A stretch of DNA of 64,000 nt, taken from NCBI GenBank assembly GCA_017501225.1, contig JAFVXH010000009.1, positions 1 to 64,000 of the forward strand, written 5' to 3'. Shown piece by piece: positions 1 to 64,000 of this stretch. How positions within the stretch are numbered: the first letter of the stretch is position 1; each line of letters opens with the position of its first letter. This stretch comes from Clostridia bacterium (lineage in GTDB: Bacteria; Bacillota; Clostridia; Oscillospirales; CAG-272). The notes below the pieces were generated by a model. The model was not told the DNA's origin. It was given only the letters and a program-made list of their open reading frames with translations, and did no database searches. The translations under genes were made by a program, and so were the position numbers.

Positions 1-35
1 AATGGACTGATTTTTTGTGCATATAGCACTAAAAA

Positions 36-112
36 TGGTCGGAGTGACAAGATTTGAACTTGCGACTTCTTGCTCCCGAAGCAAGCGCTCTACCAAGCTG
101 AGCCACACCCCG
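36..112 (-). tRNA. tRNA-Pro (anticodon CGG)
   Basis: The reverse strand folds into a complete 77-nt cloverleaf including an encoded CCA. The acceptor stem is CGGGGTG paired with CACTCCG (one G-T pair). The D loop contains AGCTTGGTA, the anticodon stem is CTTGC/GCAAG with loop TTCGGGA, and the T loop is TTCAAAT. The anticodon CGG lies at plus positions 78-76 and reads proline codon CCG. Its first 22 nt (91-112) recur, with one base changed, three times upstream in its own direction. It is probably transcribed from the promoter at 644-672. Confidence 0.93.
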
Positions 113-265
113 ATTGGTGTAAAACGGTATTTTTTTGTAAGTGGTCAAACATGTGGTCAGACCGAAGATTTGATGATTTTTCGACATTCGGGAGAGCCGA
201 AAAAGTCAGTGTTTTCAAGGGTTTTCGGCTCTTCTCGAAAATTATACGCCGAGAACGGTGATTGA

Positions 266-305
<40 letters not shown>

Positions 306-479
306 ATGTATATAAATTTTAAATTGCTCATGTACCCGCAAAGCGAGTCACGAGCGCCCCGAGGGCTGAACGCGCCGTCGCATAGTCGTTGCGCGTCGTT
401 CGCTGGCTCACTCCTTCAACTCCTTGCTTGGGGCTGATCGCTGTGCAAAAACGATACGCAATCGTTTTTGCGTGCTCAC

Positions 480-501
480 TACCAAGCTGAGCCACACCTC
501 G
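480..501 (-). repeat. tRNA-Pro 5'-half remnant, copy 2
   Basis: Identical 22-nt block to copy 1. Immediately after GGTA the sequence changes to unrelated DNA containing an inverted repeat (a CAAAAACGAT arm and its complement, about 448-472). No T arm follows, so a functional tRNA is not encoded. Confidence 0.8.
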
Positions 502-579
502 ATTATGAAATTGGTTCTCGCTCGGTGGGGAAGGGCGATCTCTACGTCCCGAATGCCGAGCGAAGCGAGGATGCGCTCA

Positions 580-601
580 TACCAAGCTGAGCCACACCTC
601 G
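580..601 (-). repeat. tRNA-Pro 5'-half remnant, copy 3
   Basis: Identical 22-nt block, promoter-proximal. A short unrelated stretch rich in CGAGCGAAGCG follows. Then a detached piece, TTCGGGACGTAGAGATCG (about 537-554), matches the anticodon loop, 3' anticodon strand and variable region missing from copy 1. The tRNA is interrupted inside its anticodon stem and has no T arm. Confidence 0.75.
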
Positions 602-643
602 TGAATATGCTGATCAAGAGAACGTCCTCTTGCGCACTGCAAC

Positions 644-672
644 ATTATATCATTCTTTTATCAATTTGTCAA
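644..672 (-). promoter_or_regulatory. Promoter of the tRNA-Pro region
   Basis: Minus strand: TTGACA (672-667), 17-bp spacer, TATAAT (649-644), both perfect consensus. It points into the broken tRNA copies and the intact tRNA-Pro, with no coding gene in between. Positions 602-720 hold nothing else I recognise. Confidence 0.8.
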
Positions 673-734
673 GGGATATTTTTGAAAAACCTCTGTTTTT
701 CCTTTGTATGTTCATAGCTTTTTTTCAAAAAATA

Positions 735-763
735 TTGACGAACCGAGAAAACCGTGGTATAAT
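735..763 (+). promoter_or_regulatory. tyrS promoter
   Basis: TTGACG (735-740), 17-bp spacer, TATAAT (758-763). The start codon at 800 leaves a leader of only about 30 nt, too short for the T-box often found before tyrS in Firmicutes. Confidence 0.8.
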
Positions 764-799
764 CTATAGGATATCACAGAAAACACAGGAGGACATGAT

Positions 800-2026
800 A
801 TGACACTCTACGAGGATTTGAAATGGAGAGGTCTGATTCAGGATATTTCCGATCCTAAGCTCATCGACAAGCTCAACGAAGGAGGCTTGACCTTTTATAT
901 TGGCACAGACCCTACGGCAGACAGCCTTCACTTAGGACATTATTCCTCCTTTTTGATTACCCGCCGTCTTGCCAACGCAGGACATCATCCGCTGCTTCTC
1001 GTCGGCGTTGCGACGGGACTGATCGGAGATCCGCGCGGCACGGTAGAGCGCAAGCTTTCCGATCGCGATGAGGTGCTTCACAACTTTGAGTGCCTTAAGC
1101 GCCAGCTGCAGTCGATCTTCCCATATGAGGTCGTCAACAACTACGATTGGGTCAAGGACATCAACGTTGTTGAATTCTTCCGCGATTACGGAAAATATAT
1201 CAACGTCGGCTACATGCTCTCCAAGGATCTGATCCGCCGTCAGATGGAAAGCGGTATCTCTTACGCAGAGTTTTCCTACATGCTCATTCAGGGCTTGGAT
1301 TTCAAGTATTTGCATGAGAATCGCGGAGTGGATCTGCAGGTTGCGGGCTCCGACCAGTGGGGCAACATCACCACGGGTATTGAGCTGATCCGCAAGACCA
1401 CGGGAGATGAGGTATACGCCTTTACGATGCCTCTGGTGACCGACTCGCACGGCAACAAGTTCGGTAAGAGTGAGGGGAACGCCGTCTGGCTGGATAAGAA
1501 CAAGACCAGCTCCTACGAGCTGTATCAGTTCCTGCTCAACTCCGAGGACAGCATGGTCATTCCGTATCTCAAGAGATTGACATTCCTCTCCCGTGAGGAG
1601 ATCGAGGCGATCGAGGCAGAGCACACCGCCGCCCCCGAGAAGCGTCTGGCGCAAAAGCGTCTGGCACAGGAGATCCTGAACGATCTGCACGGCGAGGGCG
1701 CATACGAGTCCGCTTTGCACATCAGCGAGCTTCTGTTCGCGGGCAAGATCAAGGAGATCCCCGTGTCGGATCTTTTGGCAGGACTGAAGGACGTTCCTCA
1801 TTTTACCACCGAGGGTGGCTCGATCATGGACGTTCTGGTGGGTGCGGGCATCTGCTCCTCCAAGCGTGAGGCGCGTGAGTTCATCTCCAACGGCTCTCTG
1901 ACGCTCAACGGCGACCCCATTTCGGGCACCGATGCCGTCGTGAATGCCGACGTCTGCCTTGGCGGCAAGTATCTTGTCATCCGTCGCGGCAAGAAAAAGT
2001 ACTATCTTGGCGAATTGAATGCATAA
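800..2026 (+). CDS. tyrS: Tyrosyl-tRNA synthetase
   Basis: Class I aminoacyl-tRNA synthetase that charges tRNA-Tyr in the cytoplasm. The 408-aa length is normal for a bacterial TyrRS. The HIGH-type motif is HLGH in TADSLHLGHY (about residues 44-47), and the KMSKS-type loop is KFGKSEGN (about 220-227). The last 65 residues form an S4 RNA-binding domain. A good ribosome site (AGGAGGA) precedes the ATG. It is monocistronic: its own promoter lies at 735-763 and a terminator shared with the converging copA at 2031-2066. No T-box is present, so tyrosine-responsive control is not evident. Confidence 0.97.
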   Translation: MTLYEDLKWRGLIQDISDPKLIDKLNEGGLTFYIGTDPTADSLHLGHYSSFLITRRLANAGHHPLLLVGVATGLIGDPRGTVERKLSDRDEVLHNFECLKRQLQSIFPYEVVNNYDWVKDINVVEFFRDYGKYINVGYMLSKDLIRRQMESGISYAEFSYMLIQGLDFKYLHENRGVDLQVAGSDQWGNITTGIELIRKTTGDEVYAFTMPLVTDSHGNKFGKSEGNAVWLDKNKTSSYELYQFLLNSEDSMVIPYLKRLTFLSREEIEAIEAEHTAAPEKRLAQKRLAQEILNDLHGEGAYESALHISELLFAGKIKEIPVSDLLAGLKDVPHFTTEGGSIMDVLVGAGICSSKREAREFISNGSLTLNGDPISGTDAVVNADVCLGGKYLVIRRGKKKYYLGELNA

Positions 2027-2030
2027 AGCA

Positions 2031-2066
2031 AAAAGGCTGTTGCCCACAGGGGCAACAGCCTTTTTT
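2031..2066. terminator. Bidirectional terminator between tyrS and copA
   Basis: A 14-bp stem (2031-2044 with 2051-2064) closes a short loop and has T-runs on both sides, so it can end tyrS on the plus strand and copA on the minus strand. Confidence 0.9.
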
Positions 2067-2067
2067 G

Positions 2068-2277
2068 TTATTGAATTTCGAGCACGGTGTAGTCCTTTGC
2101 CTCGACGGTTTCCTTTAAGGTCTTGTCGTCGATCGGGGAGAGAAGCGTAACCTCTGCTACGCCCGTTTCATGGTTCGCCACGGCACTCTCTACCTGCGGA
2201 AGGGCCTCAAGTGCTTTTTTGACGGATGCCTCGCAATGCATGCACATCATGCCTTCGATTCTGATGGTCTTTTTCAT
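2068..2277 (-). CDS. Possible internally initiated CopZ-like copper chaperone, in frame within copA
   Basis: The last 69 codons of copA form a complete heavy-metal-associated domain beginning MKKTIRIEG with the metal motif GMMCMHC. Directly before its ATG (2277), within copA, is AGGAGA (2291-2286) followed by 8-9 nt, a textbook ribosome binding site. The sequence shows this directly. The inference is that a separate copZ gene lost the upstream stop codon and became fused while keeping its own start, so both CopA-CopZ and free CopZ may be made. It could instead be only a fossil of the fusion. Confidence 0.5.
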
Positions 2278-4578
2278 AGTAGGTATCTCCTGTACTGTAT
2301 TTGATTTTTCAAAAGCTTGTTTTGCTTTTCGTTTCGTTGCGCGATAGGGGTCAAAAAGGTTCAGGCGCAGGGCATTTCCCACTACCAGAACGCTGGAAAC
2401 GCTCATGGCGGCGGCGCCGAACATCGGGTTCATTTCCCAGTTCAACAGAGGGATAAACGCCCCTGCTGCCAGAGGAATTCCGATCACGTTGTAGCAGAAT
2501 GCCCAGAACAGATTTTGTCGGATGGTACGAAGCGTTGCCTTTCCGAGTCGGAGCGTTGCGACGGCGTCGCGCAGATTTCCGTGCATCAGCACGACGTCCG
2601 CGGCGTCGATGGCAATATCCGTGCCCGCACCGATCGCGATGCCGACGTCCGCACGCACCAGGGCGGGAGCGTCGTTGATGCCGTCGCCCACCATTGCAAC
2701 GCGACCGTTGGCTTGCAGGGAGCGAATCACCGCTTCCTTCTGATCGGGAAGCACGCCCGCGATGACCTCGTCCACGCCGACCTTTTGGCCGACCGCGTCT
2801 GCGCTCCGTTGGTTGTCGCCCGTCAGGAGCACGGTGTGAATGCCCATGTCCGAAAGCTCGCGGATCGCCTCGCGGCTATCCTCCTTGATCGTGTCGGCAA
2901 CCGCGATGATGCCGAGCAGGGTATCGCCCTTTGCAAAATACAGCGGTGTTTTTCCGCTCTCGGAAAGTCTGTCTGCCTCTGCTTGAAGGGTTGAGGGTAT
3001 GGAAACTGCTTGGGAAAGATATGCGGCGTTACCGCCTATGACGGTACATCCGTCCAGCTTTGCCGTAAGGCCTTTTCCGGGGACAACCTCAAATTCCGAA
3101 ACGGGAGCGGGGCTCAGACCCAAGTCGCGCGCATGCGATCGGATCGCAACGGATAGGGGATGCTCGCTGTTTTCCTCCAAGGAATATGCGATTTGTAAAA
3201 GTGTTTGCGCGTCGCAGGGGGAGAGGGGAAGCACGTCGGTGACGGTGGGCTCACCCTTGGTGACCGTACCCGTTTTATCAAGTGCTACGATCCCGACCCT
3301 TCCCGCAAGCTCCAAGGAAAGCGCGGTTTTGAACAGAATTCCGCATTTGGCGCTTCGTCCGCTTCCCACCATGATGGCAACGGGTGTGGCAAGCCCCAGT
3401 GCGCACGGACAGCTGATGACCAGCACCGAGATGCCGCGCGCCAAGGAAAAGCCGAAATCGCGGCTGACAAAGCCCCAGATCACGGCGGTCAGCGTGGCGA
3501 TGGCAAGCACTGCGGGCACGAACACACCCGCGACCTTGTCGGCGAGCTTTGCAATCGGTGCCTTGGTAGCACCCGTGTCGCTGACAAGCTTGATAATTTG
3601 GGCAAGCGTGGTGTCCTGTCCTACGCGCGTCGCCTGACAGCGAAGGAAGCCGTTTTGGTTGACGGTGGCGGCAAAGACCGCGTCACCCATCGATTTATCC
3701 ACGGGGATGCTCTCGCCCGTGAGTGCCGATTCATCGACCGCGGCATTGCCCTCAAGGACAGCTCCGTCCGTAGGGATCCGCTCGCCCGGACGCACAAAAA
3801 AGATATCTCCGACGCGGATCTCCTCAATAGGGATCTCTTGCTCCCGACCGTCGCGCAAAACGGTTGCGGTCTTAGGGGCAAGCTCCGCAAGATCACGCAA
3901 GGCCGAGGTGGTTTTGCCCTTGGCGAGCGATTCGAGCCACTTGCCGAGCGTAATGAGCGCTACGATCATGGCGGCGGCTTCAAAATAGAGTCCGTGCAGG
4001 GTGTGCGCAAGCGTTTCGGGGTGATGAACGGCGGCATCGGTCATGGAAAAAAGGAGCGCTGTGCTATACCCGAACGCGGCAAGCGAGCCGAGCGATACGA
4101 GCGTATCCATATTGGGCGCGCGCCGCAGAATTCCCTTGACACCGTTGATAAATAACGCTTGATTGATGATGAGCACCGCAAGCGAAAGAAGCATCTGGAT
4201 CAGCGCGATGGCAAGCGGATTCTGCGTGAGGATCCTTGGGAGAGGAAATCCCCACATGCTGTATCCCATGGAAAGGTACATCAGCGCAAGAAGGAATCCG
4301 ATGGAGAGTAAAAATCTCCACAGCAACGCCCTTGACGCGCGATCCTCGTCCGGCTTTTCGGGCTTTTTGGGAGTGCCGTTCTCTAAGATCGGCGATGCTC
4401 CGTAGCCTGCCTTTTGAACGGCGCCGACGATCTCGTCCGAGGATGCCGTGCCCTCTACCTGCATGGAATTGGTCAGCAGATTGACCGAGCAGGAGGACAC
4501 GCCCTCCAACCCCTCCACCGCCTTTTGTACGTGTGCTGCGCATGCCGCGCAGGACATGCCCGTGACTTCATATTTCAT
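2068..4578 (-). CDS. copA: Copper-translocating P1B-type ATPase with fused C-terminal CopZ-like domain
   Basis: Exports Cu(I) across the cytoplasmic membrane at the expense of ATP. Order of parts: N-terminal heavy-metal domain with GMSCAAC (residues 1-66), transmembrane segments, the CPC metal site in SCPCALG (about 390), the phosphorylated aspartate in DKTGT (about 434), GDGINDAP (about 633), final membrane helices, then a second heavy-metal domain with GMMCMHC (768-836). A C-terminal metal domain is unusual: free CopZ normally does this job. The ATG at 4578 was chosen because it stands 6 nt after GAGGAA, while the upstream ATG at 4584 abuts it. The csoR stop lies inside this ribosome site, so the two genes are cotranscribed and probably coupled. 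Confidence 0.95.
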
Positions 4579-4588
4579 ACGCATTTCC

Positions 4589-4900
4589 TCATTTGATCAG
4601 TTTTTGCAGGATGGGGAGCAGCTCCTCAAGTGAGGAATCCTCGCCCGCGCGCAGATCTCTTGCCACGCATCCGTGCAGATGCGCGTCCAGAAGCTCGCGG
4701 TTAAAGGAGGCAAGCGCCGCACCCGCCGCAGCGGATTGTGTCAGCACGTCGGTGCAATAGGCGTCCTCCTCGATCATCTTGCGGATGCCGCGGATCTGTC
4801 CCTCAATGCGCGCAAGACGGTTGATGAGCTTCGTTTTTGCTTCGTCATCCCGCAGCGTTTTGCGTGTCGCTGTCGGTTGACAGCAGGTGTGTTCTTTCAT
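4589..4900 (-). CDS. csoR: CsoR-family copper-sensing repressor
   Basis: Small all-helical DNA-binding repressor that releases its operator on binding Cu(I). The 103-aa protein carries the family ligands: Cys in DAYCTDVL and His plus Cys in HLHGC, matching the C-H-C copper site, so copper rather than nickel or formaldehyde is the likely signal. The start at 4900 follows AAAGGAG by 7 nt. It is first gene of the csoR-copA unit, with a CsoR-type box at 4930-4946 over its transcription start, indicating autoregulation and copper induction of the exporter. Confidence 0.93.
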
Positions 4901-4929
4901 ATTCATTCTCCTTTTACTCAAAAAAGCAG

Positions 4930-4946
4930 ATACCCCCACAGGGTAT
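4930..4946. promoter_or_regulatory. CsoR operator
   Basis: Inverted repeat ATACCC-N5-GGGTAT, matching the known CsoR box pattern. It sits just downstream of the csoR -10 element, where bound repressor would block transcription. Confidence 0.8.
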
Positions 4947-4950
4947 TATT

Positions 4951-4979
4951 AGGATATCATAAATTCCGTTTGATTGCAA
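4951..4979 (-). promoter_or_regulatory. csoR-copA promoter
   Basis: Minus strand: TTGCAA (4979-4974), 17-bp spacer ending in TGA (extended -10), TATCCT (4956-4951). The operator at 4930-4946 overlaps the predicted start point. Confidence 0.65.
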
Positions 4980-5059
4980 TAGCTTTTTTCATTTTTTGTC
5001 GGTAGAAGCGAATTTTTTTCGTAAAAGCCGTACGCTTTTTTGGCATCTGAAAAAAACTC

Positions 5060-5088
5060 TTGCTTTTTTGGGGGGGTTCTGCTATAAT
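5060..5088 (+). promoter_or_regulatory. Promoter of the 5146-7064 gene group
   Basis: TTGCTT (5060-5065), 17-bp spacer, TATAAT (5083-5088). It lies 58 nt before the first start codon. Confidence 0.65.
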
Positions 5089-5145
5089 AAGAGAAAGAGA
5101 TCAGGAAGGGAAAGAGCGGCGTACGGCTGCTTGGACGTGTAAGAA

Positions 5146-5418
5146 ATGAAGCTGCTGCTCGCTCTGTTTGGAATACTGTCACTCGTCGCGCTCATTTTGT
5201 ACGGCGTTGACAAAAGGCGCGCCGTCAAGGGAAAGTGGCGCATCCCCGAATCCGTGCTCCTTTCCGTCGGCTTTTTCGGAGGCTCGGTCGGGGCACTGCT
5301 TGGAATGTATTTCTTCCGCCACAAGACGCGGCACTGGTATTTCTGGGCGGTCAACTGGCTGGGACTGGTCGTCATGTGCGTGTTTCTTTGGCTTTTTGGC
5401 AAGAACTTCTCCGTGTAG
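5146..5418 (+). CDS. DUF1294 small membrane protein
   Basis: A 90-aa inner-membrane protein with three hydrophobic segments (about residues 3-20, 38-57, 65-85). The pattern YGVDKRRA...WRIPE...GG..GA..GM..FRHKT is diagnostic of the DUF1294 family, whose function is unknown. The ribosome site is weak. It is followed after 12 nt by the exonuclease-like gene and shares its promoter. Confidence 0.85.
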   Translation: MKLLLALFGILSLVALILYGVDKRRAVKGKWRIPESVLLSVGFFGGSVGALLGMYFFRHKTRHWYFWAVNWLGLVVMCVFLWLFGKNFSV

Positions 5419-5430
5419 AAAGGACGTTGC

Positions 5431-6126
5431 ATGAGAATTTTGTTTTTTGATATGGAGTTTGCGGACGGAAAGGTTCCGGGCTCTGTTTTCTCGTTTGGAT
5501 ACGTGGTGACCGATGAGGAATTCTGTGTGCTCGAGGAATCGCGCGATCTACTCATCAATCCCGAATCCACCTGGAACGACTACGTAAAGGAACATATTCT
5601 GGCGTATCCCATGGAGCAGATCGAAGCAGCTCCCAATTTCTCCGATCGCTACGAGCATCTTAAGGCACTGTTTGAAAGCGTCGATCTGGCGGTGGGCTTT
5701 TCGGTTTCCAACGATAACCGAGCTCTGCGCCGGGCGTGTGAGCGATACGGCCTGCCCGTTCTGACCTACCGCTTTATGGACGTTGAAAAGCTGTGCCGCA
5801 GGATGGAGGAGCACAGGGACGCGCACGGACTTGGCGGATGCTTTGCGGCTTGGTGCGACGGTGTTGCGCTCCATGCGCATCGCAGTGACGGAGATGCCGT
5901 GACGACGATGCTTTTGCTAAAGGCGATCTGTGAGGCAAAGCACGTCGATGCCGAAATGATGGCGATAGCATACCCCGAATGCCTAGGAGAGATGCAGGTA
6001 CAGGATGCCGCAAAAAAACGTGATGCAAAAGAAACCTCCCTCAAAGCGCGCAGACGCCGCCCGCGTCGGCGCCGAGGGAAGGGACAGACGTCCTGCGCGC
6101 AGGCAGAGAAAGGAGTCTTATTATGA
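5431..6126 (+). CDS. DnaQ-like 3'-5' exonuclease family protein
   Basis: A 231-aa protein with the RNase T/DnaQ fold. FDMEF near the N-terminus supplies the first D-x-E metal ligands, and HRSDGDA (about residues 150-156) supplies the later H and D of a DEDDh active site. Predicted role is trimming DNA or RNA 3' ends; the exact substrate is not evident. The tail after about residue 190 is very basic (KARRRRPRRRRGKGQ), suggesting nucleic-acid binding. It overlaps the next gene by 4 nt (ATGA), implying translational coupling despite unrelated functions. Confidence 0.8.
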   Translation: MRILFFDMEFADGKVPGSVFSFGYVVTDEEFCVLEESRDLLINPESTWNDYVKEHILAYPMEQIEAAPNFSDRYEHLKALFESVDLAVGFSVSNDNRALRRACERYGLPVLTYRFMDVEKLCRRMEEHRDAHGLGGCFAAWCDGVALHAHRSDGDAVTTMLLLKAICEAKHVDAEMMAIAYPECLGEMQVQDAAKKRDAKETSLKARRRRPRRRRGKGQTSCAQAEKGVLL

Positions 6127-7064
6127 TGATATCCATTATCGTTCCTTGCTATAACGAGGAAAGTGCGCTTCCGTTCTTTTACGAGGAAGCAACCAAGGTG
6201 CTGACCGAGATGGGGCGGGACTATGAGCTTTTGTTTGTGGACGACGGCTCGAAGGATGCAACGCTTCAGGTGCTCCGTGATCTTGCCGAGAAGGATCCGC
6301 ACGTGACGTATCTCTCGTTTTCCCGTAATTTTGGCAAGGAGTCTGCTATGTATGCGGGCTTTTGCAACGTGCGCGGCGATTACGTCGCGGTCATGGACGC
6401 AGACCTGCAGGATCCGCCCTCCATGCTGCCTCAGATGCTGGAGCTCTTGGAGAGTGGGGAATACGATACCGTTGCAACCAGACGCGTCAGCCGCAAGGGC
6501 GAGCCTCCCATCCGCAGCTGGTTTGCAAGAATGTTTTATAAGCTGATCAATAAGATCTCGGATGCCGATATTCAGGACGGCGCGCGCGACTTCCGCCTGA
6601 TGAAGCGGAATATGGTGGATACCATCGCCGAGATGACCGAGTACAACCGCTTTTCCAAGGGCATTTTCGGTTGGGTAGGCTTCCGCACGCTGTGGCTGCC
6701 TTACGAGAACATCGAACGCGTTGCGGGAGAGACCAAGTGGAGCTTCTGGAATCTGTTCAGCTACGCCATTGAGGGAATCATCAACTTCTCACACGTGCCG
6801 CTTCGGATCGCGATGTGGCTGGGGCTTCCCCTGACGGCGGGCGCCTCCGTAGCTCTCATCGTTTGCCTCCTTTTGCTGGCATTCGGAACACCGATCGCGT
6901 CCTGGGCGTGGCCTGTCTGCGTTTCGGTCCTGATGGGCGGAATTCAGCTCGTTTGCCTTGGAATTATGGGAAGCTACATTGCAAAAACCTATCAGGAGGC
7001 GCAAAAGCGTCCGCATTACATCGTCGCGCGCTCCAACCGTGACGACATCAAAAAGGTCAGATAA
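6123..7064 (+). CDS. Family 2 glycosyltransferase, DPM1/GtrB-like
   Basis: Membrane-anchored GT-A glycosyltransferase, likely moving a sugar from a nucleotide donor to a polyprenyl phosphate carrier. It starts with the typical SIIVPCYNEE, has VDDGSKD, the metal-binding MDADLQDPP (about residues 93-101), and SFSRNFGKE, which is characteristic of dolichol/undecaprenyl-phosphate transferases. Two hydrophobic helices end the protein (about 235-260 and 265-290). The start follows AAAGGAG; a second ATG lies one codon on. A strong terminator follows at 7076-7109. Confidence 0.9.
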   Translation: MMISIIVPCYNEESALPFFYEEATKVLTEMGRDYELLFVDDGSKDATLQVLRDLAEKDPHVTYLSFSRNFGKESAMYAGFCNVRGDYVAVMDADLQDPPSMLPQMLELLESGEYDTVATRRVSRKGEPPIRSWFARMFYKLINKISDADIQDGARDFRLMKRNMVDTIAEMTEYNRFSKGIFGWVGFRTLWLPYENIERVAGETKWSFWNLFSYAIEGIINFSHVPLRIAMWLGLPLTAGASVALIVCLLLLAFGTPIASWAWPVCVSVLMGGIQLVCLGIMGSYIAKTYQEAQKRPHYIVARSNRDDIKKVR

Positions 7065-7075
7065 ACGCATAAAAA

Positions 7076-7109
7076 CGCCGCCGCAGAATCACTCTGCGGC
7101 GGCGCTTTT
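7076..7109 (+). terminator. Terminator after the glycosyltransferase gene
   Basis: Twelve-bp GC-rich stem (7076-7087 with 7093-7104) and a short T-run on the plus strand. The reverse orientation may also serve the gene ending at 7128. Confidence 0.85.
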
Positions 7110-7127
7110 CATGTTGACAGGCTTGTA

Positions 7128-8018
7128 TTATCCAAGCTCCTCGATCATTGCCTTGAGGTTTTTATAGCTTGCCTTCAGTCCCTCGATACAGTCCTCTCTG
7201 CCTTCGTACTCGATGGTAACGTAGCCGTCATATCCGGCACGCTTGAGAATGGCAAGACACTGCTTTACGGGAACGTCACCCTCACCGATGATGCAGCCCT
7301 CGATCATATTCGCGCAGCGGGTAGGGAACGCCACTACCCCCTCGGGGAGTGTTGCACCGTACGGATAGATCTTGAAATCCTTTGCGTGAACATGAATTGC
7401 ATAGCTTGCAAGACGGGAAACACCGTGTACGGAATCCTCACCGATGCAGGAGAAATTACCGACGTCAAGCAGAATGCCGTAGTTTTCGTGGTTGACGGTG
7501 TTATAAAGCGTTTCCAAGCGATCACTGTCCTGACCGACATAGCCGTGGTTCTCGGTGCAGGTGGGGATTCCCTTGGATGCGGCGTATTCGGTGATTTGGC
7601 GCGCGTTGTCCGCAATGGTGGGGAGCATTTTTCCAAAGCTGATGACCTTGCCGTTACTGTGCTTTTCGCGGTGGCAGATGTCGTGGCGCATCAGCTTTGC
7701 CCCGAGTGCGACGGCAACGTCGACCTGCCCCTTCAGGCGCGCAACCTCGTCGGCGCTTTCCTTTTGCGTCAGACGGAACAGATCCGCTCCGACCGTGTAG
7801 GAGTTGATCGGAAGATCATATTTTTCCGCCTCTGCGCGCAGGAGCTTTGCGTACTCCAGCTGCTGCTCGAGCGTCGGATCCTTGCAGGGCTTGAGGTCGT
7901 TGAAATCGATGGCTTCAAAGCCGAGCTCCTTGGCTACCTTAATGGTATCCATCTGGGTCATCTTGCCCTTGGAAAGGTATTGATAGAAGGAATACGTTGT
8001 GACGGCAATTTTCATCAT
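7128..8018 (-). CDS. Sugar phosphate isomerase/epimerase-like TIM-barrel protein
   Basis: A 296-aa protein of the xylose-isomerase-like superfamily (COG1082, which includes IolE and hydroxypyruvate isomerase). Visible metal-ligand candidates in the expected order are Glu in CTENHGY, Asp in LDVGNF, His in IHVHAKD and Glu in IEYEGRE. The substrate cannot be told from sequence. I chose the ATG at 8018, 9 nt after AAAAGGAG; a second ATG follows at once, and an upstream in-frame ATG lacks a ribosome site. It is a lone gene with its own promoter (8096-8123). Confidence 0.85.
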   Translation of the reverse strand: MMKIAVTTYSFYQYLSKGKMTQMDTIKVAKELGFEAIDFNDLKPCKDPTLEQQLEYAKLLRAEAEKYDLPINSYTVGADLFRLTQKESADEVARLKGQVDVAVALGAKLMRHDICHREKHSNGKVISFGKMLPTIADNARQITEYAASKGIPTCTENHGYVGQDSDRLETLYNTVNHENYGILLDVGNFSCIGEDSVHGVSRLASYAIHVHAKDFKIYPYGATLPEGVVAFPTRCANMIEGCIIGEGDVPVKQCLAILKRAGYDGYVTIEYEGREDCIEGLKASYKNLKAMIEELG

Positions 8019-8095
8019 GATCGAATGCTCCTTTTCTGATTGCATGGTCAAAGGATCGAACGGTAATAGGGGAGGGGAGATCCTTCAACACCCCC

Positions 8096-8123
8096 ATTAT
8101 ATCTCAAAAAACAGCAAAGTAAA
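8096..8123 (-). promoter_or_regulatory. Promoter of the isomerase-like gene
   Basis: Minus strand: TTTACT (8123-8118), 16-bp spacer, TATAAT (8101-8096). Confidence 0.6.
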
Positions 8124-8185
8124 TAGAGAAAAATGCTATCATATATTGCAAAAAGTGTAATTTTCCACAATCGGGGTGCGTCCTT

Positions 8186-8650
8186 TCAAGGAGCGGTATC
8201 CGTAGGATTCTTGTCCGCGAAGCGATCCGCAAAAGCGGTTGCGAGCTTGTCACAGCGCTCGTTGTAGGGGTGACCGTCGTGTCCCTTGACCCAGACGAAT
8301 TCCACCTTGTGGATCTCCAGAAGCGCGAGCAGGCGCTCCCAAAGATCGGTGTTGAGCGCGTGGGAGCGGTCTGCCTTTTTCCAACCGTTTGCCTGCCAGG
8401 ATCTTGCCCAGCCCTTTTGGATGGCGTCGGTCAGATACTTGGAGTCCGAGGTCAGGGTGACCTCGCAGGGCTCCTTAAGTGCTTCGAGTGCTTCGATGGC
8501 GGCGCTGAGCTCCATACGGTTGTTGGTGGTCATCGCCTCACCTCCAAAGAGCTCCTTTTCCTTTCCGCGAAAGACCAAAATGGCGCCCCAGCCCCCGTGT
8601 CCGGGATTGCCGCGGCATGCGCCGTCGGTATAAATATCAACGTGTTTCAT
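8186..8650 (-). CDS. rnhA: Ribonuclease HI
   Basis: Cuts the RNA strand of RNA-DNA hybrids. The 154-aa length fits RNase HI. The four acidic catalytic residues are visible: Asp in [11 protein letters not shown] (residue 9), Glu in NNRMELSA (about 47), Asp in TSDSKYL (about 69) and Asp in NERCDKLA (about 133), with the loop His in VKGHDGH. The start at 8650 was preferred because homologues begin near this Met and GGGGGA lies before it; an ATG 4 codons upstream is possible. Confidence 0.95.
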
Positions 8651-8702
8651 ACGATCCCCCATGTGCTTCAAAATCAAACGATCGGTTGGTTCTCTGCCTG
8701 AT

Positions 8703-8731
8703 ATTATACAATGAAAAATGCGTTTTTGCAA
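8703..8731 (-). promoter_or_regulatory. rnhA promoter
   Basis: Minus strand: TTGCAA (8731-8726), 17-bp spacer, TATAAT (8708-8703). It is divergent from the promoter at 8760-8788. Confidence 0.65.
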
Positions 8732-8759
8732 TCGAAAAACGTAAATTTTAAAAAAACTA

Positions 8760-8788
8760 TTGATTTTTTGAAAACTTTTGGGTATAAT
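8760..8788 (+). promoter_or_regulatory. Promoter of the E2-like gene
   Basis: TTGATT (8760-8765), 17-bp spacer, TATAAT (8783-8788), 48 nt before the start codon. Confidence 0.7.
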
Positions 8789-8836
8789 AAGATGTCTTTT
8801 GCGAAGTCGACAATATTCGAAAAAAGGAGAAAACCA

Positions 8837-9829
8837 ATGACAGAGCAGCTACAGCAGGAGGAGCAGAAGGGAACCCCTGAGGCGTCCTCCCCCGCACCTA
8901 CGGAGAATGCAGCGCCTGCCGATGAGCAGAAAAAGAACGTGACTCCCAAAAAACGCCGCCGTCGCTTTGGGGACCGTTCGGACGGATACAAGCTCCGTAC
9001 CATCAATCCCATGAACAAGTTCATGCCCTACGTCATGCCCCAGCGATGCGACGCATGCAACACCTATGCCGACCGTTTTGATATCACCAAGACCGATAAG
9101 TTCTGCAGAGAAAAGGTCAAGGCCGGCAAAACCAATTTCGGATTTTTGCATATCATGGTTGCAGCATACGTACGCGCTATCTCACAAAGACCCGCGCTGA
9201 ACCGATTTGTCAGCGGACAGAAGATCTACTCCCGCGGCGAGGAGATCCAGGTCGTCATGGCGATCAAAAAGACGCTTGCCTTGGATTCACCCGATACCAT
9301 CATCAAGGTGTTGCTCCACCCGTCCGATACGGTGGACGACGTCTACGAAAAGTTCAATGCCGCAATCACGGCGGTCCAATCCCAGCCCGAGGAGAAGTCC
9401 TCGTTCGATAAGCTGAACAAGGCACTTTCCATCATTCCGGGACTCCTTTGCCGTTGGACGGTCAAGTTCCTCAATTTCCTGGACTACTTCGGCTTGCTCC
9501 CCAAGAAGCTTCTGTGGCTCAGCCCCTTCCATGGGACCATGATCATTACCAGCATGGGCTCTCTTGGAATCCGCCCGATCTATCATCACATTTACAACTT
9601 CGGGAACCTTCCCGTCTTTCTTGCTTACGGCGGACGTCGCTCGGACGTAACGACCGACAGGGACGGAAACACCGTGACGCGTAAGTACATCGAGATGAAG
9701 GCGGTGACCGACGAACGCATCTGCGACGGATACTATTACGCATCGGCGTTCAAGATCATCAAGCGGTGTGTGGAAAATCCCGAGCTTCTGGATGTCCCAC
9801 CCGAAAAGATCTATCAGGATATCGACTGA
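8837..9829 (+). CDS. Stand-alone 2-oxoacid dehydrogenase E2-like acyltransferase domain
   Basis: A 330-aa protein: a charged Pro/Ala-rich N-terminus, a short basic patch KKRRRRFG, then one domain resembling the chloramphenicol-acetyltransferase-like catalytic core of E2 enzymes. There is no lipoyl domain or peripheral-subunit-binding domain, and no E1 or E3 genes nearby, so it is unlikely to act in a classic dehydrogenase complex. The usual active-site motif D-H-R-x-x-D-G reads DERICDG (about residue 291), with Glu replacing the catalytic His. [10 protein letters not shown] matches the conserved strand before it. The real reaction is unknown. The start follows AAAAAAGGAG; a terminator follows the gene. 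Confidence 0.75.
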
Positions 9830-9847
9830 CGGTCCGTTTGATCAAGC

Positions 9848-9884
9848 AGCACGCAAGGCGTTTTTCGCTTTGCGTGCTTTTTTG
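9848..9884 (+). terminator. Terminator after the E2-like gene
   Basis: Thirteen-bp stem (9848-9860 with 9866-9878, one G-T pair) followed by a T-run. Confidence 0.85.
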
Positions 9885-9958
9885 TGTTGCCGGAGTGTTG
9901 AAATCGCGTTTTTCGGGTGAAAAATATATAAAAATATAATAAAATATTGGAGGAAGTA

Positions 9959-9987
9959 TTTACAACGGACAAAAGTTGTGGTATACT
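9959..9987 (+). promoter_or_regulatory. Promoter of the yybS-gdpP-rplI-dnaB operon
   Basis: TTTACA (9959-9964), 17-bp spacer, TATACT (9982-9987). The spacer region carries a 5-bp inverted repeat ACAAC...GTTGT (9962-9979) that might be an operator. Confidence 0.6.
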
Positions 9988-10031
9988 GTTACAATAGGAT
10001 AGTTATGTACCAAGGAAAGGAGGATGCCGGT

Positions 10032-11285
10032 ATGAGCGATTCTGAAAAGCTTGAAAATCCGTGGAAGGATCGGGATTCGCTTCCAAGCCCGAAGGGGGAG
10101 GATATCGCGCTTGCAATGCTGATGCTGCTGCTTTGCGCGCTTTGCATTCCGTTTTGCTTTTACGACTGGGTTCCCCCCGTCCTGCTCGCGGCAGTGTTCT
10201 CCTATATCGTTTACGCGGTCCGCAAGCCAAGGGCTGTGATCGCCCTTTTGCTTCTGGCGGTGATTCCCTCCGCATTTTTCTCGGGTCTTTCCGTCAGCGC
10301 GTTGCTTTTTGCTCTGGTGGTGGGAACGGGATGCTTTGCGTATCTGATCACGCTGTGCAAAAGTCCTTACCTTGCGGTGCTTCCGTTTGTAGTGGCCTTT
10401 GGGATCGCGCGAGTGATCCTGCGTGATACGGAGCCCGCACTGCTTACACTGGTATGTATTCCGTCCGGCCTGCTCCTTGCCATTGCCACGCGTAAGGCGC
10501 TTTCGCGCACGGTCGCGGTGATCATGACGCTGATCGGATTTCTGATCCCACTTGGATTGATCCTGTGGATCGTCCTGGGACGCATGGCGTCGGATATGGG
10601 AGTCGAGCTTGCTCAATGTCTTGCGTATATCAGGGAGGAGCTTACCGCATTCCTGATCGCGGTGCGTGAGGAGTTCATCCGCACCATGCCTACGCTGATG
10701 GAAGGAACGGACGATGCCGCGGGACGCCTGGCGCAGATGGAGCAAACGGTCAGAAGCGTGCTTTCGGATGCCTTCTTTGTGGATCTGACCGCGTCCTTGT
10801 TCAATCTTCTTCCCGGAATTGCCGTGCTGCTGTGCAGCATTCCGGCATACGCGGCGCAATTCCTGCTGGCATACCAATACGCCGGTACGGGCATGGAAGC
10901 CGTCGTAACTCCGCAGTCACTGAAGTTTATCATGAGTCCTACGTCGGCGATCCTGTTTATGATCGCGTTTCTGATCAACCTGTTCGCCTCGGGCAACAGC
11001 TTTGCCGTTGCGGTCATCGGGAATTTTTATCTGATGCTTTTGCCCGCCTTTTGCGTGGTGGGAGCACAAAGCATCGGCGCCATTCTTCATCCGGCGCGTG
11101 GAGGCGCCAGACTGTTCCTTTTGCTCCTGATCGCCTCTGCGATTTGTTGCTTGGGTGTGAATACCTTTTCCATGCTTGCTTTCTTTGGCGCTTACGAAGC
11201 GCTGATATACGCAGTTCGCGAAAAAATGGCACGAACGGTGTCTGAGGGCGGCGACGATCACAATGGGGAAGACCCCATGGAATAA
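10032..11285 (+). CDS. yybS: YybS-like DUF2232 polytopic membrane protein
   Basis: A 417-aa protein with about eight hydrophobic helices and an acidic tail. It sits directly before gdpP, rplI and dnaB, which is the B. subtilis yybS-yybT-rplI-dnaC order, and its topology fits the DUF2232 family. The molecular role is unknown, though some relatives look like substrate-binding membrane components. Identification rests as much on context as on sequence. The start at 10032 follows AAAGGAGGA by 6 nt; an ATG at 10004 is out of this frame. Confidence 0.8.
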   Translation: MSDSEKLENPWKDRDSLPSPKGEDIALAMLMLLLCALCIPFCFYDWVPPVLLAAVFSYIVYAVRKPRAVIALLLLAVIPSAFFSGLSVSALLFALVVGTGCFAYLITLCKSPYLAVLPFVVAFGIARVILRDTEPALLTLVCIPSGLLLAIATRKALSRTVAVIMTLIGFLIPLGLILWIVLGRMASDMGVELAQCLAYIREELTAFLIAVREEFIRTMPTLMEGTDDAAGRLAQMEQTVRSVLSDAFFVDLTASLFNLLPGIAVLLCSIPAYAAQFLLAYQYAGTGMEAVVTPQSLKFIMSPTSAILFMIAFLINLFASGNSFAVAVIGNFYLMLLPAFCVVGAQSIGAILHPARGGARLFLLLLIASAICCLGVNTFSMLAFFGAYEALIYAVREKMARTVSEGGDDHNGEDPME

Positions 11286-11330
11286 CCCTTCCCGAAAATA
11301 GACTTTTCGAAAAGCAAGGAGAAATTGACT

Positions 11331-13436
11331 ATGCCAAGAAACCCAAAATCCATGTTTCGAACCGATCTGCGGACACCGCTGATCCTGTGCTCCGTCGTCG
11401 GACTTGTTGTTTTGCTTGCGGCGGTTGCGGTGTCTTACCTTGTTCCGAGAGAACAGCTCTGGATCTATGAAACCGCTCTTGGCGGCATTTACGTTTTGGT
11501 AGTCGGGATCACGCTGTGGGCATACCTTGCGCGTTATCACCGCATTACGTTGGCGAATGACGCGGCGGATCTGATGACCACCGAGGTCAGCGATATGTTC
11601 CGCTACGTGGTGGACGTGCCGTATGCGATCATCAATGCGGACGGCATCGTGAAGATCGCCAGCGGTGCTCTGCAGGATATTCTGCAGCTTCGCTCTCCTC
11701 TTTGCAATATCGCCGTCAGCAGCTTTTGCAAGATCCCCATGCGCGAGATCGTTGCCTATGCGCAAAACGGTGCACAGGTCAAGGATATTACCGTGACCGA
11801 GGACGGCGTGCCGATCGACAATACGCAGCCCATGCGTACCGAGATCGACGGCAAGCAGTATGAGCTGAAATGCTATACCATGCGTTCCCGCGGCAAGGAG
11901 TACTACTTCGTTGTCTTTGAGGACGTGACCGAGCTGCAGAGCATCCGCAAGAAAAAGCAAGAGGAAGAACCGATCGTTGCTTATATCGTCATCGACAGCC
12001 TTCAGGAGCTTGCACAGTATATCCGTGTCAGCTACAGCACGGCGGTCAGTGAGATCGAGGGCAAGCTCAAGGAGTGGGCACAAAGCTTTAACGGCATGCT
12101 TCAGGAATATGAGCGTGAAAAGTATCTGTTGGTCTTTACGCACTCCGCGCTTCAGACCTGCATCGACAACAAATTTCAGATTCTGGATACCATCCGCAGC
12201 GTCAAGCTGGGAGATAACAGCTTCCCGGTCACCATCTCCATGGGTGTCGGAGCCATTCAGGGAAGCTTTGAGGATAAAGAGCGTGCCGCAAGCGATGCGC
12301 TGGATATTGCTTTGCAAAAGGGTGGTGACCAGGTCGTTGTCAACGACGGGAAGTCCATCACGCCTTACGGAGGACGCATCAATACCATGTACGGCTCCTC
12401 CACCATTACCTCCCGTGTCAACTCCGAGCATCTTTGCCATCTGATTCGTGAGGCGGGCAACGTGCTGATCATGGGACACCGTTCTCCCGACTACGATTCC
12501 ATCGGCTCCTGCGTCGGTCTTGCAAGACTTGCCATTTGTGCGCGTGGGGATGCCTCCAAGATCCGCGTTGTCATCAACCGCGATCACGCCAACTTCCGCA
12601 TGTGCTACGATCTGCTTGCGGGAATTCCCGAGTATCGCTCAATGTTCATCAGCGGAGATACCGCGATGGATGCCGTGCGCTCGGATACGCTTCTGATCAT
12701 GAGCGACGTCAACAACGTATTCAATACGGAAACGCCCCGCCTGCTCAAATGCGTCAAGAACGTGGTCATCATCGACCACCATCGCCGTCAGGACCAGCCC
12801 TATGAATTCAAGCCTCTGATGACCTATATCCGTCCCGCGGTCGCGGCTGCGAGTGAGCTGGTCAGCGAAATGCTGGAGTTCAGCCCCTACCGCACGCGCC
12901 TGCTCAAGGAGGAGGCGAACCTGATGCTGGCGGGCATGATGCTGGATACCAAGAACTTTACGCAGGGCGCGGGTATGCAGACCTTCTCGGCGGTGCAGTA
13001 CCTCTATCAAAGGGGTGCACACGCGAATGCCATTCGCAATTTCTTTACCGAGAGCATGTCCAACCTCTTTACGGCGTGCGATATCGACAGCCGTACCCGT
13101 ACCTACCGCGATAAGGTCGCGCTGACCTGGCTGAGTGTCGATCACGCCGCGACGGAAAGTGATAATATCGCGGTCGCGAAGGCGGCGGATAAGCTGATGA
13201 CCATTGACGGCATCGAGGCGTCCTTCGCGCTTCTTCGCGCAGAGAATACCGTTACCATTTCGGCTCGCTCGCGCGATAAGATCAACGTTCAGATCATCAT
13301 GCAGCGCTTAGGTGGCGGCGGTCACTACGATATGGCGGGCGCGCGCCTGACGCACACCTCCCTGGAGGCGGCTTGCGTACAGCTCAAGACCGTTCTGGAC
13401 GATTACCTCGACAACGATTACGAGGAAAACAAATAA
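11331..13436 (+). CDS. gdpP: Cyclic-di-AMP phosphodiesterase GdpP
   Basis: Membrane-bound enzyme that degrades c-di-AMP, a messenger for osmotic and wall stress. The 701-aa order is the family standard: two N-terminal helices (about 15-65), a PAS domain (about 85-160), a degenerate GGDEF domain (about 175-300) without a GGDEF motif, then the DHH domain with GHRSPDYDSIG (about 380-390), MSDVN, IDHHRR (about 480) and DTKNF, and a DHHA1 domain ending with GGGGHYDMAGA. Start at 11331 after AAGGAG; an in-frame TTG two codons upstream is less likely. Confidence 0.96.
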   Translation: MPRNPKSMFRTDLRTPLILCSVVGLVVLLAAVAVSYLVPREQLWIYETALGGIYVLVVGITLWAYLARYHRITLANDAADLMTTEVSDMFRYVVDVPYAIINADGIVKIASGALQDILQLRSPLCNIAVSSFCKIPMREIVAYAQNGAQVKDITVTEDGVPIDNTQPMRTEIDGKQYELKCYTMRSRGKEYYFVVFEDVTELQSIRKKKQEEEPIVAYIVIDSLQELAQYIRVSYSTAVSEIEGKLKEWAQSFNGMLQEYEREKYLLVFTHSALQTCIDNKFQILDTIRSVKLGDNSFPVTISMGVGAIQGSFEDKERAASDALDIALQKGGDQVVVNDGKSITPYGGRINTMYGSSTITSRVNSEHLCHLIREAGNVLIMGHRSPDYDSIGSCVGLARLAICARGDASKIRVVINRDHANFRMCYDLLAGIPEYRSMFISGDTAMDAVRSDTLLIMSDVNNVFNTETPRLLKCVKNVVIIDHHRRQDQPYEFKPLMTYIRPAVAAASELVSEMLEFSPYRTRLLKEEANLMLAGMMLDTKNFTQGAGMQTFSAVQYLYQRGAHANAIRNFFTESMSNLFTACDIDSRTRTYRDKVALTWLSVDHAATESDNIAVAKAADKLMTIDGIEASFALLRAENTVTISARSRDKINVQIIMQRLGGGGHYDMAGARLTHTSLEAACVQLKTVLDDYLDNDYEENK

Positions 13437-13499
13437 GTCGGCTCCCAAGGATTGGGTGTCGGCAGACGATAACTGATAAAAGAAAACGGAGACAATACT

Positions 13500-13946
13500 A
13501 TGAAAGTGATTTTACTTGCAGACGTCAAGGGACAGGGCAAAAAGAACGAAGTGATCGAGGTATCCGACGGATACGGCAAGAACTTTTTGATCCCTCGCAA
13601 GCTCGCAAAGCTCGCTGACGCGCAGTCCCTCAACGACGTCAAGGTGAAGGCAGAGGCAAAGGCATATCGCATTGAAACCGAGCGTCGCGAGGCGCAGGAG
13701 CTTGCGGAAAAGCTCAAGTCCCTCTTGGTAAAGGTTCCCGCAACCAGCGGCGCTGACGGAAGACTTTACGGCTCCGTCACCACCAAGGATATCGTAGAGC
13801 ATTTGCAGGCACAGCACGGCATCGTGATCGACAAGAGAAAGCTCGTGCTGAACGACGCCATCAAGACCTACGGACGCTTCGAGGTAGAGGTCAAGCTCTA
13901 CACCGAGGTCACCGGCGCGATCAACGTTTTGGTTTGCGAAAAGTAA
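13500..13946 (+). CDS. rplI: Large-subunit ribosomal protein bL9
   Basis: Binds 23S rRNA and extends from the ribosome near the L1 stalk. The 148-aa length is normal. The N-terminal rRNA-binding domain reads [15 protein letters not shown] and YGKNFLIPR (residues 1-30), followed by a long helix and the C-terminal domain. It lies between gdpP and dnaB, its usual place in Firmicutes. GGAGA stands a little far upstream of the ATG. Confidence 0.97.
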
Positions 13947-13955
13947 GGATTTGAT

Positions 13956-15296
13956 ATGCAAGACGAATTGATGAAAAAGCTCCCGTTCTCCATGCCCGCG
14001 GAGCAGTCCCTGCTGGGTTCTGTTCTGATTGATCCCGCGGCATTGAACGAGGTTGCCGATCTTTTGTCGGCAGAGGATTTTTATTTGACGGAGCATAAGC
14101 AGATCTATCTTGCGATGCGCGAGCTCTTTCTGACCAACCGCGAGATCGACGTGGTCACGCTGATCGACACGCTCGTGGTCAAGGGCATTTACAGCAAGTC
14201 GGGAGGCGAGGACTACATCCGCACCCTGACCGCGGCTGTTCCCGATGCGCTCAACGTCAAGGATTATGCCAAGATCGTCAAGGAAAAGAGCGTTCTGCGA
14301 CAGCTGATCGCGGCATGCTCCGAGATCTCCGAGGCTGCGTACTCCGAGCAGGAGGCGGTCACAAGCATTCTTGACCACGCCGAGAATCTGATCTTCAATA
14401 TCGCACAAGGACGCGATACCAAGAACTTTTTGCACATCCGCGAGGTGCTTGGCGGCGTTTACGAGCATTTGCACGAGCTCAATACCAATAAGGAGGCTAC
14501 CGCGGGAACGCCCACGGGCTTTTCGGGCCTTGACCGCGTGCTGGCGGGACTCGGAAAGAGCGATCTGGTGCTTGTCGGCGCACGTCCCGGTATGGGTAAG
14601 ACCTCGTTTGCGCTCAACCTTGCCACAAACGTTGCAAAGCAAACCAAAAAAACGGTCTGCATCTTCTCCCTTGAGATGTCTGCGGATCAGCTGGTCAACC
14701 GTATGCTTTCGAGCGAGGCGTTGATCGATAGCTATGCGATGCGTACGGGCGCGCTCAAGCCCGACGAATGGGAAAAGCTGGCGGTTGCAGCGGGGCAGCT
14801 TGCGGGATGCGAAATTTTGATCGACGACACGTCGGGAATGACCGTAACCGCGATGAAGGCAAAGCTTCGCCGTGTCAAGAATCTGGGTCTGGTCGTCATC
14901 GACTACCTGGGTCTTATGCAGGGCGACGGACATAAGGAAAACCGCGTACAGGAGGTTTCCGAGATCTCCCGCTCGCTTAAGATCATGGCAAAGGAGCTTT
15001 CCGTTCCGATCATTTGCTGCGCGCAGCTCTCCCGTGCTCCCGAGCAACGCCAGGGCAACAAGCCTCAGCTTTCCGACCTTCGTGATTCGGGTGCGATCGA
15101 GCAGGACGCCGATACGGTTATTTTCCTCTACCGCAGCGAATACTATAAAACCGATGAGGGTGCCAACCAGGATACCAGCATCGCAGAGGTCATCATTGCC
15201 AAAAACCGCCACGGCTCTACGGGCACTGTCAATATGGGCTGGAGCGGTAAGTTTACCAAGTTTATTACCATCGATCGGGAGCAGGAGGCAAGATAA
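13956..15296 (+). CDS. dnaB: Replicative DNA helicase
   Basis: Hexameric ATP-driven helicase that opens the replication fork (called DnaC in Bacillus). The 446-aa protein has the N-terminal primase-contact domain beginning PFSMPAEQSLLG, a linker, and the RecA-like domain with Walker A ARPGMGKTS (about 209-217), Walker B LVVIDYLGLM and the late motif SGAIEQDADTV. It begins 9 nt after rplI and its stop overlaps the tilS start by one base. Confidence 0.97.
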   Translation: MQDELMKKLPFSMPAEQSLLGSVLIDPAALNEVADLLSAEDFYLTEHKQIYLAMRELFLTNREIDVVTLIDTLVVKGIYSKSGGEDYIRTLTAAVPDALNVKDYAKIVKEKSVLRQLIAACSEISEAAYSEQEAVTSILDHAENLIFNIAQGRDTKNFLHIREVLGGVYEHLHELNTNKEATAGTPTGFSGLDRVLAGLGKSDLVLVGARPGMGKTSFALNLATNVAKQTKKTVCIFSLEMSADQLVNRMLSSEALIDSYAMRTGALKPDEWEKLAVAAGQLAGCEILIDDTSGMTVTAMKAKLRRVKNLGLVVIDYLGLMQGDGHKENRVQEVSEISRSLKIMAKELSVPIICCAQLSRAPEQRQGNKPQLSDLRDSGAIEQDADTVIFLYRSEYYKTDEGANQDTSIAEVIIAKNRHGSTGTVNMGWSGKFTKFITIDREQEAR

Positions 15297-16687
15297 TGCC
15301 AAAGGAGCATGATCTGAGGCTGCCTTACCGCTTGCCGCACGCCCTTGCGGGAAAAGTACCGGGTGAGGGCGTTCTGTTGGCGCTCTCGGGCGGCGTGGAT
15401 TCGATGTGTCTGTTACATCTTTTGGCAGAGGATGCCAAGAGATATCAGTTTCCCCTCATCCTCGCGCACGTCAACCACGGCATCCGCGGGGAGGAGGCAC
15501 TGCGCGACCGCGCATTCTGTGCGCGCGTTGCCGCGGAATACCGTTTGCCCATTCACATTCTGGACGCCGACGTTCCAAGTCTTGCCAAGAGGCATAAAAC
15601 GACCCTTGAGGAAGAAGCGAGAAACGTCAGATACGCCTATTTTGCGGATCTGATGAAGGCGGAGGGGATTCCGATCTTAGTGACTGCCCATCATGCCGAC
15701 GATCAGCTCGAAACGGTGCTGTTCCGTCTGTCACGCGGATGCGGGCCGGCAGGTCTTGGGGGGATCGCTCCCGTTCGTGACTTCGGCACGGGGGTTTTGG
15801 TACGCCCGCTTCTGGAGGTGACGCGTGGGGAGCTTTTACACTATGCCGATCTGCACGGGATCCCTTCCGTAGAGGATAGCACCAACGCCGATCGGAGCTG
15901 TGCGCGCAACCGCATCCGTCACGACGTGACGCCGGTGCTGTGCGAGCTGTTTCCCAACTTGCAGCAAAGAACGACCGCGTTGAGCGCTTCCTTGCGGGAG
16001 GACGAGGCGCTTTTGCGCTCTATGGCAAGGGATTTTTTGCAAAGGCGGGATACGAGAGAGTTCCTTTTGACAAAGGAGCTGCTGTCGTTGCATCCCGCCA
16101 TCGCCAAGCGTGTCATTGCCCTGTGGGTCGAGGAGCGCTTGCAGCTTTCGGTTTCTTCCTTGCAAATGCTCACGGTCTGGAATTTGCTGACGGCGGAGGA
16201 GCGCAGGGCAGAGGTCACGCTCACCGGCGGGGCGTCGCTTCGAATCGAGCAGGGACATGTGTATGCCTTGCGAAGGGAATTGCGCGAGGCGATTTCGTAT
16301 TCGATCCCCGTATCCGTGGGGGAGTGGCAGGTTCCGCAGAGCGATATCCGCGTTCTTGTCACCAAATGCGACAAAAACGCAAAAATTTACAATTTGTCAA
16401 CGGAAAACGCTATCAATCTGTGTATTCCATCTGCTATGATGAAGAACGTGTTCTGGCGTTCGCGCAAGGCGGGGGATATGATCCTCCTTGGCGGAATGCA
16501 CCGCAAATTGCGCAAGCTGTATAGCGCAAAGAAGATCCCGCTTTCCCTGCGGGAGCGGATGCCGCTTTTGTGCGACGGGGACGGAATTCTCTGGGCGCCC
16601 ATGATCGGTGTGCGGGATGGCGCAGCTGTTACGGGGGAGGAGCTTCTGGAGCTTCGGATCCTGCCTGACAAATCAGAAAGCAATTGA
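15296..16687 (+). CDS. tilS: tRNA(Ile)-lysidine synthetase
   Basis: Modifies C34 of the CAU-anticodon tRNA-Ile to lysidine so that it reads AUA. The PP-loop ATP-pyrophosphatase motif SGGVDSM is at residues 31-37, followed by HVNHGIRGEEA and HHADDQLET, both typical of TilS; the C-terminal domain carries WRSRKAGDMI and KKIPLSLRERMPL. The length, 463 aa, is normal. It starts with TAATG overlap on dnaB. In many Firmicutes hpt lies between tilS and ftsH; here it is absent. Confidence 0.95.
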   Translation: MPKEHDLRLPYRLPHALAGKVPGEGVLLALSGGVDSMCLLHLLAEDAKRYQFPLILAHVNHGIRGEEALRDRAFCARVAAEYRLPIHILDADVPSLAKRHKTTLEEEARNVRYAYFADLMKAEGIPILVTAHHADDQLETVLFRLSRGCGPAGLGGIAPVRDFGTGVLVRPLLEVTRGELLHYADLHGIPSVEDSTNADRSCARNRIRHDVTPVLCELFPNLQQRTTALSASLREDEALLRSMARDFLQRRDTREFLLTKELLSLHPAIAKRVIALWVEERLQLSVSSLQMLTVWNLLTAEERRAEVTLTGGASLRIEQGHVYALRRELREAISYSIPVSVGEWQVPQSDIRVLVTKCDKNAKIYNLSTENAINLCIPSAMMKNVFWRSRKAGDMILLGGMHRKLRKLYSAKKIPLSLRERMPLLCDGDGILWAPMIGVRDGAAVTGEELLELRILPDKSESN

Positions 16688-16738
16688 CAGCTTATCTCGG
16701 TAAGCTTGAACGAAAATAAACCTTGGACGGAGGAACCA

Positions 16739-18775
16739 ATGAAAAAACGCAGTTTCATCAGCGAAATTCTGTTTTACGCAGTCGTTTTGGGACTGATCAT
16801 TTTTGTTCTTTCCACGCTCTTTTCGGGCGGGGCAGAGCAGGTAAAAGAGGATTACGCGACAATCGACTCCTATTTCAGACATGGGCAAGTCGTAAAGGTC
16901 TTCATCACGCAGGAGCACGAGCTTGTTCTGGACGTCGTGATAGACGGTGTCGGTCAGCAAAAGATCTATCAGATCGCGGATATCGACAATTTCCATGCAT
17001 TCTTTGACGAGAAGATCCAGGCGGGCATAGATGCGGGACAGATCGTGTTCTACGACGTTGAGCCCGCGACGGAATATCCGTGGTGGCTCAGTCTTCTGCC
17101 CTGGATTTTGATTTTGATCGCGTTGGTCGTGATCTATATCATTTTCTTCCGTCAGTTCAACGCCAAGGGTGGTGCGGGTAAGTTCAATTCCTTTGGCAAG
17201 GCACGTGTCAAAACGCCCTCTGCCAACGATAAGAGCAAGGTTCTTTTCCGCGACGTCGCGGGTGCGGACGAGGAGAAGGAGGAGCTTGTCGAGATCGTGG
17301 AGTTCCTCAAGGATCCTTCCAAATTCACAAGACTTGGCGCAAAGATCCCCCACGGCGTATTGCTCGTGGGCCCTCCCGGTACCGGTAAGACCCTGCTTGC
17401 AAAGGCAGTGGCAGGCGAGGCGGGTGTCCCGTTCTACTCCATTTCCGGTTCGGATTTCGTAGAGATGTACGTCGGTGTCGGTGCATCGCGCGTGCGCGAT
17501 CTGTTTGAAACCGCGCGCAAATCCACCGCTTCCATCGTCTTTATCGATGAGATCGATGCCGTAGGACGCCACAGAGGCGCGGGTCTTGGCGGCGGACACG
17601 ACGAACGCGAGCAGACTCTGAACCAGCTGCTCGTCGAGATGGACGGCTTTGGCTCGCATGACGGCATCATCGTCATCGCGGCAACCAACCGCCCCGATAT
17701 TCTGGATCCCGCATTGCTCCGTCCCGGACGCTTTGACCGTCAGGTTACCGTCAACTATCCCGATATGAAGGGACGCGAGGAGATCCTGAAGGTACACGCG
17801 CGCAACAAGCCCTTGGAGGAGAGCGTGGACTTCCGTAAGATCGCGCAGTCTACCATCGGCTTTACCGGTGCGGACCTTGCAAATCTGCTCAACGAGGCAG
17901 CGCTGCTTGCCGCAAAGAAGAACAAGACACTCATCGGTATGGAGGACGTCGAGGCGGCTTATATGAAGACCCTGCTCGGACCTCAGAAAAAGTCGCGCAT
18001 CCGTTCCGAAAAGGAAAACAAGCTCACCGCTTACCACGAGGCGGGACACGCAGTGGTGTCCTACTTCTGCAAGCATACCGATCCCATCAAGCTGATCACC
18101 ATCATCCCCGCAGGCAGAGCCGGCGGCGTGACGGTTTCCCGTCCCGAGGAGGATATTCACTACGGCACGCGCGGCGGAATGCTGGATAATATCTGCATGA
18201 CGCTTGGCGGACGTGTCGCGGAGGAGCTGATTCTGGATGATATTTCCACCGGCGCTTCGGGTGACATTCAGCAGGCAACCGAAACCGCGCGCAAGATGGT
18301 TACGCGCTACGGTATGAGCGAGCGGCTTGGTACGGTTCTGTACGGATCGGGACATTCCGAGGTCTTCCTCGGCCGCGATTATGGAACGGGCAAGGACTAT
18401 TCCGAAAAGACCTCTGCCGCAATTGATGAGGAGATCCAGCGTATCATCGCCGAGATGTATGCAAGAGCCAAGGAGATCCTCTCGGAAAATACCGAGAAGC
18501 TCCGCTTTGTTGCAGAGTATCTTCTGACGCATGAGAGCATGGACGAGGATCAGTTTGTAGCCGCTATGAAGGACGGCGCAACCGTCGAGGAGCTGGAGGC
18601 GATTGCAGCAGACAAGGCAGAAAAGAGCAAGCAGGAAAACGAGCTCCGTCAAAAGGAGCAGGAGGAGCTTGCAAAGCAGAATGAGAAACAGGAGTCCGAG
18701 AAGAGCCTGGATGCAACCGATGGGGAGGATATCTCTCCGAGCGGTCAGGATTCCGATGGCAGTGTAGGGCATTAA
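16739..18775 (+). CDS. ftsH: ATP-dependent membrane zinc metalloprotease
   Basis: Membrane-anchored AAA+ protease that extracts and degrades membrane and regulatory proteins. The 678-aa protein has two N-terminal helices flanking an external domain (about 10-30 and 115-140), Walker A GPPGTGKT (about 211-218), Walker [10 protein letters not shown], the arginine-finger region RPGRFDRQ, and the zinc site HEAGH (about 432-436). The tail is long, acidic and coiled-coil-like. The ATG at 16739 follows GGAGGAA; an upstream in-frame ATG at 16706 lacks a ribosome site. A strong terminator ends the operon. Confidence 0.97.
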
Positions 18776-18788
18776 GCCCGATCGGGCA

Positions 18789-18823
18789 GCGTCCGTGATG
18801 GATTTCATCACGGACGCTTTTTT
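18789..18823 (+). terminator. Terminator after ftsH
   Basis: Twelve-bp perfect stem (18789-18800 with 18806-18817), 5-nt loop, T-run of six. Confidence 0.93.
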
Positions 18824-18876
18824 ATGCCTTGCATGCAAAAAAGGTGCGTTTTTTTTGAAAAAGAGTGTGTGACGCA

Positions 18877-18905
18877 TTGATTTTTCAGGGATCATGTGAT
18901 ATAAT
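18877..18905 (+). promoter_or_regulatory. Promoter of the carboxyltransferase operon
   Basis: TTGATT (18877-18882), 17-bp spacer, TATAAT (18900-18905). Confidence 0.75.
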
Positions 18906-18989
18906 TTAGTAAAATGGGGTAGGATGGGGATTTTTAAAGATCCACGCGGTTTTCCACCCACAAAAGAAGCAATGACGGAGGATTTCTTT

Positions 18990-20339
18990 ATGGAAAAATG
19001 CAGGACGGTCGGCATCGAAAGAATCTCGGTTCTCTTTGACGCCGGCACCTTTGTGGAAACGGGCGCGTATATCAAACGCGCGGATGGGACGCTGACCGGC
19101 GTTGTGTCCGGATACGGCGCCATTGACGGAAGGCTCGTGTATGCCTTCGCACAGGACAGCGATCGCAAAAAGGGCGCGTTTGACGCACCGCAAGCAAAAA
19201 AGATTGCCGCCTTGTACGCTATGGCAATCAAAAATCAGGCACCCGTCATTGCGATCTTCGACAGCATCGGTGCCACGGTTTGCGACGGAGCCTCGGTGCT
19301 TTCCGCTTATGGAACTCTCCTCAAGGCTGTATCCGACGCCTCGGGCGTGATTCCGCAGATCGCCATCATCGGCGGTGTATGCGCGGGAATGGCGGCAACG
19401 GTTGCGGCAATGTTTGATTTTGTTATCACGATCAAGGATCAGTCCGAATGGTTTGTCAATGCGCCCTTCGTGCTGGGCAAAGAAACGGACAGCACGGCTA
19501 CCTACGAAAACGGTCTTGCGTCCATTCTTGCCGAGAGCGAGGCGGATGCCTACAGAAAGGCAACGGCTCTTGTGTCGCTTCTTCCCTCCAATGCGTCAGA
19601 GGGTGTTGAGATCGGCGATATCAGCGACGACGTCAACCGTGGGACGAAAGTCGGACTTCGCGGAAGGGCTCTTGTCGAGGAGCTTTCGGACGCAAACGCG
19701 TTCCTTTCTGTCGGTGACGGATTCGGCAAGGAGCTGATCACGGGCTTTGCGCGCCTTGGCGGTGTTGCCTGCGGTATCATCGCAAGCGAGCCTGCCTGCA
19801 ACGGTGGCGCGATCAGCGCGGATGGTGCTAAGAAGGCGGCAAGATTCATCCGTCTGTGCGATGCGTATTCTGTTCCGATCGTTACGCTCGTTGATAGCCT
19901 CGGAATCGAAGGAGAGAGCGATGCTGCGCTTGCTTCCGAGCTTGCAAAGCTCGCGATGTCTTACGCAAGTGCTACGACTGCGCGCGTGACCGCAGTGGTC
20001 GGAAGAGCATACGGTGCGGCGTTTACGCTGCTTGGCTCCAAGGCGCTTGGCGCGGATACGGTATATGCGACGGAGAGTGCCGAGATCAGCCCCATGGCAC
20101 CGCAGGCGGCGGTTGCCTTCCTTTGGAACGATCGCATCACGCAGGAGGTTTCCAGAGAGGATCTGGAGAAAGAATGGAAAAGCACGTACGCTTCTCCCGC
20201 GGCAGCCGCGTGTGACGGCAGCATTGACGACGTGATCTGCCAAAGCGAGCTTCGTCAGCACATTCTTTCGGCAGTCTATATGCTGACCTGCCGCGACGGG
20301 GAATCTGCCAAGCGTCGGCATTGCAATCTTCCCCTTTGA
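18990..20339 (+). CDS. Acyl-CoA carboxyltransferase (MmdA/12S-like)
   Basis: Carboxyltransferase of the crotonase-fold family that moves carboxylate between biotin and an acyl-CoA such as propionyl/methylmalonyl-CoA. The 449-aa protein has the N-terminal LFDAGTFVETG and ends R.H-C-N-L-P-L, like the family's H-x-N-I-P-L tail. It is about 60 residues shorter than usual at the N-terminus. The ATG at 18990 was chosen because GGAGG lies 8 nt before it; an in-frame ATG at 18924 would add 22 residues but has a poor site close to the transcription start. It is first in an operon with OadG-like, biotin carrier and OadA-like genes. Confidence 0.85.
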   Translation: MEKCRTVGIERISVLFDAGTFVETGAYIKRADGTLTGVVSGYGAIDGRLVYAFAQDSDRKKGAFDAPQAKKIAALYAMAIKNQAPVIAIFDSIGATVCDGASVLSAYGTLLKAVSDASGVIPQIAIIGGVCAGMAATVAAMFDFVITIKDQSEWFVNAPFVLGKETDSTATYENGLASILAESEADAYRKATALVSLLPSNASEGVEIGDISDDVNRGTKVGLRGRALVEELSDANAFLSVGDGFGKELITGFARLGGVACGIIASEPACNGGAISADGAKKAARFIRLCDAYSVPIVTLVDSLGIEGESDAALASELAKLAMSYASATTARVTAVVGRAYGAAFTLLGSKALGADTVYATESAEISPMAPQAAVAFLWNDRITQEVSREDLEKEWKSTYASPAAAACDGSIDDVICQSELRQHILSAVYMLTCRDGESAKRRHCNLPL

Positions 20340-20353
20340 TGCGGAGGTTTCCT

Positions 20354-20689
20354 ATGATGAGTGTTTTGATTCCGCAAGCAGGGCTTTTGACGGTTGATTG
20401 GGGAGCACATCTCCCGACTGTCGGTATTGCCGCGTGTGCAGGTGCTCTTGCCGCCTGCATCATCTTTGCGATTCTTTGGAGGGGAACGCATCAGGAAAGC
20501 CCCAAGCAGGACACCTCCGACCGTGCACCCACGGTACAGGCGACACCTGCAGCTGCCGCTGACGACGGTGCCGTAGTCGCGGCAATCATCGCCGCCATTT
20601 CCGCACTCCGCGCGGAGGAGGGAAAGACAAGCGGCTTCCGCGTTGTCAGCTTCCGTCGTGTCGGAAAGAATTCCCGTAAGAGTCAGTGA
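20354..20689 (+). CDS. OadG-like gamma subunit of a sodium-pump decarboxylase
   Basis: A 111-aa protein with one hydrophobic helix (about residues 22-42), a polar Ala/Pro linker, the segment VVAAIIAAISA, and a basic C-terminal end FRVVSFRRVGK. This layout is the OadG/MmdD gamma family, which anchors decarboxylases to the membrane beta subunit. GGAGG stands 6 nt before the first ATG; a second ATG follows at once. It supports membrane association of the complex, yet no beta subunit is present in the window. Confidence 0.75.
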   Translation: MMSVLIPQAGLLTVDWGAHLPTVGIAACAGALAACIIFAILWRGTHQESPKQDTSDRAPTVQATPAAAADDGAVVAAIIAAISALRAEEGKTSGFRVVSFRRVGKNSRKSQ

Positions 20690-20727
20690 GTATCATTCTA
20701 AAATAAAAGAAAGGTTTGGAAATCGTC

Positions 20728-21132
20728 ATGAAAAATTACCGTGTCACCGTCAATGGTGTTGTATATGAAGTTGCCGTGGAGGAGGTTGCCGCGACCGCAC
20801 AGCCCGTGCCCTCCGCTCCCGTTGCTGCTCCTGCTCCCGTAGCAGCACCCGCGCCTGCAGCGGCACCCGCTCCCGCAGCGGCTCCTGCCCCCGCACCCGC
20901 CGCTTCCGGGAAGGCAGGCTCTGTTGCCGTCAAGGCTCCCATGCCCGGAACGGTCATCCGCGTGATTGCCAAGGTAGGAGATGCCGTCAAGACCGGCGAC
21001 GTGCTCTGCGTCCTGGAGGCAATGAAGATGGAAAATGACATTCTTGCTCCTGCTGACGGTGTCGTTGCTTCGATCGAGGCGACGCAGGGCGCATCGGTCG
21101 CAACCGACGCCGTGCTCATTACGCTGAACTGA
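20728..21132 (+). CDS. Biotin carboxyl carrier protein (1.3S/GcdC-like)
   Basis: Carries the carboxyl group on biotin between the two carboxyltransferases of this operon. The 134-aa protein begins with the short YRVTVNGVVYEV strand pair, has a long Ala-Pro linker (about residues 28-62) of repeated AAPAP units, then a biotinyl domain with the attachment motif EAMKMEN; Lys 100 is the predicted biotinylated residue. The linker gives the swinging arm its reach. An in-frame TTG four codons upstream is an unlikely start. Confidence 0.93.
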   Translation: MKNYRVTVNGVVYEVAVEEVAATAQPVPSAPVAAPAPVAAPAPAAAPAPAAAPAPAPAASGKAGSVAVKAPMPGTVIRVIAKVGDAVKTGDVLCVLEAMKMENDILAPADGVVASIEATQGASVATDAVLITLN

Positions 21133-21163
21133 TCCGCCTCTTGGATAGATAGGAGTACAGACA

Positions 21164-22561
21164 ATGTCGAACGTAAAAATTACCGAAACGGTGCTTCGCG
21201 ACTCGCATCAATCCCTGATCGCGACCCGTATGACCACCGAGGAGATGCTCCCCATTCTTTCGCAGATGGATCAGGTGGGATATCACTCGCTGGAGGCATG
21301 GGGCGGCGCTACCTTTGACGCCTGCATGCGCTTTTTGAACGAGGATCCCTGGGAGCGATTGCGCAAGATCCGCGCGCAGGTCAAAAACACCAAGCTCCAG
21401 ATGCTGTTTCGCGGTCAGAATATTCTGGGATACCGCCATTATTCGGATGACGTGGTGGAATATTTCGTCCAGAAATCCATTGCCAACGGGATCGATATCC
21501 TCCGTATCTTTGATGCGCTCAACGACCCGAGAAACTTAAAGACCGCCATTGACGCCACCAAAAAAGAGGGCGGACACGTCCAGGCGGCATTCTCCTATAC
21601 CACAGGGCCCATCTACACGCTGGAGTATTACGCGAAATATGCAAAGCAGCTGGAGGAGATGGGAGCGGATTCGATCTGCATCAAGGACATGGCAGGATTG
21701 CTCAAGCCCTACGACGCGTACGAGTTGGTCAAGACGCTGAAGGCGTCTACCAAGCTTCCCATTCAGCTTCACACGCACTACACCTCGGGACTTGCTTCCA
21801 TGACGCTGCTCAAGGCAGTCGAGGCGGGTGTCGACGTGATCGATACCGCCATCTCGCCCATGGCGATGGGAACCTCCCAGCCCCCCACGGAGGCGATGGT
21901 TGCAGCACTGCAGGGGACGGAGTACGATACGGGTATCGATCTTGCAAAGCTGGACGTGATCACCAAGTATTTTACGCCTCTGCGTGAAAAATATCTGGCA
22001 AGCGGTCAGCTCAACCCCAAGGCGCTCAAGGTGGACGTCAACGCGCTTCTGTATCAGGTTCCGGGCGGAATGCTCTCCAACCTGATGAGCCAGCTGGCGC
22101 AGGCAGGGAAGTCCGACGCTCTGATCGACGTCTTGGAGGAGGTTCCGCGCGTCAGAGCTGACGTGGGCTATCCCCCGTTGGTCACCCCCTCCTCCCAGAT
22201 CGTGGGAACGCAGGCGGTGTTTAACGTCATCCTGGGTGAGCGCTATAAGACGGTCACCAAGGAATTCAAGGGCATCGTGCACGGCGACTACGGAAAGACG
22301 CCCGTTGCCATCGATCCCGAATTTATCAAGAAGATCATCGGTGACGAGGCGCCCATTACGCACCGTCCCGCGGATGATCTGAAGCCTGAGCTCGAGCAGC
22401 TCCGTGCGGAGATCGCACCTTATCTGGAGCAGGACGAGGACGTGCTGTCCTACGCGCTTTTCCCCGAGGTGAGCAAGAAGTTTTTCGAGTTCCGCAAGGC
22501 AAAGAAATACGGCATTGACGCCGAGCACGCCGATCAGAGCCTGGGCGTTCACGCGATTTAA
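21164..22561 (+). CDS. Pyruvate/oxaloacetate carboxyltransferase (OadA/5S-like)
   Basis: TIM-barrel carboxyltransferase acting between pyruvate/oxaloacetate and carboxybiotin. The metal ligands are visible: Asp 13 in LRDSHQS, the carbamylated Lys in CIKDMAG (about residue 170) and the His pair in LHTHYTSG (about 205). The 465-aa length stops before any biotin domain, which is supplied by the separate carrier gene upstream. That arrangement matches the 5S subunit of Propionibacterium transcarboxylase as well as split oxaloacetate decarboxylases. The gene ends the operon, with a terminator at 22574-22608. Confidence 0.92.
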   Translation: MSNVKITETVLRDSHQSLIATRMTTEEMLPILSQMDQVGYHSLEAWGGATFDACMRFLNEDPWERLRKIRAQVKNTKLQMLFRGQNILGYRHYSDDVVEYFVQKSIANGIDILRIFDALNDPRNLKTAIDATKKEGGHVQAAFSYTTGPIYTLEYYAKYAKQLEEMGADSICIKDMAGLLKPYDAYELVKTLKASTKLPIQLHTHYTSGLASMTLLKAVEAGVDVIDTAISPMAMGTSQPPTEAMVAALQGTEYDTGIDLAKLDVITKYFTPLREKYLASGQLNPKALKVDVNALLYQVPGGMLSNLMSQLAQAGKSDALIDVLEEVPRVRADVGYPPLVTPSSQIVGTQAVFNVILGERYKTVTKEFKGIVHGDYGKTPVAIDPEFIKKIIGDEAPITHRPADDLKPELEQLRAEIAPYLEQDEDVLSYALFPEVSKKFFEFRKAKKYGIDAEHADQSLGVHAI

Positions 22562-22573
22562 CCGTATAAAAAG

Positions 22574-22608
22574 ATCCACCCTGTGACAAGCGCGCAGGGT
22601 GGATTTTT
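22574..22608 (+). terminator. Terminator after the carboxyltransferase operon
   Basis: Ten-bp stem (22574-22583 with 22595-22604) followed by a T-run. Confidence 0.88.
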
Positions 22609-22618
22609 GTATGCCTGC

Positions 22619-22647
22619 TTCTATTATGCGTGCGATTTGCATAGAAT
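22619..22647 (+). promoter_or_regulatory. Possible sigma-E-type sporulation promoter for the SipL-like gene
   Basis: CATAGAAT (22640-22647) differs at one base from the sigma-E -10 pattern CATACAAT. TTCTATT lies 14 nt upstream where the -35 is expected. No sigma-A promoter is apparent here. The match is moderate; the spore-coat role of the gene raises its likelihood. Confidence 0.4.
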
Positions 22648-22680
22648 GTAGCAAATTTGAAGCATAAAGGAGCAAACGAT

Positions 22681-24225
22681 ATGGACAACTACATCAAAGA
22701 GGAAACGGGCGGCGTGCGGATGCAGACTGCGATCTGTGACCGTGTGGTGACGGCGGATCTTTCGGAGGATCTTTCCTTGCCCGATTATCAGCCCGAGATC
22801 AAGCGGCTTTTGCGTGTGCGCGCGACGGTGCATCCCGCGGACAAATATCTGGGCGCGGGCGAGGCGGAATTTTCGGGGAACGTGGACTATTGCGTGCTGT
22901 ACGCAGGCAACGACGGAGCACTCTACTCGCTGAGTGAGAGTGGGGAATACCGCTTTTCCGTTCCGATGGAGGGGGCGAATGCGATCGACCTCGGCGAGGG
23001 CATCGTCTGCGACGTGCAGATCACTCCCGACATGGTGACGGGGAGAGTCGCAGCCCCGCGAAAGCTTGGTATTAAGTGCCGACTGCGCGCGCGGGTGCGG
23101 ATGCTGGGCGTGCAGCAGATGGAGAACGCCCTGCCTAAGGATAGCGAGGGCGTGGAGGCTCTGCGCGGCAGCGCGACGGTGGCAAGGATCTTTCTTGGAA
23201 CGTCAGATGGAATTTCCTTGGGTGATGAGATCACAATGGACCTCCCCGACACCGATCTGCGCGTGATTGCCAGCGAGGGGCAGATCTTTGTGACCGAGGC
23301 AAGCGCGGGCAGCGGTGTGGTCAATTGCCGCGGTGAGGTCTGCCTGAAGCTCCTGGTCAGTGAGGAGGGCGAGGGCATGCGCCCGATGACGCTGCTTCGT
23401 CGCATTCCGTTTTCGCAGGAGGTCCCGGTGGACGGTGCCGAGGTCAACTGCGATTGCACGGCGCACGGGATCTGCACTGCCATTGGCGTGACGGTCGAGG
23501 AGGGGAAGCTTCTGTGCGACGTCACGCTCCGCCTGCAGGCGCGTGCGCAAAGGAACGAGGAAATCTCCTTCCTCCGCGACGTGTACTCCACCAAGAGAGA
23601 GTGTCAGGGAAGGATCGAAAGCTTTACGCTTCCGCAGGCGATCTCTGCGATCGGCGGCAATTTCTCGGTCAATCAGACCATGACGCTGGAGGAGGCGGGG
23701 ATCCGCGCCAACCAGAGCATCTGGGATGCAAGTGCTACGGCGATCCTTGCGGGAATGGAGCAGGAGAGAGGGAAGGTGTATCTGACGGGGCGTCTGCGCT
23801 GTCATGCCGTTCTGCTTTGCGAGGGCGAGGTGAGCGCGCAGGAGTTTGAGATCCCGTTCCGATATGCAAATGATCTTCCGCAGGGTGCTACCGTGACCGA
23901 TTATCAGGCGACGCCTACGGTGCTTTCCTGCCGCGTGCGCATGGACGGAGAGCGTATTCACGCGGATGCCGAGGTGGCGATCAGCGCGACGCTGATGGGA
24001 GAGAAAACCGTGCAGATGCTGACCGAGGCGTTATTCGGCGACGCGATCGCGCATAAGGCGTGCAGCTATACCGTGTGCTACCCCTCGCGCGAGGATACGC
24101 TCTGGAGCGTGGCAAAGCGATACCACAAGCCCATCGAGGCGATCGCAACCCGCAATGCGCTCCCCAGCGCCCCGATGGCAGATACCACCGCATCCCTGGC
24201 AGGCGTGTCGTATTTGTTGGTGTAA
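22681..24225 (+). CDS. SipL-like spore coat morphogenetic protein (DUF3794 repeats plus LysM)
   Basis: A 514-aa protein with repeated DUF3794/SPOCS domains (for example DLSLPDYQPEIKRLL near residue 25 and DVYSTKRECQ near 300) and a C-terminal LysM domain (about 465-514: SREDTLWSVAKRYH). Domain order and length match SipL of Clostridioides difficile (519 aa), which binds SpoIVA and anchors the coat to the forespore through LysM. It is monocistronic with a strong terminator. The role is inferred from family; no other coat gene is nearby. Start follows AAAGGAG. Confidence 0.88.
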   Translation: MDNYIKEETGGVRMQTAICDRVVTADLSEDLSLPDYQPEIKRLLRVRATVHPADKYLGAGEAEFSGNVDYCVLYAGNDGALYSLSESGEYRFSVPMEGANAIDLGEGIVCDVQITPDMVTGRVAAPRKLGIKCRLRARVRMLGVQQMENALPKDSEGVEALRGSATVARIFLGTSDGISLGDEITMDLPDTDLRVIASEGQIFVTEASAGSGVVNCRGEVCLKLLVSEEGEGMRPMTLLRRIPFSQEVPVDGAEVNCDCTAHGICTAIGVTVEEGKLLCDVTLRLQARAQRNEEISFLRDVYSTKRECQGRIESFTLPQAISAIGGNFSVNQTMTLEEAGIRANQSIWDASATAILAGMEQERGKVYLTGRLRCHAVLLCEGEVSAQEFEIPFRYANDLPQGATVTDYQATPTVLSCRVRMDGERIHADAEVAISATLMGEKTVQMLTEALFGDAIAHKACSYTVCYPSREDTLWSVAKRYHKPIEAIATRNALPSAPMADTTASLAGVSYLLV

Positions 24226-24250
24226 GCGAGGGAATTGGATACAAACAGCA

Positions 24251-24285
24251 CACCGCCGCACCCATCGGGTGCGGCGGTGGTTTTT
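24251..24285. terminator. Terminator after the SipL-like gene
   Basis: Thirteen-bp GC stem (24251-24263 with 24267-24279), 3-nt loop, five T on the plus strand. It could also stop transcripts of the minus-strand LRR gene, though its minus-side T-run is poor. Confidence 0.88.
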
Positions 24286-24320
24286 GTGTTATGGTTATTA
24301 TTGGAATACTACCTGAACGC

Positions 24321-26384
24321 TCAGCCGGTATAACCCCAAACGACGGGACGGTTGAGAGCATTCCAGTTGTTGTTCCATCCACTCGGCTGGGATGCGGCTT
24401 CACAGTAGATGGTGGTCAGGCTCGAACAAGGATAGAACGCATAGCCTCCAATGCTTGTGACGCTGTCGGGAATGACGATGCTCGTAAGGCTGCTGCAATT
24501 ATAGAACGCCTTCTCACCGATGCTCGTTACGCCATCCGGGATCGCGATATCCGTCAGTCCGCAACCGTGGAATGCATAGTCACCGATGCTCGTCACGCTG
24601 TTGCCGATGGTGATATTGGTCAATTTCGAGCAATTGTAGAACGTATAAAGGTCGATACTCGTCACGCTGTTGCCAATGGTGACATTGGTCAATTTCGAGC
24701 AATTATAGAACGCATAACCGCCGATGCTTGTCACACTATCCGGAATGATGATGCTCGTCAGATTTGAGCAATCCTTGAACGCTCGGGATCCGATGCTCGT
24801 GACGCTGCCCGGGATAACGATGCTTGCAAGGTTCTCACAACCCTCAAACGCAGAAGTATAAATGAATTTGGTGTTTTCGTGAATGTTGCAGGAGGTAATA
24901 GAGGTCGAGGAGGCTTCCACGAAAATCACGTAAGGATTCTTTTCGTTACCAAGATATAAGCCGTTATCGTACGTGTTGTATTGCAGGCTCGAGCAGCCGT
25001 TGAACGCATTGTTTCCGATGCTTGTGACGCTGTCGGGGATAACGATGCTTGTAAGGTCAAAGCAATTGTAGAACGCATAATGACCAATGCCGGTCACACT
25101 GTTCGGGATCGTGATGCTAACAAGATTTGTGCAAAACTCGAACGCTGCATTTCCGATGCTCGTCACGCTATCGGGGATGACGATGCTCTTAAGACTCTTA
25201 CAATAGTAGAACGCAGCATTTCCGATGCCGGTAATCCCATCGGGGATGATAATATCGGTTGCCAATACGTCGTTGATATACAGATCTGCACCGTTGCTAA
25301 GCGGGTTAGCACTGGTTTCTGCAAAAGAAATTCTGCACCATGCTTCCAAATCGGTAATAAACACCTTTTTCAGACTGGTGCAACCGGAGAACGCAGCGTC
25401 ACCGATGTTTGTTATACTGTTGGGTATCACGATACTTGCAAGACTTGTGCAACCAAAGAACGCATAGACTCCAATATCGGTCATACCATTCGGGATGACG
25501 ATACTTGTAAGACTCGAGCAACCGTCGAACGCTCGGCTGCCGATGCTCGTCACAGGCAGTCCCTTGTATGTGGAGGGAATAACGATATCGGTGTCCTGAC
25601 ACTCACCGATGCCGGTGACGGAGTAGCTTTGCTGATCTTCATTCGGGGTGTATTCCAGTGCAGGAATTTTGGCAATTGCTTGCGTTTCCTTCTCACCGCA
25701 GGCACAGCGTCTTTCCATCAAGCCTTCCTCGGTCGTGGAGGGTTCTTTGACCGTGATCCATTCGCCAAAGAGATGTGCGTGCGTCGGAACACCGCTCCAA
25801 TTCAGATCGTTCCAAGATACGACAGGACCGCTCGCGGTGCCGTTGGGATCAAACGTCAGATTGCCGCTTCCTTTTTTGATCTCACGCACTGCGCCATAAT
25901 GCGTATCGCCGCCCTCGGTTGTGACGAATGCTTTGACAAACAGCGTAAACTCCGTGGGGATATCCGTAACGTTGAACAGCGCGAAATACTTTGAGGTCGG
26001 AGCGCCCGCCATGTCGGGGGTGTAGGTTTCTCCCGCGCCGAGGATGGAGCTGTAAACCTCGTTCAGGGGGATTCTTGCACGCTGATCTCCAAGAGTCAAA
26101 ACGAACCCTACCTCGTCGTACTCCAATCCGTCCACAGTGGTGACAAGACGAATCGCGCTCTTGTCCTCATTGAACTGATAGGTCACCTTGAGCATGTCAC
26201 GGTCAAACGCTGGATCGGGGATTTCTTCCTCCTCCAAGGGCTCCGCTACGGGCGATAACGGTGCGGAAAGGACGTCATTCTGTGCGTCCGTCACGTCTGC
26301 CGTTGCGGACACGCAGGGGACGAGCGCTCCCACCGTCATCGCAAGGCAGAGCAGGACCGCTACGATTTTTGATGCTGTCTTCAT
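24321..26384 (-). CDS. Secreted BspA-type leucine-rich-repeat surface protein
   Basis: A 687-aa exported protein. A signal peptide (residues 1-27) is followed by a Thr/Ala-rich stretch, a beta-rich region, a motif HLFGEWITVKEP...RRCACGEKET typical of Clostridia surface proteins, and about 16 LRR_5 repeats of 23 residues (about 270-665) with the pattern LTSIVIPDSVTSIGxxAFxxC. Such proteins bind host or bacterial surfaces in gut and oral species. No LPXTG motif, S-layer domain or C-terminal anchor is visible. The start at 26384 follows AAAAGGAG. It is expressed behind the structured leader at 26385-26645. Confidence 0.9.
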   Translation of the reverse strand: MKTASKIVAVLLCLAMTVGALVPCVSATADVTDAQNDVLSAPLSPVAEPLEEEEIPDPAFDRDMLKVTYQFNEDKSAIRLVTTVDGLEYDEVGFVLTLGDQRARIPLNEVYSSILGAGETYTPDMAGAPTSKYFALFNVTDIPTEFTLFVKAFVTTEGGDTHYGAVREIKKGSGNLTFDPNGTASGPVVSWNDLNWSGVPTHAHLFGEWITVKEPSTTEEGLMERRCACGEKETQAIAKIPALEYTPNEDQQSYSVTGIGECQDTDIVIPSTYKGLPVTSIGSRAFDGCSSLTSIVIPNGMTDIGVYAFFGCTSLASIVIPNSITNIGDAAFSGCTSLKKVFITDLEAWCRISFAETSANPLSNGADLYINDVLATDIIIPDGITGIGNAAFYYCKSLKSIVIPDSVTSIGNAAFEFCTNLVSITIPNSVTGIGHYAFYNCFDLTSIVIPDSVTSIGNNAFNGCSSLQYNTYDNGLYLGNEKNPYVIFVEASSTSITSCNIHENTKFIYTSAFEGCENLASIVIPGSVTSIGSRAFKDCSNLTSIIIPDSVTSIGGYAFYNCSKLTNVTIGNSVTSIDLYTFYNCSKLTNITIGNSVTSIGDYAFHGCGLTDIAIPDGVTSIGEKAFYNCSSLTSIVIPDSVTSIGGYAFYPCSSLTTIYCEAASQPSGWNNNWNALNRPVVWGYTG
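24589..24712 (-). repeat. Near-identical tandem LRR coding units
   Basis: Positions 24589-24643 and 24658-24712 match at 52 of 55 bases with a 69-bp period, encoding two copies of LTN(V/I)TIGNSVTSI. Other repeats in the gene are more diverged, so this pair is a recent duplication or conversion. Confidence 0.8.
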
Positions 26385-26406
26385 TGCTTTTCTCCTTTTG
26401 TATGTC

Positions 26407-26494
26407 TTTGCGTTTTTCTTCGGTGAAAATAAAAAAGTGCGCCAACCGAAGTCAGCGCACCGAAAAACGCAAACTCCAATTGTCGCCAAACAAA
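26407..26494 (-). repeat. Conserved 88-nt leader block, copy 1
   Basis: Matches 27784-27871 at 87 of 88 bases. It spans the terminator hairpin and the switching segments of the leader. Confidence 0.9.
26426..26460 (-). terminator. Attenuator terminator in leader 1
   Basis: Minus strand stem GTGCGCTGAC / GTTGGCGCAC with a TTCG tetraloop (26460-26437), followed by TTTTTTATTTT. It lies about 45 nt before the LRR start codon, so it must be bypassed for expression. Confidence 0.8.
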
Positions 26495-26650
26495 AACAAC
26501 GATATGGGTATAACTCCCCACGGCAGTTGCGGAATTTGCGTTTTTGCTAAATTCAACATCTGCCGTAAAATAGAAATGGACAAAAAGCCCCCTATAAAAA
26601 AACAGAGAGTTCACCCATGATATCGTTATTTGTTTTTGTTTGGCTCTTTC

Positions 26651-26679
26651 ATTCTATCATACTTTTTTTCGTTTGTAAA
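26651..26679 (-). promoter_or_regulatory. Promoter of leader 1 / LRR gene
   Basis: Minus strand: TTTACA (26679-26674), 17-bp spacer ending TGA (extended -10), TAGAAT (26656-26651). The 43 bp at 26637-26679 recur at 28011-28053 with one mismatch. Confidence 0.75.
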
Positions 26680-26720
26680 TACAAAATAGAAAAAATTGTA
26701 TTCTGAATTCAAAATCAAAA

Positions 26721-26755
26721 AACGGGAAGCCGATCTCTCGGCTTCCCGTTTTGGA
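26721..26755. terminator. Terminator of the SGNH-hydrolase gene
   Basis: Thirteen-bp stem (26721-26733 with 26738-26750) with A/T runs on both flanks; on the minus strand it ends the gene finishing at 26780. A near copy of the stem is found at 28096-28121. Confidence 0.85.
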
Positions 26756-26779
26756 TAGGTTTAGGGGATCTTCGTTTGA

Positions 26780-27757
26780 TCAAAACAGCATTGCTGCGAT
26801 GTGCCTTGCGAGCAGCTCACGCCCTGCGGGATTGAGGTGTGTGCCGTCGGTTGCCGGGAAATACGTTGCTTTGTTGTATTTGTTGATCCCAAGCGCGTAA
26901 TAGTTATCGATAAAGGTCAGCTGATACTCCGTTGCGACCTCACCGCTCTTTGCCACAAAATCCGTAAGCTTTTTTCCATCGGCACGGGTACGGGTATTGC
27001 TGCCTTCCACAAAATTCCCGTCGGCGTCCATCCAGAAGCGATAGGTGGGAGAGCATACGAAAATGCGGACGTTGGGGAACGCCTCAAGGATCGTTTCGAT
27101 GCTGTATCGCAACGCTCCTGCGAATTTGGTGGTATCGTAAGGATCACTCTCATTTTCCAATGCGATACCGCCCGTAAAATCGTTTGTGCCGTATGCGATA
27201 GTAATGATATCAACCTTGGAAAAATCAATGGATTTCAACGTTGCAAGCGTTGCTTCAAAGTAGGCGGGGAGCTTGCCTTGCCCCTCCGTTGCGGCTACCT
27301 TTCCTGCCTCGATGGCTTGCTCTTGCACCAAGAAATTTCCGGACGCGATCGCATCGGCAAGCCGGTACATTCCGAATGCATCAAAATTGGCGATGGAGTG
27401 CTTTGCCATACGGCAGCCGCCAAACGCGCAGTTGTAAACCGTCCCGCCCGTGTATTCTGCCAAGAAGGACGATACGCTGTCCTCTCCGCGATAATTCCCA
27501 AAAATACTGTCGCCAAGGTTGACGATGACCTTGCCCTTAAGCGGAATGATTCCGTCTTTGCCGTCTTTTCCATCGGTTCCGTCGACGCCGTCTTTACCGT
27601 CGATGCCGTCTTTACCGTTGGCGCCGGGCTCACCCTGCGCGCCTTGGATTCCCTGAGGTCCTTGAGGTCCGGTTTCTCCGGGCTCGCATGCGACGAGCGC
27701 GCCCGCCATCATGGCAAGACAGAGCAAAAGTGTGATGATTTTTGAGAATTGCTTCAT
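26780..27757 (-). CDS. SGNH/GDSL-hydrolase lipoprotein with collagen-like repeats
   Basis: A 325-aa predicted lipoprotein: signal peptide with lipobox-like GALVAC (Cys 24), then uninterrupted G-x-y collagen-like triplets (about residues 29-70, GPQGPQG and GKDGIDG types), then an SGNH hydrolase domain. The hydrolase blocks are NLGDSIFGN (about 80, nucleophile Ser), YGTNDF (about 191) and DGTHLNP (about 303, catalytic Asp and His). It probably removes acyl or acetyl groups from an extracellular polymer. The collagen stalk would hold the enzyme away from the membrane. The start follows AAGGAG; the gene lies behind leader 2. Confidence 0.9.
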   Translation of the reverse strand: MKQFSKIITLLLCLAMMAGALVACEPGETGPQGPQGIQGAQGEPGANGKDGIDGKDGVDGTDGKDGKDGIIPLKGKVIVNLGDSIFGNYRGEDSVSSFLAEYTGGTVYNCAFGGCRMAKHSIANFDAFGMYRLADAIASGNFLVQEQAIEAGKVAATEGQGKLPAYFEATLATLKSIDFSKVDIITIAYGTNDFTGGIALENESDPYDTTKFAGALRYSIETILEAFPNVRIFVCSPTYRFWMDADGNFVEGSNTRTRADGKKLTDFVAKSGEVATEYQLTFIDNYYALGINKYNKATYFPATDGTHLNPAGRELLARHIAAMLF

Positions 27758-27783
27758 TGTTTTCTTTTCTCCTTATGTTTGGC

Positions 27784-27871
27784 TTTGCGTTTTTCTTCGG
27801 TGAAAATAAAAAAGTGCGCCAACCGAAGTCAGCGCACCGAAAAACGCAAACCCCAATTGTCGCCAAACAAA
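27784..27871 (-). repeat. Conserved 88-nt leader block, copy 2
   Basis: Differs from 26407-26494 at one base. Confidence 0.9.
27803..27837 (-). terminator. Attenuator terminator in leader 2
   Basis: Same stem, TTCG loop and TTTTTTATTTT tract as in leader 1. Confidence 0.8.
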
Positions 27872-28024
27872 CTCAAGAAAAAGACAAGTATACCTTGTAC
27901 CCTAACCTGACGGAATTTACATTTTTACCAAGTTCGTATCAATTAGGGTACGACAAAAAGAGCATAGCTATCCATTGCGGATAAATATACCTGCTTTTTC
28001 TTATTAAGTTTGTTTGGCTCTTTC

Positions 28025-28053
28025 ATTCTACCATACTTTTTTTCGTTTGTAAA
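28025..28053 (-). promoter_or_regulatory. Promoter of leader 2 / SGNH gene
   Basis: Minus strand: TTTACA (28053-28048), 17-bp spacer, TAGAAT (28030-28025). Confidence 0.75.
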
Positions 28054-28095
28054 GAAAAATTAAAAAATTCTATCGCAAATTCAAAATCAAAAAAG

Positions 28096-28121
28096 CGGGA
28101 AGCCGAGAGATCGGCTTCCCG
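28096..28121. repeat. Duplicated terminator-like hairpin upstream of leader 2
   Basis: CGGGAAGCCGA and its complement around a short loop, the same stem as the terminator at 26721-26750. The A/T-rich DNA between hairpin and promoter is also alike in both places, so terminator, promoter and leader form one duplicated block. Confidence 0.75.
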
Positions 28122-28163
28122 TTTCAGGGATTCTGGGTATCTGCAGGGAGCTAAGCGTATCTC

Positions 28164-28325
28164 AGCCTTCCTCCGGGAGGAAGGGGGACCGCCGAAAGGC
28201 GGTGGAAGGAGTCTGCGTGCACGAAGGCTTTACATTTCATTGTAAAATAGGTGTTCATCCATGGTTGCGCACTCTCCTTCCGTCATTTTCTTGCGAAAAT
28301 GCCACCTCCCTCTCGGAGGGAGGCT
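28164..28325. repeat. MITE/REP-like palindromic intergenic element
   Basis: About 162 bp with imperfect terminal inverted repeats (AGCCTTCCTCCGGGAGGAAGG at the left and the complement of AGCCTCCCTCCGAGAGGGAGG at the right) and internal hairpins (ACCGCCGAAAGGCGGT; CATTTTCTTGCGAAAATG). It contains no ORF of note. Similar CCTCCCTC-ended elements are, from general knowledge, common in gut Clostridia. Confidence 0.55.
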
Positions 28326-28348
28326 ATATGGATTATCAAGCAGAGATA

Positions 28349-28379
28349 AAAAAATCCCCCATGTGTGGGGGATTTTTTT
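28349..28379. terminator. spo0A terminator
   Basis: Thirteen-bp stem (28349-28361 with 28366-28378) with A and T runs on both sides, placed just past the spo0A stop on the minus strand. Confidence 0.88.
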
Positions 28380-28381
28380 CT

Positions 28382-29161
28382 TTAAAACATCTTATATTTC
28401 AATCGGAGATTATCCGCGATCATCGCGATGAACTCGGAATTGGTGGGCTTTCCTCTGTTGTTTTGGATGGTATAACCGAAATAGGCGTTGAGCGTATCCA
28501 CGTCACCTCTGTCCCATGCGACCTCGATCGCATGACGGATCGCACGCTCGACACGGCTGGTCGTGGTGGAATACTTCTTTGCGACGGAGGGGTAGAGAAC
28601 CTTTGTGACCGAATTGATGATGTCGCTGTCCTTGATCGTGAGCAGGATCGCGGTGCGCAGATACTGATAGCCCTTGATGTGCGCGGGTACACCGATCTGA
28701 TGAATGATCTGCGTAACCTGCGTTTCAATGTCAGGGGCTTGCTCGGTCTGCATCGCGCTGACCGCCTGAGTCTGGCCTCTCTTGGTGACAATGCTCTGGA
28801 TATGCTCGCACAGGCTGTTCATGTTGACGGGCTTGAGCAGGCAAAGATCCGCTCCCGCCTCGGTTGCCTGAATGAAGATGTTCTGATTGGATACCGACGA
28901 CACGATGATAAAGGCGGGTTGCGTGTCGTGTCCCCAATCCAAGCTCGCGCAGCTGCGCAGAACACCGATTCCGTCCAGCTTGGAAAGCCAGATGTCCATC
29001 AGCACCACGTCGGGATGCATCCGCGTGATCTTGAGCAGCGTTTCCTCGCCGTTGACCGCCTCCTCTAAGTTTCGGTATCCTGCACGCAAAAGACCTTCTC
29101 TCATCGCGGCGCGGTTTGCGGGGCTCTCATCGGCAATCAGAATTTTGGTTGTGTATTCCAT
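28382..29161 (-). CDS. spo0A: Sporulation master response regulator Spo0A
   Basis: Phosphorylated Spo0A activates entry into sporulation. The 259-aa protein has a receiver domain with acidic residues in ADESP, the phospho-Asp in VLMDIWL (about 56) and Lys in LLKPVN (about 106), then the Spo0A-specific DNA-binding domain with [15 protein letters not shown] and [13 protein letters not shown], which is essentially invariant in Spo0A. The ATG at 29161 is 10 nt after GGAGG. spoIVB, the usual neighbour in Clostridia, is not adjacent here. It has its own promoter and terminator. Confidence 0.97.
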
Positions 29162-29207
29162 GGTTCCATATTCCTCCAAAAAATAATACTGTGGTTCTTA
29201 CAGGAAT

Positions 29208-29236
29208 ATTTTACCATATTTTGGAAATTTTTGCAA
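29208..29236 (-). promoter_or_regulatory. spo0A promoter
   Basis: Minus strand: TTGCAA (29236-29231), 17-bp spacer, TAAAAT (29213-29208). This is a vegetative-type promoter; I did not find a convincing sigma-H site. Confidence 0.55.
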
Positions 29237-29278
29237 GGGGTACAAGCGCGAAATAATTGCCAAAAATTTCCATTTTTG

Positions 29279-29297
29279 ATTGGTAAATTTTACCAAT
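29279..29297. promoter_or_regulatory. Perfect 19-bp palindrome upstream of spo0A
   Basis: ATTGGTAAA-T-TTTACCAAT, centred about 55 bp upstream of the spo0A -35. It may be an operator, or an AT-rich transcription stop for the gene ending at 29324; it has no clear T-run. Confidence 0.4.
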
Positions 29298-29323
29298 TTG
29301 ATGTTTTTATGCAGAAAAAGAAA

Positions 29324-29716
29324 TTAATTTTTGGAGTGCTGGCAGGGCTCGTTGAAGAAATTTGTCAGATCCATCTCAAATCTGCCGTCGGCATTGCTCG
29401 AAAAACCGATCGCGCGGATCAGGGTTTCGTTGTCGTATTTCGCGTCGAAATAGGCGCGGTGCACGCCGCACAAATCGATAAAATTGAGCGTTGCGCGTCC
29501 CATGACGAACATGGGCTCGAACTCATATCCGTTCGGAATGTGCGCAAAATGAAGGATCCTTCCGCCTGTCGTATCCATGGTGAATTGGCAGATGCCACGA
29601 AGCTCACCGTCCACAAGTGCCTGATACGCCATCAGATCCGCGTCAAAGGGAATGCCGCAGCGCGCGCACAGCAGTTCCTGCTCTTTTTTTGTTTGAATGG
29701 GTAATACTTCCAGCAT
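29324..29716 (-). CDS. Small GNAT-like protein
   Basis: A 130-aa protein with central YQALVDGELRGICQFTM, which resembles the beta-strand core of GNAT acetyltransferases, and a later segment GVHRAYFDAKYDNE followed by AIGFSSNADGRF, like the end of that fold. The acyl-CoA loop Q/R-x-x-G-x-G/A is not clear, so activity is uncertain. It starts at 29716 after AAAGGAT, 14 nt downstream of the pseudouridine synthase gene and probably in its operon. Confidence 0.55.
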   Translation of the reverse strand: MLEVLPIQTKKEQELLCARCGIPFDADLMAYQALVDGELRGICQFTMDTTGGRILHFAHIPNGYEFEPMFVMGRATLNFIDLCGVHRAYFDAKYDNETLIRAIGFSSNADGRFEMDLTNFFNEPCQHSKN

Positions 29717-29730
29717 AATGGGTATCCTTT

Positions 29731-30459
29731 CTATTCCTTTTCCGTTTCTTTTCTTCCATATAAATATGCGACCTCGTCTGCGGTCAGCTCCCGCCACCTT
29801 CCAACGGGAAGGGAGGAGAGTGTTACCTCGCCGATCGCGACGCGCCTCAGACGCTTGACCGTCAGTCCTACCGCCCGGCACATCTTTCGGATCTGCCGAT
29901 TGCGTCCCTCATAGAGTGTCATTTCCAGTGTGTCGGTGTCCAACGTGCGCACTCCGACGGGTTGCAGGGCGTAGCCGTCGATCACCATAGGCGAGGCAAG
30001 CGTCAAAAGCTGCTCCTTGGTGGGAGCGGGCGACACTGTGACGTGATAGATCTTGGGAATTGTGTGCCTTGGATGCGTCAGCCGGTTGGTCAGCTCTCCG
30101 TCGTCGGTCAGAAGCAACAGTCCCTCGGAGTCCATATCAAGGCGCCCTACGGGATAGACGCGGCAGCCGACGCCCGATACAAGATCCAGCACGGTTTTTC
30201 TGCCTTTTTCGTCGCTTGCCGTGGTAACGTATCCACGCGGCTTGTGCAGCATGATATAGCGATGCTCCGCGCCCTGCTTGGGAAGCACGCGGACGCCGCG
30301 GTATTCTACCATATCCGAGTCTGCATCCACCTTGTCGCCAAGGCTTGCGACCCGTCCGTTGACAAGGACGCGGCCTGCGAGGATCTCTACCTCAGCCGCA
30401 CGGCGGGAAAGAACGCCGCAATCGGTAAAATATTTTTGCAATCGGATCTTTTCTGCCAT
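29731..30459 (-). CDS. rRNA pseudouridine synthase, RsuA/RluB family
   Basis: Converts a specific uridine of rRNA to pseudouridine. The 242-aa protein has an N-terminal S4 domain (residues 1-60, IRLQKYFTDCGVLSRRAAE) and the catalytic domain with Asp in GRLDMDSEGLLLLT (about residue 107) and the late motif YEGRNRQIRKM. The length suits RluB/RsuA; which rRNA position it modifies cannot be told. scpA-scpB-rluB clustering is common in Firmicutes, consistent with its neighbours. Start after AAGGAGG. Confidence 0.93.
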   Translation of the reverse strand: MAEKIRLQKYFTDCGVLSRRAAEVEILAGRVLVNGRVASLGDKVDADSDMVEYRGVRVLPKQGAEHRYIMLHKPRGYVTTASDEKGRKTVLDLVSGVGCRVYPVGRLDMDSEGLLLLTDDGELTNRLTHPRHTIPKIYHVTVSPAPTKEQLLTLASPMVIDGYALQPVGVRTLDTDTLEMTLYEGRNRQIRKMCRAVGLTVKRLRRVAIGEVTLSSLPVGRWRELTADEVAYLYGRKETEKE

Positions 30460-30514
30460 GCCGTCCTCCTTGTCATTTTTGAGTTTTGCTTTTATGGATA
30501 TCCGTTCGGACCCG

Positions 30515-31690
30515 TCAAAAGCCGAACAGAGATTTCAGCCAATTCCAAAAGCCTTTTTTCTTGGGGGCTTTTTTTACCTCATAGCACGCGATGAGCTCCA
30601 CGCTGCCAAGGCTTTCCTTTGTTCCGTCGCCGTTGGTATCGGCAAAGAAGCACACGCTGCCAACCGTTTTTCCCGCAGGCATCGGAGCGTAGGAAAAGCG
30701 GGGAAGGCAAACGGTCTTTGTGATCGCCTGAACATCCCTTGGAAGCGTGCGGGAAAGTCCCTCCGGATTGGTTACGACGACGTACTGCTCCTGCCCTCCC
30801 ACCAGGGGAAGCGGGATCTGAAATTCCTCCGCGGAGCAGAGAAGGTGCGTCCGGTAATTGGAAAATCCGTAATCAAGAAGCGACGCGTGATCGTCCCAAT
30901 CGTCGGGTGCGGAAAGCGTGACGGCAATCAGGAGCACGCCCTCGCGCTCGGCGGCGGATACCAAGCACCGCCCACTCTTTTTAGTAAATCCCGTTTTGAC
31001 CCCGATGCAGTCGCGATAGAGGTGCAGGAGCTTATTGTGATTGAGGAGCGTGCGGACACCGCCCGTTTCAGCGTTCGGGATGCTTGCGCGGGAGGTGGAA
31101 ACGATCTCGCGGAACAGTGAATTCTGCATCGCCTCCCGTGTCAGGATCGCAAGCTCGCGCGCGGTGGTGTAATGCTCCCCGTGGTCCAATCCGTGCGGAT
31201 TGACAAAATGCGTGTCCTTCAGTCCAAGCTCGGTCGCTTTCCGATTCATTTGCTCTGCGAACGCCTCCATGCTGCCCGAAAGACCGATGGCGATGGCAAG
31301 AGCGGCGTCGTTCGCGGATTCCAACAGCATCGCGTAGAGAAGCTCCTCAAGGGTGAGCTCCTCCCCCTGCGAGAGATAGATAGACGAGCCCTCCACGCCC
31401 ACAGCCTCGGGAGATACCTTGATGCGGGTATCCGGAGAGGCAAGCTCGAGGGCAACGAGAGCCGAAGCAATCTTGGTGGTGCTTGCCATGGGCATTCGGG
31501 TGTCGGCACTTTTCCCGTAGAGCAGCATACCGCTCTCCGCCTCCATCAGCACCGCAGCCTGAGCGGACACCGAGGGCATGGGCAGGGGAGCGTCCTCTGC
31601 CAAAGAAAGCCCTGAGGAATGGAAGGGGAGTGCGGAAAGAAGGCAGCAGAGTGCGAGCAAGCACGTAAGATAGGAACGCCATTTTGACAT
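30515..31690 (-). CDS. dacF: D-alanyl-D-alanine carboxypeptidase (DacF-like)
   Basis: Secreted penicillin-binding enzyme that trims the terminal D-Ala of peptidoglycan stem peptides. A signal peptide (1-30) precedes the S11 peptidase domain with SxxK in STTKIA (about 70), SxN in ESANDA (about 123) and KTG in KTGFTKKSG (about 232), followed by a C-terminal beta domain and a short amphipathic tail WNWLKSLFGF that probably holds it to the membrane. The length of 391 aa is typical. The context with ytfJ and scpAB suggests DacF, a sporulation-linked member. Its ribosome site lies in an inverted repeat (31700-31743). Confidence 0.92.
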   Translation of the reverse strand: MSKWRSYLTCLLALCCLLSALPFHSSGLSLAEDAPLPMPSVSAQAAVLMEAESGMLLYGKSADTRMPMASTTKIASALVALELASPDTRIKVSPEAVGVEGSSIYLSQGEELTLEELLYAMLLESANDAALAIAIGLSGSMEAFAEQMNRKATELGLKDTHFVNPHGLDHGEHYTTARELAILTREAMQNSLFREIVSTSRASIPNAETGGVRTLLNHNKLLHLYRDCIGVKTGFTKKSGRCLVSAAEREGVLLIAVTLSAPDDWDDHASLLDYGFSNYRTHLLCSAEEFQIPLPLVGGQEQYVVVTNPEGLSRTLPRDVQAITKTVCLPRFSYAPMPAGKTVGSVCFFADTNGDGTKESLGSVELIACYEVKKAPKKKGFWNWLKSLFGF

Positions 31691-31699
31691 AATAATACC

Positions 31700-31743
31700 C
31701 TCCGGAAAAATACAACGGTTGTTTCATTTATATTTTTCCGGAG
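31700..31743. promoter_or_regulatory. Perfect 13-bp inverted repeat overlapping the dacF ribosome site
   Basis: Arms 31700-31712 and 31731-31743 (CTCCGGAAAAATA type) flank an 18-nt loop. The dacF Shine-Dalgarno GGAGGG (31703-31698) is partly inside the stem, so the mRNA hairpin could limit translation, or the DNA could be a repressor site. No T-run follows, so it is not a usual terminator. Confidence 0.5.
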
Positions 31744-31763
31744 CGATATTTATGTGCGCCGTC

Positions 31764-32324
31764 TTAATTGTCGGTCAATTTCTTGGCAGCTCTGCGCTCA
31801 GCCTTTTCCTGAATGCGCTGGAGCTGACGGAGCTCCTTGTCGGTCAGGTGAGAGAGAATGGTCTCGTCCACGGTTGCCTGCAGCTCCTCGGGGATCTCGT
31901 CGGCAAGAGCTTCGTCCTCGTCATCCTCTTTTTCCTTATCCATGACGTTATCCAGCACGTTCTTGAAGCGCTCGAGAATGGCGGGCGCGTTCTCAAGCAG
32001 CTCGGTGACCTGCTCGATGGGGCTGGATTTATCCTGTGTCATGGGGATCATATCAACGGCACCCAAGGGCGACACCGTGATGATGCCGAGGGGCACGAGC
32101 GTAACGCCCGTTCCGCCACCGCCGCCGAACTTTTTGTTCTTTTCCTTGCCAATGTTGTCAAGGCCGCCCGAGGCAAAGCCGATCGACAGCTTGGAAACGG
32201 GGATGATGGTGGTGCCGCTGGGGGTATTGATGGGAGTACCCATGACGGTGTTGGCGTCCACGATCGAGCGGATCTGATCCAGAGAATTGTTGATGATGTC
32301 CTTGATAGAAGATTCAGTTCCCAT
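31764..32324 (-). CDS. ytfJ: GerW/YtfJ-family sporulation protein
   Basis: A 186-aa protein of the YtfJ family, required for normal germination in Bacillus and made in the forespore. Signature features are TPSGTTIIPVSKLSIGFASGG, a Gly-rich stretch KFGGGGGTGV, and SPLGAVDMIP. The C-terminal third is highly charged and helical. It lies directly after the DUF2953 gene, the ytfI-ytfJ order of B. subtilis. Confidence 0.92.
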   Translation of the reverse strand: MGTESSIKDIINNSLDQIRSIVDANTVMGTPINTPSGTTIIPVSKLSIGFASGGLDNIGKEKNKKFGGGGGTGVTLVPLGIITVSPLGAVDMIPMTQDKSSPIEQVTELLENAPAILERFKNVLDNVMDKEKEDDEDEALADEIPEELQATVDETILSHLTDKELRQLQRIQEKAERRAAKKLTDN

Positions 32325-32362
32325 AGTGGTTCTTCCTTTCCTGTATCGTAAATATGAAATGA

Positions 32363-33112
32363 TTAATGACTTGCTTTTGAATCGGTGTCCTGTCGCGCCA
32401 GTGCCTTATCTCCGGCGATCTTCTGCTCCTCGGAGAAGATGGAGTAGAGCTTCCACGCAAGGAGCAAGCCGTCCTTTGTACGGACGGACAGGCGGATGTC
32501 GATATCGGCGCGCGTTTTCTGCGAGGCGAAGTCCGCGACACATACGACGCTGTTCTCCTTTTGTACGACCTCCACAAAATGCTCGTCGATCCACTCAAGG
32601 AGATACGCAAGGCTTTGCGAGATCACGCCGTAGAGAATGGCGGTCTTGGCGGCATCGTCCGTGGCAACGTAGAGATGCAAGCGGCGCACGGTGAGTCGCA
32701 GCTGTCCTTGTGCCTCCGCGTGACAGCGGCGGATCAGGGCAAAGACCATTTCCAGATTTTCTTTTAGGTTTGGTGCGGGCGCGGTTGATTTGCTCGCTGT
32801 CGCTCCCTTTTTTCGCTTTTTGCGTTCGGCTCGAAGCCGCTTTCGCTCGGCTTTTCTGGCAAGCCGCCTCTGTCTGCGCCTCTCCCTTGCAAGCACGCGG
32901 TCGGGGTTGCGGCAGTTGGTAAGACCTCGGCGCTTTTTCTTGCTTTTCTGCTTGGAGGAAAAGAGCGTAAAGGGGATCCCAAGCACCGATACGGTGACCC
33001 GAACGGTATCACGGCACACGATACGCAGGGTGACTCTGCCAAAGTGAAAAAGGGGGATCAGGAGCAAAATCAGACCGACGATCACAGCCATGACGGTCAG
33101 AAAGACGTCCAT
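32363..33112 (-). CDS. ytfI: YtfI-like DUF2953 membrane protein
   Basis: A 249-aa protein: one N-terminal membrane helix (residues 3-22), a basic Arg/Lys-rich linker (about 50-105, probably coiled), then a DUF2953-type domain. The ATG at 33112 follows GGAG by 7 nt and starts next to the scpB stop (TGATATG). Longer in-frame extensions run back into scpB and are rejected. Function unknown; in Bacillus the pair with ytfJ is sporulation-linked. Confidence 0.8.
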   Translation of the reverse strand: MDVFLTVMAVIVGLILLLIPLFHFGRVTLRIVCRDTVRVTVSVLGIPFTLFSSKQKSKKKRRGLTNCRNPDRVLARERRRQRRLARKAERKRLRAERKKRKKGATASKSTAPAPNLKENLEMVFALIRRCHAEAQGQLRLTVRRLHLYVATDDAAKTAILYGVISQSLAYLLEWIDEHFVEVVQKENSVVCVADFASQKTRADIDIRLSVRTKDGLLLAWKLYSIFSEEQKIAGDKALARQDTDSKASH

Positions 33113-33113
33113 A

Positions 33114-33848
33114 TCAAAGCTCCTCGGTACGGTCGGAATTTTCGTTTTGAGATGCGGGGAGTGCCTCGACGCCGGCTTCGTAGATGACGTCGGTTTCCTC
33201 CGAGTCCTTGGCGGGTGCGTAATCGGCAGGAGCGGCCTCCTCCTTGATCGCCTCCTCCGTGCTTGCCTCCTCGACCTGTGATGCCGCAACGGACAACGCC
33301 TCGGTTTCGGGCAGCTCATCCAGAGAATGGATGCCGAACACGCGTAAGAACTTGTCGGTGGTGACGTAGAGCATCGGGCGTCCGGGAGCATCCAAGCGTC
33401 CTGCCGCCTCGATCAGTCCCTTATCAAGCAGGGAGTTGACGGCATAGGAGCTGTCCACACCGCGTACCAGATCCACAAAGGAGCGCGTGACGGGCTGATT
33501 GTATGCGACCACTGCCAGGACCTCCATGGAGGAGGCGGACAGGTTTCCGCCGCGGCGGATATCGAGTGCCTCGCGGATATAGGGAGCGTACTGCTCCTTG
33601 GTTGCAAGCTGGCAGGTGGTGGGGAAGCAGAGAAGCTGGATGCCGTGAATGGTGTCGGCATGCTCCAGATGCTCTGCGAGCTGACGGGTGATGCTCTTTA
33701 CCTCTTTCGCGGTCAATCCGAGCGCCTCTGCGATCTTTTCGTAGCGCATGGGGTGTCCCGCGGCAAAGAGAATTGCCTCAACGGCTTGGAAGCGCTCCTG
33801 CTCGGTGGCAAGAGGCTCGAGTGTTACAGTCGTTTTCTTATCTTCCAT
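33114..33848 (-). CDS. scpB: Segregation and condensation protein B
   Basis: Winged-helix partner of the SMC-ScpA kleisin ring that organises and segregates the chromosome. The 244-aa protein contains the ScpB signatures ILFAAGHPM, LSASSMEVLAVVAYNQPVTR and the later PGRPMLYVTT. The tail after about residue 190 is long, acidic and Ala-rich, more than most ScpB proteins carry. It lies 43 nt after scpA in the usual scpA-scpB order. Confidence 0.95.
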   Translation of the reverse strand: MEDKKTTVTLEPLATEQERFQAVEAILFAAGHPMRYEKIAEALGLTAKEVKSITRQLAEHLEHADTIHGIQLLCFPTTCQLATKEQYAPYIREALDIRRGGNLSASSMEVLAVVAYNQPVTRSFVDLVRGVDSSYAVNSLLDKGLIEAAGRLDAPGRPMLYVTTDKFLRVFGIHSLDELPETEALSVAASQVEEASTEEAIKEEAAPADYAPAKDSEETDVIYEAGVEALPASQNENSDRTEEL

Positions 33849-33891
33849 ATCGGTGTCAAAATCCTTTCTGCTTCGATCGTTGTGCTAAGGA

Positions 33892-35010
33892 TCAATGATT
33901 TTCAAGCTCTTTTGCTTTCTTTGTCATCGTGCGGATGATTTCCTGCATGTCAAGACCGATGTCATCCATGATGTCCTCGGCGTCGAGCGAGAGCTGCTCG
34001 TCAAGAAGCTGTGCCATTTTTGCCTCTGCCTCCAGATCACTGTCGTCCGCATGCTCGTCGGTCACACTCAGCTGCGATGCGTCCTCCTTGGCGCGGCGGC
34101 GTTCTTCCGCGCGGCGGGCGCGCTCCTCTGCGCGCAGACGCTTCTTTTCCTCCAGCTTTCGCTCGCGCAGGATGCGACGCTGCTCGCGGTGCATCTCCGC
34201 CTTGGAGGAGAGCGGAATGGGCTCATCCGAGTCTGTGTTGGGGACGTATACCTTCTCAGCTTCCTCCTCGTCGGGAGGCGTGTCGTTGATGACAAAGCGC
34301 GTTGTGGAGTCGTGAATGACGGTGTAGGAATCCTCGTCCTCCGCGATTAAGATCTTGCGGACCTTGATGAGCTCCAGGATGCCGAGGAAGATCGCGATGA
34401 GGTCGGGAAGCGTGACCGCGTCCGAGAGCAGATCCTTCATCGTGGGCTTCGGCTTTTTCTCCATGTGGTGAAGAATTCCCACGATCTTGACGTCAACGGG
34501 GACGATGGGACGCGCGATCATAGGAGCAAAGACCTGTTTTTCCGCCTTTGGACGGCTTTCGTTGGCGGCAATGATGCGGCGCACGGCAAGGCAGAGGGAG
34601 GTCACGTCCTGATCGGTCACGAAGGATTTATCCACGGTGATCTCGTCGGTGTCCTTGACCATTCTGCCGCTGTACTTCTGATAAAGCGGTGCCATCTTGA
34701 CCGTTGCAAGCTTTGCCTGCTGATAGCGCAACAGGGCGTCGGCAAGCTCACGGCGGGGATCCTTCTCCTCGTCCTCGGGGCGGGGCAGGAGCATACGGCT
34801 CTTGATCAGCATCAGCTCGCTTGCCATGACGATGAATTCGCCCGCCAGCTCCATATCCATATCCTGCGCCTCCTTGATGTAGGCGAGATATTGGTCGCAA
34901 ATGAGGGCAATGGGGATATCCTCAATATTCACTTTGTTCTTTTGAATGAGGGAGAGCAACAGATCCAAGGGACCCTCGAATTGCTCGATGCGGTAGGTAA
35001 CCGTTTCCAT
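33892..35010 (-). CDS. scpA: Segregation and condensation protein A (kleisin)
   Basis: Kleisin subunit bridging the SMC heads. It opens with the signature YRIEQFEGPLDLLLSLI and has the helix LMLIKSRMLLP. At 372 aa it is clearly longer than the usual ~250: a highly charged Arg/Glu coiled stretch (about 265-325, MHREQRRILRERKLE) and an acidic tail follow the kleisin core. This extension is unusual and may be a lineage trait. The start at 35010 gives the canonical N-terminus. Confidence 0.94.
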   Translation of the reverse strand: METVTYRIEQFEGPLDLLLSLIQKNKVNIEDIPIALICDQYLAYIKEAQDMDMELAGEFIVMASELMLIKSRMLLPRPEDEEKDPRRELADALLRYQQAKLATVKMAPLYQKYSGRMVKDTDEITVDKSFVTDQDVTSLCLAVRRIIAANESRPKAEKQVFAPMIARPIVPVDVKIVGILHHMEKKPKPTMKDLLSDAVTLPDLIAIFLGILELIKVRKILIAEDEDSYTVIHDSTTRFVINDTPPDEEEAEKVYVPNTDSDEPIPLSSKAEMHREQRRILRERKLEEKKRLRAEERARRAEERRRAKEDASQLSVTDEHADDSDLEAEAKMAQLLDEQLSLDAEDIMDDIGLDMQEIIRTMTKKAKELENH

Positions 35011-35046
35011 TGTCGGAGGAGTCGATCCTTTCTTTGGAATTTGGTA

Positions 35047-35778
35047 TCAGACGAAATTGATGCTCGGGAACATAAGGGAGAGAATTCCCTTTGCGATGGG
35101 AACCTCGATCAGATTTGCAAGGTTACTTGCGACCCACGAGAAGGGGGAAAAATCAAGCAGGTAGGAAAGCACCAAAAGGGTAAGCAGCACGCCCATCATG
35201 ATCTGACGCTCGTAGCGCATGACCTTGAAATAGGTCTTCTCGGGCAAAAAGAAGAGTGCGATCCGCGAGCCGTCAAAGGGAGGCACGGGAATCAGATTGA
35301 ACGCCATATACATGAAATTGAGATATCCCATCAGATTAAACAGGATATACGACCACGTGCAGACGTTTTGCCAGAGAATGGGGGAATCGGTCAGATGCGT
35401 GTAGTTCATCAGTGCCAGAAAGACACCCGCAAGCACCGAGCCGAAAATCCCCATCAAAAGATTTGCGGCAGGTCCCGCAGCGGCGGTAAGTGCCATCCCG
35501 CGCTTGGGATTGCGGAAGTTTCGGGTATTGACGGGAACGGGCTTTGCCCAGCCGTAGCCTACGAGCAGCATGCAGAGCGTTCCCATGGGATCGAGGTGCT
35601 TTAAGGGATTGAGCGTCAGGCGTCCTAAATTATACGCGGTACTGTCGCCGCATTTCCACGCTACAAAGCCGTGCGCGACTTCATGCACGCTCAAAGCCAG
35701 GAAGATAACAGGCAGGGCAAGCAGGAGGGAGGCGATCGCTTCCTTCGGGTTGCCTCCGTTCAAAAGGGAAAATAACAT
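35047..35778 (-). CDS. Site-2 protease family (M50) membrane metalloprotease
   Basis: A 243-aa integral membrane protease with the zinc motif HEVAHGF (about residue 29) and the second motif NLIPVPPFDGSRI (about 165) supplying the Asp ligand. There are about five or six helices and no PDZ domain, placing it in the small YwhC-like group often next to scpA in Clostridia rather than with RseP or SpoIVFB. The substrate is unknown. Confidence 0.92.
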   Translation of the reverse strand: MLFSLLNGGNPKEAIASLLLALPVIFLALSVHEVAHGFVAWKCGDSTAYNLGRLTLNPLKHLDPMGTLCMLLVGYGWAKPVPVNTRNFRNPKRGMALTAAAGPAANLLMGIFGSVLAGVFLALMNYTHLTDSPILWQNVCTWSYILFNLMGYLNFMYMAFNLIPVPPFDGSRIALFFLPEKTYFKVMRYERQIMMGVLLTLLVLSYLLDFSPFSWVASNLANLIEVPIAKGILSLMFPSINFV

Positions 35779-35815
35779 GGGGATCCTTTCTCAACGCATG
35801 TGTGTCGCGTTGTGA

Positions 35816-36424
35816 TCAGAGCTTGAGCTCGGTGTATTTTGAAATATGGTTCCACAGCTCCGTCCGTCCCTCTCCCTTTTGGGAGGAGTAAAAGAGGATG
35901 GGCGTGTCGGTCGGGATGTCGGGATGGGAGCGCAGCAGCTCCTCGGACTTTTTTCGCTCGGTGGCGTTGAGCTTATCGCTCTTGGTGGCGACCACAAGGA
36001 ACGGAAGTCCCGCTTCTCGCAGATACTGCAGCATCATCGCGTCGTCGCCCGTGGGACCGACACGGCTGTCAATGAGCTGAACGACCAGGCGCAAGCGATC
36101 GAGATTGGGGTTTTGCGTAAAATATCCGTCGGTCAGATTGGACCACTCGATCTGCTCCTCGCGCCGCCTTTTGGCAAAGCCGTAGCCTGGGAGGTCGACC
36201 AGAAAGAGCTGCTTATCCACGTCGTAAAAGTTGATGGTAACGGTTTTTCCGGGTGCAGCGCTGACGCGCGCCAGGGATTTTCTGCCAAGCAGGGAATTGA
36301 TCAGGGAGCTTTTTCCAACGTTGGAGCGTCCTGAAAAGGCGACCTGCGCCATGGGATCCCTTGGGAATTGGCGGATCTGTCCTGCGCTGATGCGCAGCTC
36401 GGTTTTGTTGAGATTGAGAGCCAC
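35816..36424 (-). CDS. engB: Ribosome-biogenesis GTPase EngB (YsxC)
   Basis: Essential GTPase in 50S subunit assembly. The 202-aa protein shows G1 GRSNVGKSS (about residue 34), G3 DLPGYG, and G4 TKSD. I chose the GTG at 36424 because AGGAGG lies 7 nt before it, inside the longer frame starting at ATG 36445, which has no ribosome site and overlaps the lon stop. lon-engB adjacency is common in Firmicutes. Confidence 0.95.
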   Translation of the reverse strand: MALNLNKTELRISAGQIRQFPRDPMAQVAFSGRSNVGKSSLINSLLGRKSLARVSAAPGKTVTINFYDVDKQLFLVDLPGYGFAKRRREEQIEWSNLTDGYFTQNPNLDRLRLVVQLIDSRVGPTGDDAMMLQYLREAGLPFLVVATKSDKLNATERKKSEELLRSHPDIPTDTPILFYSSQKGEGRTELWNHISKYTELKL

Positions 36425-36441
36425 GGTACGACCTCCTTTTG

Positions 36442-38886
36442 TCATGGATTGTGCTCGGTTGCCCGTACCTGCCCCGTCGTGGACGTGTGTGTTAAAGGGG
36501 GCTGGAATTGTCCTGCGCTGACGGGATCCGATCCTTTTTTGACGCTTTTATGTACCGAGGGAGGGGGGAGCAACGCGTTCTTGAGAACCTCGGACACGTG
36601 ACGGCAGGGAATGAATTTCAAGCCGTTTTTCGCCATTTCGTCGATCTTTTCCAGATCGGGGAGATTGTCTGCGGGGATGAGCACGGTCCCCACTCCCGCG
36701 CTGTACGCCGCCATGGTTTTTTCCTTGAGTCCGCCGATGGGGAGGACCTTGCCGCGCAGGCTGATCTCGCCCGTCATGGCGATATCGCGGCGCACGGCTC
36801 TTCCCGAGAGCGCACTGATCAGTGCGGTTACCATGGTCACGCCCGCGGAGGGACCGTCCTTCGGGATCGCGCCCTCGGGGAAGTGGATGTGAATATCCTT
36901 CGTTTTGTAGAAATCGGTGGGAATGCCGTATTCCAGTGCGACGGAGCGAACGACGCTGACCGCGATCTTGGCGGATTCCTTCATGACGTCGCCAAGAGAA
37001 CCGGTGGTTTCGATCTTTCCCGTGCCCTCAAGCACCGCGACCTCGACCTTGAGCAGGCTTCCGCCAAGCTCGGTGTAGGCAAGACCGTTGACGCAGCCCA
37101 CCTCATCGCAGGCCTCGGTCATCTCGGGCAACAGCTTACGGGGACCGAGATAGGACGCGACGTCCTTTGCCGAGATCGTGACGCGCTTCACGCCGTCCAC
37201 AAGCAAGCGCTTGCCCGCCTTGCGGCAAAGAGATGCAAGAGTGCGCTCCAGTCCTCGCACGCCCGCCTCCTTGGTGTAGTAGTCGATCAGCTCGATCACG
37301 GCGTCGTCGGTGATGCGCAGCGTCTTGCGCGAAAGGCCGTGGCGCGAGAGCTGCTTGGGCAGCAGGTGCTCCTTTGCGATGGCAAGCTTTTCTCTCTTGG
37401 TGTAGGTGCCGATCTCGATCAGCTCCATACGGTCCAGAAGCGGACGGGGAATGCGTTCGAGTGAGTTCGCGGTTGCGACGAACAGACAGTCCGAAAGATC
37501 GAAGGGAAGCTCCACGAAATGGTCGCGGAAGCTCTTGTTCTGCTCGGAGTCCAGCACCTCAAGCAGTGCCGAGGTCGGATCCCCGTGGGTGTCGTGCGTC
37601 AGCTTATCGATCTCATCCAGGAGGATGAGGGGATTGCGGGATTTTGCCTGCGTCAGCGCCGTGATGATGCGTCCGGGCATCGCGCCGATGTAGGTCTTGC
37701 GGTGGCCTCTGATGTCGGCCTCGTCACGCACGCCTCCCAGGGAGATGCGCACGTAGTTGCGGTTCATGGCACGCGCGATGGAGGATGCGATCGAGGTCTT
37801 TCCCACGCCGGGAGGGCCGACAAGGCAGAGGATCTGGTTGCGCAATTCGGGATTGAGCTGCTTTGCGGCAACGTACTCCACGATGCGCTCCTTGACCTCC
37901 TCAAGTCCGAAGTGGTCGGCATCCAGCACGCGCTGAACGGTCTTGCAGTTGGTTTTATCCTTGGTCATCTCGTTCCACGGGATGTCCAGGCAAGTGTCAA
38001 TGTAATTGGCAAGGACGGTTGCCTCGGCAGCACCGAAGGGTACCTTTGCCAGACGGTCGTTCTCCTTGAGCAGCTTTGCCTCGACCTCCGCCGGCAGCTT
38101 TGCCCCACGGATGCGGGCATCAAACTCCTCGGTTTCCGATCCCTCGCCAAGCTCCTCCTGAATGACCTTGATCTGCTCGCGCAGATAGTATTCGCGCTGA
38201 TTGCGGTTCATGCGGGCGTTGACGCGGCGGCGGATGACCGATTCCTCCTCCAGCACCACAGCCTCCTCCTGAAGCATATCCAGAAGGATCTCGCCGCGCT
38301 GCAGGGGATCGAAGCATTCCAGAATTGCCTGCTTGTCGAGGTTGCGTACCAGAACGTTGGCGGCGATAAAGTCGGCAAGAGAGCCGGGATCGCGAAAGAG
38401 CTTTGCGGCATCGATCAGATCGTCCGAGGATGCGGGCAGAAAGCGAGCGTTGTGCTGCAGCGCGCGCATCATCTCGTGATTGAGGGCTTCTCCGCGGATG
38501 CCGCCGTGATCGGGCAGGAAGATTTTTTTGCAGACCAGCTCTGCCGCGACGTAATCCTGGCACTTGTAAAAGCGGGTGACGGTGGCACGGACGATGCCTT
38601 CGGCAATGATGCGGAGCTGTCCCTCGGGAGAGCGGATCATCTGCTTGATCTTTGCGACCGTTCCGACGGTGTAGTAGGGGAAGGCGTCGTTGACCTCCTC
38701 CCCGTCGAGCTCGGAAAATCCCGTGAGGAATATCAGAGAGCCGCCCTCCGACGCAGCCTTTGCGGCGGCGGAGAACAGGTCGGTATTGACTTCAAAATTA
38801 ATGGCTATGGCGGGGAAGGCGATGCTTCCGCGCAGAGCGATGACAGGCAGGGTCGCCTGCTCGGCTTTTTCAATGTAAGAGGGCAT
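36442..38886 (-). CDS. lon: ATP-dependent protease Lon (LonA)
   Basis: Hexameric AAA+ serine protease for damaged and regulatory proteins. The 814-aa protein has the N-terminal substrate domain (VIALRGSIAFP), Walker A GPPGVGKTS (about 360), Walker B ILLDEIDKL and the protease domain with catalytic Ser in PKDGPSAGVTM (about 676) and the downstream Lys in GLKEKTMAA. It starts after AAAGGATC. It is the first gene of the minus-strand block running to 29324; no terminator interrupts the block. Confidence 0.97.
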   Translation of the reverse strand: MPSYIEKAEQATLPVIALRGSIAFPAIAINFEVNTDLFSAAAKAASEGGSLIFLTGFSELDGEEVNDAFPYYTVGTVAKIKQMIRSPEGQLRIIAEGIVRATVTRFYKCQDYVAAELVCKKIFLPDHGGIRGEALNHEMMRALQHNARFLPASSDDLIDAAKLFRDPGSLADFIAANVLVRNLDKQAILECFDPLQRGEILLDMLQEEAVVLEEESVIRRRVNARMNRNQREYYLREQIKVIQEELGEGSETEEFDARIRGAKLPAEVEAKLLKENDRLAKVPFGAAEATVLANYIDTCLDIPWNEMTKDKTNCKTVQRVLDADHFGLEEVKERIVEYVAAKQLNPELRNQILCLVGPPGVGKTSIASSIARAMNRNYVRISLGGVRDEADIRGHRKTYIGAMPGRIITALTQAKSRNPLILLDEIDKLTHDTHGDPTSALLEVLDSEQNKSFRDHFVELPFDLSDCLFVATANSLERIPRPLLDRMELIEIGTYTKREKLAIAKEHLLPKQLSRHGLSRKTLRITDDAVIELIDYYTKEAGVRGLERTLASLCRKAGKRLLVDGVKRVTISAKDVASYLGPRKLLPEMTEACDEVGCVNGLAYTELGGSLLKVEVAVLEGTGKIETTGSLGDVMKESAKIAVSVVRSVALEYGIPTDFYKTKDIHIHFPEGAIPKDGPSAGVTMVTALISALSGRAVRRDIAMTGEISLRGKVLPIGGLKEKTMAAYSAGVGTVLIPADNLPDLEKIDEMAKNGLKFIPCRHVSEVLKNALLPPPSVHKSVKKGSDPVSAGQFQPPLTHTSTTGQVRATEHNP

Positions 38887-39045
38887 TTTTTGATCCTTTC
38901 AAACAGGGGTTGGCTATAATAAAATATATTATTATCCCATTATATCATACTTTCAAACGAATTTCCATAGTTTTTTGAAAAAAGTTATAAGGATTCGGTT
39001 TTTGACAAAAAATGCGGGAAACGGGAAGAATTTTCGTGTTCATCC

Positions 39046-39074
39046 TTTACTTCCAAAAAAGAATGTGGTATACT
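39046..39074 (+). promoter_or_regulatory. uvrB promoter
   Basis: TTTACT (39046-39051), 17-bp spacer, TATACT (39069-39074). No clear SOS/LexA box is visible around it. Confidence 0.65.
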
Positions 39075-39131
39075 AAAGGGTAAAGAAACAGGGATCGCCA
39101 AGAGATTGACGGAGATCGGAAAGGAACGGTC

Positions 39132-41138
39132 ATGGAAAATCGCCCATTCGTGCTCAAAAGTGAATATTCACCGACGGGTGACCAGCCGCAGGCGATCGAT
39201 GCGCTTTGCCGTGGAATTTCCGAGGGCATGAAGGCGCAAACCCTCTTGGGTGTGACCGGCTCCGGTAAGACCTTTACGATGGCGAACGTCATCTCGCGGA
39301 TGAACCGTCCCACGCTGATCCTGGAGCCCAACAAGACGCTGGCGGCACAGGTCTGCTCCGAGATGCGGGAATTCTTCCCGGACGCTGCGGTGGAGTTTTT
39401 CGTTTCCTACTACGACTATTACCAGCCCGAGGCGTATATTCCGGGCAAGGACGTTTATATCGAAAAGGACGCGCTGATCAACGACGAGATCGACCGTCTT
39501 CGCCACAGCGCGACCTGCGCGCTGTTTGAGCGCAGGGACGTTATCATTGTTGCCTCGGTATCCTGCATTTACTCGCTCGGTGACCCCGAGGAATATCAGG
39601 GTCTGGTGCTTGCCATCCATCCGGGCAGTCGGATGAGCCGCGATATTTTCATCCGCAAGCTGGTTGCCAACAGCTACAAGCGCAACGATCTGGCACTTGC
39701 GCGTGACTGCTTCCGTGTCAATGGGGATACGGTGGAGGTCATTCCCGCCAACATGAGTGACAGCGCTCTGCGCGTTGAGTTTTTCGGGGATGAGATCGAC
39801 CGCATTTCGGAGATCAATATTGTGACGGGTGAATTGAAGCGTCTGCTTTCGCACGCCGCCATCTATCCCGCCACGCACTATGCCGTTTCGGACGAAAAGC
39901 GTGAGGCGGCACTCTCTCAGATCGAGCGCGAGATGCTGGAGCGTGTGGCGTATTTTGAATCCGAGGGCAAGCTGATCGAGGCGCAGCGCATCCGCGATCG
40001 TGTCAAATACGACCTGGAAATGCTCCGCGAGATCGGATTTTGCTCGGGCGTGGAGAACTATTCCCGCGTGCTGGCAGGACGCCCCGAGGGCTCAACGCCC
40101 TTTACGCTTCTGGACTATTTTCCCGAGGATTATCTGCTCTTTATCGACGAGTCGCACGTCACCGTGCCGCAGGTGCGGGGCATGAGCGGCGGCGATACCG
40201 CGCGCAAGAAAAATCTGGTGGATTACGGTTTTCGCTTGCCGTCTGCCTACGATAACCGTCCGCTGTTCTTTGAGGAATTCGAGGAAAGCATCTATCAGAC
40301 GGTCTTCGTCAGCGCAACGCCCGGAGATTACGAGGAGGCGCACGCCGAGCAGGTGGTGGAGCAGATCATCCGTCCGACGGGGCTTCCCGATCCCGTCATC
40401 GAGGTACGACCGATCGAGGGGCAGGTCGACGATCTGCTTGGCGAGATCCGTCTGCGCGTCGAGAAGCAGGAGAGAGTGCTTGTCACGACGCTGACCAAGA
40501 AAATGGCGGAGGATCTGACCGAATATCTGGGAGAAAACGGCGTCCGTGTGCGCTATATCCACTTTAACGTCGACACCATCGAGCGCATGGAGATCATCCG
40601 TGATCTTCGCCTTGGTGTGTTTGACGTGCTGGTCGGAATCAATCTGCTTCGCGAGGGCTTGGACATTCCCGAGGTATCCCTCGTCGCGATCCTGGATGCC
40701 GACAAGGAGGGCTTCCTCCGTGCCGAGCGATCGCTCATTCAGACGATCGGGCGCGCTGCCCGAAACGCCGGGGGCAAGGTCATTATGTACGCCGATACGG
40801 TCACGCGCTCCATGCGTGCCGCCATCAGTGAAACCGAGCGCCGCCGTGCCATTCAGATCGCCTACAACGAAGCGAACGGCATCGTGCCCAAGACCGTCAT
40901 CAAGGGCGTGCGCGACGTCATTGAGATCGCTGCCGAGGACAAGGGTAGCAAAAAGCGCAAGGGTGACGTGCAGACGCGCAAGCTGAGCGCGACGGAAAAG
41001 GAAAAGCTGATCGCCCGGATGACTGTGGAAATGAAGGATGCCGCAAGGCGGCTGGAATTCGAGCAGGCGGCATTCCTACGCGACGAGATCAAAAAGCTGC
41101 GGGAGGGCAAGATCGACGCCCCGCGCCGCCACCGATAA
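39132..41138 (+). CDS. uvrB: Excinuclease ABC subunit B
   Basis: Damage-verifying helicase-like subunit of nucleotide excision repair. The 668-aa protein has Walker [11 protein letters not shown] (about 43-50), the beta-hairpin region [17 protein letters not shown], the DEAD-type box LLFIDESHV, motif [11 protein letters not shown], and the C-terminal UVR motif (about 625-660) that contacts UvrC. It starts at 39132 after GGAAAGGA. uvrA follows after 48 nt in the same direction. Confidence 0.98.
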
Positions 41139-41186
41139 ATTGTTTGCGTTCTGCTCTAAGTGACGTAAGAAGGAGTAATCATCTTT

Positions 41187-44018
41187 ATGCCTGAACAAAT
41201 CCGAATTCGCGGTGTGCGGGTTCATAATCTGAAAAATATTGACGTGGATATTCCACGTGATAAGCTGGTAATTCTGACGGGACTTTCGGGCTCCGGCAAG
41301 TCCTCGCTGGCATTTGATACCATCTATGCCGAGGGACACAGACGCTTTGTGGAGTCGCTCTCGTCCTATGCCCGTATGTTCCTGGGGCAGCTGGACAAGC
41401 CCGACATCGATTCGATCGAGGGACTTTCTCCCGCCATTTCCATCGACCAGCGCACCACCTCCAAAAATCCGCGCTCCACGGTGGGCACGGTGACGGAGAT
41501 CTACGACTATCTGCGTCTGCTTTACGCACGTATCGGTGTGCCGCACTGTCCCGTGTGCGGCAAGGAGATCCGTCAGCAAACGACGGACCAGATCTTAGAT
41601 CGCATTCTGCTTCTTCCGCAAGGAGAACGCTTTATGGTGCTGGCTCCCGTGGTGCGTGCGCAGAAGGGTATGCACGAGAAGGTGCTTGCATCGGCAAAAA
41701 AGAAGGGGTACGTCCGCGTGCGCGTGGACGGCAATCTCTACGATCTTTCCGAGGAGATCAAGCTGGACAAAAATAAAAAGCATAACATTGAGATCGTCGT
41801 GGACCGCCTGGTGATGAAGGAGGGGATCGAATCCCGCCTTTCGGATTCGGTGGAAAACGCACTCGGTGCCGCCGAGGGGCATCTTTTGATCGTCACCGTC
41901 CCGCGCGAGGAAGGCGAGGCGGCGAAGGAGCTGGAGTTCTCCCAGAGCTATGCCTGCGAGGAGCACGGGATCTCCTTTGGAGAGCTGGAGCCCCGCATGT
42001 TTTCCTTTAACAATCCCGCGGGCGCGTGTCCGCACTGTGCGGGCATCGGCGACCTGCAACGCATTTCTCCCGAGCGGCTGATCCCAAACCGTAAGCTCTC
42101 CTTGAGCGAGGGCGCGATCAACGTCAACGGCTTTAAGACGCTGGAGGAGGAAAGCTGGAACGGACCTCTGTTCGCGGCGGTCGGTGAGAGATTTGGCTTT
42201 ACTCTGCATACGCCCGTCGAGCAGATGACAGACGCGCAATATCGGATGCTGATGTACGGAACGGGGGATGAGATCTACGACATCCACCGCTTCTACGCCA
42301 AGGAGGAGCATCATCAGAAGGTCCGCTTTGAGGGACTTGTCAAGATGATCCAGACACGCCGACAGATGATCGGCAACGATTACTATGAGCAGTTCGTGGA
42401 GGAGGCACCGTGCCCCGAATGCGGAGGACAGCGTCTGAGCCCCACGGTGCTTGCCGTGACCGTCGGAGGGCTGAACATCCATCAGCTCTGCTCGCTCTCG
42501 GTGTCCGCGGCTCTGGACTTTGTGAACGCCCTGGAATTGAACGACACCGAGCGCACCATTGCCGCCGAGATCCTCAAGGAGGTCCGCGCGCGCCTCGGAT
42601 TTCTTGTCAGTGTCGGATTGGATTATCTGACGCTTGCGAGAAAGGCGGGCACGCTTTCGGGCGGTGAAGCTCAGCGTATTCGCCTTGCCACACAGATCGG
42701 CTCCTCGCTGATGGGCGTGCTCTATATTCTGGACGAGCCCAGCATCGGACTCCATCAGAGAGATAATTCCAAGCTGATCGGCACGCTCAAGCGTCTGCGC
42801 GATATCGGTAACACGGTCATTGTCGTGGAGCACGACGAGGAAACCATGGAAAATGCCGATTATATTCTGGATATCGGTCCCGGTGCGGGCATTCACGGAG
42901 GGCACGTGGTCGCGATGGGCACGCCGCAGGAAATTATGGCAAATCCGGACTCCGTGACCGGCGCGTATCTTTCGGGACGCAAAAGAATTGCCGTTCCCAC
43001 CGAGCGCAGACCCGGAAACGGCGCGTTTCTGACCGTGCGCGGCGCGCGTCAGAACAATCTGAAAAATATCGACGTAAGGCTACCGCTCGGATGCTTTGTT
43101 TGCGTGACGGGCGTTTCGGGCTCCGGCAAGTCCTCGCTGATCAATGGGATCCTGTATCCCGTCCTGGCGGATCAGCTTAACCGCGCCATCACCTTTGCGG
43201 GCAAGCACGATGCGGTTGAGGGACTTGAGCATCTGGACAAGGTCATTGCCATTGACCAGAGCCCCATCGAACGCACACCGAGATCCAATCCCGCAACCTA
43301 TACGGGGCTGTTCGGCGACATCCGCAATTTGTTTGCGCAGACCAAGGACGCCAAAGCGAAGGGCTTTGCGGCAGGTCGTTTCTCCTTTAACGTCAAGGGC
43401 GGACGGTGTGAAGCGTGCGAGGGCGACGGTGTCAAGTGCATCGAGATGCACTTCCTGCCCGACGTCTACGTTACCTGCGACGTCTGCAAGGGCAAACGGT
43501 ACAACCGCGATACACTGGACGTGCACTACAAGGGCAAGAGCATCTACGACGTTCTGGAAATGACGGTCGAGGAGGGCTTGCACTTCTTTGACGGGATTCC
43601 GTCCATCCAAAGAAAGCTTCAAACACTGTATGACGTGGGGCTTGGATATATCAAGATCGGTCAGTCCTCCACCACGCTCTCGGGCGGTGAGGCACAGCGC
43701 GTCAAGCTTGCCACCGAGCTTGCCAAGCGCGCCACGGGACGTACCGTCTATATTCTGGACGAGCCTACCACGGGTTTGCATTCCGCGGACGTCGCAAAGC
43801 TTCTCGAGGTTCTGCAACGCCTTTGCGAGGGAGGGAACACGGTCATCGTCATCGAGCATAACCTTGACGTCATCAAGTGCGCTGACCATATCCTGGACCT
43901 CGGTCCCGAGGGAGGAGATGGCGGCGGTCGCGTGGTTGCACAGGGTACGCCCGAGCAGGTTGCCGAGATTGAGGGCTCCTATACGGGTACGTATCTGAAA
44001 AAGTGGTTAAATAAGTAA
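41187..44018 (+). CDS. uvrA: Excinuclease ABC subunit A
   Basis: ABC-type ATPase that finds DNA damage and loads UvrB. The 943-aa protein carries two ABC modules: Walker [10 protein letters not shown] near residue 32 and GVSGSGKSS near 640, ABC signatures LSGGEAQR twice, and zinc-binding Cys pairs CPVCGKE, CPHC, CPEC and CEACEGDG...CDVCKGKRY. Normal length and order. uvrBA is one transcript ending at the hairpin at 44023-44073. Confidence 0.98.
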
Positions 44019-44022
44019 AAAT

Positions 44023-44081
44023 AAGCTGCCGTGCTCTGTCCCTGCAAAAGCAAGGAACGGGGCACGGCAGCTTGAAATTTT
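44023..44081 (+). terminator. Terminator after uvrA
   Basis: Stem AAGCTGCCGTGC (from 44023) with its complement ending at 44073, then a T-rich run at 44078-44084 (TTTTT interrupted). Confidence 0.7.
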
Positions 44082-44119
44082 TCTTTATAAGCCCCTTCCC
44101 AAAAAGGTTTTGCGGGGGT

Positions 44120-44150
44120 GTGGGGGTGCTTTTATCAAAAGCACCCCCAC
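44120..44150. repeat. Perfect 14-bp G-rich inverted repeat
   Basis: Arms 44120-44133 and 44137-44150 (GTGGGGGTGCTTTT type) around a 3-nt loop, with a G-rich direct repeat on its left. It sits 18 nt past the tetR stop. There is no T-run in either direction; it may be a dispersed repeat or weak transcription stop. Confidence 0.5.
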
Positions 44151-44168
44151 ATAAATGATTCCCCCAAA

Positions 44169-44744
44169 TTATTCCTCCAAAATCCTTTCCAGCTGCGCGC
44201 GCACGGTGGCAATGGTTGCGTCCGAGTTTTCCAATTCCTGGTTTCCGAGCAGAAGAACGGTTCCGTAGATCAGGGCGCAATAGGCGTAGGAGATCTCCTC
44301 CTCGCGCTTTTGCGGCATGCCGTTTGCTTTGCAATAATCCGAGATCACCGCCCCAAGCCCTGCGGTGATGTTTTTGCGCTCACGCTGACGGGGGCTGCCG
44401 ATATCGGGATCGTCCAGAAGCAGGATCGAACGGAAATTGGGATTTGCGATCCAGAATCGGATGTGCGCGACACCGATCTCGATCGGCTGACGGCGATCCC
44501 CTACGGGGAAGACCGAGGTGATCTGATCCTGCAGAAGCTTCCACTGGCGATTGATGTAGCGGATGATCTCCAGAATCAGCTCCTCCTTGCCGCGAAAATG
44601 ACGGTAGGGGGCTGCGCAGGAAAGCTCGCAGGAGGTCGCGACACGGCGCAGGGAAAAATCGTTGAGCCCGTGCTCCTCCAATTCGCGGATTCCCGCTAAG
44701 ATCAGGCGCTCGCGCGCCGCCTCGACGGTGTATTGTTCTTCCAT
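44169..44744 (-). CDS. TetR-family transcriptional repressor
   Basis: A 191-aa regulator with an N-terminal TetR helix-turn-helix (about 8-55: AARERLILAGIRELEEHG, FSLRRVATSC, APYRHFRGKEELI) and a variable ligand-binding C-terminal domain. The ATG at 44744 follows GGAG. It is divergent from the shikimate operon, and near-identical palindromes lie in its own leader (44756-44774) and just downstream of the operon promoter (44919-44937). The likely role is autoregulated control of aromatic biosynthesis; the ligand is unknown. Confidence 0.9.
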   Translation of the reverse strand: MEEQYTVEAARERLILAGIRELEEHGLNDFSLRRVATSCELSCAAPYRHFRGKEELILEIIRYINRQWKLLQDQITSVFPVGDRRQPIEIGVAHIRFWIANPNFRSILLLDDPDIGSPRQRERKNITAGLGAVISDYCKANGMPQKREEEISYAYCALIYGTVLLLGNQELENSDATIATVRAQLERILEE

Positions 44745-44755
44745 GGCAAACTCCT

Positions 44756-44774
44756 TTGTAAACGGTGTTAACAT
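44756..44774. promoter_or_regulatory. Candidate TetR operator O1 (tetR leader)
   Basis: TTGTAAAC-GGT-GTTAACAT, an imperfect palindrome matching the O2 site in its right half and most of its left half. It lies between the tetR start point and start codon. Confidence 0.65.
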
Positions 44775-44830
44775 CAAAATTGAGAGAAAAAAGAAGGAGA
44801 AAACGCTTCTCCCGCATTTCGATATAACTC

Positions 44831-44859
44831 ATTTTAACATATTCTTTCCCGCTTTTCAA
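44831..44859 (-). promoter_or_regulatory. tetR promoter
   Basis: Minus strand: TTGAAA (44859-44854), 17-bp spacer, TAAAAT (44836-44831), with a TG extension before the -10. Confidence 0.6.
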
Positions 44860-44878
44860 GGTTTTTTTCAAAAAATAC

Positions 44879-44906
44879 TTGACTTTTCCGTATTTTCGTG
44901 TATAAT
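44879..44906 (+). promoter_or_regulatory. Shikimate operon promoter
   Basis: TTGACT (44879-44884), 16-bp spacer, TATAAT (44901-44906). The palindrome O2 starts 12 bp after the -10, over the transcription start. Confidence 0.8.
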
Positions 44907-44918
44907 AGAAGCAGTCGA

Positions 44919-44937
44919 ATGTTAACAGTGTTAACAT
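44919..44937. promoter_or_regulatory. Candidate TetR operator O2 (shikimate operon)
   Basis: Perfect palindrome ATGTTAAC-AGT-GTTAACAT placed over the transcription start of the operon, the expected position for a repressor site. Confidence 0.75.
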
Positions 44938-44972
44938 CGAAGAATGACAGATCGCGAGAGGGAGGCGTCAAA

Positions 44973-45260
44973 ATGGATCTTGAGGGTGCCAGAGCGCAGA
45001 TCAACGAGCTTGACAGACAGATGGCGGAGCTTTTCGTCGCGCGCATGCGCGCGGTGGAGGAGATTGCCGCTTATAAGAAGGAAAACGGTCTGCCTGTTTT
45101 TGATGCCGCACGCGAGGAGCAGCTCAAGCTTCGGAATGCCGCGTTTGTGGACGATGAGATTCTGCGCACCTATTATCTGCGCTTCCTGGAGCATACGGTG
45201 GAGCTTTCCCGCGACTATCAAAAGGCGATCCTTGACGGCGCATGGGAGGAAACGAAATGA
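44973..45260 (+). CDS. Chorismate mutase (AroQ class)
   Basis: Rearranges chorismate to prephenate, the first step toward Phe and Tyr. The 95-aa all-helical protein has the family pattern ARAQINELDRQMAELFVARM, then AAYKKENGLPVFD and the late helix FLEHTVELSRDYQ. It is the stand-alone, monofunctional type, placed first in a full shikimate operon. The ATG at 44973 follows GGGAGGCG. Overlap of 4 nt with aroB. Confidence 0.88.
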   Translation: MDLEGARAQINELDRQMAELFVARMRAVEEIAAYKKENGLPVFDAAREEQLKLRNAAFVDDEILRTYYLRFLEHTVELSRDYQKAILDGAWEETK

Positions 45261-46279
45261 TCCTGCATCTGAATTTACCGCAAAACGCTTACGATATTAT
45301 TTTGGAGCGAGGCGCGCTCTCTCGCGCGGGGGAATACCTCAGGCTTGACCGTCGCGTGCTGATCGTAACCGACGACGGCGTGCCTGCCGAATACGCGCAA
45401 GCCGTGGCACAGGCTTGTCTGCATCCGACGGTGGTCACCCTTCCCGCGGGGGAGGGGAGCAAGAGCCTTACCGCCTTTGAGCACCTTCTTGGTGTGATGA
45501 CGCAAAATGAGTTCACCCGCACCGACTGCGTCGTGGCAGTGGGCGGCGGTGTGATCGGGGATCTTGCGGGCTTTGCGGCGGCAAGCTATCTGCGCGGCAT
45601 TGATTTTTACAACATTCCCACCACGCTGCTCTCGCAGGTGGATTCCTCCATCGGCGGCAAGGTCGCCGTCAATTTCAGAGGCGTCAAAAATCTGGTGGGC
45701 GCGTTCTATCAGCCAAAGCGCGTGCTGATCGATGCCGACGTGTTAAAAACACTTCCGCGCCGCCAGCTGGCAAACGGCTTTTCGGAGGCACTGAAAATGT
45801 CGATGACCTGTGACGCGGAGCTGTTTTCGATTTTTGAAAACGGACTTGCCGAGGAGCAGATCGATACCGTGATCGAACGGTCCTTGAGGATCAAGGCGAG
45901 CGTGGTCGAGCGTGACGAGCGCGAAACGGGACTGCGCCGCGTGCTCAATTTCGGGCATACCTTGGGACACGGGATCGAGGCGGCGGAGGAGCTGCACGGG
46001 CTGTATCACGGAGAATGCGTAGCCCTCGGTATGATCCCGATGTGTGCTCCCGACGTGCGTGCGCGCTTGCTGGTCGCACTGCGCGCGCTGGAACTTCCCA
46101 CCTCTCTTGAGATGGACACAGAGCAGGCACTGGCGTTTGCCTCTCACGATAAAAAGCGGGACGGTGACAGTATTTCGGTCATCTGGGTCGAACGTGTCGG
46201 CTCCTTTGAGGAAAAGCGCATGCCGCTTGACGTGTGGAAGCAGCAGATCCGCAAGACGGTGCAGGAGGAATTACGATGA
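45257..46279 (+). CDS. aroB: 3-dehydroquinate synthase
   Basis: Second shikimate-pathway step: DAHP to 3-dehydroquinate, needing NAD and a metal. The 340-aa protein shows the NAD-binding VAVGGGVIGDLAGFAAA (about 94-110), the PTTLLSQVDSSIGGKVAVN signature, and zinc ligands in RRVLNFGHTLGHGIE. The ATG at 45257 overlaps the previous stop (ATGA) and follows GGAGGAA, so translation is coupled. Confidence 0.97.
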   Translation: MILHLNLPQNAYDIILERGALSRAGEYLRLDRRVLIVTDDGVPAEYAQAVAQACLHPTVVTLPAGEGSKSLTAFEHLLGVMTQNEFTRTDCVVAVGGGVIGDLAGFAAASYLRGIDFYNIPTTLLSQVDSSIGGKVAVNFRGVKNLVGAFYQPKRVLIDADVLKTLPRRQLANGFSEALKMSMTCDAELFSIFENGLAEEQIDTVIERSLRIKASVVERDERETGLRRVLNFGHTLGHGIEAAEELHGLYHGECVALGMIPMCAPDVRARLLVALRALELPTSLEMDTEQALAFASHDKKRDGDSISVIWVERVGSFEEKRMPLDVWKQQIRKTVQEELR

Positions 46280-47379
46280 AAAATACCTTTGGAAATCATC
46301 TTTGCGTCACGCTGTTCGGCGAGAGCCACGGCAGCTGTATCGGCGCGGTTCTGGACGGGATCGCTCCCGGCATTGAAATTGATGAAGCATATATCCGGGC
46401 GCGATTGGCGCAGCGTCGCCCCACGGGTGCCATTTCCACCGCGCGGCGCGAGCAGGATGATTTTTCCATCGTCAGCGGTGTATTTGAGGGAAAGACCACG
46501 GGAGCGCCTCTGTGCATCCTGATCCCCAATGCCGATACCAATAGCAAATCCTATCAAAAGGATATTCTGCGACCGGGGCACGCGGATTTTACCGCCGCGT
46601 GTAAGTACCACGGCTATCAGGATTACCGTGGCGGCGGACATTTTTCGGGACGCCTGACGGCGCCTCTCGTCGCGCTGGGCGCGATCGTTCAGCTTGCCCT
46701 GGAGCAAAAGGGAATTCTGATCGGATCGCATATTTCGACTCTTGCGGGTGTGCGCGACGCGGAATTTTCCGATCTTGAGGCGGGAATTCGCGCGCTGAAT
46801 ACCAAAGCGTTTCCCACGCTTTGTGACGAGGCGGGCGAGAACATGAAGGAGCAGATCCGACTTGCCGCACAAGCCGGTGACAGCGTAGGCGGAATCTTAG
46901 AAAGTGTGATTCTGGGACTTCCCGCAGGACTTGGCGAGCCTTGGTTCGATACGGTAGAGGGACTTCTTTCGCACGCGCTGTTCAGCATTCCCGCCGTCAA
47001 GGGCGTGGAGTTCGGCGCAGGCTTCGGCTTTGCGGATCTGCGCGGCAGTCAAGCCAACGATGCCTTCTGCATTGAGGACGGACGCATCCGTACCGTCACC
47101 AACCGCAACGGCGGCATCAACGGCGGCATCACCAACGGTATGCCCGTTCTGTTCCGCACGGTGATCAAGCCTACGCCGTCCATCTTTTTGGAGCAAGACA
47201 GTGTCAACCCCGTTACCATGGAGCCTCAGCGTCTGCAAATTCAGGGCAGACACGATCCTGCCATCATCCACCGCGCACGCGTGGTGGTGGACAGTGTAGC
47301 GGCGCTTTGTATCGCGGATCTGTTGGTTGGAAGATTCGGAACCGATTACCTGTCTTCCGCCTCGGCGGCAGGGAATTAA
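46276..47379 (+). CDS. aroC: Chorismate synthase
   Basis: Last shikimate step: EPSP to chorismate with reduced FMN. The 367-aa protein begins FGNHLCVTLFGESHG, has RPGHADFTA and YRGGGHFSGRLTAP, and the end IIHRARVVVDSVAAL, all signatures of AroC. The ATG at 46276 overlaps the aroB stop and follows GGAGGAA. Confidence 0.97.
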   Translation: MKNTFGNHLCVTLFGESHGSCIGAVLDGIAPGIEIDEAYIRARLAQRRPTGAISTARREQDDFSIVSGVFEGKTTGAPLCILIPNADTNSKSYQKDILRPGHADFTAACKYHGYQDYRGGGHFSGRLTAPLVALGAIVQLALEQKGILIGSHISTLAGVRDAEFSDLEAGIRALNTKAFPTLCDEAGENMKEQIRLAAQAGDSVGGILESVILGLPAGLGEPWFDTVEGLLSHALFSIPAVKGVEFGAGFGFADLRGSQANDAFCIEDGRIRTVTNRNGGINGGITNGMPVLFRTVIKPTPSIFLEQDSVNPVTMEPQRLQIQGRHDPAIIHRARVVVDSVAALCIADLLVGRFGTDYLSSASAAGN

Positions 47380-47392
47380 AGGAGGGAGCACA

Positions 47393-48640
47393 GTGCAGTA
47401 CGGTTGTATTGCGGAGCATCTGGGGCACAGCTTTTCCAAAAAAATTCACGCGCTTCTCGGGAAATATTCTTACGAGCTCCTCGAGCTGGCGCCGGACGAG
47501 CTGGATGCGTTTATGAAAAAAAGGGATTTTCGCGGCATCAACGTGACCATTCCTTATAAAAAGAGCGTGCTTCCATACTTGGATGAAGCGGATGAGAGCG
47601 TCCGTCGGATCGGCGCGGCAAATACCCTGGTCAATCGCGACGGCAAGCTCTACGGCTATAATACGGACTTTTACGGCATGTGCGCACTTCTGTCGCACTT
47701 AGGACTTGATCTGAAGGGCAAAAAGGTTGCCATTCTCGGTACGGGGGGTACCTCACGCACGGCGTTTGCGGTTGCAGAGCATCTGCAGGCGGGCAGGATC
47801 CTGCTTGTCAGCCGTACGCAAAAGGAGGATGCCTGCAGCTACGAAACGCTTGTTCATGAGCATGCTGACGTGCAGATCCTGATCAACACAACACCCGTGG
47901 GAATGTACCCCCATCTTGAGGGCATTCCCGTTGATCCGGATTGCTTTCCCCGTCTTGAGGGCGTTGTGGACGCGGTTTACAATCCCCTCCGATCCCGTTT
48001 GGTGCTGCAGGCGAAGAAGCGTGGGATCCCCGCGGAGGGAGGGCTTTGGATGCTGGTCGCACAGGGTGTCAGAGCCTCCGAGCACTTTTTGAATACGACC
48101 TATCCGCAGGACACGGTCGGTCGCGTCTATTCCGAGGTTTTGCGTCAAACGCAAAATATCGTGCTGATCGGGATGCCGGGCAGCGGAAAAAGCACGGTCG
48201 GCGCGCGTCTTGCCGGTACGCTCGGGAGAGAATTTTTCGACTCGGACGAGCTGATCGTCGCGCGCGCGGGCAAATCCATTCCTCAGATCTTTGCGGAGGA
48301 CGGGGAGGCGGCGTTCCGCGATTTGGAAAGCAAAGTGATCCGCGAGCTGCTTGCCGCAAAATCGGGCGCTGTGATCGCCACGGGCGGCGGTGCCGTTTTG
48401 CGCGAGGAAAACGTGGATGCTCTGCGCCAGAACGGAAGGATTTACTTTTTGGACCGTCCCTTAAAGGATCTTACGGCAACAAGTGACCGTCCGCTTGCGT
48501 CCGATCGGGCGGCGATCGAGGCACGCTATGCCGAGCGATATGCGCGCTACTGCCAATGTGCCGACGTGCGCGTTGACGGCTCGGGCAGTATCGAGGCGGT
48601 TGCCGATAGGATAGAAAAGGAGTTTGTATCAACATTATGA
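47393..48640 (+). CDS. Fused shikimate dehydrogenase - shikimate kinase (AroE-AroK)
   Basis: One 415-aa chain carries two successive pathway enzymes. Residues 1-250 are shikimate dehydrogenase: GHSFSKKIH substrate site, NVTIPYKK with the catalytic Lys, GYNTDFYG with the Asp, and the NADP motif ILGTGGTSRTA. Residues 252-415 are shikimate kinase: P-loop IGMPGSGKST (about 259-268), DSDELI and the TGGGAV motif. Starts with GTG at 47393, six nt after AAAGGAGGG; an in-frame ATG at 47327 lies inside aroC. The joined enzymes catalyse dehydroshikimate to shikimate to shikimate-3-phosphate. Confidence 0.95.
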   Translation: MQYGCIAEHLGHSFSKKIHALLGKYSYELLELAPDELDAFMKKRDFRGINVTIPYKKSVLPYLDEADESVRRIGAANTLVNRDGKLYGYNTDFYGMCALLSHLGLDLKGKKVAILGTGGTSRTAFAVAEHLQAGRILLVSRTQKEDACSYETLVHEHADVQILINTTPVGMYPHLEGIPVDPDCFPRLEGVVDAVYNPLRSRLVLQAKKRGIPAEGGLWMLVAQGVRASEHFLNTTYPQDTVGRVYSEVLRQTQNIVLIGMPGSGKSTVGARLAGTLGREFFDSDELIVARAGKSIPQIFAEDGEAAFRDLESKVIRELLAAKSGAVIATGGGAVLREENVDALRQNGRIYFLDRPLKDLTATSDRPLASDRAAIEARYAERYARYCQCADVRVDGSGSIEAVADRIEKEFVSTL

Positions 48641-49089
48641 AGCTTTATGTTCTGAACGGCCCCAACCTCAACCTCTTAGGGGTTCGGGAGCCTGATATTT
48701 ACGGAAAACAGACTTACGGAGAGCTTGTGCGCCGTATCGAAGCGCACGCAAAGGAGCTTGGTGTGGAGGTGGAATGCCGTCAGACCAATCACGAGGGTGT
48801 GTTGGTGGATTGGATCCACGAGGCGTATGAAAAGAAAATCGACGGTATCGTGATCAATCCTGCCGCCTATACGCATACGAGCATCGCACTCCTGGATGCT
48901 CTGAAGGCTACGGGGACTCCTACCATCGAGGTACATATCTCCGACGTAGACGCGCGCGAGCCCTTCCGTCGGATGAGTTATCTGCGCCCCGCGTGCCGCA
49001 TGTGCATCGCGGGTCACGGGCTTGACGGGTATCTTGAGGCAATGGATCTGCTCGTTTTGCCGCAAATAGGAGAGCGCGTATGCAAGTGA
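48637..49089 (+). CDS. aroQ: Type II 3-dehydroquinate dehydratase
   Basis: Dehydrates 3-dehydroquinate to 3-dehydroshikimate. The 150-aa dodecamer-forming type II enzyme has VLNGPNLNLLGVREPDIYG (with the catalytic Tyr), NPAAYTHTSIA and EVHISDVDAREPFR. It overlaps aroE-aroK by 4 nt and aroA by 10 nt. Confidence 0.97.
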   Translation: MKLYVLNGPNLNLLGVREPDIYGKQTYGELVRRIEAHAKELGVEVECRQTNHEGVLVDWIHEAYEKKIDGIVINPAAYTHTSIALLDALKATGTPTIEVHISDVDAREPFRRMSYLRPACRMCIAGHGLDGYLEAMDLLVLPQIGERVCK

Positions 49090-50318
49090 GGATTGAAAAA
49101 GGACGCGCGGTGGGAAGCGTGATGGCGCCGCCCTCCAAGAGCATGGCGCACAGACTTCTGATCTGTGCCGCGCTTGCAAGGGGAGAGAGCCTGATTCACG
49201 GTATTTCGCAAAGCGAGGACGTCATGGCAACGCTGGATTGCCTGCGTGCGCTCGGCGCCGCTGTTACACTTGACGGAAGCGACGTTCGCATCAGCGGCTT
49301 GGATATGCGACGTGTGCGTCTGAGCTCGCATCTGTTTTGTAGGGAGAGCGGAAGCACGTTGCGTTTTCTGATCCCGCTTGCGATGCTGTCGGGGAACAAC
49401 GTCATGCTGCGCGGCGAGCCCTCCCTGATGGCACGTCCCATGGAGGTTTATCGCGCTCTGTTTCAAAAGCTTGGGCTTACCTATCTGCAGGATGATGAGA
49501 GCATCGTGGTCAAGGGGCCGCTTCCCGCCGGTGAATACGCGGTGGTGGGGAACGTCAGCAGTCAGTTTATCAGCGGCTTGCTGTTTGCTCTGCCGCTCCT
49601 GGATCGGGACAGCCGCATCCGTATCACACCCCCGATCGAAAGCCTTCCTTATATCAACCTGACGATCGACGCCCAGCGTCAGTTCGGTGTTGAAATTATT
49701 TGGGAGGACGAGCACACTCTGCTTGTACGCGGCGGTCAAAGCTATTGCGCGCAGGAGGTTTTTGTGGAAGGAGATTACTCCAACGCAGCATTTCTCGACG
49801 CGCTTCGTCTGTTTGGCGGAGAGGTCCGTCTTACGGGACTGCGCGAGGAGAGCCTGCAGGGGGATAAAATTTACAACCGTTATTTTGAGATGCTTTGCAA
49901 GGGCTCTCCGACACTTCACATCGGGGACTGTCCCGATCTCGGCCCCATTCTTTTTTCGGTGGCGGCGGCAAAGCACGGCGGCATCTTTAACGGCACGAAA
50001 AGACTGCGCATCAAGGAAAGCGACCGCGCTGCTGCGATGGCGCAGGAGCTGAAAAAATTCGGAACCGCCGTCACGGTCTACGAGGATACCGTCGTGGTCT
50101 ATCCCGCGGACTTTCACGCCCCTGACGGGATGCTGACGGGGCACAACGATCACCGCATCGTCATGGCACTTTCGGTTCTTCTGACCCTGACGGGAGGAAG
50201 CATCCAAGGCGCCGAGGCGGTCGGCAAAAGCTACCCGCAATTTTTTGACACGCTTCGGGCTCTCGGCATCCCGGTTTTTGAGGAGGAAGAGCCGACGGAA
50301 GGAGGAACACAGATATGA
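49080..50318 (+). CDS. aroA: 3-phosphoshikimate 1-carboxyvinyltransferase (EPSP synthase)
   Basis: Adds the enolpyruvyl group of PEP to shikimate-3-phosphate. The 412-aa protein has the phosphate-binding APPSKSMAHR at the N-terminus, SGSTLRFLIPL (about 96-106), and the later motifs RIKESDRA and GHNDHRIVMAL. AGGAGAG precedes the ATG. I cannot judge inhibitor sensitivity from sequence alone. Confidence 0.97.
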   Translation: MQVRIEKGRAVGSVMAPPSKSMAHRLLICAALARGESLIHGISQSEDVMATLDCLRALGAAVTLDGSDVRISGLDMRRVRLSSHLFCRESGSTLRFLIPLAMLSGNNVMLRGEPSLMARPMEVYRALFQKLGLTYLQDDESIVVKGPLPAGEYAVVGNVSSQFISGLLFALPLLDRDSRIRITPPIESLPYINLTIDAQRQFGVEIIWEDEHTLLVRGGQSYCAQEVFVEGDYSNAAFLDALRLFGGEVRLTGLREESLQGDKIYNRYFEMLCKGSPTLHIGDCPDLGPILFSVAAAKHGGIFNGTKRLRIKESDRAAAMAQELKKFGTAVTVYEDTVVVYPADFHAPDGMLTGHNDHRIVMALSVLLTLTGGSIQGAEAVGKSYPQFFDTLRALGIPVFEEEEPTEGGTQI

Positions 50319-51346
50319 ATATGAAATTTTACCGCAAGCTGCCCATTCCGATGGATATCAAGGCGGAACTTCCGCTCTCGGATGAGATGGTCGCCCGCAG
50401 GGATGCTTGTATTGCGGATATGAAGCAGATACTGCGCGGAAAATCGGACCGCTTTTTGCTCATCATCGGGCCCTGCTCGGCAGACAACGAGGAATCGGTC
50501 TTAGAATATATCTCCCGCCTGCGTACCGTGCAGGATCAGGTCGCGGATCGGGTTATGATCGTACCGCGCATCTATACCAACAAGCCCCGCACCACAGGGG
50601 ACGGATATAAGGGGATGCTGCATCAGCCCGATCCCAATAAGGCTCCCGATCTCCTAAAAGGCATGCTTGCCATCCGCCGTATGCACATGCGAGCACTCTC
50701 GGAGCTGGGGTTTGGATGCGCGGACGAGATGCTCTATCCCGAAAACCATCGCTATCTTTCGGACCTTGTTTCCTACGTTGCCGTAGGGGCGCGCTCGGTG
50801 GAAAATCAGCTCCACCGCCTGACCGCAAGCGGCTTGGAGATTCCCGTCGGAATGAAAAACCCGACCAGCGGAGATCTTTCCATCATGATGAATTCCATCA
50901 CCGCCGCTCAGCATTCCCACACCTTCCTGTATCGTGGCTGGGAGGTCGAGAGCGCGGGAAATCCTTACGCTCACGCGATCCTGCGCGGCTCTGTCAACAA
51001 GCACGGGCAGTCCTTGCCGAACTATCACTACGAGGATCTGATCCTCCTGCACGAGAAATACGCGGCAAGCGGATTGCAGAATCCCGCGGTTATCGTGGAT
51101 ACCAACCACTCGAATTCGGGAAAGCAGTATCTTGAGCAGATTCGCATTGCCAAGGAGGTTCTGCACAGCCGCCGCTATTCAGGTGACGTACACCGAATGG
51201 TTAAGGGGTTGATGATCGAGAGCTACCTTGTCGACGGCTGCCAAAAGCCGGAGGAAACGCACGTCTTCGGTCAATCCATCACCGATCCCTGCCTTGGATG
51301 GGAAAAGACCGAGCGCCTGATTTATGAAATTGCGGACAGTCTGTAA
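50315..51346 (+). CDS. DAHP synthase, class I (AroF/AroG type)
   Basis: First shikimate step: PEP plus erythrose-4-phosphate to DAHP. The 343-aa protein has IIGPCSADN, the KPRTT loop, GMKNPTSGD and VDTNHSNSGK, all typical of class I-alpha enzymes. That is the enterobacterial-type enzyme with its N-terminal regulatory extension; many Gram-positives use the other type. It overlaps aroA by 4 nt and completes the seven-step pathway within the operon. Confidence 0.95.
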   Translation: MNMKFYRKLPIPMDIKAELPLSDEMVARRDACIADMKQILRGKSDRFLLIIGPCSADNEESVLEYISRLRTVQDQVADRVMIVPRIYTNKPRTTGDGYKGMLHQPDPNKAPDLLKGMLAIRRMHMRALSELGFGCADEMLYPENHRYLSDLVSYVAVGARSVENQLHRLTASGLEIPVGMKNPTSGDLSIMMNSITAAQHSHTFLYRGWEVESAGNPYAHAILRGSVNKHGQSLPNYHYEDLILLHEKYAASGLQNPAVIVDTNHSNSGKQYLEQIRIAKEVLHSRRYSGDVHRMVKGLMIESYLVDGCQKPEETHVFGQSITDPCLGWEKTERLIYEIADSL

Positions 51347-51378
51347 TATTGAATACGATAGAAAAGGAGAACGAACCG

Positions 51379-52662
51379 ATGAGTAACTATAAAATCGAAA
51401 CCAAATGTGTTCAGGGAGGCTATACACCCAAGAACGGCGAGCCGCGACAGATCCCGATCGTGCAAAGCACCACCTTCCGTTATGAAACCAGCGAGGATAT
51501 GGGCAAGCTCTTTGATCTGGAGGCATCGGGCTACTTCTATTCCCGCTTGCAAAACCCCACCTGCGATACCGTTGCCGCAAAGATCTGCGAATTGGAGGGG
51601 GGAAGCGCCGCCATGCTGACCTCGTCCGGTCAGGCAGCAAACTTCTATGCCATTTTCAATATCGCGACCTGCGGTGATCACGTCATTTCCTGCTCCACCA
51701 TCTACGGAGGAACCTTCAATCTCTTTGCGGTCACCATGAAGAAGATGGGCATTGAGTTTACCTTCGTCAGCCCCGACTGCACGGATGAGGAGCTGCACGC
51801 CGCCTTCCGCGAGAACACCAAGGCAGTTTTTGGAGAAACCATCGCAAATCCTGCCCTGACCGTTCTGGATATCGAGCGTTTTGCCCGCATTGCGCACGAG
51901 CACGGTGTTCCCATGATCGTGGACAATACCTTCGCAACGCCCGTCAACTGCCGCCCGTTTGAGTGGGGTGCCGATATCGTCACTCATTCCACCACCAAGT
52001 ATATGGACGGTCACGGTGCCGCCGTTGGCGGATGCATCGTCGATTCGGGCAAGTTCGATTGGCTCGCGCACAAGGAAAAATTCCCCGGACTCTGCACGCC
52101 CGACGATAGTTATCACGGCATCGTGTACGCGGAGCGCTTCGGTCTTGAGGGCGCGTTTATTACCAAGGCGACCGCACAGCTGATGCGCGATTTCGGCTCC
52201 ACCCCCGCGCCGCAAAGCGCATTTTTGCTCAATCTCGGACTTGAGAGTCTGCACGTGCGCATGGAGCGTCACTGTGCCAACGCGCAGGCGGTTGCGGAAT
52301 TTTTGGAGGGACACGAAAAGATCGCGTGGGTCAACTACTCCGGTCTTCCTTCCAATCCGTATTATGACCTCGCGAAAAAATATCTGCCCAAGGGAAGCTG
52401 CGGCGTCGTCAGCTTCGGTGTACGCGGCGGAAGACGGGCGGCTGAGCAGATGATGAAGCATTTGAAGCTTGCCGCGATCGAAACGCACGTAGCAGACGCC
52501 AGAACCTGCTGCCTGCATCCCGCGAGTGCGACGCACCGCCAGATGAACGACGAGGAGCTGTTGGCTGCCGGCGTATCGGGTGACCTTGTCCGCCTTTCCT
52601 GCGGTCTTGAGAGCGCTGAGGACCTGATCGCGGATCTTGCGCAAGCCCTGGACGCCGTCTGA
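51379..52662 (+). CDS. metY: O-acetylhomoserine sulfhydrylase
   Basis: PLP enzyme joining O-acetylhomoserine with sulfide to give homocysteine. The 427-aa protein shows ETKCVQGGYTP, YSRLQNPTCD, the PLP-contact MLTSSGQAA, VDNTFATP and the PLP-lysine motif HSTTKYMDGHG. It lies 32 nt after DAHP synthase and may share its transcript. The next gene makes its substrate, supporting MetY rather than cystathionine synthase. Confidence 0.94.
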   Translation: MSNYKIETKCVQGGYTPKNGEPRQIPIVQSTTFRYETSEDMGKLFDLEASGYFYSRLQNPTCDTVAAKICELEGGSAAMLTSSGQAANFYAIFNIATCGDHVISCSTIYGGTFNLFAVTMKKMGIEFTFVSPDCTDEELHAAFRENTKAVFGETIANPALTVLDIERFARIAHEHGVPMIVDNTFATPVNCRPFEWGADIVTHSTTKYMDGHGAAVGGCIVDSGKFDWLAHKEKFPGLCTPDDSYHGIVYAERFGLEGAFITKATAQLMRDFGSTPAPQSAFLLNLGLESLHVRMERHCANAQAVAEFLEGHEKIAWVNYSGLPSNPYYDLAKKYLPKGSCGVVSFGVRGGRRAAEQMMKHLKLAAIETHVADARTCCLHPASATHRQMNDEELLAAGVSGDLVRLSCGLESAEDLIADLAQALDAV

Positions 52663-52698
52663 TCGCATATCCCTGACCGAATATTTGCCGATAGGGAA

Positions 52699-52727
52699 TT
52701 GACAGACGCGCGAATGCGTGTTATAAT
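52699..52727 (+). promoter_or_regulatory. metA promoter
   Basis: TTGACA (52699-52704), 17-bp spacer, TATAAT (52722-52727): perfect consensus. The leader of about 45 nt is too short for an S-box or T-box. Confidence 0.85.
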
Positions 52728-52776
52728 GGGCTGATTAGAACATCAAGCTGATATTGAGAAAGGATTGATCCTGACC

Positions 52777-53694
52777 GTGCCGATTAAAATACCAAACCAA
52801 TTACCCGCGACCAAGACCTTGACGGAGGAGAACATCTTCGTCATGACCGAAACGCGCGCAAGGACGCAGGACATCCGTCCTTTGCAGATCCTTCTTCTGA
52901 ATCTGATGCCGACGAAGATCGACACCGAGATTCAGCTTTCCCGCCTTTTGGGAAACACGCCCTTGCACGTGGAGCTGACCTTGATGCATACAAGCTCTCA
53001 TAAATCCAAGAACACCTCGGAGGAGCATCTGCTGGCGTTCTACCGCAGTTTTGACGAGGTCTGCCACAACCACTACGACGGACTGATCATCACGGGAGCA
53101 CCCGTGGAGCAGATGGAGTTTGAGGAGGTGGAGTATTGGGAGGAGCTTTGCCGCATCATGGATTGGAGCGTGACGCACGTTCACAGCACCTTCCACATCT
53201 GCTGGGGCGCGCAGGCAGGTCTGTACCATCACTTCGGCGTGCCGAAGCGTCCGCTGGATAAAAAGATGTTCGGAATTTTTCCGCATAAGGCGGACTACAA
53301 GCGTTCCATTCTGTTCCGCGGCTTTGACGACGTGTTCTACGTGCCGCATTCCCGACACACCACAATCGAGCGCGCTGACATTGAGGCAGTTCCCGAGCTG
53401 AAGATCCTTGCGTCCTCCGAGCAGGCAGGCGTATTTGCCATCTCCACCCGCAACGGTCGCCAGATCTTTATTACGGGACATCCCGAATACGACGCGCAGA
53501 CGCTCAACCGCGAGTACGTGCGTGACGTCAAGGCGGGGAAGCCCATCGAGATCCCCTTCCACTATTTTCCGGAGGACGATCCGACCCGTGAGCCGCTTGT
53601 CACCTGGCGTTCCGCCGCCAACCTGCTTTATTCCAACTGGCTCAACTATTTCGTCTATCAGACCACACCCTACAACATCGAGGATATCAAATAA
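52777..53694 (+). CDS. metA: Homoserine O-acetyltransferase (MetA family)
   Basis: Activates homoserine for methionine synthesis. The 305-aa protein starts [11 protein letters not shown], the family N-terminus, so the GTG at 52777 was chosen; AGAAAGGA stands 12 nt before it. The catalytic Cys is in [10 protein letters not shown] and the His/Glu pair in ITGHPEYD. Residue 111 in GAPVEQMEF is Glu; published work on Bacillus cereus MetA links Glu111 to acetyl-CoA and Gly111 to succinyl-CoA. That and the neighbouring metY support acetyl specificity. Confidence 0.94.
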
Positions 53695-53707
53695 AGGATA
53701 CATTCGC

Positions 53708-53747
53708 AAAAGGAGCGTGCCGATCGGCACGCTCCTTTCGACTTTTG
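53708..53747 (+). terminator. Terminator after metA
   Basis: Perfect palindrome of about 30 bp (AAAGGAGCGTGCCG and complement, centre near 53723) followed by an interrupted T-run. Confidence 0.75.
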
Positions 53748-53853
53748 ATTCTCTCGGGAAACGTGCAAATTTTGTCTGCCAAACCCTTGGAATGCCAAAA
53801 AAAGTGCGCTTTTTTCTTCAAAATCCGTTTTTTTACCAAAAAAGTCCTCAAAA

Positions 53854-53862
53854 TTAGCACTC
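53854..53862. promoter_or_regulatory. Orphan CIRCE half-site
   Basis: Exact left arm TTAGCACTC with no right arm nearby, 95 bp upstream of the full CIRCE. Possibly a relic or chance; the surrounding 53748-53908 holds nothing else recognisable. Confidence 0.35.
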
Positions 53863-53908
53863 AAAACAGATGTTTACAAAATGTTCACAAGAAAATTCGG
53901 AAAAACCC

Positions 53909-53937
53909 TTGACAAAACCCATGAAAAGTGGTAAATT
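53909..53937 (+). promoter_or_regulatory. hrcA operon promoter
   Basis: TTGACA (53909-53914), 17-bp spacer, TAAATT (53932-53937), immediately before the CIRCE operator. Confidence 0.75.
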
Positions 53938-53948
53938 TGTATCGTAAG

Positions 53949-53975
53949 TTAGCACTCGGCTCGCTTGAGTGCTAA
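53949..53975. promoter_or_regulatory. CIRCE operator
   Basis: Perfect TTAGCACTC-N9-GAGTGCTAA, the HrcA binding site, just past the promoter of hrcA-grpE-dnaK-dnaJ. Confidence 0.97.
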
Positions 53976-53997
53976 AACGAGCGTGAAAGGAGTATAT

Positions 53998-55089
53998 TTG
54001 GAAGTGGAACTTGAAAATCGCGGATTGTCCAAGAGAAAAAGACAAATATTAAAAGCGATCGTGGATGCGCACATTCAGGACGGCGGACCGGTCGGCTCCA
54101 AATATATCCTGCAAAGTCAGCAGCTCGGTTGCTCTGCCGCTACCATTCGGAACGAGATGGCGGAGCTGGAGGAAATGGGATATCTGGAGCAGCCGCACGC
54201 ATCTGCCGGGCGCATTCCGAGCGAGCTTGGCTACCGTTTTTACGTCGACTCCCTGATCGAGCATTACGTCATGACCACCAACGAGATCGCGCAGATCAAT
54301 CATCTTTTGCGCAGCAAGATGGGGGAGCTTGATCAGATTCTGACGGCGGCATCCAATCTTGCATCCAATCTGACCAACTACACGGGCATTGCCATCAAGC
54401 CCCGCGTTTCTGCGGTCAGTATCTCAAAATTCGAAACCATTTATCTGGATCCCAACCATTATATTCTGATCGCGGTCACGTCGACGGGTGCCGTCAAGAG
54501 CAAGCATCTGCATCCCATCACACCTGTCAGTCAGGATGCCGTGGCACTGCTTGCCGACGTGCTCAACGACTGTGTCAGCACACGCCTTGCGGATCAGATC
54601 ACGCTTCCCATCATTATGGAAATGGAATCGCGCATGGGTGTGGATTCCGGACTTGTCGGAAGCGTCATGAAGGAGATCTACAATCTTCTTGCCGAGCTGG
54701 ACGAGGGAGAAATGAAGGTCAGCGGCATCAACCGCCTTTTGCAATATCCCGAATACAGCAACGTCGAGCATCTGCAGGATCTTTTGGGAACGCTGGAAAA
54801 TAAGGAAGACATTCTCAATCTGGTGGCGCAGGGAAGCAATGAGGACGTCAACGTCGTCATCGGCTCCGAGAGCCGCGTCAAGGTGATGAACAACTCCGCA
54901 CTCGTGTTCAAGCCCATCGTCAAGGACGGTCACACCGTCGGTGCCATTGGCGTCATAGGACCTTTGCGAATGGACTACGCCAAGGTGCTTGCAACGCTTG
55001 AGGGCTTGAGCGGAAATATTTCGGATATGATCCATACCAACAAACAGTTAAACGGAGGAACGCGTGATGCAGGAAACGAAAAGGACTGA
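53998..55089 (+). CDS. hrcA: Heat-inducible transcription repressor HrcA
   Basis: Represses the dnaK operon by binding CIRCE and is kept active by GroEL. The 363-aa protein has a winged-helix N-terminus (LSKRKRQILKAIVDAHI, GCSAATIRNEMAELEEMGYL) and the C-terminal GAF-like dimer region with GVIGPLRMDYAKV. The start is non-ATG: TTG at 53998 is 5 nt after AAAGGAG; GTG at 54004 is the alternative. An upstream ATG lies within the operator. The end overlaps grpE. Confidence 0.96.
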   Translation: MEVELENRGLSKRKRQILKAIVDAHIQDGGPVGSKYILQSQQLGCSAATIRNEMAELEEMGYLEQPHASAGRIPSELGYRFYVDSLIEHYVMTTNEIAQINHLLRSKMGELDQILTAASNLASNLTNYTGIAIKPRVSAVSISKFETIYLDPNHYILIAVTSTGAVKSKHLHPITPVSQDAVALLADVLNDCVSTRLADQITLPIIMEMESRMGVDSGLVGSVMKEIYNLLAELDEGEMKVSGINRLLQYPEYSNVEHLQDLLGTLENKEDILNLVAQGSNEDVNVVIGSESRVKVMNNSALVFKPIVKDGHTVGAIGVIGPLRMDYAKVLATLEGLSGNISDMIHTNKQLNGGTRDAGNEKD

Positions 55090-55633
55090 GCAGGAGGGCG
55101 TTTGTGAGGAGCCCACGCACAACGGCTCGGAGGTCGACGCAAAGACCGAAAAGACAGATAAGAAAAAGCAGAAAAAGATAGATGCGGAGCTCGCCCGACT
55201 TCAGAAGCAGCTGGAGGCGGCTTTGGAGGCAGAGCGCGCATGCGAGGATAAATATCTTCGTATGATGGCGGAATACGACAATTTCCGTAAGAGAAGCGCC
55301 AAGGAAAAGGAGGGCGTTTACGCCGATGCCTACAGCGATTGCATCGCAAGCCTTCTTCCCGTCCTTGACAATCTGGAGCGCGCAAGCGGCTCGGAGAATC
55401 TCGAGGCGGTCAAAAAGGGACTTGAATTGACCGCAAAGGCGTTCTCCGATGCGCTGGAAAAGATGGGCGTCAGCGAGATCGAGTGCAAGCAGTTCGATCC
55501 CAATCTCCACAACGCGGTCATGCACGTGGAGGACGAGAGCCTTGGGGAGTCCGAGATCGTCGAGGTCTTCCAGAAGGGCTACTGTAAGGGCGACAAGGTC
55601 ATCCGCTACGCGATGGTCAAGGTCGCAAACTAA
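55067..55633 (+). CDS. grpE: Nucleotide exchange factor GrpE
   Basis: Releases ADP from DnaK. The 188-aa protein has a charged N-terminus, a long coiled-coil helix (about 30-75), and the GrpE signature MAEYDNFRKRSAKEKE followed by the C-terminal beta domain NPNLHNAV-like segment (FDPNLHNAVMHVED) and EVFQKGYCKGDKVIRYAMVKV. GGAGGA precedes the ATG by 7 nt. It overlaps hrcA by 23 nt. Confidence 0.97.
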   Translation: MQETKRTEQEGVCEEPTHNGSEVDAKTEKTDKKKQKKIDAELARLQKQLEAALEAERACEDKYLRMMAEYDNFRKRSAKEKEGVYADAYSDCIASLLPVLDNLERASGSENLEAVKKGLELTAKAFSDALEKMGVSEIECKQFDPNLHNAVMHVEDESLGESEIVEVFQKGYCKGDKVIRYAMVKVAN

Positions 55634-55701
55634 TCATCAGGACAACAATCAACCAAAATCATAAACAACAATAATCTTACTATATTGGAGGAAACATTAT
55701 C

Positions 55702-57528
55702 ATGGGAAAAATCATTGGTATCGACTTGGGTACAACCAACTCTTGTGTTGCCGTATATGAGGGCTCCGAGCCTATCGTAATTCCAAACCCCGAGGGAGCA
55801 CGCACCTCTCCTTCCGTGGTCGCATTTTCCAAAACGGGCGAAAGAATGGTCGGTCAGGTCGCAAAAAGACAGGCGATCACCAACCCCGACAGAACCATCA
55901 TCTCCATCAAGCGTGAGATGGGCTCTAACTACAAAAAGACGATCGACAACAAGAACTACACGCCTCAGGAGATCTCCGCGATGATCCTGCAAAAGCTCAA
56001 GGCTGACGCGGAGAGCTATCTCGGCACGCCCGTGACGCAGGCGGTCATCACCGTTCCCGCATACTTCTCTGACGCACAGCGTCAGGCAACCAAGGATGCC
56101 GGCAAGATCGCAGGTCTTGAGGTGCTCCGTATCATCAACGAGCCCACTGCCGCAGCGCTTGCTTACGGCATGGATAAGGAAGCGAACCAGAGAATCATGG
56201 TATTCGACCTTGGCGGCGGTACCTTCGACGTTTCCTTGCTTGAGATCTCGGACGGTGTCTTTGAGGTTCTCGCAACCAACGGTGACACCCGTCTTGGCGG
56301 TGACGACTTTGACCAGCGCATCATCGATTGGATGGCAGAGCAGTTCAAGAAGGAGAACGGCATTGACCTGCGCAAGGATAAGATGGTCCTGCAAAGACTC
56401 CGCGATGCCGCAGAGAAGGCAAAGATCGAGCTTTCCGGCATGTCCTCCACCTCCATCAACCTGCCCTTTATCACCGCGACCGCAGAAGGACCCTTGCACT
56501 TTGAGGCAACTCTGACCAGAGCGGAATTCGACCGCATCACCGCCGATCTTGTGGAAAGAACCATGGTCCCCACCAAGAAGGCACTCGCCGATGCAGGTCT
56601 TTCGGTAGGACAGATCGACAAGGTGCTCTTGGTCGGCGGATCTACCCGTATTCCCGCCGTTCAGGAGGCAGTCAAGAAGTTCACCGGTAAGGAGCCCTTC
56701 AAGGGTATCAACCCCGACGAGTGCGTTGCCATCGGTGCCGCAATTCAGGGCGGTGTGCTGGGCGGCGAGGTCAAGGATCTGCTCCTTCTGGACGTAACGC
56801 CTCTGTCCCTCGGTATCGAAACTTTGGGCGGCGTATTCAACCGCATCATCGACCGTAACACCACCATTCCTGTAAAAAAGAGCCAGGTATATTCCACCGC
56901 AGCGGACGGTCAGACCTCCGTTGAGATCCACGTCCTGCAGGGCGAGCGCGAGATGGCTGCCAACAACACCACCTTGGGTCGCTTCATTCTGGACGGCATC
57001 ACGCCCGCACCTCGCGGAATCCCGCAGATCGAGGTTACCTTCGACATCGACGCCAACGGCATCGTAAACGTAACGGCACTCGATAAGGGCACCGGTAAGG
57101 AGCAGCACATCACCATCACCTCCTCCACCAACATGAGCCAGGAGGACATCGACCGCGCTGTCAAGGATGCGGAGAAGTTCGCTGAGGAGGATAAGAAGGC
57201 AAAGGAAGCGGTTGACGTTAAAAACCGCGCAGAGTCTATCATCTTCCAGAGTGAGAAGACCTTGACCGAGCTTGGCGATAAGGTAGACGCTGCCGATGCA
57301 CAGGCCGTCAAGGACAGCATCGAGAAGCTCAAGGAAACTCTGAAGGGTGGCGACGTCGAGGCGATCAAGGCTGACACCGAGGCTGTGGAAAAGTCCTTCT
57401 ACAAGATCTCCGAGAAGCTGTATGCACAGAGCGCGCAGGCAGGTGCTGACGCAGGAAATGCGGATGGCGCACAGAGCCAGGACGGCACCTACTACGACGC
57501 AAACTTTGAGGATAACTCCAACAAATAA
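55702..57528 (+). CDS. dnaK: Chaperone DnaK (Hsp70)
   Basis: ATP-driven folding chaperone. The 608-aa protein starts [13 protein letters not shown], has [15 protein letters not shown] and [14 protein letters not shown] in the ATPase domain, the linker [13 protein letters not shown], the substrate domain and a helical lid ending in a Gly/Asn/Ala-rich acidic tail. It has the short loop typical of Gram-positive DnaK. A strong ribosome site (GGAGGAA) precedes the ATG. Confidence 0.99.
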
Positions 57529-57550
57529 TTTGTGACACGTCACAAGCAGA

Positions 57551-57580
57551 ACGGGAAAGGTGCATCCGCGCCTTTCCCGT
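57551..57580 (+). promoter_or_regulatory. dnaK-dnaJ intergenic hairpin
   Basis: Ten-bp perfect stem ACGGGAAAGG / CCTTTCCCGT around a 10-nt loop, without a T-run. It may stabilise the dnaK 3' end or lower dnaJ expression by mRNA processing. Confidence 0.5.
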
Positions 57581-57639
57581 GTGGTGTATTCCAACACCGA
57601 TGAATTCTTAGCAAAGAACATAAAAATTCCGAGGATAAA

Positions 57640-58788
57640 ATGGCAGACAAAAGAGATTATTATGAGGTCCTTGGCGTTGACAAGGGTGCTGACGCATCGA
57701 CCATTAAGAAGGCATATTATAAGCTGGCGAAGCAGTATCACCCCGATGCCAATCCGGGGGATAAGGTAGCGGAGGAAAAATTCAAGGAGGCGAACGAGGC
57801 GTACGAGGTGCTCTCGGACTCCGACAAGCGTGCCAAGTACGACCAATTCGGCCACGCCGCGTTTGACCCGTCCATGGGTGGCGGCGACGGCGGCTTTGGG
57901 GGCTTTGGAGGCTTTGGCGGCGGCTTTGGAGATTTCGGCGACCTTGGCGATATTTTGGGCGGTATGTTTGGAGGTGCCTTCGGGGGCTCCTCGCGCCGAC
58001 GCAATGGACCGATGCAGGGTGAGGATATCGGCATCGGTGTCACCATCACCTTTGAGGAGGCGGCGTTCGGTGTCAAGAAGGACGTTTCCTATTCTCGCAT
58101 CTGCAAATGCGGAGAATGCAACGGTGCCGGCGGCAGCGGTGTGGAAACCTGCTCGACCTGTCACGGTACGGGACAGGTGCGCCGCGTACAGCGCATGGGC
58201 GGCATGTCCTTCCAATCCACGGTGGCGTGCGACGCCTGCCGCGGTAGCGGAAAAACCATTCAGAATCCTTGCTCCAAGTGCCGCGGCAGCGGTATGACCA
58301 GAGAAAATAAGAAGCTTACGGTATCCATCCCCGCCGGCATTGATCACGGCGAGCGCATCGCGCTTCGCTCCCAGGGCAACGACGGCAGAAACGGAGGTCC
58401 CTCGGGGGATCTGATCATCACCGTTTCGGTCAAACGCCACAACATTTTCGAGCGCGACGGCTACACACTCTACTGCGAGGTTCCCTTAACGGTTGCGGAG
58501 GCAACGCTGGGGGCTGAGATCGACGTCCCCACCCTGGAGGGAACGGTCAAATACGACATTCCCGAGGGCACGCAGGCAGGAAGCCGCTTTACCTTGCGCG
58601 GAAAGGGTATTCCGTACGTTAACGGAAACGGCAAGCGGGGAGATCTGGTCTTCTCGGTCACGGTAGAGATCCCGAAGGGACTGACAGAGAAGCAAAAGAG
58701 CGCGATGAGAGCCTTTGCCGACAGCTGCGGTGAGAGCAACTACGCCAAGCACAAGCAGTTCTTCAAAAAAATATTCGGACAGAAATGA
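57640..58788 (+). CDS. dnaJ: Chaperone DnaJ (Hsp40)
   Basis: Co-chaperone stimulating DnaK ATPase. The 382-aa protein has the J domain with HPD at about 33-35, a Gly/Phe-rich linker with GGFGGFGG repeats (about 80-115), four zinc-binding Cys repeats ([32 protein letters not shown]) and the two C-terminal beta domains. The stop overlaps the prmA start by 4 nt. Confidence 0.97.
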
Positions 58789-59765
58789 GTGTAACAATGG
58801 ATCAGGATTATCTTTGCGGAGATTACGGAAATGAAACCGAGTGGACACAGATCCGCGTGACGGTGAAGCTTCCCAAGCTGGATGCTCTGACGGCTGTGAT
58901 GAGCATGGTTTCCAATCAGCTTCAAATTGAGGATTACAGTGATATCGATCTTAAGACCTGCTACGGAGATCTGATCGACGAGAGCATTCTCAACGCCGAC
59001 AAAAGCATTGCGTCGGTGTCGGTCTATCTTTCCGCCGAAAGAAGCATTCCCGAGTGCATCGCGTTTCTCAAAGAGCGCTTTTCGGTTACGGGTCTTGAGG
59101 ATGCCGTCATCGAAACCATCGGCGTCAATGAGCAGGACTGGGCAAATTCCTGGAAGGCATACTACAAGCCTATCAAGATCGGGAAGAAGCTTGTCATCGT
59201 TCCCGCATGGGAGAAGTATACTCCCTCCGAGGGCGAGCTGATCGTACGGATGGATCCCGGTATGGCATTCGGTACGGGAACGCACGAAACGACGCGCCTT
59301 GTCATCCGTCTTTTGGAGGACTATACCAAGGAGGGGTGCCGCATGCTGGACGTCGGCACGGGCAGCGGAATTCTAGCAATTTGTGCCTCCAAGCTCGGTG
59401 CCAAGGAGTGCTTTGCGTATGACATCGATCCGATGGCGGTACGTGTGGCACGCGAGAACGTCAAGGACAGCGGTCTTGCCAACATCACCTGCGAGCAGTC
59501 GGATTTGCTGCGTCAGGTGGATAAGAGCCGTCCGTACGATCTGATCTGCGCCAACATTGTGGCGGATATCATCATCCGTATGACACCCGATATTTCGGAT
59601 TATATGCACAAGGATACGGTGCTTCTGGCATCCGGCATCATCGCCGAGAGATGTGAGGACGTCGTGTCCTGCTTTGAGAAGCACGGTCTTGCCATCGTTG
59701 AGCGCGCGATCGAGAACGGTTGGTGCGCCTTGGCGGTCAAGCTTGCGGATCACGGAAGCAATTGA
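58785..59765 (+). CDS. prmA: Ribosomal protein L11 methyltransferase
   Basis: SAM-dependent trimethylation of ribosomal protein L11. The 326-aa protein has the N-terminal substrate domain, [15 protein letters not shown] (about 152-165), the SAM motif [12 protein letters not shown] (about 186-197) and the catalytic-type ICANIVADI. dnaJ-prmA adjacency is common in Firmicutes. Start at the ATGA overlap; an ATG four codons on is possible. Confidence 0.95.
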
Positions 59766-59813
59766 CCGACCTACGGCACTTTTACTTTATTAGACTAAAT
59801 TTTACAAAAGCTA

Positions 59814-59842
59814 TTGACAAATAAAAAAACTTGTGCTACAAT
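59814..59842 (+). promoter_or_regulatory. Promoter of the T-box operon
   Basis: TTGACA (59814-59819), 17-bp spacer, TACAAT (59837-59842). Confidence 0.85.
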
Positions 59843-59861
59843 GAGTCTATTCTAAATAAAA

Positions 59862-60123
59862 GACGTTGACGAAGAGGACCGAAAAGAGGGACTTCCACAG
59901 AGAATTGGCGGTTGGTGCGAGCCATGAGGGCGCTTTTTGTGTTTGTAGCTTCTGAGTCGGAAGGAAGAACGCCGCGTGTCAGTAGAACCTTCCCGTGATT
60001 GCTGCGTAAAGGCATAAGAATTGTCAGATTCTGAGTGACGGTGAAAGCCGTAATTTGAGTGGTACCGCGGGTGTACAGAACACGCTCGTCTCAAAGACAA
60101 AAGCTTTGGGACGGGCTTTCTTT
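59862..60123 (+). ncRNA. T-box riboswitch (candidate specifier GUA, Val)
   Basis: A full T-box leader. Stem I has lower pairs GAC/GTC and GAAG/CTTC (59868-59874 with 59949-59958) and the distal AGAGA...GGTTGGTGCGAGCC motif (59899-59923). The T-box TGGTACCGCGG is at 60060-60070, and a 12-bp terminator (60085-60096 with 60104-60115) is followed by CTTTCTTT. The bulge UGGU needs a tRNA with A73. By the usual spacing (codon, purine, then CUUC), the specifier is GUA at 59945-59947; UUU at 59942-59944 (Phe) is the alternative. Uncharged tRNA would turn the operon on. Confidence 0.9.
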
Positions 60124-60155
60124 GTCCTTCTCCGAGTGTCAGAAAGGAGCAAAAA

Positions 60156-62444
60156 ATGGATATCAAGGGATTGGATTTTAAGATCCGAGAAATGGCGAGC
60201 CGTATTCGCGAGCTGCGTGAGATCGAAGGCATTACGCAAGAGGATATGGCGCAGTCGGTCGGCGTCAGCGTCGAGGAATATATTCGGTGCGAATCAGGCG
60301 AGAACGATCTGAACTTTGCCTTTATCTATCGCTGCGCGATGAAGCTTGGTATCAACGTGACCGATCTGATCGAGGGACACAGCCCGACCTTGAAATCCTA
60401 TACCGTGACGCGTAACGGCGCGGGGCAAGAGATCGCGAACGCGCACGGATTGACCTATTACAATCTGGCATACGCGTTCCAGAACCGTATTGCGGAGCCT
60501 TTGTACGTGCGAAGCTCCTACGATCCCGCGGCAGAGCAGAAGGAGATCGAGCTGACCACGCACGCAGGTCAGGAATGCGACATCGTCGTCGAGGGTGAAT
60601 TGATGGTTCAGATCGGCGAGCACAAGGAGATCCTTCGCGCAGGGGACAGCATCTATTACAACAGCTCCACCCCGCACGGAATGATCGCGGTGGGCGGACG
60701 CGACTGCGTCTTTTACGCCATCGTTCTCAATCCCACGGGTGAGCCCATCCCCGAGCTGCTTCCCACACGCGCGATCCGTCAGACCCGTGTACAGCCTTAC
60801 CGCGACACCAAGGAACGCATCTATAACCGATTCGTCAAGATCGAGGAGGACGCAAACGGAACCCCCACCTCCATCGAATTCCGGAATACTGAGCGCTTCA
60901 ATTTCGCGTTTGATCTGGTCGACGCGCTTGCCGAGCGTGAGCCGGATAAGCTTGCGATGCTGCATATTTCCAAGGATAAGACCGAGCGCCGCTTTACGTT
61001 CGGAGAGATGAAAAAGCTTTCCAACCGTTGCGCAAACTACTTCAAATCGCTCGGCATCAAGCGTGGCGACCGCGTCATGCTGGTGCTCAAGCGTCACTAT
61101 CAGTTCTGGTTTGCGATGCTGGGACTGAACAAGCTGGGTGCTGTCGGGATCCCCGCTACCAACCAGCTTCAGGTACACGATTTTGAATACCGCTTCCAAT
61201 CGGCGGGGGTTTCCGCCATCATCTGCACGGCAGACGGTGACGTTGCACAGCAGGTAGACGAGGCGGCTAAGAGCTGTCCGACACTCAAGCATAAGCTTCT
61301 CGTCGGCGGCGAGCGCGAGGGCTGGCGCAATTTCGACGAGGAATATCCGCTTTACAGCACGCACTACAGCCGTGGCGAGGACGCTCCGGGCGGCGACGAT
61401 ACGATGCTGATGTTCTTCACGTCAGGCACGTCGGGATATCCCAAGATCGCAACGCACAATTACAAGTACGCGTTGGGACATTTCCATACCGCAAAGTATT
61501 GGCACAACGTCGACCCGGACGGCTTGCATTTTACCATCTCGGACACGGGATGGGCAAAATCCATGTGGGGAAAATTCTACGGCCAGTGGCTGTGTGAGGC
61601 GGCGACCTTCGTCTACGACTTTGACCGCTTTGACGCCTCCGACATTCTCCCCATGTTCGCAAAATATCATATCACCACCTTCTGCGCACCTCCCACGATG
61701 CTGCGTATGATGGTCAAGCAGGATATCTCCAAGTACGATTTCTCCTCGGTGCGCCACATGACCACCGCGGGAGAAGCGCTCAACCCCGAGGTCTACCGCC
61801 AATTCGAGCAGGCTACGGGGCTTCAGATCCTGGAGGGCTTCGGTCAGTCCGAGAGCACGATGATGATCGGAAACATGACGGGAGCGCCCCACAAGATCGG
61901 ATCGATGGGAAAGCCCGCGCCGATCTACGATATCCAGCTTGTGGATGCCGACGGCAATCCCGTGGATACGGGTGAGGTCGGTGAGATCGTGGTCAATCTG
62001 GAAAAGGGCGCACCCTGCGGACTCTTTACCGGCTACTACAACGACGAGGAAAAAACGCGCGAGGTGCTGCACGACGGTCATTACCATACGGGAGATACCG
62101 CGTGGCGCGACGAGGACGGCTTCTATTGGTACGTCGGACGTGTGGATGACGTCATCAAATCCTCGGGATACCGCATAGGACCTTTTGAGATCGAGAGCGT
62201 CATTATGGAGCTTCCGTACGTCCTCGAATGCGGTGTTTCCGCCGCTCCCGATGAGGTGCGCGGTCAGATCGTCAAGGCGAGCATCGTTCTGACTCCCGGA
62301 ACGGAGCCCTCGGAGGCGCTCAAGAAGGAGATCCAGACCTACGTCAAGGAGCATACAGCCCCCTACAAATACCCAAGACTTGTCGTCTTCCGCGATGAAT
62401 TGCCCAAGACCACAAGCGGTAAGATTCAGAGAAATAAGCTATGA
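60156..62444 (+). CDS. HTH - cupin - AMP-forming acyl-CoA synthetase fusion
   Basis: A 762-aa protein. Residues 10-65 form an XRE-type helix-turn-helix (ITQEDMAQSVGVSVEEY), 115-190 a cupin barrel (EGELMVQIGEH, YYNSSTPHGM), and 225-762 an ANL-family acyl-CoA synthetase: TSGTSGYPK (about 423), GFGQSE (about 568), YHTGDTAW, and C-terminal catalytic Lys in KTTSGKIQR. It would make an acyl-CoA from a carboxylate, ATP and CoA. The substrate is not readable; the downstream 2-oxoacid:ferredoxin oxidoreductase genes and the T-box suggest a branched-chain or aryl acid. GAAAGGAG precedes the ATG. Confidence 0.9.
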   Translation: MDIKGLDFKIREMASRIRELREIEGITQEDMAQSVGVSVEEYIRCESGENDLNFAFIYRCAMKLGINVTDLIEGHSPTLKSYTVTRNGAGQEIANAHGLTYYNLAYAFQNRIAEPLYVRSSYDPAAEQKEIELTTHAGQECDIVVEGELMVQIGEHKEILRAGDSIYYNSSTPHGMIAVGGRDCVFYAIVLNPTGEPIPELLPTRAIRQTRVQPYRDTKERIYNRFVKIEEDANGTPTSIEFRNTERFNFAFDLVDALAEREPDKLAMLHISKDKTERRFTFGEMKKLSNRCANYFKSLGIKRGDRVMLVLKRHYQFWFAMLGLNKLGAVGIPATNQLQVHDFEYRFQSAGVSAIICTADGDVAQQVDEAAKSCPTLKHKLLVGGEREGWRNFDEEYPLYSTHYSRGEDAPGGDDTMLMFFTSGTSGYPKIATHNYKYALGHFHTAKYWHNVDPDGLHFTISDTGWAKSMWGKFYGQWLCEAATFVYDFDRFDASDILPMFAKYHITTFCAPPTMLRMMVKQDISKYDFSSVRHMTTAGEALNPEVYRQFEQATGLQILEGFGQSESTMMIGNMTGAPHKIGSMGKPAPIYDIQLVDADGNPVDTGEVGEIVVNLEKGAPCGLFTGYYNDEEKTREVLHDGHYHTGDTAWRDEDGFYWYVGRVDDVIKSSGYRIGPFEIESVIMELPYVLECGVSAAPDEVRGQIVKASIVLTPGTEPSEALKKEIQTYVKEHTAPYKYPRLVVFRDELPKTTSGKIQRNKL

Positions 62445-63106
62445 AAAACCAAAAAAGAGTTACGCTGTTTGCAGGACACTACGGCAGCGGAAAAACCAAC
62501 GTTGCGGTCAATTACGCGCTCTTTCTGAAGCGGAGTGGGGAAAACCCCATCATTGCCGATCTGGACATCGTCAATCCGTATTTCCGTACCAAGGATAGCA
62601 GGGAAGAGCTGGAGGCGGCAGGCATTCGCCTGATCTGCTCGGAGTATGCCAACACCAACGTGGATATTCCCGCACTTCCCGCGGACCTGTACACCATTAC
62701 CGATAACAAAGCGCAAAAGGCAGTGCTTGACATCGGCGGTGACGACCGTGGAGCTCTGGCACTCGGCCGCCTGACGCCTGCTTTGCGTGAGGAGAACGAT
62801 TATCAGATGCTGATGGTCATCAACTGCTACCGTCCCTTGACGCGCGATGCCGGTAGCACGCTGGAGGCGATGCGCGAGATCGAGGCAGCGGCAGGGATCC
62901 CCTTTACGGGACTCGTCAATAACTCCAATCTCGGAGCGCTGACAACCGCGGATGACGTGCTCGCGTCGCTTGCGTATGCCGATGCGGTGAGTGCGCTCTC
63001 GGGGCTTCCCGTGGTGATGACGACGGTCATGGACGGACTGTTTTCCGCGCTTGAGGGAAGCATCCCCGATCTGTTCCCCCTGACCCTGCAAAAGAAAATT
63101 TGTTGA
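62441..63106 (+). CDS. P-loop ATPase of the MinD/ParA-CobQ type
   Basis: A 221-aa SIMIBI-class NTPase with a deviant Walker A FAGHYGSGKTNVAV (about 11-20), IIADLDIVNPYFRT (Walker A' region) and VLDIGGDDRGALAL (Walker B). Relatives occur beside 2-oxoacid oxidoreductase genes; some SIMIBI proteins insert metal clusters, but no role can be assigned. Its start overlaps the synthetase stop (ATGA), so it belongs to the operon. Confidence 0.8.
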   Translation: MKNQKRVTLFAGHYGSGKTNVAVNYALFLKRSGENPIIADLDIVNPYFRTKDSREELEAAGIRLICSEYANTNVDIPALPADLYTITDNKAQKAVLDIGGDDRGALALGRLTPALREENDYQMLMVINCYRPLTRDAGSTLEAMREIEAAAGIPFTGLVNNSNLGALTTADDVLASLAYADAVSALSGLPVVMTTVMDGLFSALEGSIPDLFPLTLQKKIC

Positions 63107-63152
63107 AGATCTGGCGTAAAGCTTACGCCTTCAACCAAAAAGGAGAATACAT

Positions 63153-63359
63153 ATGGCAAAATTAACCTTTAAGACCGACTACTGTAAAGGCTGTGGACTT
63201 TGTGTGGACGCTTGTCCGAAAAAGGTTCTGCGTCTTTCCCCCGACAAGATCAATCCCAAGGGACATCATCCCGTAGAGGCAGTCAACATGGACGCCTGCA
63301 TCGGATGCGCCTTTTGTGCTACGATGTGTCCCGACTGTATCATTGAAGTAGAGAGGTGA
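63153..63359 (+). CDS. 2[4Fe-4S] ferredoxin, delta-type subunit of 2-oxoacid oxidoreductase
   Basis: A 68-aa protein with two ferredoxin motifs, CKGCGLCVDACP and CIGCAFCATMCP, each binding a 4Fe-4S cluster. It lies 5 nt before vorB, the position of the KorD/VorD subunit that passes electrons between the TPP enzyme and free ferredoxin. Confidence 0.93.
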   Translation: MAKLTFKTDYCKGCGLCVDACPKKVLRLSPDKINPKGHHPVEAVNMDACIGCAFCATMCPDCIIEVER

Positions 63360-63364
63360 GAGAT

Positions 63365-64000
63365 ATGGCAGATAAAGTATTGATGAAGGGCAATGAGGCG
63401 ATCGCGGAGGCTGCGATCTTAGCAGGCTGCCGTCACTATTTCGGCTATCCTATCACGCCCCAGACCGAGATTGCCGCTTATATGGCAAAAAGAATGCCCA
63501 AGATCGGCGGAACCTTCCTGCAGGCAGAGAGTGAGATCGCCGCGATCAATATGGTATACGGCGTCGCAGCCGCGGGATACCGCGTGATGACCTCCTCCTC
63601 CAGCCCCGGAGTGGCGCTCAAGAGCGAGGGACTTTCTTACATTGCGGGCGCGGATCTTCCGTCGCTCGTCGTCAACGTTCAGCGCGGAGGCCCCGGCCTT
63701 GGCGGCATTCAGCCCAGCCAGTCGGATTATTTCATGGCAACGCGCGCAGGAGGTCACGGTGACTTCCGCATGATCGTTCTGGCTCCCGCATCGGTTCAGG
63801 AAATGGCGGAATTGACCGTGAAGGGCTTCTCGCTTGCCGATCAGTACCGCATGACCGCGATGATCCTGGCGGACGGTACCATGGGACAGATGATGGAGCC
63901 CGTAGCTCTCGATTCGCTCCCCGTATCCCCCATGCCCGAAAAGCCTTGGGCGACCACGGGTACGAAAATGCAAAGACCGCATAACATCGTCAACTCCCTC
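63365..64000 (+). CDS. vorB: 2-oxoacid:ferredoxin oxidoreductase alpha subunit (VorB-like), partial
   Basis: The first 212 codons; the gene runs off the window. MKGNEAIAEAAILAGCRHYFGYPITPQTEIA is represented by its start MKGNEAIAEAA and the FGYPITPQ motif, with AESEIAAINMVYG and GGPGLGGIQPSQSDY, typical of the VorB/KorA group that acts on branched-chain or 2-oxoglutarate-type substrates. The TPP-binding and gamma subunits should follow outside the window. The reaction is reversible: oxidative decarboxylation, or reductive carboxylation of an acyl-CoA. Confidence 0.9.
   Translation, partial: MADKVLMKGNEAIAEAAILAGCRHYFGYPITPQTEIAAYMAKRMPKIGGTFLQAESEIAAINMVYGVAAAGYRVMTSSSSPGVALKSEGLSYIAGADLPSLVVNVQRGGPGLGGIQPSQSDYFMATRAGGHGDFRMIVLAPASVQEMAELTVKGFSLADQYRMTAMILADGTMGQMMEPVALDSLPVSPMPEKPWATTGTKMQRPHNIVNSL

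Follow-up and report, generated by a model that had tools for sequence, protein, structure and literature searches.

A leader RNA family of Clostridia with competing pseudoknot and antiterminator strands, a candidate class of transcription attenuators

Introduction

Transcriptional riboswitches with pseudoknotted aptamers, such as the fluoride, ZTP and preQ1-I classes, place a folded 5′ domain before an intrinsic terminator and set a pseudoknot against a strand of the expression platform. T-box leaders, which are long 5′ leaders of Bacillota, form mutually exclusive antiterminators and terminators. In Clostridia, c-di-GMP riboswitch regulons comprise several copies per genome, some of them before surface proteins, and the LoaP, EAR and put RNAs are structured leader RNAs that influence termination.

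Two leaders in a 64,000-nt stretch of clostridial DNA (the window) belong to an RNA family that resembles each of these systems in part. Like the fluoride, ZTP and preQ1-I riboswitches, the family has a pseudoknot that competes with an expression-platform strand ahead of a terminator, but the Clostridia RNA is much larger, the predicted effect of its pseudoknot (about 14 pairs) is to favour the terminator, and the genes downstream are very mixed. It shares the long 5′ leader and the antiterminator/terminator exclusion of T-box leaders, but not their downstream amino-acid genes or any sign of a tRNA. Several copies per genome, some before surface proteins, recall the c-di-GMP regulons, from which it differs in architecture. 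As with the LoaP, EAR and put RNAs, a structured leader is predicted to influence termination, but here it opposes one terminator by direct base pairing, right before the gene. The RNA has no Rfam match to the riboswitch, T-box or c-di-GMP families. For the fluoride riboswitch, competition between the pseudoknot and the expression-platform strand ahead of an intrinsic terminator is described in PMC11077080.

Methods

A covariance model (R1) was built from alignment A3 (n = 26 copies), and both window leaders are members of the model seed. Pairings were also assessed with a strand-swap permutation, in which strands were exchanged among copies and duplex energies compared; this test was added because column-based counts depend on the alignment. 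All evidence is computational and based on sequence, a large part of which comes from metagenome assemblies, and copy counts are counts of sequences, not of independent events. Conservation at the 3′ end is overstated because copies were found with queries and patterns resembling that end, and copies fetched by an exact pattern for strand C (the strand just before the terminator) cannot vary in C.

Results

Two leaders in the window

Both leaders and their genes lie on the minus strand, so coordinates decrease along each leader from 5′ to 3′. Copy 1 has a −35 box TTTACA at 26674..26679 and a −10 box TAGAAT at 26651..26656, and copy 2 has the same boxes at 28048..28053 and 28025..28030, with a spacing of 17 nt in both, which bears out the common promoter of the initial annotation. 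By fold and covariance model, the leader RNA (P1-P2-P3, pseudoknot strands and antiterminator/terminator, through the start codon) spans 26381..26647 in copy 1 (start codon at 26384) and 27755..28023 in copy 2 (start codon at 27757). As seed members they score 161.6 bits (E 5.2e-30) and 185.5 bits (E 6.6e-35), and their folds have z = -8.2 and about -7.95, respectively, against dinucleotide shuffles.

The closing stem P1 is formed by strands 26607..26644 and 26485..26516 in copy 1, where the fold is joined by the family swap test, and by strands 27986..28018 and 27862..27892 in the fold of copy 2. Hairpin P3 of copy 1 (26520..26566; fold and family swap test) has a lower stem (26566-26560/26526-26520) and an apical stem P3b (GAAUUU, 26554-26549, with AAAUUC, 26537-26532). 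In copy 2, P3 (27897..27951) is still paired despite a sequence unlike that of copy 1, with its lower stem at 27951-27943/27905-27897 and an apical P3b. Strand B (AAAAACGCAAAUUCC, 26531..26545; copy 2, AAAAAUGUAAAUUCC, 27912..27926) pairs with strand C (GGAGUUUGCGUUUUU, 26463..26477; copy 2, GGGGUUUGCGUUUUU, 27840..27854) at -18.6 kcal/mol in copy 1 and -13.8 kcal/mol in copy 2. The antiterminator hairpin, in which C and the segment J before it (J+C) pair with the 5′ arm and loop of the terminator, occupies 26443..26482 (-17.3 kcal/mol) and 27820..27859 (-16.5 kcal/mol). The intrinsic terminator hairpin occupies 26437..26460 in copy 1, where a UUCG loop and then U6 were seen, and 27814..27837 in copy 2, at -14.2 kcal/mol in each. 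Past the terminator lies a site D (CACCGAAGAAAAACGCAAAG, 26406..26425), complementary to C and the terminator base; the fold and energy analysis places that of copy 2 at 27783..27802.

Most of these parts had been annotated before. The closing stem, inner stem and terminator block lie at the positions first given. Strands B (AAAAACGCAAA in copy 1, AAAAAUGUAAA in copy 2) and C (UUUGCGUUUUU) are there too, as is the identical D, and pairing survives the two C-to-U changes of the copy 2 core as G-U. The terminator block is nearly identical between the copies, as had been said, with the count corrected from 87 of 88 to 88 of 89 nt.

The copy 1 gene (24321..26384) encodes an exported protein with BspA-type leucine-rich repeats (Pfam LRR_5, E 3.3e-109), and the copy 2 gene (26780..27757) a lipoprotein-like GDSL hydrolase with a collagen-like repeat (Lipase_GDSL_2, E 2.1e-11; Collagen, E 6.7e-9). 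Directly upstream of the two leader promoters, at 26720-26752 and 28092-28124, are near-identical strong hairpins (97% complementary over 33 nt), probably the terminators of the preceding genes. A palindrome-rich repeat (CTCCCTCTCGGAGGGAGGC) at 28155-28330 has nine genome matches including itself, and a Spo0A gene (TIGR02875, E 1.1e-79) at 28382-29179 lies just upstream of both leader units.

Distribution and novelty

BLAST searches with the 3′ block returned further copies in the same genome, for which model R1 gives eight full copies; the two paralogous leaders first annotated are real, but two was too low a number. With model R1, hits came from 99 of the 295 order genomes at E <= 0.001 and, in the class, from 85 of 391 at E <= 1e-6. 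Of 398 genomes drawn across the phylum, only the window's own gave a hit, and none of the genomes sampled outside the class did. An exact pattern occurs in at least 120 stretches of named assemblies, most of them Clostridia MAGs from the ruminant gut; Pumilibacter intestinalis is also among them.

Searches of Rfam 15 with the window and 40 other loci of both subclasses (below) gave no match to the RNA, only tRNAs reaching the gathering threshold, and permissive scans gave only scores far under gathering. Literature searches found no description of the RNA family, for which an unnamed earlier listing is possible, for example in the supplementary tables of PMC8040213. The initial annotation had read the leaders as cis-acting attenuators outside known classes and proposed a covariance-model search; with further homologues, covarying stems and no match to an existing Rfam family, that reading stands. 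An RNA carried by between about a fifth and a third of the class and order genomes sampled, and absent from Rfam, would rank among the more widespread orphan riboswitch candidates. We put at even chances the fuller proposal that this is an uncatalogued, widespread riboswitch class of the class Clostridia, with two architectural subclasses and up to about a dozen copies per genome, that senses a signal and sets the expression of a large and varied regulon made up of accessory and surface genes.

An origin in phages, plasmids or defence systems was rejected: four exact patterns gave no match in viral contigs, plasmids gave none, PADLOC hits were scattered only, and the PHROG matches were repeat-rich tail and LRR families. 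One unverified faecal contig in a phage set carried a copy, and a second had a weak 46-nt match. Integron-like cassettes, an idea raised by the mixed genes, were also set aside, as nothing indicated recombination sites.

Architecture and promoter

Each copy has its own promoter, a long closing stem P1, a hairpin P3 with loop strand B, strand C just before the terminator, and the terminator. Long copies (about 200-230 nt) arrange P1, a small hairpin P2 and P3 round a three-way junction, and a short subclass (about 165 nt) is built without P2. The P3 loop strand B is about RUAAAAAYGCAAAUUCC in long copies and RUAAAAAYGCAUACUC in short ones; J+C (CNAUYGGAGUUUGCGUUUUU) lies between P1 and the terminator, which is based on GUGCG/CGCAC. 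The −35 box lies at 16-19 nt in 122 of 163 copies (28 after shuffling). In 112 of 163 copies exactly 4 nt separate the end of the −10 box from the element, which puts the most likely transcription start at about the first P1 base.

We also considered whether the pyrimidine-rich strand of P2 might join B:C in a U-A-U triple helix; the U-run occurs widely, and covariation cannot inform on such an arrangement. A leader peptide was rejected: an open frame (MATIGVCVFRCADFGW) occurs in both window copies, but it sits within the RNA block that is conserved, the copy 2 gene is in another frame, and the short subclass is spaced differently.

Covariation of the pairings

The 38 pairs of P1, B:C and the terminator in A3 were 97.1% paired, with 72 cells changed on both sides, compared with 26.7-44.9% paired when slid. 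The 14 outer pairs of P1 were 94% paired (both-side changes at 9), and 99.7% of B:C cells were paired across the 26 copies, with both-side changes at three pairs. P3b was 93% paired and has seven bases in common with B:C. In the long class, B, C and the J/terminator core vary little, so several pairs are without covariation information.

Strand swaps between copies strongly weakened P1, P3 and the pseudoknot, which argues that these pairings co-evolved. Among 138 long copies, z was -43.5 for P1, -39 for the P3 lower stem, -5.8 for P3b and -11.9 for B:C, and among 20 short copies it was -13.7 for P1, -12.3 for P3, -5.3 for P3b and -5.1 for B:C, all figures being optimistic because the copies are related. 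The short copies are the most telling for B:C because C is variable there, as in L116 (GUAUUUUU with AAAAAUAC), and B changes with it. A 16-copy independent set from the class-wide search gave B:C no advantage (z 0.3) and is uninformative on this pairing because C is nearly constant in it. Sequence and covariation thus support P1, P3, P3b and B:C as pairings of a conserved folded domain upstream of the expression platform, as in riboswitches.

The many copies per genome, their patchy distribution, the very mixed genes behind them and some tandem copies (L107, L148) would also suit mobile DNA elements of a MITE-like kind, which would have P1 as their terminal inverted repeats and bring promoters to new genes. 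Copies within one genome diverge widely, however, and their stems stay paired; pairings beyond P1 co-evolve, and the promoter and terminator are conserved outside what would be the inverted repeat. Mobile elements are therefore the least credible of the explanations weighed here.

A family-wide antiterminator

The initial annotation had taken C pairing with D as the switching pair. That does not hold in general, since D is present in copies 1 and 2 and a few relatives only, and most copies are without it. Folding leaders without site D brought out an alternative that the annotation had not contained: J+C (CNAUYGGAGUUUGCG) pairs with the terminator's own 5′ arm and loop, giving an antiterminator across the family.

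The antiterminator helix, CNAUYGGAGU with ACUUCGGUNG and UGCG with UGCG, was 98.3% paired in A3. Its variable pair is A-U in 13 copies, U-A in 7 and U-G in 4 of that alignment, and is canonical in 120 of 129 copies; a tree made from the sequence before J has 8 changes of the J base. Both-side changes in A3 fell at this one pair only, and that measure was not above shuffles, so support for the antiterminator comes from the variable pair, one-sided changes and energy tests. Strand swaps gave z -12.1, and z -3.0 in the 16 copies from the class-wide search, which were fetched after the idea was formed. When the J-C-terminator segment was folded, 138 of 163 copies had the antiterminator as the minimum-energy structure, compared with 7.1 expected with shuffled J. 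L007 (CUUUGAUUG) and L120 (CUCUGAUUG) have lost the UUCG loop and kept the antiterminator pairing. By sequence and energy, the 5′ leader thus holds a mutually exclusive antiterminator and intrinsic terminator, as in transcription attenuators.

A structured 5′ RNA before a terminator in Clostridia, with apical and P2 sequences conserved beyond pairing, could instead be a docking site for processive antitermination of the LoaP/EAR/put kind, where polymerase is modified and no strands exchange. We hold this to be very unlikely: the antiterminator competes directly with one specific terminator, which leaves polymerase modification unneeded, each unit has a single terminator right before the gene, and there was no Rfam match.

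Proposed switch

The family very probably consists of cis-acting transcription attenuators with competing strands, in which the B:C pseudoknot opposes the antiterminator. B:C and the antiterminator are mutually exclusive because both use bases of C, and B:C and P3b because both use the 3′ half of B; P3b would therefore favour the antiterminator and read-through, and B:C the terminator. RNA polymerase would start at about the first P1 base, and P1 and P3 would fold. Strand B would then either stay in the local P3b, paired with strand A, or pair with C as the pseudoknot. If C were free, J+C would pair with the terminator 5′ arm and loop as these emerged, forming the antiterminator and leaving the gene ON; the antiterminator can form earlier than the terminator because the terminator 3′ arm is made last. 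If C were held by B, the antiterminator would be blocked, the terminator would fold, and transcription would stop after about 200 nt, leaving the gene OFF. In the full 267-nt fold with site D, D outcompetes the antiterminator in copies 1 and 2 and the terminator results, so D may bias these two copies and they may behave differently.

We infer the OFF polarity of B:C, regulation in vivo and the existence of a signal, whose binding to the P1/P2/P3 domain would shift the balance. A small ligand or ion is the most likely signal (about half of our expectation), a protein or RNA partner comes next (about a third), and temperature or no regulation follows. The RNA may thus work like a transcriptional riboswitch or attenuator, with putative ligand binding. 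As strands, switch and expected polarity are defined to the base, they can be tested directly in vitro.

Downstream genes

Of 165 copies, 163 have a same-strand ORF within 400 nt and 133 have a start codon with a ribosome site, at a median of 27 nt past the modelled end by our own ORF heuristic; in about a fifth of the copies, the sequence directly downstream shows no clear ribosome site. By our own simple rules, lipobox proteins make up 34 of 95 downstream ORFs versus 9 of 167 other ORFs in similar loci, and N-terminal signal or membrane segments 55 (of 95) versus 25 (of 167). Among 128 downstream proteins, Pfam matches were BspA LRR (17), zinc ribbons (8), AMP-binding (5), AbrB-type (5), collagen (3), CHAP (3) and EcoRI-type methyltransferase (2). 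The link to envelope genes in the initial annotation is right in that exported lipoproteins and surface proteins are enriched, and too narrow in that the genes behind the leaders also encode AbrB regulators, zinc-ribbon proteins, AMP-dependent ligases and DNA methyltransferases; functions are mixed, with no single pathway among these genes. Both subclasses precede one kind of gene, the TGYPSIDKPWLKYY ligases, which lie behind the long copies L077 and L147 and the short copies L109 and L121. The downstream genes would be a first list of what the signal controls in gut Clostridia, most of which are without genetics.

The closeness of these genes also bears on whether the RNA is a free-standing small RNA, with the gene behind it a mere neighbour or expressed by leak-through. 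Promoter, compact fold and strong terminator do form a complete transcription unit, the near-identity of B and C in all long copies would permit pairing in trans between copies, and three loci of the window's own genome keep C and the terminator without B. Set against this are the near-constant ORF and frequent ribosome site just described, the recurrence of the same gene types behind the RNA across genera, and the conserved antiterminator, which would be useless to an RNA that needs only to end. A small RNA is thus improbable, and the fixed promoter and the gene directly downstream, both read from sequence, fit a cis-acting attenuator.

The three loci without B (L004, L008 and L010) have a different promoter. 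L004 (G000:C22:71483) and L008 carry operator-like palindromes beside a divergent HTH gene, and L010 precedes an ABC transporter ATPase. The L004 gene is a close paralogue of the copy 1 surface gene, with the sensor domain replaced by a promoter, a palindromic operator and the divergent HTH gene. In isolation, the antiterminator and the terminator come close to balance (-14.3/-14.2, -10.6/-12.2 and -14.1/-14.0 kcal/mol for L004, L008 and L010, respectively), and the whole 5′ UTRs fold with the terminator. Loss of B with control handed to a repressor fits these loci; decay is equally possible.

EcoRI-type adenine methyltransferase-like genes lie behind the leader in L210, L212 and L306, and a tRNA gene adjoins in L306. 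Tandem leaders about 100-150 nt apart occur in L148 (2158-2379 and 2480-2703) and L107 (775-941 and 1090-1258), the first leader of each pair having no clear gene or a tiny gene behind it. The remote variants L289 and L296 have GAGTCCCTGCGTTTTT ahead of the terminator and differ in strand B, and perhaps represent a third subclass.
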